Assembly (NCBI GenBank): GCA_031282505.1
Contig: JAITDP010000004.1
Span: 1-49,777, forward strand
Reading direction: 5' to 3'
Length of the DNA: 49,777 bases
From: Mycoplasmataceae bacterium
Lineage (GTDB): Bacteria; Bacillota_I; Bacilli_A; Mycoplasmatales; Mycoplasmoidaceae
Part shown: one piece after another, positions 1-49,777 of the stretch
Position numbering within the stretch: position 1 is the stretch's first letter
How the letters are laid out: each line of letters begins with the position of its first letter
Notes under the pieces: model-generated
Databases searched by the model: none
What the model was told of the DNA's origin: nothing
What the model saw: only the letters and a program-made list of their open reading frames with translations
Program-made: the position numbers and the translations under genes

Positions 1-1616
<1,616 letters not shown>

Positions 1617-1730
1617 ATTGAACAATCAATTTATTGTTGTTTAATCTGTCATATAAGGTAAATTTGAAAAATAGAAAGAATTGTTGATTATAAGATTTTA
1701 AATAACTTCTTGAGATGAATAATTTCTCAA

Positions 1731-1838
1731 GTGTGGTGCCCATATTATTAGTGGATATACCTGTCCCCATCTCGAACACAGAAGTCAAGCACTAATAAGC
1801 CGAACGTAGCCAAAAGCAAGAATAGGTAGCGCCAACTA
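1731..1838 (+). rRNA. rrf: 5S ribosomal RNA
   Basis: About 108 nt, roughly 115 nt after the 23S 3' end. It contains the conserved loop block ccccatctcgaacacagaag and the 3' strand ggtagcgcc. The terminal helix pairs gtggtgcc with the 3' end. The length is short, as is usual for mollicute 5S rRNAs. A strong terminator follows within a few bases, so this closes the rRNA operon. Ends are approximate. Confidence 0.95.
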
Positions 1839-1841
1839 TAT

Positions 1842-1874
1842 AAAAGTCCTAGGGTAATGCCTGGGACTTTTTTT
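1842..1874 (+). terminator. Rho-independent terminator of the rRNA operon
   Basis: Inverted repeat AAAGTCCTAGG (1843-1853) / CCTGGGACTTT (1860-1870), 11 bp with one T-G wobble and a 6-nt loop, followed by a T run to 1874. It lies directly after the 5S gene. Confidence 0.9.
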
Positions 1875-1953
1875 ATTAAACTAAAATAATAAAAAAATAA
1901 AAAAAATAAAAATTTTTACATTTTTTTTCATCTGAATGCTAATTATATATGGT

Positions 1954-2997
1954 ATGATCAAAAAAATTATTATTCCTTTATTGTCAATTCCTGCTTCTTT
2001 GGGTGCAAACGAAATTTTAAGTATTAATAACGAACGAAAAGAAGATACAGCTAATTATGAAAATTTATGTGATGTAGAGCCTCTACAAAAAGCTTGTCAA
2101 CTTCAAAATGTTAAATGAGCAGATAAAAAAATGCCAATTACATTAAATTGTAAACAATTAATTGTTCCAACAAACAATTACACAACAATTAGCGGTGATA
2201 AGTTTATAAAATCTATTACAAATCGTTATGAACCAGATCCTGATCATTGAGGAATTACATATGGTACCGATTCATTACAAATGAGTTACCATATTAATGA
2301 TTGAATAAGTTGAAACATTTCAAAATTTATATATACAACACCAACTAATTTAATACCATTTAGTGAAAATAATACATCAATTTTCACAAAAGCACAAACT
2401 GTTTGAGGCACTAATGAAATTTTCCGTGACTTACATGCTGATGTTGTTTTTTCAAGAGATGGTAAAACTCCATATTTATTTAACGACATCAATGATTTAG
2501 AAACATATTGCCCAGAACCATTAACTAGAGCATGTCGTAATCCATTTAGCTCATTCCCATTAGTACAATTAGTTTGATTAAACTGAGCTGGAACATTTAT
2601 GGGATGTGTAAAATGAATCGAACCAGAAAGTATACAAGGTGAGCTTAAATGTTATTCATATTCATTAAAACAAATGTTTCAAACAAGAAAAGTTGAAGAG
2701 AATTCTGCAACATTTGGCACAAACTTTTGATTTCAAAATATTGCAGATAATGGATACTTTAACCATTTCTGTGAAAATAAATTAAATTTAAAATTGTATT
2801 ATCAAACAGTTGACGCTAATAACCCAAACAAAAACATTAAATGTGTAAAAGAATTTAAATATACTGGTGTAGATACAAAAATTGATGTTAAAATTAATAA
2901 TGGAGTCTTTATACCATTGGGTTTAGAATCTATGTGTCACAACGATGAAAATGTTTATATCCAAGGTGAATACTGTGATTTAACAGATTATTCCTAA
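1954..2997 (+). CDS. Putative secreted protein of unknown function
   Basis: 347 aa with UGA=Trp; no family recognised. The N-terminus (MIKKIIIPLLSIPASLGANE) has two lysines and a hydrophobic core followed by small residues, like a signal peptide. No further membrane segment is obvious, so the protein is probably secreted or surface-tethered. The mature part is rich in Asn, Thr, Tyr and Cys, with many cysteines and tryptophans, suggesting an extracellular domain. An in-frame ATG at 1936 is the alternative start; 1954 is preferred because a TATATAT-like -10 stretch lies between the two and the signal peptide then begins correctly. The gene overlaps the convergent mtaB by 18 nt at its 3' end and follows the rRNA terminator, so it needs its own promoter. 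Confidence 0.7.
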
Positions 2998-4272
2998 TAC
3001 ACCATCTCTAAATATTTTTTGTAATTTAACACAAGATTGTTTTTTTGATAAATCCTTAGTTGTTTTTACATATACCTTAAAAAAATATTCTGAGTGGCCA
3101 TTTTGATATTGCTTATCTTTTGTTTGTTCAAACAAAACATTTGCTGTTTTATTGATCATACTGTGTAAATATGCATTACGATTTTTTTTGTTGATATTTT
3201 CAATAACTTTAAATCTTAAACTTTTTTGTGTATCACTTACAATATTTTTTAATTTACTTGCAGGTGTATTTTTGTGAGAAGAAAAAGGAAAAATATGTAT
3301 ATTAGATAGCTTTAATGATTCGAGATTTTTACAACCATCAGAAAATCTTTCATTAGTTTCTGTTGGAAATCCAACAATATAATCAGTTGTTATTGAAGCA
3401 TCAATAGATTTTTTTCTAATATACATGCACAATTGTTTAAACGAATCAAAAGCGTACTTTCTGTTCATTTCTTTTAAAATTTCATCATTTGCTGATTGTA
3501 AACATAAATGAAAGCTTTGGCACCATCTTTTTTTATTATTCGTAATAATATCAAGAATTTTTTCATTAATTTGGAATGGTTCTAAAGAAGAGATTCTAAC
3601 TCGAAAATCACCATCCATTTTATTTATTTTTTTAAGTAATTCATAAAAATTAATTTTTCCGTCATCGTACCCAGAAGTATTAACGCCTGTCAGAACAATT
3701 TCTTTTATATTTTTATCAATCATTTTTTTTATATCTTCGATAATAATTTTGTGTGATAAACTTCGTTGCTTTCCTCGAACATAAGGAATAATACAATATG
3801 TACAATTAAAATTACATCCATCTTGTATTTTGCAAATACTACGGGTTTTTGAAAATTCACATGTTTCGTGTGATGTTTCAAAATTATTTTCTTTCATCAC
3901 ATCATCAACTTTAACAATTTTTTTGCCATCATATTTTTTGATCAGATCAATCAATTTAGATTTATATTTAGTACCAATAATTATTCCAACTTTTTCTTCA
4001 TCATAGTCTTGATTGTATTGACTGAAACATCCACAAACAACAACGAGTTTTATTTTTTTTGCTTTGTTAACTTTTCTTATAAAATATTTTGATTTACTCA
4101 TAGCTTTGTTAGTAACACAACAAGTATTAATGATAGCTATATCAGCGGTTTCAAAAGCATCAACTATTTTACATTTATTTTCAATCGCTGCTTGTTTGAT
4201 TCTGTTAGTTTCAAAATCATTTACACGACAGCCAAGAGTGACAAAAAATAATTTCTTATTAGTAATGTTCAT
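2980..4272 (-). CDS. mtaB: MiaB/MtaB-family radical SAM tRNA methylthiotransferase
   Basis: 430 aa, usual family length. The N-terminal methylthiotransferase domain has the three cluster cysteines (TLGC, Cys15; NTCC, Cys51; CGC near 80-82). The radical-SAM domain has CX3CX2C at Cys153/157/160 (GCNFNCTYC). Family members add a methylthio group to a tRNA adenosine next to the anticodon. The short TRAM-like end and the TLGCRVND signature favour MtaB (acting on t6A37 of ANN-decoding tRNAs) over MiaB, but this split is inference. The start has TATAAT about 9 nt upstream. The gene is divergent from holB, 46 bp apart, and shares an AT-rich promoter region. Confidence 0.88.
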   Translation of the reverse strand: MNITNKKLFFVTLGCRVNDFETNRIKQAAIENKCKIVDAFETADIAIINTCCVTNKAMSKSKYFIRKVNKAKKIKLVVVCGCFSQYNQDYDEEKVGIIIGTKYKSKLIDLIKKYDGKKIVKVDDVMKENNFETSHETCEFSKTRSICKIQDGCNFNCTYCIIPYVRGKQRSLSHKIIIEDIKKMIDKNIKEIVLTGVNTSGYDDGKINFYELLKKINKMDGDFRVRISSLEPFQINEKILDIITNNKKRWCQSFHLCLQSANDEILKEMNRKYAFDSFKQLCMYIRKKSIDASITTDYIVGFPTETNERFSDGCKNLESLKLSNIHIFPFSSHKNTPASKLKNIVSDTQKSLRFKVIENINKKNRNAYLHSMINKTANVLFEQTKDKQYQNGHSEYFFKVYVKTTKDLSKKQSCVKLQKIFRDGVLGIIC

Positions 4273-4318
4273 TTAAAAAAAATTATATGTATAAAAATAT
4301 AATATTTTTAACTAATTT

Positions 4319-5098
4319 ATGATTAATATTAAAGACGTTGCTAACAAACCACATGCCATTATTTTTTATAGTAATGGACTGTTTGATATTAACACATACA
4401 TAAAAGATTACATTAAATCAATTGTTAATGAAGATAAAAAAATTGACAATTTACAATATTTAGATTTATTGTGATATGATAATACAGTAAAAAAAATAAC
4501 CAAAGATGATATTTCTTACATAATCAATAATTTTAATCTTTCATCAAAAGAAAAAAGTGGAAAAAAAATTTATGTAATTAAAAATATTGATAAATGTAAT
4601 ACTCAAGTTTGCAATTCGCTACTAAAATATATTGAGGAACCACAAAACGATGTATATGCAATTTTCACATGTTCAAACATCAAAAATGTTTTGCAAACTA
4701 TCGTTAGTCGTTGTCAAACTATATTGATTAAAACAAATGAAAATAGTTTAAAAAAAATCAAAGAGTCACTTAATATAGATGATAACCAATGAGAAGTAAT
4801 AAAAGTGATATATCACGATTTAGACGACTTAACTTCTGATATTGAAAATGAAACACTTAAAAATAGTTGAAATTTTTCTAACAGTGTTCTTTCTGTTAAA
4901 GAAACAAATATTAAAAAATACAAAATTTTGTCAGATGATTTCAAAAAAAAATCTTGAAACGAAATCTTGTTGATATTAAAAATTTTATTGATTAAAAACA
5001 AAAACGAAGAATTATCCGAATTGATAGACATGCTAAAATTAAATCCAATAAAAGTTTTATTATTTGATAAAATCGTTCAAGTGGTTAATTCTAACTAA
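4319..5098 (+). CDS. holB: DNA polymerase III delta-prime subunit
   Basis: 259 aa with UGA=Trp. The segment from about residue 75 to 150 reads as the clamp-loader AAA+ core: a long helix with LLKYIEEP, then ..AIFTCSN.. and SRCQ, the sensor/SRC arginine motif of HolB and DnaX. There is no Walker A P-loop, which separates delta-prime from DnaX tau/gamma. The protein would be a structural member of the sliding-clamp loader; the clamp gene dnaN lies at 15.8 kb. The C-terminal half is poorly conserved and Lys/Asn rich. The 3' end overlaps convergent yidC by 4 nt. Confidence 0.8.
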
Positions 5099-6234
5099 AC
5101 GTTAAAGAAATTATCTAATTTAGTTTCAAGGCTTCCACCTTTGCTTCTACTTCTCATAATAATTCAGTGCATAATAAATGTTTGTAAAATACTGAATAGA
5201 GCAGAGAAGAATCAATATACACCGACACCTGTGGCACTGAATGCAACGATTCCACACATTACAACAGTAATACCAATTTGTATTAGACGAGTACGTTTAA
5301 ATTGTTTAGCACCAGCACTTGATGTTGTTTGTGCATTTCTGTTTCTTCTTTTTGCAAGTTTTTGCGGAATCAAAGAAGAAAGTGCTTGGATTGGCATAAT
5401 TATCAAAAGTAAAAATACATATATTCAACCGCCATTAGAAAAATTAGAAAGTATCTCACTTGTTGGTGTTGCACCAAAATTTCAAATACCAAATAGAGTT
5501 GTACATTTAATTGGTCTACAAATAGTAACAACACGATAAATTATCATGAAAATTGGCAAAGTAATTAAAACTTGTTCAAATGCAGCAAATGGTTTAATTT
5601 TATGTTTCTTATAAATTTCCATTATCTCTTGGCTCTTTCTTTGACGACTAAATGCATCATTAACACCCTTATATTTGGCATTAATTTCAGCGATCTTTCC
5701 TTGCACTTCACTCATCTTTTCATTTTGCAATGTTGAACGAATAGTAACTAAGATTGAAAGAACACGAATAATTAAAAGCAACAAGAATATTGCTAAAAGA
5801 ACATTTGTACCACCAATTCAATTTCTACCATATCACGAAATAAGTGTAGCGAATCACGCCCCAGGGAAAACGAATATACCATAGAATGGACCATATTGCC
5901 ATGTAAAGCTATCATATGCATAATACCCCGGTGTACCATTAGAAATTAAATCAAAACGATAATCGCCTGTCGAACCTATAGAGAAACCGTATTCAATTCC
6001 TTGTCCTATGTATGGAGATGTCTTAGTATCAGGATCTCACATTGTTTGCGTGCATCCTCATAAACCCATAACTACGAAAAATAATAAAAGTAATATTTTA
6101 CTTCACTTTCATATTTGCTTAATAACATTCTTTGCCATACTAGGTTTCTTAACATCCTTACCTGCTCAAAAAGGAGAAGGAATGCTCGTAGTCCTTGAAA
6201 CTGTACCAATATTTATAGCTGGCTTAATACCCAT
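5095..6234 (-). CDS. yidC: Membrane protein insertase YidC/Oxa1
   Basis: 379 aa with several Trp encoded by TGA. It inserts and folds membrane proteins, with SecYEG or alone. Seen: an N-terminal cytoplasmic segment, a hydrophobic stretch about residues 47-62 ending VVMGLWGC (possible lipobox-like Cys), a roughly 70-residue outer loop rich in Tyr/Gly, then the YidC core. The core has transmembrane helix [12 protein letters not shown], the cytoplasmic hairpin ([31 protein letters not shown]), ..[17 protein letters not shown].., and two C-terminal helices. The tail is basic (MRSRSKGG), typical of the ribosome-binding end. It starts at ATG 6234, 12 nt after a TATAAT, and is divergent from the yebC-family gene. 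Confidence 0.92.
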
Positions 6235-6274
6235 AGGCTTTCTAATATTATAATAATATACAATATTATTACTT

Positions 6275-7000
6275 ATGCCAAGAAAACACTTAGTTGCCTC
6301 TGGAATTAACAAAAAACAACAATTACAAGCTAAGATTTGACAAAAACTTGCTCGTGAAATCAAAGCCGCAGTTAAAGTTGGCGGTCCAAACATTGAAGCA
6401 AACCCACGTTTGAAAGCCGCGGTTGATAAAGCATTACAAAATAACCTTTCACGTGATTCTATCCAAAGAAACATTGCGGGTTCAAACAAAGACGCTGACC
6501 AATTAATTCAACTTGAATATGAATGCTATGGTCCTAATGGTATTCAAATCATTGTCACTGCATTATCCGACAACGCTAATAGAACTAACAGCAACCTACG
6601 TGGTTATTTAGCGAAATTACACGGAGAAATTGCAAAACCTAATAGTGTTAAAATATTTTTTGATAATTTAGGAGTTATTATTTTAGAAAAACTACCTAAT
6701 CAAACAAAAGATAATATAGAGGAAATTATTTTAGAAAAAAATCTTAATGGTTATATAAATACAGAAGAATTTGATGATTCTTTTGAGATACTAACGGAAC
6801 CAAATAATAATTTTTACGAAATTAAAAATGTGCTATCTGAGTCTGGATACAAAGTTTTTGATGCTGCAATTAAATTAGTAGCACAAAACAAAATTACTTC
6901 TCTTAATGAGGAAACAAAAGTTAAACTTGATAAATTTATTGATTCATGTGAAGAAGATGAAGATATTCAAAGTGTAATTACTAATTATGAAGAAAACTAA
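6275..7000 (+). CDS. YebC/PmpR-family transcriptional regulator
   Basis: 241 aa, normal length for the YebC/TACO1 family. The N-terminus MPRKHLVASGINKKQQLQAK is a variant of the usual family start; then [47 protein letters not shown] and YECYGPNGIQIIV, which are family signatures. Members are DNA-binding regulators or translation-associated factors. Residues 1-80 form the helical domain and the rest two alpha/beta domains. It is divergent from yidC, and its last 14 nt overlap the start of a small downstream ORF. Confidence 0.93.
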
Positions 7001-7166
7001 AATTATTGCTTTTTCTGGAAATATAAAATTAGCCAAAACTATTAAAGTTAATTTGTATAAATTTGATGCAATGTCAGCTAAAGAACTTAAGTATTATTTA
7101 AAATATGAAGCAATTGATAAAAACGAAATACAAACAATTAAAGAACTTCTTAAAAAGAAAACATAA
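6987..7166 (+). CDS. Small hypothetical protein
   Basis: 59 aa, begins MKKTKIIAFSGNIKLAKTIK and ends in a Lys run. No family is recognised. It starts inside the last codons of the yebC-family gene (14-nt overlap), so translational coupling is likely. It sits 24 nt before serS, which has its own TATAAT. The protein is basic and predicted mostly helical, without a membrane segment. Codon use resembles its neighbours, which supports a real gene, but the length leaves doubt. Confidence 0.5.
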   Translation: MKKTKIIAFSGNIKLAKTIKVNLYKFDAMSAKELKYYLKYEAIDKNEIQTIKELLKKKT

Positions 7167-7190
7167 GATAATAAATATAATTGTAGCAAG

Positions 7191-8459
7191 ATGATCGATA
7201 TTAAATTGTTACGTAATAATTTTGATGAAATTAAACAAAATATTGATCGTAGACACAAATCATATCCAAGTCTTGAAATTTTTAAAGCAAAAGATACTGA
7301 ATGAAAAAAAATTGCCACTCAATTGCAAACACTCGCTACTGATCGAAATGTATGCAGCGATAAAATCGCAAAATTAATTAAAGAAAATAATATTGATGAA
7401 GTTAACAAAATTAAAGAACATGTTAAATCATTAAAAAATGACATTGATGAATTACAAAAAAGAGCAAATGAATTGGAGCATGAACTTAAAATAATTTTAT
7501 TTTCTATTCCTAATGTTTTAGATCCATCAGTTCCAGATGGAAAAGATGAAAATGAGAATGTTGAAGTTAAAAAAGAATTTTCAATTCCAAAATTTAATTT
7601 TACTCCATTATCACATTATGATTTGGGAATTAAAAATAAATGATTAGACTTTGAACGTGGTGTTAAAGTAGCTGGAAGCCGTATGTATTATGTAACCGGA
7701 TTTGGTGCACAATTAATGAGAGCATTGCGTAATTTTACATTAGACTTACACATCAATGCAGGATATGAAGAAGTATTGCCACCTGTCATTATGAATGACA
7801 AACCATTTTATGGATTAGGAAAATTACCACTTTTTGAAGAAGATATGTATCAAACAACAAACCGTCAATTTTTAAGTGGAACAGAAGAACATCCTATCAC
7901 TGCTTTATACATGGATGAGACTATTGATTCAAAAACACTTCCTATCAAATTAACTAGTTCTTTGGTTTCGTTTCGAAAAGAAGCCGGTAGTGCTGGAAAA
8001 GATACAAAAGGAATTTTACGTGTTCATCAATTCTACAACACTGAACTAGTTAACTTCTGTCTTCCTGATGAGTCATGAAAACTTTTAGACGAAATGGTAA
8101 ATGAAGCACAAAAAGTTTTAGATCTACTTAAAATCCCATATAGAACAATATTACTTTGTAGTGGCGATACAGGTGATGCTAGCGCTAAAACTTATGATAT
8201 CGAAGTTTGAGTTCCAAGCGAAAACAAATACCGTGAAATAAGTTCTTGTTCAAATGTCTTAGACTATCAAGCTTGTGGTATGCATATTAAATATAGCAAT
8301 AATGGAGAGACAGGATATGTTCATACACTTAATGGAACAGGAACAAGTCTTAACCGCTTATGAATTGCAATTGTTGAAAATTTTCAAAATGAAGATGGCA
8401 CAATTAATATTCCAGAAGTATTAAAACCATATTTAAACACTAAAATCTATGAACAATAG
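7191..8459 (+). CDS. serS: Seryl-tRNA synthetase
   Basis: 422 aa, normal for bacterial SerRS. It charges tRNA-Ser (and tRNA-Sec where present) with serine. Seen: an N-terminal two-helix coiled-coil arm (about residues 30-100) that grips the tRNA long arm, then the class II core with motif 1 (..[12 protein letters not shown]), motif 2 ([27 protein letters not shown]) and motif 3 ([18 protein letters not shown]). The start at 7191 begins [10 protein letters not shown], the family's usual opening, with TATAAT at 7176-7181 nine nt upstream. The last 11 nt overlap mnmE, so the two form an operon. Confidence 0.97.
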
Positions 8460-9783
8460 AACAATAGTTGCTTTGTCTACACCGCCAGCAAATGGAGCAA
8501 TTCATATTATTAGAGTTAATGGTGATGATGCGTACAAAATTGTTAATGCTATTATTGATAAAAAAATTAAACCCATTGGATACTCTATTGATCATGCAAA
8601 CATAATTGATAAAAACAAAGTTATCGATGATGTTTTAATAATGAAGTTTGTAAAACCTAAATCATTTACAGGTGAGGATTTAATTGAAATAAATTGTCAT
8701 GGTGGTTTATATTTAGCTACAAAAATTATTAATTTATTAATTAAAAATGGTGCAGTTTTAGCAAAACCAGGAGAGTTTAGCAAAGTTGCTTTTATAAACA
8801 AAAAAATTGACGCTAACCAATGTCACGCAATCAATAATTTAATTAATTCGACTAATGAAGAATCTATTAATTATTCCACATTAGGATTAAGCAAACAAAA
8901 TACACAAAAAATACTCCAACATATTTCTAAAGTTTTTAATTTAATTGGACAAGTTGAAGTTAATATTGATTATCCTGAATATGACGATGTTCCAAATATT
9001 ACAAGAAAAAAATTTATAAATGAATTAAAAAGTATAAAAGAAGATTTAGAAAAAACAATTATAAATTCACAAAATGGAATTAAAATTCATAGTGGGTTCA
9101 ATCTTGCAATTATTGGTGAACCAAATGCCGGGAAATCTTCTTTACTAAATGTTCTTGTTAATGAGGAAAAAGCAATAGTAAGCAATATTAAAGGAACGAC
9201 AAGAGATGTAATAGAAGCAAAAGTTAATATTAAAGGAATGACTTTCAATATTTTAGACACTGCAGGTATTAGAAATAAAACATCTAATCCGATTGAAAAA
9301 ATCGGAATCTCTAAAACAATCGATACTATTAAAAATGCTGATTGTGTTATTATTGTTGTTGATGGAACAAAAAAACAAACAAACTTAAAATCAATACTTA
9401 AATTAGTTAAAGATAAAAAATATATTATTGCAATTAATAAATATGATTTATTACAAAAAACCAAAATTCCTGGTGCTATTAATATTAGTGCCAAACAAAA
9501 TAAAATTGATGAACTAATTAAAAAAATAATTGCATTCTCTAATTCCTTTAAAATGAAAGAAAATAATAGTGCATTAGTTCACTCCAAAGCCGCTATTGGT
9601 TATATTGAATCAGCAAAAGAAAAACTTGAACAATGTATCAAAAGTTTAAAAGAAAACAAACCTATAGATTTAATTACTAATAATTTACATGATGTTCATG
9701 ATGATTTATTAAAAGTAATTGGTCAAAGCGAAAATTACGATTTTATAGATGAAATGTTTTCTAAATTCTGTTTAGGAAAATAA
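8449..9783 (+). CDS. mnmE: tRNA modification GTPase MnmE
   Basis: 444 aa, standard length. With MnmG it makes the 5-carboxymethylaminomethyl group on wobble U34. Seen: the N-terminal folate-binding domain ([20 protein letters not shown].. [12 protein letters not shown]), the inserted G domain with P-loop GEPNAGKSS from residue 223, GTTRDV, DTAG and NKYD, and the C-terminal FCLGK carrying the catalytic Cys. It overlaps serS and ends 2 nt from the convergent secreted-hydrolase gene. Confidence 0.97.
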
Positions 9784-9785
9784 AA

Positions 9786-11939
9786 TTAGTGTAAATAATC
9801 TTGAATTAAATTTGAAGAATTAATTTCTCTTGGAGTAACCATTCCGCATCCAATAGCTAAAATATCTAAGAAATTCATATCACCAGGAATTTCAGTAAAT
9901 GATCTGCTTCCATCAAAGTATTGTAAATCGTATCATAACGATTTAATAATTGTAACCATATTTCCACCTCTGAAATTGTTAGCGTATGAGTAATTAACGA
10001 TTTCATATCCAGATTGAGCATATGAGTAATTTGTCAATTCTGAACAATATCATGAAGCACCATTATTTTTTAATTGTTCATCTGTTGGTTTTTCAGCAAC
10101 AGAAATAGCATAAGGGTGACCTATTTGTGAATAAGCATAATCAATTGCGGAGTCTTTTTGTTCTTGGGTAGCTTTTGTTGCATGAGCTAAATGTGTATTA
10201 CGCGCTTTAATTCTACTACTGTCTCATACAGAAGCTTCAACGCCAGCTGGAGAATACGGCTCTACACCTTTTACATATAGTTCATTGTGACCAATATCAT
10301 AATAAATACCATCAATAAGACCACTATGTCCTCCGATGTAATTAACTCCACCTTCTTCATAAACTAAATCACCTGATTGTAGTTTGCTTCATGGGAATGT
10401 CCCTTTATAACTAACTTTATTTGATAAGAAATACCCATAATAACCATTTCCCGCTCATTTATCATCTCCGCCTTGACCATATCATCACATATCAATTGAT
10501 GGAGTCATAGAAGCATATAAACATTTTACTGCAAAAGCAAGCATTTTAGCAGTATATAAACTTCCTCTAATATTTTTTCATTCACCAGATAAATAAGTTT
10601 TAACAACAGTTGAAAATGTAGCATATTTAATTGGATCACTACAAATTGAATCAACAAAACCTTTAATGTAATCAATTGATTGAATATATTCTTGGGGAAG
10701 TTGAGATTTAGCTAAATTCAATAATCCATCTAATTGTGATCATACAGTTAAACGATCAAAATTATTAAGAACAATTAGATCTAATGAATTATTAAGAACA
10801 AATCAAATTACATGTTGAGAAGGTAATATTGTATTTAGTAAATCAAAAACAGAATCGAATGTATGAGCAACATTGTATTCATCATTTCAATCACATTCTA
10901 AAACATTAAACAAAACTTTTTGAGATTGCTCAAGTTCTGCTTTATATTCAGGAAGAACACCAATAAGTTTTCCAATAATTTCACTAGCGAATTCTTCTAA
11001 TACAGAAACAACTGGAGAAGGAGTTGGAGTTGGCGATGGAGTTGGACTTGGTGATAAATAATATAAAATAAGAATATCCAAACAATATTTAGATATATCA
11101 AAAATGTTTTGATATTGTGGGTATTGAGAAGCAACAACATCAATTAATCCATTAGTTTGTTTAATTGTTTCTTGTTGGCTTAATCCACTCATAATAACCA
11201 TATCTATAGAAGAATTTAAGATGTATAGAGGATCTGCTAATGTTGGTATATATTTTTCTAAACAAGAAAATACTCCATCAACAATTTTTTCAACAGCCTT
11301 ATTCCCAGTATAGTCTTGAGTAATAATCATATCAATAACAGAATTTATAAACTGAATTTCTGATTTGTATTCAGGTAAATCTTTTTCAAGCATTCCACAA
11401 TACAAATCAATGAATCAAATAATTTGACTAGGAGTAAAACCTTTATTTGAGTTTTCTAATTCTGAAATATTTTTGTAAGCAGGAAGATTTTTTGTATATA
11501 AATGGTCAATAGGTGTAACATTATCAACAGAAGAATATGTCATTTTTTTATTTGCATCACTTCCATCTGTAGGGATTGTGCCTATATATTTATTTAAACT
11601 ATCTTTAACAGAAGACTCATATTTTTCGAGAGTATGAGAAATAGGGTGTTGTTTTTTAAAAACTTCATATTGTTCATCAAAATATTCTAAACTTTCATGA
11701 AAAGGTAATATATTAGGATTTATTTTATTAGAATACATTCATTCAGTTAAATCAGCATAGTATGGAACGGTTTTTTGATTTGGTTTAGAAACTAGGATGT
11801 TCTCATCTTCTATTGTTTGAATAGTAGGAGCATTTTCACGAGACAAAACACCAAAAGCAATAGCAGAACCAGCTGTACCAGCTATAACAGTTGCCGTTGA
11901 CAAACCTAAAATTATTCTTTTACGTATATTTGATAACAT
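9786..11939 (-). CDS. Large secreted protein with permuted papain-like (YiiX/NlpC-P60-like) hydrolase domain
   Basis: 717 aa with UGA=Trp. Residues 1-30 (MLSNIRKR then a small-residue hydrophobic core) form an uncleaved signal or signal peptide. Residues about 35-290 are helical with repeating patterns. Residues about 293-310 are a Pro-Ser-Thr linker (SPSPTPSPTPTPSP). A second helical region follows. The C-terminal part has SGDLVYEE..GGHSGLIDG (His538) and then SWYCSELTNYSYAQ (Cys632). His before Cys, with GD(L/I)V and CSEL motifs, is the arrangement of the circularly permuted papain-fold enzymes (YiiX/YaeF type), which cleave amide or ester bonds. The substrate is unknown: peptidoglycan of competing bacteria, host protein or lipid. 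It starts about 30 bp from rplX, divergent. Confidence 0.75.
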
Positions 11940-11959
11940 TTAAACTTAATATTATTATA

Positions 11960-11965
11960 TATAAT
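11960..11965 (+). promoter_or_regulatory. -10 box for rplX (leaderless)
   Basis: TATAAT ends exactly 6 nt before the GTG start of rplX at 11972, so transcription should begin at or next to the start codon. No Shine-Dalgarno site is possible. Confidence 0.75.
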
Positions 11966-11971
11966 AATAAT

Positions 11972-12304
11972 GTGAATCGAATAGTTAAAGGCGACAAAGT
12001 TAGAGTTATAAGTGGCAAGTTCAAATCAAAAGAAGGACTTGTACTTTCTGTTAATCCAAAAGAAGGTACGGCTATTGTTGAAGGAATCAACAAAATTAAA
12101 CGTCACGAAAAACCTAACCAAAAAAATAATAATAAAGGTGGTATTATTGAAAAAGAAGCACCTATTATTTTTTCTAAATTAGCTCTAGTTGTTGATAATG
12201 CTCCTAATGGAATTAGCAAAATTAGTTTTAAAATAGCTAATGGCAAAAAAGTTAGAATTAGTAAAAAAACAAAAGCTGAATTGAAAGGAACTAGTAAGAA
12301 ATAA
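11972..12304 (+). CDS. rplX: 50S ribosomal protein L24
   Basis: 110 aa. The N-terminal KOW motif (IVKGDKVRVISGKFKSKEGLVLSV) and VEGINKIKRHEKPN are diagnostic. L24 is an early 23S-binding assembly protein. The GTG start at 11972 gives the normal length; the open frame upstream is extension only. It is first of a four-gene cluster rplX-rplE-rpsN-rpsH. In most bacteria rplN precedes rplX, but here a secreted-protein gene is directly upstream, so the spc operon is broken at this point. Confidence 0.96.
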   Translation: MNRIVKGDKVRVISGKFKSKEGLVLSVNPKEGTAIVEGINKIKRHEKPNQKNNNKGGIIEKEAPIIFSKLALVVDNAPNGISKISFKIANGKKVRISKKTKAELKGTSKK

Positions 12305-12846
12305 TGAGCAACTGAAAAAAATATTATTTAGATAAAATCCACAGTGATTTAATGAGTGAATACAACTACTCATCTGTTATGGAAATTCCAAAACTAGAAA
12401 AAATTGTTATTAATGCTGGTGTTGGTGATGCTACAAAGGATGCAAAAATGGTTGAATCTATGTTTGCTGAGATAGAAGCAATTAGTTGTCAAAAACCAAT
12501 TATGACAAAATCTAAAAAAGCTATAGCTACTTTTAAATTACGTGAAAACCAAAACATCGGTGTTAAAGTTACATTACGTGGTACAAAAATGTGAAACTTT
12601 GTTGCTAATCTAATCAATGTTGCATTACCTCGTGTTCGTGATTTTAAAGGTTTGTCACTTAAATCATTCGATGCACACGGTGATTACACTATTGGTATAA
12701 AAGAACAAATTATTTTTACTGAAATTCTATTTGATAAAATTAAACGAGTAAGAGGATTTGATATTACTTTTGTTACAAGTACAAATGACAACAAAGAAGC
12801 TTTAAGTTTGTTAAAATCAATTGGCTTACCTTTTGGTAAGAGATAA
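12304..12846 (+). CDS. rplE: 50S ribosomal protein L5
   Basis: 180 aa, the standard length. [48 protein letters not shown] and [12 protein letters not shown] are L5 signatures. It binds 5S rRNA and contacts tRNA at the P site. The start overlaps the rplX stop by one base (TAATG), implying coupled translation. One Trp near residue 4 and one at GTKMW are encoded by TGA. Confidence 0.97.
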
Positions 12847-12860
12847 TATAATAATATAAA

Positions 12861-13055
12861 ATGGCTAAACAATCGCAAATCAAAAGACAACAAGCACAAG
12901 AAAAGAAACAAAAATTCCCTACTCGTAAATACAATCGTTGTACTCGTTGTGGAAAAAGTCGTGGATATATTGGAAAATTAGGTATTTGTCGTAATTGTTT
13001 AAAAGATTTAGCATCGAAAGGAGCTATACCAGGGGTTAAGAAATCCTCTTGATAA
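12861..13055 (+). CDS. rpsN: 30S ribosomal protein S14 type Z
   Basis: 64 aa, a zinc-binding short form with [20 protein letters not shown] (two CXXC pairs). The last codon is TGA (Trp) followed by TAA, so the protein ends KKSSW; this ending is the common SSW-type terminus and supports UGA=Trp. A TATAAT-like sequence lies about 5 nt upstream of the ATG, so it may also be transcribed separately from rplE. Confidence 0.97.
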
Positions 13056-13058
13056 TTT

Positions 13059-13454
13059 ATGACTAATTCTATTGCTAACCTTGTTATTAGTTTAAAAAAT
13101 GCTAACCTTATTGGTAAACCTGATATTAAAGTTGCTCATTCAAAAAAACTTGAAAACATCGCTAGTGTTTTAAAACTTGAAGGTTTTATTTCTTCTTATG
13201 AAGTTATCGATATTGGAAATAATAAAAAAGAACTTAAGATCGTTCTTAAATATGATAGCAAAAAAAATCCTGTGTTTACTGATATTCAACAAGTTTCTAA
13301 ACCAGGATTACGTGCTTATAGCGAATCAAAAAAGATTCCATATGTAAGAAATGGTTTAGGAATTGCTGTTGTTTCTACAAATAAAGGAATCGTTAGTGAT
13401 AAATACGCAAGAGAAAATAATGTTGGTGGTGAAATTATTTTGAAAATTTGATAA
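13059..13454 (+). CDS. rpsH: 30S ribosomal protein S8
   Basis: 131 aa, normal. ANLVISLKNAN near the N-terminus and the C-terminal GLGIAVVSTNKGIVSDKYAR..NVGGEIILKIW are S8 signatures. It binds the central domain of 16S rRNA. Starts 3 nt after rpsN. The final Trp is TGA before TAA. The usual next genes, rplF, rplR and rpsE, are absent here; about 60 nt of AT-rich sequence with a new promoter follows. Confidence 0.97.
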
Positions 13455-13513
13455 TTTTTATATTATTACTTTTCTATATAACACCTATATATTTATATAT
13501 AATATAAATTAAT

Positions 13514-13723
13514 ATGGCAAGACAAGACCAAATCACTAAAAAAAGAGCATTACGTGGCAACACTCGTAGTTTCTCAATGAATCATTCAAGACGAACTTGA
13601 GAATTAAATTTACAAAACGTTAATGTTATTGTTGGAAAAAATAAAGTTAAACGTATGAAAGTTTCCGCTCGTACATTAAAAAGTTTAAAACGTGATAATT
13701 TAATAGCTAAACCAAATCGATAA
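13514..13723 (+). CDS. rpmB: 50S ribosomal protein L28
   Basis: 69 aa; begins MARQDQITKKRALRGNTRSF and ends in a Lys/Arg-rich VKRMKVSARTLKSLKRDNL, the L28 pattern. TATAAT lies 10 nt upstream. Its TAA overlaps the ftsH ATG by one base, so rpmB and ftsH are probably translated together, an uncommon pairing. Confidence 0.93.
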
Positions 13724-15807
13724 TGGAAAACACTAAAACTGGTAACACTAAAAATAACGGTGTTAATAACGAGAATTCAGTAAGAGAAGTTGATAAGTCT
13801 ACAAGAAATAAAAAAATCCGTAATTGATCAATTTTAATTTTATTACTTGCATTAATTTCTTTATTATTTTACTATTCATGTCGTCCTACTAGTTATGGTT
13901 TAAATAATATTTCTAATATTCAATTCGATGACAACAAAAACATGCACATTTCTACAACTAACAATAAAGAATATGTTGTTGATAATCCTACAAATAATAC
14001 TTATTCAGAAATTTATTATTCTGCTGGTGACAAAATAAATTATTATTTTTATATAACAGACACTAATGGCACAAAATATAATTTCCGTGTTTCTGAATAT
14101 GCAGTTCCAGATGGGAGCAGCACTTGATATAAAGTTTATTTTGGTACTGCTGGATGCAATATTGAAATTGATTGAACCGAAGATTCTCCTATGGTAGATT
14201 GATATCGTACTGCCACAACTACCAAATCATTTATTCCATCTGAATCAACTCCGATTTGATACTATGTTCTTCAATTTTTACCAACTATATTCTTTATCAT
14301 CTTAATAATCTATTTTTGAAGAAAAATGGGAAGTAATGGAACAGGTGTTGGTGGAGAAGAATCAATATTTTCAATTGGAAAATCACAAGGTAAATTGGTT
14401 TTATCTAATGTAAAATTTTCTGACGTTGCTGGAATTAAAGAAGAAAAAGAGGAATTATTAGAAGTTGTTGATTTCTTAAAACGTCCTGCTAAATATGCAA
14501 GTATGGGTGCAAGAACTCCTAAAGGCGTTATTTTATATGGTCCTCCAGGAACTGGTAAAACTTTGTTAGCTAAAGCTGTTGCTGGTGAAGCTGATGTACC
14601 CTTCTTTCAAGTAAGTGGATCTGCGTTTGAAGACATGTTAGTTGGTGTTGGTGCAAAACGTGTAAGAGATTTATTCACAAAAGCAAGAAAAGCCGCTCCT
14701 GCAATTATCTTTATTGATGAAATTGATAGTGTTGCATCAAAACGTGGTAAATTTGATATGTCAGGTGGCGCTGGAATTGCTGATCAAACAATCAATCAAT
14801 TACTTGCTGAAATGGATGGATTTAGTACAAAGGCTGGAGTTGTTGTTATTGCCGCAACAAACCGTTTAGATACATTGGATGATGCAATTTTACGTCCTGG
14901 ACGTTTTGACCGTCATATTCAAGTTACTTTACCAGATATTAAAGAACGTGTTGAAATTTTAAAAATACATTCTAAAAATAAAAACATTTCTTCTGCTGTA
15001 TCTTTTGAAGATATCGCACGTCGTACACCAGGAATGAGCGGAGCACAATTAGAAAACGTACTTAATGAAGCTACACTATTAGCAGTACGTTTCAACAAAA
15101 CAACAATCTCTATGAAAGAAATTGATGAAGCTATTGATCGTACAATCGCAGGACCTGCAAAAAAATCTCGTGTGTTGACAGAAGCAGAAAGACGTCAAAT
15201 TGCAATCCACGAAGCAGGACATGCATTAGTAGGGTTATATACACCAGGCGGTGATGTTGTTGAGAAAATTACAATAATACCTCGCGGACTTGCTGCGGGA
15301 TACACAGTAAGCAATCCAATTAAACAAGAAACTAATATTAAAACTAAAAAAGAATTATTAGCTATGGTTAAAACATTAATGGGTGGACGTGCAGCAGAAG
15401 AAATTGAATATAGTAGTGATGAAGTATCAACAGGAGCAAGCAACGACTTATATAGAGCAAGCAACATCGTTAGAGCAATGGTAATGCAACTAGGTATGTC
15501 TGATGTGTCTATTGGTCAATTAGTTCCTTCAGAAGGCACAACAAACCCTTATTCTCAAAAACTATATAGTGAAGCTACTGCACAAAAAGCTGATACAGCT
15601 GTGGAAAAAATTATTAGAGATGAATACAACTCTGCCAAAGCAATTATTTCTAAAAACAAAAAAGAGTTGTTATTAATTGTTGAAACACTAATGATTTTAG
15701 AAACTATAGTTAAATCTCAAATTGATTACATCCACAAAAATAAAAAAATCCCTGAAGAAGCATTAAAAGCAAAGAAAGAAAACGACTCTTCTAAAGATAA
15801 GAAATAA
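13723..15807 (+). CDS. ftsH: ATP-dependent zinc metalloprotease FtsH
   Basis: 694 aa. A membrane-anchored AAA+ protease that degrades unassembled membrane proteins and regulators. Seen: a charged cytoplasmic N-terminus, first membrane helix (ILILLLALISLLFYY, about 45-60), an external domain of about 130 residues, second helix before FWRKMGSN, Walker A GPPGTGKT (273-280), Walker B IIFIDEID, the SRH (NRLDTLDDAILRPGRFDR), and zinc site HEAGH (496-500). Several Trp in the external domain are TGA. The start overlaps the rpmB stop (TAATG). Confidence 0.97.
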
Positions 15808-15845
15808 TCATACTTATTTTGTAGATAAAATATAATATTTTAATA

Positions 15846-16964
15846 ATGCATTTTACAGCAGATAAAAATACATTTCTTTTACAATTAAAGAAATCATTTG
15901 CCATAGTTAAAAAATCTGATGTGAATCCGATTTACGAAAATATTTTAATTGAGTGTAATAATGATGATGTATGTCTTTATACACTTAACGAAATCATAGC
16001 AATCAAATCAATTGTGAATAAAGGAGTTAAAATTGAATCAACTGGTAAGTGTATGTTGAATGCACAAATTTTTTATAAGATAATTGACAAATTAAGCGAC
16101 AATACTTTTTCATTTGAAACTATCGATGACAATATGGTTAAAATTACTAGTGGATCATTTGTTGCTAATATTAATTTATTTTCATATGAAGAAATTAATA
16201 TATTTGATTTTGAAACTTCTGAATTCAATAATACAATTTCAGGTGTATTTTTAAAAGAAATTAATGACAAATTATTAAAAATAATACCCGCATCTAAGAT
16301 TTTAGAAACCTCACCGTTTCGTGGTGTTTTATTAGACACAAGCAGAACAGAAAATTTAATCGAAGCTGTTGCAACCGATTCTTATCATTTAGGTTGTATT
16401 TCACAAAAATTTAGTGGTGATAAATTTAGAATAATTGTTAATTCTGAAATAATTAAAATTTTACATACACAAAATACCAATTCTGAAGATTTATTGATAT
16501 CTTTAAAAAATAATCGATTATTAGTTAAGATTGCTGATACGCTTTATAACTGTTCACTAATTGAAGGTGCTTATCCCAATACAAATAAAATCATTGAAGC
16601 ACAATATCAATTTAATTTTGTTGTTAATCGAAGTATATTTATCAACGCAATTGATAAAGCAATTGCTTTATCTGATGACTCATCTTCAACACCTATTGTT
16701 AATTTAACCGTTCTTGATCACTTGTTAAATATTGTAGGACATAATGTAGAAAAAGGGAGTTCAAATGAAGATATTGATGTTACAAGCAATATTGATAGTA
16801 AAATTAAAATCTTACTTAACGCATCAAATCTTTTGTCTCTAATTAAAAACATTGATACCGAAAATGTTCTTTTTAAACTTAATGGTTCATTTAGTCCTGT
16901 TATTATTAATAACGAAAACAATTCTAACTACATTTCATTAATTCTTCCAATTAGACGTTCGTAA
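15846..16964 (+). CDS. dnaN: DNA polymerase III beta subunit (sliding clamp)
   Basis: 372 aa, standard. Three repeated clamp folds are expected; visible hallmarks are FRGVLLDT..IEAVATDSYHLG in the middle and SLILPIRRS at the end, equivalent to the usual MPMR-type C-terminus. The clamp tethers polymerase III to DNA. TATAAT (15831-15836) lies 9 nt before the ATG. In most bacteria dnaN follows dnaA at the origin; here it lies between ftsH and proS, overlapping the proS start by one base, so it has been moved from the classic dnaA-dnaN pair. Confidence 0.93.
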   Translation: MHFTADKNTFLLQLKKSFAIVKKSDVNPIYENILIECNNDDVCLYTLNEIIAIKSIVNKGVKIESTGKCMLNAQIFYKIIDKLSDNTFSFETIDDNMVKITSGSFVANINLFSYEEINIFDFETSEFNNTISGVFLKEINDKLLKIIPASKILETSPFRGVLLDTSRTENLIEAVATDSYHLGCISQKFSGDKFRIIVNSEIIKILHTQNTNSEDLLISLKNNRLLVKIADTLYNCSLIEGAYPNTNKIIEAQYQFNFVVNRSIFINAIDKAIALSDDSSSTPIVNLTVLDHLLNIVGHNVEKGSSNEDIDVTSNIDSKIKILLNASNLLSLIKNIDTENVLFKLNGSFSPVIINNENNSNYISLILPIRRS

Positions 16965-18382
16965 TGGGAAAAATTTTAGTTAATCGAGTTGAAAATTTTG
17001 CAGATTGATACACATCTGTATGTATTGCTGCCAAATTATTTTCATATGGTTCTGTAAAAGGAACAATTAATTTTTTACCAAATGGATGAAAAATATGAGA
17101 ATTAATTAAAGAAAGTTTAGATAAAAAAATTAATGAGTGTGGAGGAAAAAATGTACAGTTACCACTTTTTATAAAAACTAGTGATTTTATCAAAGAAAAA
17201 GAACATATTGAAGGATTCGCACCAGAAACATTTATTTGTGATAAAGTGGGAAATGAAAAAATAGTTGACCCCTTAATAATTCGTCCAACAAGTGAAGTGT
17301 TATTTTCACAATTATTTAAAGATCAAATTAGATCACATAACGATTTACCTATGAAGCTAAATCAATGATGTAGTGTTTATCGTGCTGAAAAAAATACAAA
17401 ACCATTTTTAAGAGGTTGTGAATTTTTTTGACACGAACTACATTGCATGTTTAAAACCCCAGAAGATGCAATTAAATTTACATTAGAAATTCATGAGTTA
17501 TATAACGAGTTCCTTAAAAATGTTTGTTATTTACCTGTATTAAGTGGAAAAAAAACAGAAGGAGAAAAATTTGCTGGAGCAATTGACACATACACAAGAG
17601 AAGTGTGAAGCCAAGATGGCCAATGCATTCAAACTGGAACTTCTCATTATTTGGGGACTAACTTCTCGAAGATATATGATGTTAAATTTCAAAATATTAA
17701 TAACACATTTGAATACCCTAGTTATACTTCTCATGGCATAACAACGCGTTTGATTGGGGATTTAATAGTTGTTCATGGTGATGATAAAGGATTGGTTTTA
17801 CCATTTGATTTAGCACCAATTCAAATATCTATTTTAACACTATTTGCAAACAAAGACGAAAAAGTATTAGCAATTGCTAAGGATATAAAAAAGTCACTAC
17901 AAGATATCTATCGAGTTGAAATTGATTCTTCTGATAATTCATTCGGATATAAAATAACTGAACAAGAATTAATTGGCACTCCGATTTGCATAATTCTTGG
18001 ACCTAACGATATTAAGAATGATTCATGTGTTTTAATTAGACGAGATGATTCAATCAAAAACACAGTTAATATTAATGAAATTAAAAATGTTATTAAAGAA
18101 CAAAAACAAATTTATTTTAAAAATTTGTACAACAAAGCACTAAAAAATTTAAATGATTCTATTGTGGAAGTAGATAACATTGATGATTTTAAAAATGCTA
18201 TCAATAATAAAAAAATATGCTTATGCTATTTTGGTGGTACAATTGAAGATGAAAAAAAAATAAAAGAACTTACAACCGCAAGTCCGCGATGTGTAAAAGA
18301 AAATTTAATTAATAGTGATAAATTATGTTTCTTTACAAAAAAACAAGCAAAACAACTTGTTTATTTTGCGAGAGCTTACTAA
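16964..18382 (+). CDS. proS: Prolyl-tRNA synthetase, eukaryote/archaeal type
   Basis: 472 aa. The short form without the bacterial editing insertion: motif 1-2 region IIRPTSEVLF, ..[31 protein letters not shown].., then SHYLGTNFSKIYDV and VLPFDLAPIQI, and the C-terminal extension ending in an aromatic Tyr (FARAY), typical of eukaryote-type ProRS. Mycoplasmas usually carry this type, so it fits the lineage. It begins in the TAATG overlap with dnaN and overlaps the convergent galU-like gene by 4 nt. Confidence 0.96.
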
Positions 18383-19080
18383 ATTTTTTTAATTTCTCGT
18401 TGTGTTTTTTCTAATCCTTTAAGAGTTCCCATGTCATATGATTTGTATTTTTTATCATATACAAAATATTTTTCTCCATCTTTTATTGTTAAATTAATTG
18501 CATCTTGTAAATATTCAGTCTTAATATTTTTAATAGCATCAAAAATAGAATTAGGAAGTAAATAATAGCATTGAGAGCATAAATAAAAACCTTTTGGTAA
18601 AAATTTTGGTTTTTCAATAATTTTTGAAATTGTTTTATTTTTGTTAAGAAAAATAACACCATATTTTAGAGAATTTTTTTCATTTTCTTTTTGCGCTAAA
18701 ATTAATGGGTATTTAGAATTCACAAAATAAGATAATAGTTTTGTATCTAATTGAAAATGATCTGGGAACATCAATAAAAACGTTGAACCGTTAACAAACT
18801 TTTTCGCTTGATACACAGCATTTGCTAATCCGATTGGCTTTTTTTGTATAACAAAAACAAAATTATTTTTTGGAAATGCTGAAAGCAAATATCTTTTAAC
18901 AGTATTTTTTTTCGGTGATAGAACTATACAAATTTTTGCTTTTTTATCTGTTTTATTAATTAAATCAATTGTATATCAAATTACAGGTTTTCCATTGATT
19001 GGAACTAACTCTTTTGGAATTTTATCTGTTATAGGACTTAATCTTGTTCCTAATCCTGCACAAGGTATTAAATACTTCAT
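18379..19080 (-). CDS. galU: Nucleotidyltransferase, GalU-like (UTP-glucose-1-phosphate uridylyltransferase)
   Basis: 233 aa with UGA=Trp, shorter than usual GalU (about 290). The N-terminal nucleotide-binding signature GLGTRLSPITDKIPKELVPI and GKPVI are clear; the acceptor-metal Asp is in LMFPDH; KYGVIF..IIEKPKFLP follows; the C-terminus has YLQDAINLTI and YDMGTLKGL. Such enzymes make UDP-glucose for glycolipid or capsule synthesis. The reduced length falls mainly in loops and the C-terminal arm, so another NDP-sugar substrate is possible. It is downstream of miaA on the same strand, 20 nt apart. Confidence 0.82.
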
Positions 19081-19100
19081 CGTTATTAGATAGATAAATA

Positions 19101-19967
19101 TTATATCTTTTGTTTAATTTGTTTAATAACACTATCATAATTATTTCCATCATATTTTAAAGTGTTAATGTAGTGATGTTTAATTCAAGTTAATTGACGC
19201 TTTGCATATTGACGTGTTTTTTGTTTAATTAAATCAACATTAATATCTGTTTTTGTAATTAAACTTTGTAAAATATCTAGATATCCAATTGCTTTAAATG
19301 CATTTAATTTTCCAACATCATTATCTTTTTGATAAAGTGAAACTACTTCATCTTTTCAACCATTTTTTAACATTTTGTTAACATTATTATTAATATTTTC
19401 ATTCATTAAATTTCTATCAATAACAATTTCAATAAAAATAGGGTTGTATAATGGCTCGTTTTTATTGTGTAATTTATTACCACTATCAATAAGTTGAGCT
19501 GCCCGTATCAATCTTCTTTTATTGGAATGATCAATCTTTTTTAATACATCGGGTTTTCTTTCATTTATAAACTTTAACAATTGTTCACAAGAATAGTTTT
19601 CAAATTTGTCTGTTCGTGGTGGCGCAGACAAATCATAGTTATAAATTAAGGCATCGATATATAAATTACTGCCACCGACAATAATAGGAACTTTGTTTTG
19701 TTTAACAATGTGTTCTATTGTTTGTTTTGCTTTGTCTTGAAATATTTTTATATCTCATTCGTCATAAATAGATATTTCACCGTTGAAATAAAATTTTGCA
19801 AGCTTTGTTTCGTCTTTCGTTGCTTTTGCAGTGCCGATGCTTATTTCTTTATAAACTTGGAAAGCATCTGCGTTGATAATTTCTCCATTTATCTCATTGG
19901 CAATTTTTATTGCAAGTTTAGTTTTACCACCGCCAGTTGGTCCAACTATGACAATTACATTTACCAT
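19101..19967 (-). CDS. miaA: tRNA dimethylallyltransferase
   Basis: 288 aa with TGA Trp. It adds a dimethylallyl group to N6 of A37 in tRNAs reading UNN codons. Seen: P-loop [11 protein letters not shown] (residues 9-19), [44 protein letters not shown], ..[14 protein letters not shown] near the C-terminus. A TATAAT ends exactly 6 nt upstream of the ATG, predicting a leaderless transcript. It is divergent from lepA. Confidence 0.96.
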
Positions 19968-19973
19968 GTAAAA

Positions 19974-19993
19974 ATTATAAAGTAAATTATAAT
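19974..19993. promoter_or_regulatory. Divergent -10 boxes for miaA and lepA
   Basis: On the minus strand TATAAT (19974-19979) stands 6 nt before the miaA ATG; on the plus strand TATAAT (19988-19993) stands 9 nt before the lepA ATG. The start codons are only 35 bp apart, so the two -10 regions interleave. Confidence 0.7.
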
Positions 19994-20002
19994 TTCATTA
20001 AC

Positions 20003-21787
20003 ATGTCATCAGAAAGCAAAATTAGAAATTTTTGCATTATTGCTCATATTGATCATGGTAAATCAACTCTTTCTGACAGAATTATTGAATTAACCAGCGG
20101 CTTAGAAAAACGTGAAATGAAAGAACAAGTTTTAGATTCTATGGAACTTGAAAGAGAGCGTGGAATTACTATCAAATTAAATGCAATACAATTAAAGTAC
20201 AAAGATTATTATTTGCATTTGATTGATACACCTGGCCATATTGACTTTACATATGAAGTAAGTAGAAGCCTTGCAGCATGTGAAGGTGCAATACTTGTAG
20301 TTGATGCAACACAAGGAGTAGAAGCACAAACATTAAGTAATGTATTTTTAGCATTAGAAAATAATCTTACAATACTTCCTGTTATTAACAAGATTGACTT
20401 ACCAAGTGCTGATGTTGAAAAAACCAAAAAAGATATATATGATGCAATAGGGCTTGATGCATCCCATGCTTTAGCTATCAGTGCTAAAACAGGGTACAAC
20501 GTTAATAAACTATTAGATGAAATTATTGATTACATTCCTGTTCCAACAATCAATAATGAAGCTCCACTTAAAGCATTAATTTTTGATCTATATTATGACC
20601 AATATAAAGGTGTTGTTTGTTTTATCAGAGTTTTTGATGGAAAAATACATGTTAATCAAAAAATTAGAATGATGTCGTTAAATAAAGAATTTATAGTATC
20701 AGAAGTTGGTGTTAAAACTCCGAAAACAATTAATAAAGATGAACTATCATCGGGCCAAGTTGGATGAATTGCAGCAAACATTAAATCTGCGCATGATGTA
20801 AATGTTGGTGATACTATAACCGATGTTTCTAACCCAACCCCATTACCGTTGCCAGGATATAAAAAAATACTACCAATGGTATTTGCTGGAATTTTTCCTT
20901 TAGATAATGCAAAGTTTGAAGCACTAAAAGATGCAATGGAAAAAATTTCCTTAAGTGACAGCAGTTTATCATATGAGTATGAAACATCTCAAGCACTAGG
21001 ATATGGTATAAGATGTGGATTTCTAGGATTATTGCACATGGATGTAATTAAAGAAAGAATTAGCAGAGAATATGGTGTGGATGTTATTCTAACAGCTCCT
21101 AGCGTTAAATATAAGATAAAATTAACCAATGGCGATGAATTAACAATAGACAACCCTAGCCTATTCCCTGACCGAAGCGTTATAGCAAGTGTAAGCGAAC
21201 CATATGTAAAACTAACAATAATTAGCCCACAAGAATTCATCGGTGGGATCATGGAATTATGCCAACGATACCGTGGAACATATAAGGATTTAATACCTAT
21301 TGAAGGGAAGCGTTTAAAGCTGATTTATGAAATCCCTTTGGGGGAAATTATTTACTCTTTTTTTGACAATCTTAAGACTATTAGTCAAGGTTATGCGACG
21401 ATGGAATACGAAATTATCAATTATTTTGTCAATAATCTCGTAAAAATAGATATACTATTAAATGGAGACAAGGTCGATGCTTTTAGTTTCATCACGCATC
21501 GTGACTTTGCTCCAACAAAAGCAAGAAAAATGGTGGAAAGGATAAAGGAATATATCCCTAGACAATTGTTTGAAGTCCCAATCCAAGCCACTATTGGAGG
21601 AAAAGTCATCGCAAGAGAAACTATTAAAGCAATGTATAAAAATGTACTTGCTAAATGCTATGGCGGAGACGTTACAAGAAAAAAGAAACTTTTAGAACAA
21701 CAAAAAGAAGGAAAGAAGAAATTAAAAGCAATTGGTAGCGTTAATGTTCCACAAGATGTTTTTATAAAAATACTTGGCGATGAATAA
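20003..21787 (+). CDS. lepA: Elongation factor 4 (back-translocase LepA)
   Basis: 594 aa, normal. Translational GTPase that acts on stalled or mistranslocated ribosomes. The G domain carries [27 protein letters not shown] and NKIDLP. Domain II is followed by the LepA-specific C-terminal domain (..[42 protein letters not shown]..). One Trp (VGWIAANIK) is TGA. It overlaps the downstream transporter gene by 8 nt. Confidence 0.97.
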
Positions 21788-22385
21788 ATTTAAAATTAAA
21801 GATTATAGAAAATATGACATAGCTTCCTTATCTATTGCTATTGGTTTAAATTTTTCTATGTTTGTTACTGAAATAATTCTTTGTTGAATAATTAATTCAA
21901 TATCAATGATGAGTGATGCAGTTGATAGTTTTGGTGATGCACTAACATATAGTGTAGCTTTATATGCAGTTGTCAAATTGCAAAATAAAAAAGAAGATAG
22001 AAGTGTTATTTTAGGAATTGTACAAGTTGTTATTGGTTGTTTTATTCTTGAAGAAATAATTAGACAATATGCAATTAATGAACATGATGATGTTCAGCCA
22101 ATGTTTTTATTAATAATTTCTTTTTTTGCATTAGCTGTTAATCTTTTATGTGCCGTTCTTCTTTATTTAGGATCAAAAGATAAAAACGTAAAAGCGTCAT
22201 TTTGATTTTCAGCAATTGATTGCTTTGCAAATGCTTATACAATCATAGCAGCAATTATAATTTGAAATCACAGCAATCCACTGCCTGATTTAATTGGTGG
22301 AATAATTTTCTTTTTACTAGTAGTTTGAGCAGCAGTTGAAATATTTGTTAAGAATTACAAATACAAAAAAATTAGCAAAACTTAA
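21780..22385 (+). CDS. Short cation diffusion facilitator-like membrane protein
   Basis: 201 aa with TGA Trp. Starts [16 protein letters not shown] and has five to six hydrophobic segments. The stretch [16 protein letters not shown] matches the second-helix metal site region of cation diffusion facilitators (normally HxxxD / SxxxD), and [14 protein letters not shown] resembles the fifth-helix D/H site. The usual C-terminal cytoplasmic metal-binding domain is absent; the protein ends soon after the last helix. It may export zinc or another divalent metal. The start overlaps lepA by 8 nt, implying co-translation. Some key residues differ from consensus, so transport activity is uncertain. Confidence 0.65.
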
Positions 22386-22644
22386 GAATAAATTTAGGTT
22401 CTTTTCAATTTAAGTTATAAATCATTTGTCTACGTAATTCGTGTTTAAATAAAGAAATATCAAACAGATCATTTTTTTCATCTTTAATTTCTATTGTTAC
22501 AATTTTTTCTCCATCAACATCAGAAAAGTTAATATTAATTAAATCTTTTTTAAATTTTCTTGCACAAATGTTTTTTATCACATTAATAATAACTTCTTGC
22601 GAAATAATAATTGTTCCACTATTACAAATGAATGATACTTCCAT
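22372..22644 (-). CDS. Asp23/Gls24-like small protein
   Basis: 90 aa, two Trp/TGA-dependent codons at the end; terminates at 22372, overlapping the transporter gene by 14 nt. The N-terminal half (GTIIISQEVIINVIKNICAR) resembles the Asp23/Gls24 (YqhY-type) family opening, in which a beta strand leads into a helix. In Bacillus-related bacteria an Asp23 protein (yqhY) is encoded close to efp and nusB, and here the gene begins in the stop codon of efp (TAATG). The family's role is unclear; it is linked to envelope or lipid stress. The call rests on weak similarity plus synteny. Confidence 0.5.
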
Positions 22645-23213
22645 TATTCTTTTGTTCTACCAATATAAGTTCCATCAGATGTACGAATAAGTATTTTTTC
22701 ATTATTTTTAATAAATTCTGGAACTTCAATTTCCATATCATTTTGCAAGATTGCTTTTTTCATTCTTGCTGTAGCACCACTATTTTTAGGAGCATCTTCT
22801 GTTTCTTTAACGGTCATAGCAACAGATTCTGGAAGTGTAACTCCTAAAATTTCATCACCATATTTTTGTACACGAACTTGTAAACCTTCAGTAATGAATT
22901 TTTTCTCTCACTCTAATTTAGATTCATTAATTTCAATAGTTTCATATGTAACGTCATCCATGAATACATAATTTTGTCCATCAACATAACTAAAAGTCAT
23001 GGTGTTTGATAAAACATCAGCTTTTTCATATTTATCTTCAGATAATGTTTCTCAAGAAACACCACCCCTACGTAAATTTTTAACTCTAACTTTAATAACA
23101 GCTTTAGCCATTGATGTTTTATTGAAAGTGTTTTCTAAAACAAGATAAATATTTCCGTCACTTAAATATGTCATTCCAGGTCTTAAATCTTTAGCGTGTA
23201 TAATCTCGCCCAT
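22644..23213 (-). CDS. efp: Elongation factor P
   Basis: 189 aa, standard. It rescues ribosomes stalled on polyproline. Three beta-barrel domains: N-terminal KOW-like with LRPGMTYLSDG.., KTSMAKAVIKVRVKNLRRGG (including the tip loop where a Lys or Arg is modified in many species), then VTLPESVAMTV and a C-terminal domain ending SDGTYIGRTKE. TATAAT stands 6 nt before the start (23220-23225), so the message should be leaderless. It is translationally coupled to the downstream Asp23-like gene. Confidence 0.96.
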
Positions 23214-23273
23214 ACTTTTATTATAAATAACAAAAACTAAAATATTATTATTGTATAATATTATTTACTACAC

Positions 23274-24641
23274 ATGAATGTAATCGATTTTCGTGATTCA
23301 CTTTTTCCTTACATTGGTTTAATTTTAATGATTGTAATTTTACTTATTGTATTAATTCCTGCACTTACATTAAACTATCGTAAAGTTTTATTTTGGAGTT
23401 CTGCTAACTTTCTTGGATACTTTATTGGATGAGGAATTTTTTTATTAGTGGCTACCCCACTTGCTAATTTGATTTTAAATCAAGTAGCACTTGATAAAAT
23501 GTCAGGTCTTGATCGTTCAGTTATTATTCCTGTGATAAATCAAATAAGTGGAATAATTTGATTTTTATCATTTCTACTTTTATGAAATATTCTAATAGGA
23601 ATACCAGTTTATTTTTTTATTTATAAACGTCTTGCATTTAAAAAAGATAAAACACATCCACATGTTGCAAAGCACACAAAAACAGCGCATAAACAAATAC
23701 ACAATTATCGTATTCCAATGTTATTTGTTAGTCTAGTTGGATATGCACCAATTGCTATGAATGCAGGTACAGTTGCTGATTGTGTTACTGTTTCTCAATC
23801 ACATGCAAACAAAAGTGATTTCACTTCTAAAACATTTGATGGTTTATCATATCTATCTTATTCTGGTGATGTGCGTAGCACTATCGATGCTGTACAAGCT
23901 GGAATTAAAGTTTATAGTTCTACAATAACAACACCTAGTGGCACTTCCTTACACCCTTATGAAATAATTAAAAATTCATTAAATGATTTCTTAACATTTC
24001 CAGTGGAAACCGAGTACCCCGAACCTGATTTTAAAGAATATGTTGAAAAAAACTTTGTTTTGTATTCAGAAGAAGGAAGTGACAAATATTGATGCATAAA
24101 AAATTTAACAGCAGAAGAAGGTTTAGGTAATGTTTTTTATAGAAACCGCACTGTTTCATCAATGTTTTCACAACTTTTATTGCCCGATGTTATGAGCCAC
24201 GCAGTTGTTAAAATGTTGAATCAATGAATAAACTTAGAAGATGAAATTACATATGCAAGTTTAACTACTTTATGTATGTGTTCAGATTATACTGCATCTC
24301 CATTAGTGCCAAATCTCTCTATAGTAGATTTTTTAACAGGAATAAAAGAACCAGGTGGTATTTCTATTACTGTTCATGAAACTACTCCAAATACTTGTGT
24401 ATGACACTTATTAGTTACTCCAGAACAAGTACAAGACAATCGTATTAAAATTTTAAATAAATCATACAATAATTTTTGCGATACTATTACTGATAAAATT
24501 ATTGCTGATGGACAAGATTCTCAAGACGCTCCGGTTTTAAATTTAATAATTAAAAATGATATACTTCCAGTATTCTTTGCTAACAAAGATGCCAATGGAA
24601 AACTATATACAAATCCAAAGCAAATATCTAAAACTTTTTAA
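23274..24641 (+). CDS. Membrane protein with large C-terminal domain, unknown function
   Basis: 455 aa with TGA Trp. The N-terminal 110 residues hold three or four hydrophobic helices (YIGLILMIVILLIVLIPAL; FLGYFIGWGIFLLVATPLA; IIWFLSFLLLWNILIGIPV), loosely like CvpA-type membrane proteins. A His/Lys-rich loop (KKDKTHPHVAKHTKTAHKQ) is followed by another hydrophobic segment and a soluble region of about 300 residues. No catalytic motif is recognised. TATAAT lies 14 nt upstream. It is divergent from efp and upstream of dnaK, ending 4 nt before the CIRCE-like operator. Function unknown. Confidence 0.75.
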
Positions 24642-24644
24642 TAA

Positions 24645-24671
24645 TTAGCAATATACCCCACAGTTTGCTAA
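24645..24671 (+). promoter_or_regulatory. CIRCE-like HrcA operator for dnaK
   Basis: Inverted repeat with arms TTAGCAATA / GTTTGCTAA and a 9-nt spacer. The CIRCE consensus is TTAGCACTC-N9-GAGTGCTAA; each arm matches at 7 of 9 positions. It sits just upstream of TATAAT (24679-24684) and dnaK, the expected place. HrcA binding, hence heat-shock control, is inferred. Confidence 0.8.
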
Positions 24672-24694
24672 TTTTTGATATAATATATTTGTAA

Positions 24695-26500
<1,806 letters not shown>

Positions 26501-26517
26501 GTCTTTTAATATAATAT

Positions 26518-26565
26518 ATGGGTAAGCACACCTCCTTTCATAAATGTGCTTACACTATTATTTAA
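26518..26565 (+). CDS. Possible 15-codon leader peptide
   Basis: ATG (26518) begins 2 nt after TATAAT (26510-26515) and reads MGKHTSFHKCAYTII, ending TAA at 26563-26565, whose last base is the A of the next ATG (TAATG). The arrangement fits a coupled leader ORF. Transcription may however start at 26521-26523, inside the ORF, so it may not be translated. It coincides with a perfect hairpin described separately. Confidence 0.35.
   Translation: MGKHTSFHKCAYTII
26522..26553 (+). promoter_or_regulatory. Perfect hairpin with anti-Shine-Dalgarno-like loop in 5' leader
   Basis: GTAAGCACA (26522-26530) pairs perfectly with TGTGCTTAC (26545-26553), 9 bp, loop of 14 nt. The segment CACCTCCTTTC (26529-26539) equals the 3' tail of typical bacterial 16S rRNA. 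There is no T run after it, so it is not an ordinary terminator. It lies just downstream of TATAAT and upstream of the membrane-protein ATG at 26565. Confidence 0.6.
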
Positions 26566-27322
26566 TGGCTCTTTGAAATCTCCCAGCATTTATTTTTATA
26601 TCAGTTTTTGTTTTTGCATTATTACCATTTTTTATTTACGGATACTTTTGCAATAAAAAAATTACAAACATTGAAGAATTTTACACTCGAAATATATTAC
26701 CATTAAAAATAACGGGGGGGTCCTTCTCGCATGTGAACTAATACACGAAATAGCTAACGCCACTATAGATTTTAGTCCTGGTGGGTTTCCTTTTTTCTTT
26801 TCAGATCTAATTGTTTTTACTTTGTGTGGTTTTGCTTTTAGTAAAAAAGGAACAACTTTTAATTTATTAATGTATATATCATTTATGATGTTGGGCGTTG
26901 CTGAATTTTTTGCAATGTTAGTAGCACCTCAAATGATAATTAATTTTGACCGATTGTACAATGGAAGCTATGGATTTTCAACAGCATACGCTTTAATGTC
27001 ACACTTGTTATGCATTGCTTGTTTTATTTGGTTATGTATATACAGAATTGTAAAATTAGACAAAAAAGACATACGCAAAGCTGTTGGATTGTCTATTACA
27101 ATGCCAATAATTATAATGACATTGTCTTTTTTGTTTAAATGTAATTATGATTATTCCTTATCATTGGATGAAAATACTGGTTTTCACTACACTTATGATT
27201 ATATAAACTTAACTTATAGTCTTCTTTGTTTTTTTCCTCTTTCAATTATTATTTTTTTAACTTCTTGAGCTATATTAGTTAAAACAGAAAAATACTGCAT
27301 AAAAAAATATAATAATATTTAA
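26565..27322 (+). pseudogene. Membrane protein gene, frameshifted at a G7 tract (phase-off or broken)
   Basis: From ATG 26565 the frame is open through MALWNLPAFIFISVFVFALL and on to a G7 run at 26714-26720, then stops within nine codons. After the tract the -1 partner frame is open to TAA at 27320-27322, with hydrophobic helices (ILLACELIHEIANAT, FFFSDLIVFTLCGFAF, LIMFMML..-like segments). One extra G (G8) joins both halves into 252 aa with six or seven membrane helices, close in length and layout to the 251-aa protein at 31407. The pattern resembles small YwaF/TMEM164-type membrane proteins, weakly. The stop touches the tRNA-Lys gene. Confidence 0.75.
26714..26720 (+). repeat. Poly-G7 tract at the frameshift
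   Basis: Seven G in an otherwise AT-rich gene, about 50 codons after the start. Eight G (or five) restores the reading frame. Slippage site candidate, or a base-count error. Confidence 0.85.
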
Positions 27323-27398
27323 GTTCCGTTAGCTCAGTTGGTAGAGCAAATGACTCTTAATCATTGGGTCGTGGGTTCGAATCCCTCACGGAGCACCA
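27323..27398 (+). tRNA. tRNA-Lys (CTT)
   Basis: 76 nt with encoded CCA. Acceptor GTTCCGT/ACGGAGC (one T-G pair), anticodon stem AATGA/TCATT and loop CTCTTAA giving anticodon CTT (lysine, AAG). TATAAT (27308-27313) sits 9 nt before base 1 within the end of the preceding gene. The 3' CCA is adjacent to the stop of convergent dusB. Confidence 0.95.
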
Positions 27399-28361
27399 TT
27401 ATACTTTCTTTTTTAACTTTTTAATCATAGTTTCATAATTGTTTTCAAGAATCAAATCCTTAATTAATTGTTTTCGGTTTAATATTGAAAAAAAATAAGA
27501 TGATAAATGTTGACGAATCAATAAAATTGCTCTTTTTTCACCAAAATCTTTTTTTAATAATTCAAGATGTTTAATTATCATTAAAACTCTTTGTTTAATC
27601 GAAATTTGTTTTGGTAAAATTTTTTTTGATATGTATTGATTACATTCCTTAAATATTCAAGGATTGCCAATGGACGCACGGCCTATCATTACCGCATCAC
27701 ACTTAGTTTCTTTTAACATTTTTTGAGCATCAAAACAAGTTTTGATATCTCCACTGCCTATCACAGGAATATCAACAGCTTGTTTAATTTTTTTTATAAT
27801 TTCTCAATCACTTTTTCCAGAAAATTCTTGCACCTTAGTTCGAGGATGAATAATGATTGCATCAACACCAGCTTTTTCAGCCATTACAGCAATTTCAATT
27901 GCATTGATATGCTTATCATCTCACCCACTACGAATCTTAATACTAACAGGTGTAGTTAAAACACTTTTAAGAGATTTAATAATCTCAACTATCTTATCTG
28001 GATGTTTCATTAAAGCACATCCTGCTTTTTTACTGATTGCAACCTTTCTTGCAGGACAACCACAATTTAAATCAATAATATCTGGTTTGCATGTTTTTTC
28101 AATATATTTAGCTGCACATGTTAATTCATTAACATTCTCACCAAATATTTGTATAGAAATAGGATGATTTGTTTTATCATACTTAATCATATCTAATGTT
28201 TTTTTGTTTTGTCTTACAACACCAGCATCACTAATCATTTCACTACACAATAATCCAGCACCTTGTTGTTTACACAAAATCATAAATGCATTATTAGTAA
28301 CACCAGCCATAGGAGCTAAGAAGACTTTTTTAGAAAAATTTAATTTACTAATTTTTGCCAC
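27399..28361 (-). CDS. dusB: tRNA-dihydrouridine synthase
   Basis: 320 aa with TGA Trp. FMN-dependent reduction of uridine to dihydrouridine in the D-loop. Seen: N-terminal FLAPMAGVTNNAFM, ..QIFGENVNELTCAAKYIE.., catalytic Cys region DLNCGCPARKV, VSIKIRSGWDD, HPRTKVQEFSGKSDW, IGSGDIKT and MIGRASIGNPWIF, all Dus signatures. It starts at GTG 28361, which lies inside a short ORF that is a duplicated N-terminal fragment of the 74-aa membrane gene, so coupled translation is possible. Confidence 0.94.
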
Positions 28362-28422
28362 TAGTAATAAATATGTAAGAAATTTTTCTATATTGTAGGT
28401 TTGCTCTATAATGTTTTACCAT
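28348..28422 (-). pseudogene. Truncated duplicate of the 74-aa membrane gene, upstream of dusB
   Basis: 24-aa ORF MVKHYRANLQYRKISYIFIT.. ending TAG at 28348-28350. Its first 18 codons copy those of the neighbouring gene (MAKYTANQQYRKISYIFM..) with the same TATAAT about 8 nt upstream. The rest of the copy is missing and dusB follows in another frame. It now looks like a donated promoter plus leader ORF for dusB. Confidence 0.7.
28373..28422 (-). repeat. Direct repeat copy A (with 28635-28681)
   Basis: 50 nt, about three-quarters identical to 28635-28681; the shared core includes gtaagaaatttttctatatt. Copy B is the start of the intact 74-aa gene. Confidence 0.8.
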
Positions 28423-28456
28423 ATATATCAATTATAAATAACGTATGTTAATTATT

Positions 28457-28681
28457 TTAGCTAACTAACATGAAAATACCTGGAATTAAACCTGCAAAAA
28501 ATAATTGACACACACCTAATGTTACATGAGGCTGATTATCAGTAATAGATTTTTTAGTAGCTAAAGTCATAGGAATTAACCAAAGAAGTGGAACAAGGAA
28601 AATACCAACACATACACATGAAATTACCATAAAAATGTAAGAAATTTTTCTATATTGTTGATTTGCTGTATATTTTGCCAT
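28457..28681 (-). CDS. Small two-helix membrane protein, unknown function
   Basis: 74 aa. Basic N-terminus (MAKYTANQQYRKIS), then helices FMVISCVCVGIFLVPLLWLI and LGVCQLFFAGLIPGIFMLV separated by a short polar loop (TKKSITDNQP). The pattern of a Trp-Leu-Ile-Pro motif followed by a LGVC-type second helix occurs in small conserved Firmicute and mollicute membrane proteins of unknown role. TATAAT stands 8 nt upstream of the ATG. A truncated copy sits before dusB. Confidence 0.7.
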   Translation of the reverse strand: MAKYTANQQYRKISYIFMVISCVCVGIFLVPLLWLIPMTLATKKSITDNQPHVTLGVCQLFFAGLIPGIFMLVS

Positions 28682-28747
28682 ACATTTTGATTATAGTACC
28701 AAAAATCACATAACACTTAAAAAAATTTTAATAAACAAGTTTATATT

Positions 28748-29443
28748 TTATTTTTTTAAAGCAATTTCTGCAAGTAATATCCCAGTTGCAACACTAACAT
28801 TCAATGATTGAGAAGTACCAAGCATAGGAATTTTAATAACAAAATCAGATGCTTCAATAACCCCCTTGCTTACACCCCTTTCTTCGTTTCCTATTATTAG
28901 AACAGTGTGATCATCATAATTAATATCTTTGTAATTTGTTGATGAATCGATTAATGCAGATGAATATATTCAAAATTTATTTTCTTTAAGAATTTGTATT
29001 GCATTAGAAAGGTTAGTTACACGAAATAAATTTAAACGATCAGCGGCACCTTGTGAAGTTTTACTTACAACATCTGTGATTTGTACTTGATTGTCTTTTT
29101 TATATATAACGCCATCAACATTAAATGCTTCACATGTTCTTAATATTGCTCCAAAATTATGAGGATCCATTATTGAGTCAACAATAACAAAAATAATTTT
29201 CTTGTCTAAATTAACTTTTGATAAAAAACTTTGTAAATCATTATTTTTTTGTTTTATTGTATAAGATACAACAAATTGATGATTGATACCTTTGAAATTA
29301 TTAAAAAAAGATTGGGCACGAATTGTATATTTTATTCCATTATTTTTTAAAAAATCAATCTCATTTACTTTGTGGTTAGAAATATCAACATGATCTATGT
29401 TTTTTATATTTTCTTTTAATGCTTTAAAACCATATAAAGTCAT
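28748..29443 (-). CDS. rlmB: TrmH-family RNA 2'-O-methyltransferase (RlmB-like)
   Basis: 231 aa. SPOUT methyltransferase: the three knot motifs are visible as IFVIVDSIMDPHNFGAILRT, VLIIGNEERGVSKG and IPMLGTSQSLNVSVATGILL. An N-terminal substrate-binding domain (residues 1-75, starts MTLYGFKALKE) fits RlmB, which methylates a 23S peptidyl-transferase G, or a tRNA TrmH paralogue. TATAAT is 6 nt before the ATG. It is divergent from aspS with only 28 bp between start codons. Confidence 0.88.
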
Positions 29444-29449
29444 ATTTTA

Positions 29450-29465
29450 ATTATAAATATATAAT
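29450..29465. promoter_or_regulatory. Back-to-back -10 boxes for rlmB and aspS
   Basis: Minus-strand TATAAT (29450-29455) and plus-strand TATAAT (29460-29465) lie each exactly 6 nt from its start codon. Only four bases separate the boxes, so both promoters share upstream DNA covering each other's coding start. Both mRNAs should be leaderless. Confidence 0.75.
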
Positions 29466-29471
29466 TATCGT

Positions 29472-30761
29472 ATGTTAACTAATATTAACTTTTTGAAACC
29501 TAATTCCACTAAAACCATCCAAGGTTTTGTTGAAAACATCCGTAATAAAAATAATATATGTTTCCTTGTTGTTAAAGATGTTACTGGTAAGATACAAGTT
29601 ACAGTTGTAAAAGATAAAAGTAATATCTCTGAAGAGTTTTTACAAAAAATAACTCCACAAAGTGTTGTTACTATAAAAGGAAAAATTATTGAAAACCCAA
29701 ATGTTAAATTAAATGGTGTTGAGCTAATTCCTGATACAATCAAACTAGAAACAATTGCTGCTTCTCCATTGCCAATTGACAATACAAGTTTAATTGATAC
29801 AAAACTTGATTATCGTTGGATAGATTTACGTAGTGAACGTAACCAACTTATTTATAAAGTTCAAACATATATCACAAATGTAATGAGACAATGATTGTTT
29901 AAGAAAAATTTTATTGAAGTTCATACACCTTCATTAATTGGAGCGGCTAGTGAAAGTGGAAGTGACTTATTTGAAGTTAGTAACTATTTTGGAAAGAAAG
30001 CTTACTTAGCACAATCACCACAATTTTACAAACAAATGGCTATTAGTGGTGGCTTTGAAAAGGTTTTAGTTGTTGGACCTGTATTTAGAGCTGAGAATTC
30101 TAAAACAAATAAACATGCAACTGAATTTACCGGTTTTGATTTAGAATTTGCTGGGGTTAAAAGTTTTAAAGATGTTATGAAATTAGAAGAACAAATGCTA
30201 ACTTATATGCTTAAACAAGTTCATAAAAAATATGGTGATGAAATTGCTCGAGTTTTTAATGTTCCAGTTGTTGTTCCAACAACTAGATTCCCAACAATGA
30301 GTCTAAAAGATATCTATGTTGAATTAGAACAAAGATACGGCTATACAGTTCCGAAGATTGAGCAAACTGATATTAATGCTGAAGGTGAAAAATATGTACA
30401 AAAACTTGCTATGGACAAATTCAATTCTGAGTTTATGTTTGTTGTTGGATACAGTAGCGAAACACGACCATTCTATCATATGCGTAAAAATGGTATACCA
30501 CAAGGTTTTGATTTAATTTGAAGAGGTGTTGAAATCACAAGTGGAGCACAACGTGAACACCGTTATGAAATACTTAAAAAACAAGCACATGAAAAAGGAA
30601 TAGATAATGATGTTAAATTCTATCTTGATTTCTTTAAATTTGGTTGTCCTCCACACGGCGGATTTGGTATAGGGTTAGATCGTTTAACTATGCTTTTATT
30701 AGGTTTAACTATTAAAGAAACTGAATTTGTTTATAGAAACCCAGATCGTTTGAATCCATAA
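29472..30761 (+). CDS. aspS: Aspartyl-tRNA synthetase, archaeal/eukaryotic type
   Basis: 429 aa, lacking the GAD insertion domain of the roughly 590-aa bacterial enzyme. Anticodon-binding OB-fold (residues 15-100), then class II core: EVHTPSLIGAASESGSDLF, SPQFYKQMAISGGFEKV.. GPVFRAENSKTNKHATEFT, RPFYHM, RGVEITSGAQREHR and PPHGGFGIGLDRL. These match archaeal AspRS, not bacterial AspRS. Whether it is non-discriminating (charging tRNA-Asn too) cannot be seen here. Leaderless start. No bacterial AspRS lies in the window. Confidence 0.9.
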
Positions 30762-30765
30762 GATT

Positions 30766-31377
30766 CTATTTTTTCTTTTTCTTGGCATTCTCCTTTTCTT
30801 TTTTGCGCTCAATTGCCATTCTTTCCTTTTCTAAAATCTTCTCATTCTTTTCATTTTTCTTTTTTTCAATTGAACGAATAGGTGCTATTCATTCCATTTC
30901 TTTATCAAAATTTAATGTTTTTGTAATAACAATTTTTTGTTGAGTATTTTTTTTATCAACACGAATAGTTCTGACTTCACATTCAAACGCTTTTGGTGGG
31001 TTGTATTCATTAGTTTTAATATCTTTTGTTTGATAACAAACAACAAACACTTCTGGTTTATTAGGTTGTGCCTTATCTTCTTTTTGTTGTTGCATACGAA
31101 TGGTTGCAACAGCGCGTTTTTGTTTTTTTCAATAAGATGATAAGTTTGGATTAATGTAATTAACATCATTACGTCTAACTACATAGTGATTAACAACTTG
31201 TCCACGTTTGTTGCTGTCATCGTGTTCTCTGATGTAAGTTTTGATCGTGTTTCAAACTTCATCTTTTTCTTTTCGGTTAGAGACAAAACGACTTAATTCT
31301 TTTTTTTGCTTTCGTTTTTTTCAAATGACATAAAAAATAACTGCAGCAACAAGTATTAAAACTGTTAAATATTGCAT
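30766..31377 (-). CDS. Single-pass membrane-anchored charged protein
   Basis: 203 aa with TGA Trp. Begins MQYLTVLILVAAVIFYVIWK, one N-terminal helix, then a highly charged cytoplasmic part: KKRKQKKELSR, DEVWNTIKTYIREHDDSNKR, a central beta-rich stretch (KPEVFVVCYQTKDIK, KIVITKTLNF), and a Lys/Glu-rich coiled-coil tail. It looks like a small mollicute-specific family of unknown function. It is convergent with aspS, 4 nt apart, and divergent from the gene at 31407. Confidence 0.65.
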
Positions 31378-31406
31378 ATATATGATATTATAAATATAAT
31401 ATCAAT

Positions 31407-32162
31407 ATGGGTTTCCGCTGAATAAATTTAATCGCTGCTTTTTCAGTTTTTATTTTTTTCGGAATAGTATCATTTTTTATATCAAAGTATGTTTCTAAAA
31501 AGAAATATATATATATATATGATAAATATTTTATCCTTACAGTTTGACTTTTGCTAATTGCAATAGAAATTATTCAAATTTGTTTGTATGCATTCATGTT
31601 ACATTATCCGGATGTGTATTATTATTTTTCATTAAATATGTGCACAATTCATATGTTTATCCTTCCATTTTTTTTAAAACAAAGTAAAGAAAAAATATAT
31701 AAAATTTTATTTAATTTTTATGTTGCATTACTTTTTATAACTACTTTTTTCTTTTTAACTGGCATGGAAACTTATCATATAGAAAAAAGATCTATATCAA
31801 TCCCAGATTTTTATCACTCATGAGCACAACATATTCTTATTGTTATTACTTTCTTCCATTTTTTATTTAACAGAAGAAGAATGTATTCCGAATTAAGTGT
31901 AAACGTTCTTGCATCTGGTGTTTTATTTGGAAGCAATGCATGAATATTTTTCATGAGTGAAGCTTTATATTCAGCCGGTGTTGTCAATCCAATTTACGAA
32001 ATATATAACCGAGGAATATTTGATGCGCAATATGGTGAATATATATCAAACGTTATTGTTTTTGTTGTTATCACAGTTGCACTACAACTACTTTATATTT
32101 TATGTTTTTACTTGCAGAATTTATTTGAAAAAATAAAAATTGTTAAGAGTACAAAAATATAA
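31407..32162 (+). CDS. Multi-pass membrane protein with TA-repeat tract (open copy)
   Basis: 251 aa with TGA Trp. About seven hydrophobic segments. After the first helix, the dinucleotide tract encodes KYIYIYDKY at residues 32-40. Later motifs CTIHMFILPFF and NRRRMYSELSVNVLASGVLFG are shared with the next gene. The LP..C-like pattern faintly resembles YwaF/TMEM164 proteins. TATAAT stands 6 nt upstream of the ATG. Members of this local family (also at 26565 and 32171) are all about 250 aa. Role unknown. Confidence 0.7.
31506..31520 (+). repeat. TA-dinucleotide tract (TA)7, in-frame
   Basis: Seven TA units plus T within the open reading frame of the 251-aa protein. Adding or removing one unit would shift the frame. 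Confidence 0.9.
31851..31931 (+). repeat. 81-bp identical segment copy 1 (with 32616-32696)
   Basis: Identical to 32616-32696 at every base, although the surrounding parts of the two genes differ widely. The segment codes for NRRRMYSELSVNVLASGVL and neighbours. Confidence 0.85.
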
Positions 32163-32268
32163 TATAAAATATGTTTTCTTGACTTAATTTAGTTGTTGTA
32201 ATTATAGTAGCTTTAATTTGTGGACTAACATCTTTTTTAATATCTAAATTTATCTCTAAAAAAGCCAA

Positions 32269-32286
32269 TATATATATATATATATA
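32269..32286 (+). repeat. TA-dinucleotide tract (TA)9 at the frameshift
   Basis: Nine TA units. The start frame meets TAA at the tract end; 10 or 7 units would be in frame. A second shorter run, (TA)6, lies at 32378-32390. Confidence 0.9.
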
Positions 32287-32615
32287 ACAAATATTTTATT
32301 TTAATTATTTGACTTTTATTAATTACAATTGAAATTCTTAATATTTCGTTACATGCTTTTAAATGTCACTATCCAGATATATATATATATTTTTCATTAG
32401 TATTGTGTTCAATTCATATGTTTATCCTTCCTTTTTTTATAAAAAATAACAAGCAAAAATTATATAGAATATTCTACAATTTTTATTTCGCTTTGCTCTT
32501 CATAACCTTTATTATTTTTCTAACGGGTATGGAAGTCACACAAATAAATAAAGATTCAATTTCACAACCCGACACTTACCATTCTTGATTGCAACATGTC
32601 TTCATTATTATGATT

Positions 32616-32696
32616 TTCTTCCATTTTTTATTTAACAGAAGAAGAATGTATTCCGAATTAAGTGTAAACGTTCTTGCATCTGGTGTTTTATTTGGA
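32616..32696 (+). repeat. 81-bp identical segment copy 2 (with 31851-31931)
   Basis: Second copy of the perfectly shared segment. A further nearly identical block covers the 3' ends of the two genes (about 32087-32155 and 32849-32921). Confidence 0.85.
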
Positions 32697-32941
32697 GCCA
32701 ATGCATGAATATTTTTTATGTCGAACGCCTTGCATGCAGCTGGTGTATATAAGCCAATTTACGAATTATACAACCGGGAAATATTTTCAAGTTATGGTGT
32801 CAGTGAATACTTAGGTAATTTAATTATCTTTGCTGCAACAACTGTTGTGCTACAACTACTTTATATTTTATGTTTTTACTTGCAAAATTTATTTGAAAAA
32901 ATAAAAATTGTTAAGAGTACATAAATATAATTATCACAACT

Positions 32942-33886
32942 ATGTATACAAAAATACTTCATTGTTCTTATTATTTTGGTAAGTGCTCCTTGTGCAAAAA
33001 ATTCAGGAATGCAAGAAATTTAGCAAAATGAATCGGAAAGCACAAAAATAGTCAATATATATATATATATATAGTTTTTATAACACTAGATATGTTAGTT
33101 CATGATCTAGATTCAGCAAAAAAGATTTTTAATTCAGGATTTAAATGTGTATTTTTTAATCACGATGAGATAGAAAGTCAATTTTTTAAAAAAAATATAA
33201 GCAAAGAAAAATTTTTTGAATTTAGAAAAAAAGCATTCTTAAACTATACATACAGTTATAACGAAGTTGATAAATATGGATATAAATATTTACATTTTTC
33301 TGCCGACTTTAAAAAATGTTTAAAGCCTAGACAACATTTTAAAAAATATGACATTGGTTCCATGATGACAAGTGTTGGTCCAACTGAATTTGATCGCTAT
33401 TTAAAAGCATACAATCTTAAAATATTTTTAAATAAAAAAAATGTTAAAAATTATATTTCAATCATTTCCCGATGTCAGAATCTATTGAATAAAACACAAA
33501 AAGCTAAAAAAGAAACTTTTGACCAATATTTAGACAAAATCAAATCGCATAATGCTATCAAATCATATTCTAGGTTATACCCTTGGTGTAAAACCGTTTT
33601 TATAACCGCAAAAGCAAATCAAAAATATGTTCCAAGCCATAAAATGTTCTATATCATTTCATACAATATTAAACTTTTAACCGATAATGCATTCTTTAAA
33701 AATGAACCTTGATACGATGAAGAACATGTAATGATTGTAAAAGACATAGGTAATATTAATGATGATGTTATTAAATGATGTCAAAAACCACTTACTACAG
33801 GATATAAAAATATTGATTGTTTTAAAACAAAAAATATTTTTGAAGAAGTTCTAAACGATGCTAATGCCAAAGCAAAATTAAAATAG
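32942..33886 (+). CDS. Unknown Cys/Lys-rich protein with in-frame (TA)9 tract
   Basis: 314 aa with TGA Trp; no family recognised. The N-terminus MYTKILHCSYYFGKCSLCKK has Cys8, Cys15 and Cys18, a possible metal-binding cluster. The TA tract encodes YIYIYI at residues 39-44, followed by VFITLDMLVHDLDSAKKI, a possible beta strand entering the main domain. The rest is basic and aromatic (YSYNEVDKYGYKYLHFSADF; KYDIGSMMTSVGPTEFDRYL). There is no signal peptide or transmembrane helix. TATAAT is 10 nt upstream. If the tract slips, translation would stop early, although an internal ATG at 33092 could still be used. Confidence 0.6.
33056..33073 (+). repeat. TA-dinucleotide tract (TA)9, in-frame
   Basis: Nine TA units (18 nt, six codons) in frame in the 314-aa protein; third such tract in 1.6 kb. 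Confidence 0.9.
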
Positions 33887-33888
33887 AT

Positions 33889-34668
33889 TTATTTTTGAAA
33901 AAATTCAACACTATTTATAAAAATAGTATCTCCGATATTTTTGTTTAATATCTTATTAACAATTTCATTGACAATAATAACATTCACAGGTGTGTTAACT
34001 TCTTTTCTAAAAGGTACAGGAGATAATCATGGTGCATCAGTTTCATAAACAATTTTGTTTATTGGCATTGATTTAACAGCAGCGTGTAAATATTCAGCTT
34101 TTGGATATGAAATCTTTCCGCCAATAGCATAATAACATCCAAATTCATTAAATTTTTCAGTTCAATGTTCATCAGTATCATAGCAATGAATCAATATCTT
34201 ATTAAGTTTACTATTATATTCTTTTAATATTTCATATAAATCTTCATAAGCATCTCTGCAATGTACAATTAATGGCAACTTATATTTTATTGCCAATTCA
34301 ATTTGTAATTTAAATAAATTAATTTGTTTTTGTTTATCATAATTTTCAATATGGTAATCAAGGCCACATTCACCAAGACCAAAAATATATTCAATGTTTG
34401 TTTTGATATGTTCTTCTAATTCATCAATCTTATTAATTTCATCAACATATTCAGGATGAATCCCAACAGAACATATTGTTTGTTGGGGATATTGTCTTGC
34501 AATTTTAATTGCCTCAATTGAGGAATTAAAATCAGCGCCAACACAATTAACAAAGACTTTTTTTTCTTGACATTCTTTTAAAATAGCAACAATATTTGTG
34601 TTAAGCGGATCTAAATTTAAATGGCAGTGTGTGTCAAAAAACCTGTAATAACTAATATTAGATAACAT
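33889..34668 (-). CDS. tatD: TatD-family metal-dependent hydrolase (DNase)
   Basis: 259 aa with TGA Trp. TIM-barrel amidohydrolase-fold nuclease. Metal ligands: FFDTHCHLNLD (HxH), GIHPEYVDEI, GLGECGLDYH (Glu), LPLIVHCRDAYED, ILIHCY and ..VYETDAPWLSP (Asp). These are complete. It starts in the stop of the upstream gene (TAATG), so it is co-translated with the condensation-like gene. Family members act in DNA repair or turnover. Confidence 0.95.
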
Positions 34669-36290
34669 TACTTCTTACTAGTTTTATATTCAACAAATTT
34701 TTTAATTTCAGCTCATGTACGTTGTTGATATGCATCTTTGCCTTTGATTTTATATTTAACTTTTCCATTTTTTCCTTCTTCAAGGTGTTGACCAGAAATT
34801 TTCTCGTATTTTTTAGCAAGTTCTTTTTGTTCAGCTGTTCAATGATCTTTGCTACTTGTAGTGTTTGTAGTAGCGTGGTGGTGAACCACAACAGGTTTTT
34901 TAGCTTTAGAACTTGTTTTTGCTTTTTTTAAAGAAGATGATTTAGCACTAGCTGGTTGAGAAACTTTGTCGATTTTTGCAATATCAACAACTGCTGACTC
35001 ATATTTTTTATCAAATATAGAAGCACGTTCTTTTGAATCATCTCAATTTTTATATATATTCTTATCTTCGCTATCAATGAATGTTCTAACTTCATATTTT
35101 AATCAAGCAAGGAAATATGTAACATTAGTTAAATCATCAGTAGTTGTGTAATTACATGAAGCTAAGTATATAGCTTTTTTTTCTAAAGCTGTTAAAGAAA
35201 TACTTAAGTATGGTAAATAACGAGCTGGTGTAGTAAAAAACGCCTCGTAAACAATATTATCATCCAAATTAAACATTTCGTTTGTGACCTCATGCATACT
35301 TGCAAATTGAAAGTACTCAGTAGTGCTATAAAACTTATGATACTTTAAAAAATTTTTAGAAACTAAATTTGCCTTATCAATTTGTGTATTGATATCAGTA
35401 ATTTTTCTAAGTGTTTCAACAAATGGTTCGTTGTCTGAAATTTGTATAACAAAAGGTAAGATTGTGTATGAGTTATTGTATGATACATAATCACCGCCAT
35501 TTGCACATTCACGTACATCAAATTGTCTTCCAACGTTGATAGGAACGTTTCGTTGTTTTAGTGTTTCTGCAATTGTTCTATGGTATGCGGCAAGCATTAT
35601 ATTTTCAACTGTTGTTTTATATTTTGAAGCTATTTCATAAAGTTTTTTAACCTCTGAACCATAAAAATCTTCTGTAACAATTCATGGAACAGATACATCA
35701 GGTTTTTGTTCAAAATTAATTTTAATTTTATTAAAGCCTGCATTACTTAGTTTTTTAAGTCCTAAACTAGCAAATGTTTTTTTTGAAAAACTTATATGTT
35801 TTAACAATTCGTTTGCAGAACGTCCATGTGGCTTATTAAGTTTAGAATGGAATAGTTTATTATCTAAATTATTGTATATTTCACAAAAACGTGCCACTAT
35901 AGCTTTTAAAGCAAATACATCAATAAGCATACCATTTGCTCTAAACCCAATGTTGTTACTACAAACCATTACAGTAATTTGTGGATGGTTATGTGGATCT
36001 GGATAGTTTAAAAAATCTTGATAAAAAGGATCAAATGTACTTCATGCATTAAAAAGTCCAGAAAAATCATTGGTTCTAGCATTTCAAAAAAACTTTCCAT
36101 CGTTATCTTGAAAAGTTGAATTAAGAATTGGAATACTTTTAACTAAAGAAATTATTGCTTGCTCAACTTTTTTATGTTCTAGAGGTGTTTTATAAGATAA
36201 AAGACATCTTACAACCCTGTCGTGTTCTTCAGACTCAAAATATTTATTTTGTATTCTGTCAAGAGTCTCAGCTTTTCAATTACTAGCCAT
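34668..36290 (-). CDS. Condensation-domain-like (CAT-fold acyltransferase superfamily) protein with Lys-rich tail
   Basis: 540 aa with TGA Trp. Start MASNWKAETLDRIQNKYFES. Residues 1-70 (RVVRCLLSYK..VEQAIISLVKSIPILNSTF) look like the opening strand-helix of condensation/alcohol-acetyltransferase proteins. The site normally HHxxxDG reads GFRANGMLIDVFALKAIVAR here, with the catalytic His replaced. A second half-domain contains NVGRQFDVREC and a C-terminal beta segment. Residues from about 435 form a tail rich in Lys/Ala/Ser (AKSSSLKKAKTSSKAKK, VVVHHH), then SKDHWTAEQKELAKKYEKIS. It is unlike a usual acyltransferase; the enzyme may be inactive or binding only. Operon: small basic ORF, this gene, tatD. 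Confidence 0.5.
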
Positions 36291-36291
36291 T

Positions 36292-36390
36292 TTATTTATT
36301 CTTCTTTTGTAACTTTTTTAAGCGATTAACATCACGTTTGGCTAGTTTTCGGTCTCTAATAGTTTGAGTTTTTTTTGTAAGACTTCCCAT
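36292..36390 (-). CDS. Small basic protein of 32 aa
   Basis: MGSLTKKTQTIRDRKLAKRD then a Lys-rich end. No signal or membrane segment. It ends 1 nt before the condensation-like gene's ATG, and has a TATAAT 10 nt upstream of its own start. Composition and size are like a ribosome-associated or RNA-binding peptide, but no family is recognised. It could also simply be a leader ORF for the downstream gene. Confidence 0.45.
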   Translation of the reverse strand: MGSLTKKTQTIRDRKLAKRDVNRLKKLQKKNK

Positions 36391-36439
36391 GATTGTAGTT
36401 ATTATATTTATATTTTCATAAATATATAATATTTAAACT

Positions 36440-37831
36440 ATGATTAATGATAAAAATACTTCCAACACAGAGTTTATCGAAAGTGTTGAAGATAAATTAA
36501 TTTCTATATTCCTTAATAATAACAATTCCGCCGAAAAAGGCGTTGCTTACTTAGAACCAAAAGATTTCTTTAAGCAAGAAAACTCTGCAATCTTTTCTGT
36601 CATAAAAGACTTGATTGGTAAAACCAAAACTATTGATGATCTAACAGTGTTAAGTTATTTTGATGCAAATAAGAATTTTCAATTCTTGGATTATAAAACC
36701 TATATCAATAAACTAATTTCATTAGCACCATCTACTATGGCACTTGAAGAATATATTGACATAGTTAAAAAAGCCTCTATCAAACGTGGACTTGATAAAG
36801 TGTGTGGTGAAATAATTAAGTCTAATTTTAATTTTGTAAATTTTGATAAAGAAATTGAAAAAGATGTTAAAGAATTTAATGAAATAGTGTGAAGTAAAAA
36901 AACTAATGATATGCAAGACATTCGTTCGATTCTTAACATTGCTTTAAAACTTACTGAGAAACATAATGATCTTGTCGAAACTGGTTTTGAAACAATTGAC
37001 AAAATCCTTAACGGTGGATTTGAAAAAGGAGAAGTAACATTGTTAGCAGCTGCCCCTTCAGTTGGAAAATCAACTTTTGCAATAAATGTATTTTCAAACG
37101 AATGTGAAAAACTTGCATATACTCCATGAAACAACAAAGAAAAACCGCCAATGGTTTTATATATTAGTCTTGAAATGAGTGAAAATCAAATTATTGAACG
37201 TTTGATTTCTATGAAAGCACTAAGATCATTCAAATTCAATGATTACAACAATAAACGATACTCACAAAGTGATATGGAATTATTCAACTATGCAATTGCT
37301 GAAATTGAAAAATATCCATGTATGATTAATGCAAACTTCGTTGCAAGTATTAATGATGTTCGTAATCAAATTGCTCAACTAAGTAATAGTTATAGTGTTC
37401 AGTTCCTTGTAATTGATCACTTGCATATTATGTCATATGATCAGAATCATGAAAATCAAGAAATTGCCAATATTACAAAAAATCTAAAAGCTATTGCTAA
37501 GCAATATAATTTATCAGTTTTATTGTTATCCCAAGTAAATAAAAACGCTTCAACATTTGGTTTTAATTCAAAAGAATCTATAAAAAAAACTGATGTAGAA
37601 AAAGATGAAAATGAACATCAAATACATATGAATGATATACGTGGTAGTGGTGCTCCAGTGCAAGATGCCGCTATTGTTATGCTGATGTGACAAAAATCAA
37701 AACCAGAAGGTGGCGATGCAACGGTGACAATTAATATTGCAAAAAACCGTAGTGGTGCAAATGGAATGGTTGATTTAAAATTATGAGGTTCTAAATATAA
37801 ATTCGTAGAATTTTCAAAGCGAGAAAATTAA
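36440..37831 (+). CDS. dnaB: Replicative DNA helicase DnaB
   Basis: 463 aa with TGA Trp. Hexameric 5'-3' helicase at the fork. N-terminal domain (residues 1-150, EFIESVEDKLISIFLNN.. LAPSTMALEEYIDIVKKAS), linker, and RecA-like motor: ETGFETIDKILNGGFEKGEVTLLAAAPSVGKSTFA (Walker A APSVGKS), LYISLEMSENQIIERLIS, LVIDHLHIM, NKNASTFG.. and DIRGSGAPVQDAAIVMLM. The walker region precedes the C-terminal KNRSGANGMVDL. TATAAT is 9 nt upstream; pflB begins 1 nt after the stop. Confidence 0.95.
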
Positions 37832-37832
37832 T

Positions 37833-40085
37833 ATGAAATTTGAAGCGTGAAATAATTTTAACACAGGAAAATGAGACTCATCTATAGATGTTGAAAATTT
37901 TATTCAATTAAATTACACACCATACACTGGTTCTAAAGAATTTTTATCTTCAAGTACACAAAGAACAAAAAAAATAATTGACATTTTAAATAATCTTTTT
38001 AAAAAAGAACGTGAGAATAATGGAATTATAGGAATGGATACTCGTATCAGTACAATAACTGCCTTTGGACCGGGTTATATTGACAAAGAATTAGAATTAA
38101 TTGTTGGTTTGCAAACAGAGCAACCATTAGTGCGGGCATATATGCCTTTCGGTGGAATCAGAACCGCAATCGCTGCTGCACAATCTTACAATATAAACAC
38201 TGATGAACAAAATGATAAGATCTTTTTACAATACCGTAAAACACACAATCAAGGTGTATTTGATGCATATACTAGCGAAATGCGTAAAGCACGACATACA
38301 CACATTATTACAGGTCTGCCTGATGCTTATGCAAGAGGTCGCATTATTGGTGATTACAGACGTATAGCACTTTATGGAATTGATTATTTGATTGAACAAA
38401 AAAAGAAAGACTTAAAATCTTTAGAAATAGATATGAACAACGAAACAATTCAATTACGTGAAGAAGTTTCAGAGCAAATAAGAGCACTATCATCTATAAA
38501 AGTTATGGCAGCGTCTTATGGTTATGACATATCATTACCTGCTAAAAGCTCTCAAGAAGCAATCCAATGAACATACTTTGGTTATTTAGCTGCAATCAAA
38601 GAACAAAATGGAGCAGCTATGAGTATTGGAAGAGTTTCAACTTTTTTTGACATCTACATTGAAAATGACTTGAAAAATAATATTATTACAGAAGAGTTTG
38701 CACAAGAATTAATTGATCAATTTGTAATTAAGCTTCGTATGGTTAAATTTATGCGAGCACCTGCGTATAATGAGCTTTTTAGTGGCGATCCTGTTTGAGC
38801 TACTGAAAGTGTAGGTGGAATGAGCGATGACAAAAGGACACTCGTGACAAAATCATCATTTCGTATCATTCACACACTTCACAACCTTGGACCAAGTCCC
38901 GAACCTAATTTAACTATCTTGTGATCAAAAAATCTTCCACAAACTTTTAAAGATTTCGTGTGTGAGTATTCTATTAAATATTCATCTTTACAATATGAGA
39001 ATGATGATTTAATGCGCCCATTACGTAGTGATGACTATGGGATTGCTTGTTGTGTTAGTCCAATGAAATTGGGTAAAGAAATGCAATTCTTTGGAGCACG
39101 AGCTAATCTAGCAAAGACCCTAATTTACGCAATAAATGGTGGATATGATGAAATACACCCAGAATACCAATTAGGCCCTAAATTAAGCCAATTAGATATC
39201 AATAAACCCCTAAACTACGATGAAGTGTTTGAAAGATTTAAACAATACATCGATTGATTGTGCAAATTATACATCAATACCTTAAACGTTATTCATTACA
39301 TGCATGATAAGTACTATTACGAGAGTGCTGAGATGGCATTATGTGATACAAAGATTCATCGTTTCTTTGCAACAGGCATTGCAGGATTAAGTGTTGTTAT
39401 TGACTCTCTAAGTGCAATTAAATTTGCACAAGTGACTCCTATATGAAAAAAAATTGAAGGCAATGAAGATAGATATATAGCTGTTGATTTTAAAATTGAA
39501 GGACAATTTCCAAAATTTGGAAACGATGATGACAATGTAGATAAAATAGGTTTAGAAGTTTTGAAAATCTTCAAAGCAGCTTTGCTTAAAAATTCTTCAT
39601 ATAGAAATAGCGAAATCACTACTTCAGTTTTAACAATAACATCAAATGTTGTATATGGTAAAAGTACCGGTGCCACACCTGATGGGCGTAAATCAGGCGT
39701 TGCATTTGCACCAGGAGCCAACCCAATGCATAATCGTGATTGTTGTGGGGCAATATGTTCATTAAACTCTGTTGCTAAACTTCCATTTGAATTAGCAAGT
39801 GATGGAATCAGCAACACTTTCACTATAGTACCTAATAATTTAGGAAATAATGAAAATGATAAAATAAACAATTTGGTTAATTTACTTGATGGATATTTTG
39901 AAAAGGGTTCACAACATATAAATGTTAATGTATTAGATCGTGAATTATTAAAAGATGCCCAACAACATCCAGAAAAATATCCACAATTAACTATTCGTGT
40001 TTCTGGTTATGCAGTTAATTTTATTAAACTTTCAAAAGAACAACAAGATGAAGTTATTTCAAGAACTTTCCACGAGAGATTATAA
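37833..40085 (+). CDS. pflB: Pyruvate formate-lyase
   Basis: 750 aa with several TGA Trp. Glycyl-radical enzyme converting pyruvate plus CoA to acetyl-CoA and formate, strictly anaerobic. Seen: [35 protein letters not shown], the two adjacent catalytic cysteines IACCVSPM (Cys406-Cys407) and the glycyl radical loop RVSGYAVNF (Gly725). Length and all key residues are normal. It needs an activase (PflA); none is identified in this window. It sits directly after dnaB, suggesting shared transcription, and its end overlaps hemW by 6 nt. Confidence 0.96.
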
Positions 40086-41117
40086 ACAATCAACTAAGCA
40101 TTCATTTAATGTATTAACATTATTGGCAACTAAATGATTGTTTTTAATATGATAGTGTTTTAATTTATTTTTGTAATAATTAAATGCATTTAATACATTC
40201 TTATCTTTTAAATCAATTCCATTTACAAGTCGTAAGCCCATCATTAAAATTTGAAAATAATAGTCTCTTGTACTTAACTTTTTTGATGATTTTTTCTTTC
40301 AATTATTTAGATCACCAACATTTTCATACATAGTATGGTTTTCAAAACCGCAAGCACTCAAACCAATTCCGCATCATTCTTTTGTTAATCAATAAGCTTT
40401 GTTATGAACCGATTCGTATTTTTTATTTTTACATCAATTAGAAACTTCATATCTTGTATATTTACTTTTTTTCTCAATATATTGTAAATCTTTTTCTTGT
40501 TTTTCAATATTTATAGAATAACCTTGTTTTGTTATTAAACTGTTTGGTTTTGTTTCTAATGAATAAAAAGAATAGTGAGGAATTGAATATTTTGATATAA
40601 ATGCTAAAGCATCATCTAATTCTTTTTTTGTTGTTTCATTAAAACCATAAATAAAATCACATGAAATATTTTTTATTTTATTTTTCTGTAATAGTTTCAC
40701 AGCATTTACAACATCTTCATATGTGTGCTTTCGATTAATTCTTTTTAATAATGCATTATTAGTAGATTGAACACCTAATGAAACACGATTAATCTTGTAT
40801 TTCTTAAATACTTTAATCTGCTTGTCATTTACAAACTCAGGATTACATTCAATAGTGAACTCAGTATTTTTTTTACAAAATTTTTTACATTCACATAAAA
40901 GTGTATGTAATAAATCTTGCGACAAACTATTGGGTGTACCACCACCTATATATATAGAATCAAGTTTATTGTGCACATCAAACTTTGATTTAATTTGCAT
41001 AACAACTTTTTCTATATATTTCTTTTTGGTTTGTACATTACTAACAAAACGACAAAAATCACAATAAGAACAAATAGATTCACAAAACGGAATGTGTATG
41101 TATAAATGTTTAACCAT
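40080..41117 (-). CDS. hemW: Radical SAM protein, HemW family
   Basis: 345 aa with TGA Trp. Radical-SAM cluster CX3CX2C plus fourth Cys: [43 protein letters not shown] and the HemN-type C-terminal segment ([19 protein letters not shown]) are typical. HemW was once annotated as oxygen-independent coproporphyrinogen oxidase and is now seen as a heme chaperone; in a heme-free mollicute its job is unclear. It is convergent with pflB. It is not PflA-like, so it is not the expected activase. Confidence 0.9.
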
Positions 41118-41120
41118 GAA

Positions 41121-41477
41121 TTAAACTAATTCAAGAATAGCTTCTTCTGTTCTATCACCAACACGAGTTCCTAATTTAATTACACGAGTGTAACCACCAT
41201 TTCTTGAAGCGTATTTTTTTCCTAAATCATATGCTTTAGAAATAAGTTTATCAACATCGTCAAATTTAGTGTTTAAAAACAAAGATGCTAATTTTTTTGT
41301 TGTAGATAAATCTTTAGATTTAGCAGAAGTGATCAAACGTTCAACGTGACGTTGAGTTTCTTTTGCTTTTGTAATTGTAGTTTGAATTTTTCCAAAAGAG
41401 ACAAAGTCACTAACTTGTTGGCGTATAACCATTTTTCTTCAGCTAGATGTCTTGCCTTTTTTGTTTATGTATGACAT
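41121..41477 (-). CDS. rplQ: 50S ribosomal protein L17
   Basis: 118 aa. MSYINKKGKTSSWRKMVIRQ, KETQRHVERLITSAK and GGYTRVIKLGTRVGDRTEEA are L17 signatures. It lines the peptide exit tunnel opening. Purine stretch gagg before the ATG suggests a real Shine-Dalgarno site. It is last of the rpmJ-rpsM-rpsK-rpoA-rplQ series. Confidence 0.96.
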
Positions 41478-41480
41478 ATA

Positions 41481-42473
41481 TTATTCCTCGCTATTAGCTT
41501 TCTTGAAAGATAAACCAAATTTACCTAATGCAGTTTTAATTTCTCTAATTGATTTACTTCCTAAATTGTCGATGCTCTTTAAATCACCAAGAGTCATAGA
41601 AACTAATTGACTAACATTTCTAATACCTTCACGTTTTAATGAGTTAGAAGCACGAACTGATAATTCCAAATCTTCCAAAGGAATTGAAACGTTTTTAGCA
41701 ACAGAAGCAGTTTTTTCAGAATAGTTGTCATTTGCAAATACAGGTTCTTTTGTATTTGATAATTCAGTTAAGAATAACAAGTGACCAATTAAAATTTTTG
41801 CACTCAAGTTCAATGCATCCGTAGGAGATATAGAACCATTAGTAGTAACAGAAATGTTTAATTGTTCATGAGACTCAGATTGAGAAACTTTAATTTCTTC
41901 AACATTGTAAGCAACATTTAATACTGGAGAAAAATTTGAATCAGTTGGAATAATTCCTAAAGAATTAACAATCAATCTATTTTCAGCAAAAGTTTTAAAA
42001 CCTTTTCCTCGTGTTGCATAAATTTCAAGTTCAAATACAGTTTTGTCATTTTCAGAATTAGCAATAATTAAATCAGTATTTACAATACTAAATCCATGAG
42101 GTAATTCGATGTTTTTAGCAGTAATAGGACCTTGACCAGAAAAATGTAATTTTAATGTAGGTCAAGTTTCAATTTTTCATCCTTCAATTTCTTCATCAGA
42201 AAAAGATTCATCAATTTTAATAACTAATTTTTTCAAATTAAGAATGATTTGCGTAGTATCTTCGATAATTCCAGGAACAGCACTAAACTCATGTTTAATT
42301 TTCCCAATTTTAATTGCAAACATACTAGCACCGGTTACGTTAGAAAGTAAAGTACGTCGTAATGCGTTTCCTAATGTAATTCCAAAACCTTTGGAAAATG
42401 GCAAAATAGTAAAATTTGCTGAGTTTGAATTGATTGAGTTAGTTTTTATTTTTAGAGAGTTAAAGTTAGACAT
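41481..42473 (-). CDS. rpoA: RNA polymerase alpha subunit
   Basis: 330 aa with TGA Trp. N-terminal assembly domain (FTILPFSKGFGITLGNALRRTLLSN, ..AVPGIIEDTTQIILNLKKL..) and C-terminal domain (IPLEDLELSVRASNSLKREGI, SIREIKTALGKFGLSF) are complete. TATAAT (42480-42485 on this strand) ends exactly 6 nt before the ATG, an internal leaderless promoter in addition to read-through from rpsK. Confidence 0.97.
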
Positions 42474-42494
42474 GTTATTATTATATGGTATTTG

Positions 42495-42908
42495 TTATCG
42501 GGGTTTTTTAGGTGGCTTGCAGCCATTATGAGGAATAGGAGTAGCTTCAACAAGTTCTGTAATCGCTAAACCAGCGGCATCAACACTTCTTATTGCAGTA
42601 TCCTTTCCTTGACCAATGCCATTAACTTTAACAATTACTGTAGTAATACCAAAGTTTTTAGCAGCAGTTGCAACGATTGTAGCAGCTTGTCCAGCAGAAT
42701 AAGGAGTTGATTTTTTAGTTCCTTTATATCCAACCGTTCCAGAACTTGCTCAAGTTAAAATATTTCCAGCAAGATCAGAAAGAGCAACAATTGTATTGTT
42801 AGCAGTAGAGTGAATGTGAACAATACCTTCATTTGAAACAGTATGTTTCTTTTTCTTTTTTGCTACTGGTTTTTTTACCATTGGTTTTTTTGCTTTTTTC
42901 TCTGCCAT
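42495..42908 (-). CDS. rpsK: 30S ribosomal protein S11
   Basis: 137 aa. Lys-rich N-terminal extension (KKPMVKKPVAKKKKKHTV), then [29 protein letters not shown].. and C-terminal TPIPHNGCKPPKKPR, the S11 ending. The upstream sequence agaaaggagcgtaatt carries a clear Shine-Dalgarno site 8 nt from the ATG, one of the few in the window. Spacing to rpsM is 14 nt. Confidence 0.97.
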
Positions 42909-42922
42909 AATTACGCTCCTTT

Positions 42923-43297
42923 CTATTTAGTCTCTACTTTCTTGTTTGCAATAGTTTTTCTTGGACCTTTACGAGTTCTAGCATTAGTACGAGTTCTTTG
43001 TCCACGAACAGGTAAATTTTTACGGTGACGAATACCACGGTAACATCCGATTTCCATTAAGAATTTAATGTTTTGATTAACTTCACGTTTTAAATCACCT
43101 TCGATTTTATATTTAATCGCAACTTCACGAAGCGCAGCTAATTCTTTTTCACTTAATTCACTAACTCTTTTTTCTTGATCAACACCAGCTTTTTCACAAA
43201 TTGTTTTTCCTAAAGAAATCCCTATTCCATAGATAGAATCAAGAGAATAAGGAACTTTCTTGTTGTTTGGTATATCTACTCCTAAAAATCGTGCCAT
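42923..43297 (-). CDS. rpsM: 30S ribosomal protein S13
   Basis: 124 aa. [36 protein letters not shown].. and [36 protein letters not shown] are S13 signatures. It contacts the P-site tRNA and the subunit bridge. An aagg stretch stands about 9 nt upstream, between rpmJ and rpsM. Confidence 0.97.
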
Positions 43298-43300
43298 ATA

Positions 43301-43414
43301 TTAACCTTGTCTTTGTTTGTGTTTAGGATTCTTGCAAATAACCATAACATTACCATGTCTTTTAATAATTTTACAATTATTACAAATTGGTTTAACAGAA
43401 GCTCTAACTTTCAT
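43301..43414 (-). CDS. rpmJ: 50S ribosomal protein L36
   Basis: 37 aa, [20 protein letters not shown].. ending KHKQRQG, with the zinc-binding CXXC..C..H residues of the typical form. It is too short for many ORF filters but complete. infA, usually next to it, is not here. It starts 3 nt before rpsM. Confidence 0.93.
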
Positions 43415-43435
43415 TACTTTATATTATATATAAAA

Positions 43436-43735
43436 TTATTTAATAATTTGTTTAACAATTAATTTTGTAAGTTGTTGACGGTGTCCCATACGTTTAGTGT
43501 GGTGTTTTTGAGAAATGTGTTTAATTATATTAATTTTTTCTGCTTTAACTTGTTTTTCAACTTCACAAACAACTTGAGCACCCTTAACATAAGGTGTACC
43601 AATTTCATTGTCAACCAACAAAACATCACTAATAGTGATTTTATCACCAGCAGCGTTTTCTAGTTTTTCTACATAGATAACACTGTTCTCTTCAACTTTA
43701 TATTGTTTATTTCCTATAGAAATTATTGCAAACAT
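43436..43735 (-). CDS. rplU: 50S ribosomal protein L21
   Basis: 99 aa. MFAIISIGNKQYKVEENSVIYVEKL and the C-terminal KRMGHRQQLTKLIVKQI match L21. It binds 23S rRNA domain II. The usual partner rpmA (L27) does not follow; rpmJ-rpsM does, so the L21-L27 pair is split. TATAAT is 6 nt before the ATG; the gene shares a short divergent promoter region with greA. Confidence 0.93.
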   Translation of the reverse strand: MFAIISIGNKQYKVEENSVIYVEKLENAAGDKITISDVLLVDNEIGTPYVKGAQVVCEVEKQVKAEKINIIKHISQKHHTKRMGHRQQLTKLIVKQIIK

Positions 43736-43741
43736 AGATAT

Positions 43742-43753
43742 ATTATATATAAT
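43742..43753. promoter_or_regulatory. Divergent -10 boxes for rplU and greA
   Basis: Minus-strand TATAAT (43742-43747) ends 6 nt before the rplU ATG; plus-strand TATAAT (43748-43753) is 12 nt before the greA ATG. The two boxes abut in one palindromic AT block. Confidence 0.7.
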
Positions 43754-43765
43754 AAAAATGTAATA

Positions 43766-44230
43766 ATGTCAGACATATATTTATCAAAAGAAAAAATCGA
43801 AGAATTAAAAAAAGAAGTAAAGAAGTTGATCGAAGTTGATCGACCAAAAATTATTGAATCCATTAAAGTTGCACGTGCACAAGGTGATTTAAGTGAAAAC
43901 GCTGATTATGATGCTGCTAAAGATCAACAAGGTGAAATCGAAGCTAGAATAGCTGAGATTGAAACTATTCTTGGCAATTATCAAGTTATTAATGATCAAA
44001 AAAAATCTGATGTAATTACTATTGGTAAAACAGTAACTTTTTACGATGAATCAGATAAAGAAAATTACACTTATGAAATAGTTGGTGAAATCGAAGCTAA
44101 CCCATCTGAAAATAAAATTTCTAATATTTCACCACTTGCTCGTGCTATTATTGGTAAAAAAGTTGGTGATCGTGTTAGTGTAACTAACATTGAAAAACCT
44201 TACTTCATTGAGATTAAGAGTGTTTCTTAA
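43766..44230 (+). CDS. greA: Transcription elongation factor GreA
   Basis: 154 aa. N-terminal coiled coil (SKEKIEELKKEVKKLIEVDR..ARAQGDLSENADYDAAKDQQGEIEARIAEIE), with acidic tip residues at GDLSENADYDAAKD, and C-terminal FKBP-like domain ending SPLARAIIGKKVGD. It stimulates transcript cleavage in backtracked RNA polymerase. The start at 43766 (MSDIYLSKEK) is chosen over upstream in-frame codons because it gives the normal length and follows the promoter. Confidence 0.95.
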   Translation: MSDIYLSKEKIEELKKEVKKLIEVDRPKIIESIKVARAQGDLSENADYDAAKDQQGEIEARIAEIETILGNYQVINDQKKSDVITIGKTVTFYDESDKENYTYEIVGEIEANPSENKISNISPLARAIIGKKVGDRVSVTNIEKPYFIEIKSVS

Positions 44231-44241
44231 TCAGATGATTT

Positions 44242-44326
44242 GGATAGGTAGCGAAGTGGCTAAACGCACTTGACTGTAAATCAAGCACCTCCGGTTTCGG
44301 CGGTTCGAATCCGTCCCTGTCCACCA
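44242..44326 (+). tRNA. tRNA-Tyr (GTA)
   Basis: 85 nt class II tRNA with long variable arm. Acceptor GGATAGG/CCTGTCC, anticodon loop giving GTA, T loop ttcgaatc, encoded CCA. First in a cluster of four tRNA genes after greA. Confidence 0.95.
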
Positions 44327-44329
44327 TTT

Positions 44330-44404
44330 TGGGAATTCGCCAAGCGGTAAGGCATCAGATTTTGATTCTGACACGCCCTGGTTCGAATCCAGGATTCCCA
44401 GCCA
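44330..44404 (+). tRNA. tRNA-Gln (TTG)
   Basis: 75 nt. Acceptor TGGGAAT/ATTCCCA, anticodon stem TCAGA/TCTGA, loop TTTTGAT giving TTG, encoded CCA. 3 nt after tRNA-Tyr. Confidence 0.95.
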
Positions 44405-44407
44405 AAC

Positions 44408-44482
44408 GTCCCACTAGCTCAGTGGTAGAGCATTTCACTTTTAATGAAGGGGTCCCGAGTTCGAGTCTCGGGTGGGGCACCA
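44408..44482 (+). tRNA. tRNA-Lys (TTT)
   Basis: 75 nt. Acceptor GTCCCAC/GTGGGGC, anticodon loop CTTTTAA giving TTT, encoded CCA. With the CTT isoacceptor at 27.3 kb, both lysine tRNAs are present in the window. Confidence 0.95.
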
Positions 44483-44483
44483 T

Positions 44484-44569
44484 GCTGAAGTGGCGGAATG
44501 GTAGACGCACAGGACTTAAAATCCTGTGGTAGTAATACCGTGAGGGTTCAAGTCCCTCTTTCAGCACCA
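44484..44569 (+). tRNA. tRNA-Leu (TAA)
   Basis: 86 nt class II tRNA. Anticodon stem CAGGA/TCCTG with loop CTTAAAA giving TAA; long variable arm; encoded CCA. Last of the tRNA cluster. Confidence 0.95.
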
Positions 44570-44574
44570 TAATT

Positions 44575-44603
44575 AAAAAGGACCTTTGTGGGTCCTTTTT
44601 TAT
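44575..44603. terminator. Bidirectional terminator between tRNA cluster and tuf
   Basis: AAAAAGGACC (44575-44584), loop TTTGTG, GGTCCTTTTT (44591-44600), perfect 10-bp stem with T run on the plus strand and, by symmetry, on the minus strand. It can end both the tRNA operon and tuf. Confidence 0.9.
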
Positions 44604-44630
44604 TTGCTATTTAATTATCTTTTAATAAAA

Positions 44631-45815
44631 TTAAGCAATAATGTCTACGATAGAACCAGCTCCAACTGTTCTTCCACCTTCACGAATTGAAAATTTAGTA
44701 TCTTTTTCAATTGCAACTGGGGCAATCAATTCAACAGTTATTTCTGTATTATCACCAGGCATAATCATTTCTGTACCAGGTTTTAATGTAATTGAACCAG
44801 TAACGTCAGTTGTTCTGAAGTAGAATTGTGGTCTATATCCATTAAAGAATGGAGTGTGACGTCCACCTTCTTCTTTTTTAAGAGCATAGATTTGAGCAGT
44901 AAATTTCTTGTATGGTTTAATTGAACCAGTTTTAGCAAGAACTTGACCACGTTCAACATCATTACGTTCAATACCACGTAATAATATACCAGCGTTATCA
45001 CCAGCAATAGCTGAATCTAATTGTTTACGGAACATTTCAATACCGGTAACAACGGTTTTCTTTGTAGGAGTAAGTCCAACAATTTCAACTTCACCGTTAA
45101 TTTTAACTTCACCACGTTCAACACGACCAGTAACAACTGTACCACGACCAGAAATTGTGAATACTTCTTCAATTGCTAATAAGAATGGTTTATCAACATC
45201 ACGTTCAGGAGTTGGGATGTATGTATCAACATTATCCATCAATTCTTGTAATTTAGCTTCTCATTCAGGTTTTCCTTCAAGACCACCTAATGCAGAACCA
45301 CGAATTACAGGAGCTCCATCGCCATCAAAACCATATTTACTTAACAATTCACGAATTTCCATTTCAACTAGATCTTGAACTTCAGGATCGCTAGCCATAT
45401 CACATTTATTAATAAAAACAACAATTCTAGGAACTCCTACTTGACCAGCAAGTAAAATGTGTTCACGAGTTTGTGGCATTGCTCCATCTGTAGCAGCAAC
45501 AACAAGAATAGCACCATCCATTTGAGCAGCACCAGTAATCATATTTTTAACATAATCTGCGTGACCTGGGCAATCAACGTGAGCATAATGACGTGCTTTT
45601 GTTTCATATTCAACGTGAGCTGTATTAATTGTAATACCACGAGCTTTTTCTTCTGGAGCGGCATCAATTTGATCATAACGTCGTGCTTGTGCTAAACCTT
45701 GTTTTGCAAGATAAGTACATAGAGCAGCGGTTAATGTTGTTTTACCATGGTCAATATGTCCTATTGTACCAATATTAACGTGAGGTTTACTTCGATCGAA
45801 TTTTTGTTTTGCCAT
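44631..45815 (-). CDS. tuf: Elongation factor Tu
   Basis: 394 aa, standard. Delivers aminoacyl-tRNA. G domain: [39 protein letters not shown], then GSALGGLEG; beta-barrel domains follow with [21 protein letters not shown] and ..[15 protein letters not shown]. One Trp is TGA (PEWEAKL). TATAAT stands 14 nt upstream. It lies directly downstream of the LRR lipoprotein array, with 64 bp between. Confidence 0.98.
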
Positions 45816-45879
45816 AATTTACATTTATTATTATATCGTTTTATAAAATAATGTGGGGTTAATAAATATTTATTAAATA

Positions 45880-47475
45880 CTAGGGGCTTGTAGTTCAATT
45901 GCCTGGTAAACCTAAACCTTTCAAGTAAGTTAAAGCGGAATTAGGATTTCAACCACCTGTAACAGTTATGTAACCAGTACCGGATACATTTTCAAATACT
46001 TGGTAACCACCACTTCAAGATGGGGAAAAAATAAAACCTATCAAATCTATATTACTTAAATTTATACAACCAATGAAAGCCATAGCTTTGATATCTTTAA
46101 CTCCACTAGAAATTTTTAAATTAGTCATGTCTCAACAACCTTCAAATGCTCTTTCTTCAATTGTTAAAAAATTAATCACCGGAAAGTTTACTATTGTAAA
46201 ACCGCAATTTTCGAAAGCACCAATACCAATTTTTCTTACACTACTTGGAACATCAAATAGGCCATCAATATTTGAACAATTACAAAAAGCTCCATCGTTA
46301 ATTGTTATTACACTATCAGGAATGATCAAACTACTTGTAAATCCCAGACATCCATAAAATGAAGAATTACCAATATATACAACACTACTTGGAATTGTTA
46401 ATGTTCCCGTCAGACCTTCACATAATATAAATGCTTCATCACAAATTATTTTTGTTCCAGGTTGTAACGTCAATGGCCCACTAGGGGTTACACCAGTTGT
46501 CGATGTTACATTGTTATATTTTCCCAAACAATAATATGTTTTATTATTCTTAATGTAATATACATTATCACTATCACATGATATTTTATTATTAGGATAA
46601 CCCGCATCAGCCGTATATGTTCCCATTAAACCATTACAACCATAAAAAGCATAGTTGGCAATGCTTTCCATTGTGTTTGGAATAACTAGATCTCCACTTA
46701 AATTTCTACAACCATAAAACGCACCTTCTCCAATACTTGTCACGTTATTACTAATAGATAATTTAGTAAAATTAAAACAATTTGTAAAACAATAATTACT
46801 TATACTAGTAACACTATTTGGAATAATTAAATTTCCAGTTAAACTATTGCAATTCCAAAATGCACCTTCTCCAATACTTGTTACATGTTTTCCAATAGTA
46901 AGACTCCCTCTCAACCCTTCGCAACCATAAAACGCACCATCGCCGATACTTTGCACACTATTCCCAATAACTAAATTACCTGTGAATCCTTCACATTGTG
47001 CAAATGAATTTTGCCCTATGTCAACAATACTATTAGGAATAATTAAATTTCCAGTCAAATTATTACAATTATGGAATGCGTAGCCACCAATACTTGTCAC
47101 ACTATTTGGGATAGTTAAACTTCCAGTAAGAGTTTGACAACTTTCAAAAGCATATCCATCAATTCCTTTTAAAGGAATCTTCTTTCCTTCATAGGAAATG
47201 TATTTAGGAATTATTAAATTATCAGCTACGTATGAATAAGAAGAAGAAATACTAGCTGATGTATATTCCTCGTCAAAATCAATAGTTAATATATTTGATG
47301 TTATTGAAGAATCACCTTGATACCCCTTCCAATTAGTACCAGTATCATTTCCAACATAATCAGAAGGATCGTTTTCTTTATTGCTACATTGGTTTAAAAT
47401 TAAAAGTGGAGCAAATCCCCCCCCAAGAAAGACAGGGGTTGACAATAAAGTTAAAAGTTTGGCTTTACTTTTCAC
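45880..47475 (-). CDS. BspA-like leucine-rich-repeat surface lipoprotein (open copy, G8)
   Basis: 531 aa with TGA Trp, GTG start at 47475. The signal peptide MKSKAKLLTLLSTPVFLGGG-FAPLLILNQC ends at Cys30, a lipobox-like site (LNQC; -1 Gln unusual). About 15 repeats of the 23-residue TpLRR/LRR_5 type (LTIPNSVTSIGGYAF..CNNL) span about residues 95-460, interrupted at about 285-355 by a module YPNNKISCDSDNVYYIK..YYCLGKY. A C-terminal tail VTGGWNPNSALTYLKGLGLP ends the protein and is shared by the two upstream genes. Such proteins bind host or bacterial surfaces. TATAAT is 8 nt upstream. The poly-G8 tract encodes GGG in the signal peptide. Confidence 0.9.
47417..47424 (-). repeat. Poly-G8 tract in signal peptide (in frame)
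   Basis: Eight C on the plus strand, i.e. G8 on the coding strand, encoding Gly18-Gly20 of the LRR lipoprotein. Confidence 0.95.
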
Positions 47476-47504
47476 AATATTTGATTATATTAGCTTAAAA
47501 TTTA

Positions 47505-49627
47505 TTAAGAAGCAACAGATCATCCACCCGGTAAACCTAAACCTTTCAAGTAATTTAAAGCTGAAGTAGGATTTCATCCACCGGTAACGCTTATAGTTCC
47601 GCTTTGGTTACTTATTTCTGAAAAAGCACTTTTTTGTGTTCATGAAGGTTGTGTTAAAAAATTAGTTAAATTTATATGAGAAATTTCTGTGCTTTGAAAC
47701 GCATTCTCAAGAATATTCACTATGGTATTGGGAATGGTTAAATTCCCATTAAGGTTAACACAACTTCTAAATGCATAATTTCCAATATTGCAAACTCCGT
47801 CTGGAATATTCAAATTGCCGCTTATATTAGTGCAGTCATAAAAAGCATGTCCACCAATTGTTTTAGTTTGGGAAAGTAGTGTTAGTGTAGAAGGATTCGA
47901 ACCATCGCTAGTAACGTTTTCATAATGTCCTAAGCAATAATATTTATCATCGTTTCTAGCATAATACACATTGTCTGCACCATGTGATATTTTTTTATTT
48001 GGATATTCCGACGAATATGTTGCAATAAGACTTGAACAACTTAAAAATGCACAACTAAAAATATTTATAGAATTACTTTGAATAGTTAACTCATCAATGC
48101 TATAACAATTTTGAAATGCATAATTACCAATACTGGTTACAGCGCTTGGTATGTTTAAATTTCCATTTAATGAAGAACATTCAGCAAAGGCGTAACTTCC
48201 AATATTTGTAACACTATCCCCTATAGAAAGTTCAGTCAAATTAATACAATTATTGAATGCGTAGCCACCAATACTTGTCACACCATCTGGAATAGTCAAA
48301 CTTCCAGTCAAACTATTGCAATTATCAAATGCATGTGTGCCAATATTTTTAAGACTATTGTCTAAAGACAAACCAGTAAAATCGCATCCGAAAAATGCAT
48401 AATCTCCAATGCTTGTCACACTATTTGGAATATTCAAATCATCAGTTATTAAATTAGTACACCCACTAAAAGCCGCATACCATATCATTTTAGTATTAGA
48501 ATTCAAATTTAATGGTGCAACAGGATTATTGTGTTCAGTATCTGTATAAACATTATCATATTTACCTAAACAATAATATGTATAATCATTTCTAATGTAA
48601 TATACATTATCATTACTACATGATATTTTATTATTAGGGTATTCATTATCTGTATATTGTCCCATAAGACCACTGCATCCTCTAAATACTCTTTCTCCAA
48701 TTGATTCTATATTATCCCCAATAATAACTTCTGCTAAGGAACTACAAGACATAAATGCACCGTTACCAATGCTTGTGACGCTATTAGGAATGGTTAATGT
48801 TCCACTAAGTTTAGAGCATTGCACAAAAGCGCTAGTTCCAATATTTGTAACACTATCCCCTATAGAAAGTTCAGTCAAATTACTACATCCATCAAATGCA
48901 TAATTTCCAATGCTTGTCACACCATCTGGAATAGTCAAACTTCCTGTCAAATTACCATTAGATCTAAAAGCGTAGTCTTTAATTTCAATCAAAGGGAGAA
49001 TAGTTCCAAGGCTAGAAGATCATATATAAGATGGTATTGATAGATCGTGGGCAGAAAAATCATTATTGCAACTGCTAATACTACAACTTGTTACTACATT
49101 ATCTGTTTTATTTCAAACGATATTAATTGTACCTGTTCCAACCCCATATCAATCACTTCCATCTTCTAATCCACACATAGCAGCACCACTTAAGTAGATA
49201 TATCCCACATTATTAACTAAATATTCTTTTTCATTAGTATTTTTAATAATCAATGCTTGCACTTTAAAAGAAAAAGATGAACCATGAGTAGAAAAATCTT
49301 CCGCATCATAAGAACTTGGATCAAAACTTAATAATCCACTAGGTGTTACACTAAATGTTGATGAACTTAAATTATCACCATATGACTCAATTGAGTAATC
49401 AATTGTATAATCAGAAAGATTTACAATAGGATTATTATTTAATAGAACTTGAATTTGTTGAGTATGTACAGTATATCGGTCTATAAGGTCAATATCGCAA
49501 TCTACAAGAGTAAATTTTTCTTCGTCAGGTTTGACTACACCACACTGATTTAAAAATAACGGAGCAAATCCCCCCCAAGAAAGACAGGGGTTGACAATAA
49601 AGTTAAAAGTTTAGTTTTGTTTTTCAT
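47505..49627 (-). pseudogene. BspA-like LRR lipoprotein gene, frameshifted at G7 (phase-off)
   Basis: ATG 49627 begins MKNKTKLLTLLSTPVFLGG, nearly identical to the open neighbour, then with G7 shifts and stops after 23 codons. The next frame is open without any stop from FAPLFLNQC to TAA at 47505. With G8 the protein would be about 708 aa: lipobox-like Cys29, an N-terminal region of about 190 residues with an Ig-like look (TPSGLLSFDP, VGYIYLSGAAMCG), then about 14 LRR units with two YPNxKIS..YYCLG modules, and the shared tail VTGGWNPTSALNYLKGLGLP. TATACT is 6 nt before the ATG. Otherwise intact, so probably switched off rather than decayed. Confidence 0.85.
49570..49576 (-). repeat. Poly-G7 tract in signal peptide (out of frame)
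   Basis: Seven C on the plus strand (G7 coding). The surrounding 45 bases match the G8 copy at 47417 almost exactly apart from tract length. Confidence 0.95.
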
Positions 49628-49666
49628 ATTTATAGTATATTATGATTAGTTTTTAGTAGCTTAAAT

Positions 49667-49777
49667 TTATTGAGGACCAACGGTTCATGTGCTTGGTAAT
49701 TTAAAACCTTGTAAAAAAATTAAGGCAGCATCAGCATCCCAACCACCCGTAACAGTTATAGTTCCGTTAGCACTAAC
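49667..49777 (-). CDS. C-terminal end of a third lipoprotein of the array (partial)
   Basis: 36 codons before a TAA at 49667: ..NGTITVTGGWDADAALIFLQ.. matching the shared tail of the two LRR genes (TGGWNP.SAL.YLKGLGLP). The N-terminal part is outside the window. It is followed by 39 bp and the next gene's start, the same spacing style as the other pair. Confidence 0.75.

What the first reader, a model, noticed from the sequence alone, without database searches (positions are those of the whole stretch)
47417..49627. Poly-G switch inside the signal peptides of tandem LRR lipoproteins
Two tandem BspA-like lipoprotein genes share almost the same signal-peptide DNA. One has G8 and is open for 531 codons; the other has G7, stops after 23 codons, and becomes a clean roughly 708-aa ORF if one G is added. 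A pure G run is rare in this AT-rich genome, and its position before the mature protein means slippage would switch surface display on and off. Poly-G contingency loci are known in pathogens; use in an LRR lipoprotein array of a mollicute looks little described.
Basis: partly seen in the sequence, partly recalled or inferred. Interest (0 to 1): 0.88.

Follow-up and report, generated by a model that had tools for sequence, protein, structure and literature searches.

The report
Poly-G frame switches in surface lipoproteins
In this uncultured wall-less bacterium a run of 7 or 8 Gs sits inside the export signal of at least ten related surface-protein genes, so gaining or losing one G should switch each protein on or off; this known trick is here used across a whole gene family and its genus.

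Summary
Two tandem BspA-type LRR genes share signal-peptide DNA. One has G8 and reads 531 codons.

It is not isolated. The genome has 18 G≥7 tracts where about 1.7 are expected. Ten lie exactly 17 codons after the start of genes sharing this signal peptide: six in frame, four out of frame, shifted in both directions. All four out-of-frame genes keep 450-690 open codons. Across 12 genomes of the genus I classified 35 lipoprotein genes with the same design, 24 ON and 11 OFF. Two genus genomes share a 3-kb stretch whose only indel is G8/G9 in such a tract, breaking or opening a DNA methyltransferase gene. MutS is absent from all 36 genus genomes.

Best explanation: slipped-strand phase variation giving a combinatorial surface lipoprotein repertoire. 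Switching within one population was not shown, because no reads were available.

The mechanism is already known in mollicutes: poly-G in M. bovis P68 and M. agalactiae P48-like, and repeat-driven BspA switching in Ca. M. girerdii. What is new is the scale: a whole LRR family and genus, plus frame-broken methyltransferase and sugar-nucleotide genes.

The parts
47417..47424 (-). G8 tract, in frame (ON): ...PVFL-GGG-FAPLLILNQC
47425..47475 (-). start codon (GTG) and first 17 codons of the signal peptide, VKSKAKLLTLLSTPVFL
45880..47475 (-). BspA-type LRR lipoprotein gene, 531 aa, LRR_5 E=2e-82, phase ON
49570..49576 (-). G7 tract, out of frame (OFF)
49577..49627 (-). start codon (ATG) and first 17 codons of the signal peptide, MKNKTKLLTLLSTPVFL
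49550..49627 (-). 25-codon ORF actually readable from the start codon in the assembled (OFF) state
   Evidence: and sequence
47508..49570 (-). downstream LRR frame of the OFF gene, about 687 open codons, ends with the family's conserved C-terminus; LRR_5 E=5e-88 on part of it
49673..49777 (-). C-terminal end of a third tandem family gene, cut by the contig end; the last 115 bp of the window equal the first 115 bp of contig C8, whose gene has G8 and is ON
26714..26720 (+). third G7 tract of the window; separates a 56-codon membrane-protein start frame from a 202-codon downstream frame (gene about 26544-27322, just after dnaK)

Best explanation
Each gene of this LRR lipoprotein family carries a hypermutable poly-G tract inside its signal-peptide coding region, between the hydrophobic stretch and the lipid-attachment Cys. 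Slipped-strand mispairing at replication, not corrected because the lineage lacks MutS, adds or removes single Gs. With the right length (G7, G8 or G9, depending on the next bases) the lipoprotein is made and exported. With a wrong length translation ends a few codons after the tract and nothing reaches the surface. With at least ten independently switching genes a population would show a combinatorial mix of surface lipoproteins, most of them LRR proteins. Shown: tract position and purity, mixed frames among paralogues, intact downstream frames, the same design in sister species, one length-only indel difference between two assemblies, no MutS found, Lgt and LspA present. Inferred: switching within a clone, its rate, surface display, and benefit (adhesion variation, or escape from host immunity, phage or grazers).
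For: Ten genes with this signal peptide have a pure G7/G8 tract exactly 17 codons after the start; 6 ON, 4 OFF; breaks go both ways. G>=7 tracts: 18 observed, 1.7 expected. OFF genes keep 450-690 open codons ending at the family's C-terminus, and dN/dS for pairs with an OFF gene (0.37-0.67) overlaps that for ON pairs (0.39-0.48). GGG is 4.4% of Gly codons. ATGAAA-N25-55-G7 occurs 12 times in the own genome against 0 for the reversed pattern. 35 such lipoproteins in 12 genus genomes, 24 ON/11 OFF, with largely unrelated signal sequences. Two genomes share 3,039 bp at 99.8% identity whose single indel is G8/G9, closing or opening a DNA methyltransferase frame. Elsewhere in the own genome an N6/N4 methyltransferase and an NTP_transferase are each split at a G tract, with the two halves matching consecutive parts of one Pfam model. 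Frame breaks at G7-8: 6 of 14; at A7-9: 4 of 153 (Fisher 2e-5). MutS_I absent in 36/36 genus genomes, found in 11/14 controls. LspA and Lgt present. No inverted repeats in the locus.
Against: No reads or second isolate of this species, so no length mixture was seen. The genome is an 83%-complete draft in 10 contigs and the window itself ends in the array. Tracts of 7-8 Gs are short compared with many known switches. The G8/G9 pair is a shared, possibly mobile, segment and not the LRR family itself. The own-species lipobox (LNQC) does not fit the classical consensus.
Confidence: 0.88

Rival explanations
1. Assembly or sequencing error: all copies are really in frame, and the OFF states are miscounted Gs.
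For: Homopolymers are error-prone and this is a draft assembly in 10 contigs that breaks inside the array.
Against: A-runs of 7-9 rarely coincide with frame breaks (4 of 153) while G-runs often do (6 of 14). Errors in both directions are needed. OFF copies occur in several independent assemblies. The concentration of tracts at one codon position needs a reason even if some counts are wrong. An exact 115-bp contig-end overlap suggests a short-read graph assembly, which miscounts 7-8-mers rarely (inference).
Confidence: 0.07
2. Decay: the OFF copies are ordinary pseudogenes of an expanding LRR family, broken once and for good.
For: Gene families lose members. One family gene without a G tract (C6 about 42.7-44.5 kb) shows other frame damage.
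Against: In OFF copies the tract is the only break; 450-690 codons stay open and dN/dS is like that of ON copies. The same pattern occurs in other species and gene classes.
Confidence: 0.04
3. The tract works at the RNA or ribosome level: transcriptional slippage or frameshifting on the G run gives a constant low output from OFF genes, rather than genetic switching.
For: G7-G8 runs can promote polymerase slippage (own knowledge). The M. agalactiae authors also raise 'riboshifting' for P48-like (PMC2824730).
Against: A DNA-level length difference exists between two near-identical sequences. A mixture of tract lengths and frames among paralogues is what mutation, not programmed shifting, would leave.
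Confidence: 0.1
4. Recombination switch: the conserved 5' signal DNA is the crossover site for exchanging different mature LRR bodies, and the G tract is incidental.
For: Signal DNA is far more similar than the mature parts. C9:29219 and C9:27746 have identical 51-nt signals but 40% identical bodies, diverging right after the tract.
Against: No inverted repeats or invertible unit in the window part of the locus. It explains neither the pure G run nor the same design in unrelated signal sequences. It may act in addition.
Confidence: 0.1

Closest known systems
M. bovis P68 / M. agalactiae P48-like lipoprotein (poly-G; PMC2824730)
   Same: Mollicute surface lipoprotein with poly-G at the 5' end of the coding sequence, within the signal-peptide region; length differs between strains (8-10 G in M. 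bovis, nine giving full length).
   Different: There reported for single non-LRR lipoproteins (and 5'UTR poly-G in spma); here a family of ten genes sharing one signal peptide, and many lipoproteins across a genus.
Ca. Mycoplasma girerdii BspA-like proteins (PMC5476646)
   Same: BspA-type LRR surface proteins of a mollicute, switched by repeat-length frameshifts, with length variants shown in reads; also a type III methyltransferase with G8.
   Different: Switches there are mainly dinucleotide repeats, not poly-G in a shared signal peptide.
M. hominis Vaa and M. fermentans P78 (poly-A; cited in PMC2831843 and PMC3711429)
   Same: 5' homopolymer frameshift that turns a mycoplasma surface protein on or off (Vaa: A8 on, A7 off, about 1e-3 to <1e-4).
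   Different: Poly-A, single genes, not LRR proteins.
Poly-G contingency genes of Campylobacter, Helicobacter, Neisseria (own knowledge)
   Same: G-run slippage in surface and sugar-modifying genes and type III mod genes.
   Different: Different phylum, with tracts usually outside the signal peptide.

Membership tests
Homopolymer (poly-G) phase-variable contingency genes | Homopolymer well above chance, located in the coding 5' part | tested here: met
   18 vs 1.7 expected; 10 at codon 17
Homopolymer (poly-G) phase-variable contingency genes | Tract length decides the reading frame; ON and OFF both present | tested here: met
   own genome 6 ON/4 OFF, genus 24/11
Homopolymer (poly-G) phase-variable contingency genes | Length variation of the same tract between near-identical sequences, for the LRR family itself | tested here: inconclusive
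   Seen only in a methyltransferase gene of two sister genomes (G8/G9, the only indel in 3 kb); no second isolate of the window's species was available
Homopolymer (poly-G) phase-variable contingency genes | Reversible switching within a clonal population | not testable with these tools
   no reads, no culture
BspA-type LRR surface proteins | LRR_5 (PF13306) repeats over most of the protein | tested here: met
   E=2e-82 and 5e-88; nearest PDB chains are bacterial LRR proteins
Bacterial lipoproteins | Signal peptide with Cys shortly after the hydrophobic stretch; Lgt and LspA in the genome | tested here: met
   Cys in the family's invariant NQC motif; Lgt, LspA
Bacterial lipoproteins | Classical lipobox [LVI][ASTVI][GAS]C | tested here: not met
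   own species has LNQC in 10/10; in sister species 15/25 fit strictly, 25/25 a relaxed form
Vpma/Vsa-type invertible surface gene families | Inverted repeats and promoter inversion | tested here: not met
   no inverted repeats >=25 nt in the window part of the array; the rest of the array was not scanned

The most novel reading that the evidence does not exclude
In this uncultured mollicute genus the poly-G-bearing signal peptide has become a general switch module. Largely unrelated lipoprotein families acquired a G run at the same place, so much of the surface lipoproteome, plus sugar-modifying enzymes and DNA methyltransferases, is under combinatorial slippage control, and the near-identical leader also lets LRR bodies recombine.
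Probability: 0.45. Interest if true: 0.65.

Novelty: new member of a known kind. Interest (0 to 1): 0.52.

Why it matters
It gives a sequence-ready system for measuring surface switching in uncultured mollicutes: ten paralogues with the same tract at the same codon, and dozens more across a genus, can be read directly from metagenomic reads. It also warns that automatic annotation will call many of these lipoproteins pseudogenes or miss them. The frame-broken methyltransferase and sugar-nucleotide genes suggest that control by G tracts reaches beyond surface proteins.

Tried and rejected
Promoter scan of the array gave no more sites than shuffles. Invertible-promoter model rejected for the window part: no inverted repeats. 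Genus-restriction rejected: the order-wide scan found the same design in other genera, for example three lipoprotein genes within about 3 kb of one genome with G8, G10 and G11.

Full report
What is in the window. On the minus strand next to tuf lie tandem genes for BspA-type LRR lipoproteins (LRR_5, E=2e-82 and 5e-88). The gene at 47475-45880 has G8 at 47417-47424 and reads 531 codons with TGA as Trp. The gene starting at 49627 has G7 at 49570-49576. It reads MKNKTKLLTLLSTPVFLGGDLLRYF and stops, while about 690 codons of LRR protein lie in the neighbouring frame. The signal DNA of the two matches over 57 nt at 93%. A third family member begins at the contig end; the last 115 bp of the window are identical to the first 115 bp of contig C8, so the array probably runs on there with a G8, in-frame gene.

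Genome-wide. G runs of 7 or more occur 18 times in 501 kb. A first-order model fitted to the window predicts 1.7 (P about 3e-13); for 8 or more, 8 against 0.26. Ten of the 18 are in genes that share this signal peptide, always directly after codon 17: C1:41965 G7 ON, C3:49570 G7 OFF, C3:47417 G8 ON, C6:349 G8 ON, C6:1244 G7 ON, C6:48210 G8 ON, C8:1881 G8 ON, C9:31342 G7 OFF, C9:29219 G8 OFF, C9:27746 G8 OFF. Which length is in frame depends on the bases after the tract, so the same G8 is ON in some copies and OFF in others. Two of the ten (C6:349, C6:1244) carry short bodies of under 200 codons in which my LRR motif scan found no repeats. Two further family genes (C1:37.6 kb, C6:44.4 kb) have no G tract at that place, so the Gly run is not required by the protein. 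GGG is 21 of 482 Gly codons in 20 other window genes.

Are OFF genes dead? In the four OFF copies the tract is the only break seen. The downstream frames stay open for 450-690 codons, and the three checked end in the family's conserved C-terminus. dN/dS is below 1 in all pairs, 0.37-0.67 for pairs that include an OFF gene and 0.39-0.48 between ON genes. These values come from diverged paralogues and are only a coarse check.

Control for homopolymer error. In 118 kb of this genome held here, 6 of 14 classifiable G7-8 tracts coincide with a frame break, but only 4 of 153 A7-9 tracts (Fisher P=2e-5). T tracts lie between (9 of about 67), so the pooled A+T comparison is weaker but still P=2e-4.

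Other G tracts of the genome. At C4:11931 (G7) the two frames match profile positions 1-110 and 99-214 of the same N6/N4 DNA methylase model; at C7:4304 (G8) they match positions 1-67 and 75-240 of NTP_transferase. Both are single genes split exactly at the tract. The window's third tract, 26714-26720, splits a membrane-protein frame. In-frame tracts lie in two glycosyltransferase genes, a Cas9-like gene, a DnaB-like gene and a membrane-protein gene. Of all 18 tracts, seven coincide with a break.

Other species. G8 words occur in 30 of 36 genomes of the genus, from 0 to over 100 per genome. The pattern ATGAAA-N25-55-G7 gives 12 matches to 0 (reversed control) in the own genome, but in some sister genomes the control is as high, so loci were read one by one. 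In total 35 lipoprotein genes in 12 genomes have a G7-G10 run between the hydrophobic stretch and a Cys: 24 in frame, 11 out of frame. These were selected by having such a tract, so the ON/OFF ratio is descriptive. Of ten relatives scanned, two are LRR proteins (L091, L072) and seven have no Pfam family. Two genomes, G027 and G035, share 3,039 bp with four substitutions and one indel. The indel is G9 versus G8 ten codons into a DNA methyltransferase gene and decides whether it is readable. The two genomes' other G tracts are not shared, so this is probably a mobile segment. The design also appears outside the genus, for example three lipoprotein genes within about 3 kb in another family of the order with G8, G10 and G11.

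Mechanism. No MutS (PF01624) is found in any of 36 genus genomes, while 11 of 14 control genomes have it. That fits frequent uncorrected slippage. Lgt and LspA are present. The order Lys-rich start, hydrophobic stretch, G run, Cys means that a wrong length removes everything from the lipid anchor on. That step follows from the sequence; export, surface display and population switching are inference.

Prior knowledge. Nouvel et al. 2010 (PMC2824730) describe poly-G (G10 +/-1) at the signal peptide of M. agalactiae P48-like. They cite M. bovis P68, where 8-10 G differ among strains and nine give the full protein, and further poly-G at the 5' ends of lipoprotein genes. Ca. M. girerdii shows read-level switching of BspA-like proteins by dinucleotide repeats and a methyltransferase with G8 (PMC5476646). 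Poly-A switches are known for Vaa and P78. The finding is therefore a large new instance of a known kind. I did not find the combination of poly-G in a signal peptide shared by an LRR family in the papers I searched; most subscription papers are not in that library.

Limits. There are no reads, no second isolate and no name for the organism; the draft is 83% complete. The step from 'mixed frames among paralogues and species' to 'switching within one population' is well supported but not observed.

Noticed in passing
window 26714-26720 (+): A G7 tract just after dnaK splits a membrane-protein gene (56 codons upstream frame, 202 downstream), apparently another OFF switch in the same window.
   Followed up: partly
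G000 C4:11931 and C7:4304 (L063, L066): An N6/N4 DNA methylase gene and an NTP_transferase gene are each split exactly at a G7/G8 tract, the halves matching consecutive parts of one Pfam model.
   Followed up: yes
G000 C1:3980 (L060): A Cas9-like gene (REC lobe E=2e-37) carries an in-frame G7 tract; if it slips, CRISPR defence would be phase-variable.
   Followed up: no
G028 C14:14984, C16:14422, C17:8394, C35:14967, C37:14418 and 16535 (L193-L197): A sister species has a repeated intergenic element: C8-12, a 26-45-bp spacer (often TATAAT...CATGC), G8-9, then a conserved stretch with a small hairpin (agtgctataagcact). The C and G runs could pair or act as twin tracts; function unknown.
   Followed up: partly
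L132 and L133 (G035, G027): Near-identical 3-kb segment in two genus genomes with a DNA methyltransferase gene, differing by G8/G9 only besides four substitutions; probably mobile.
   Followed up: yes
L118:626-1546: A poly-G lipoprotein of a sister species has a weak match to the ADP-ribosyltransferase exoenzyme family (E=1.7e-5).
   Followed up: no
G000 C9:27746 and C9:29219 (L068): Two tandem family genes have identical signal DNA (and similar upstream DNA) but diverge right after the G tract, as if the leader had been copied over.
   Followed up: partly
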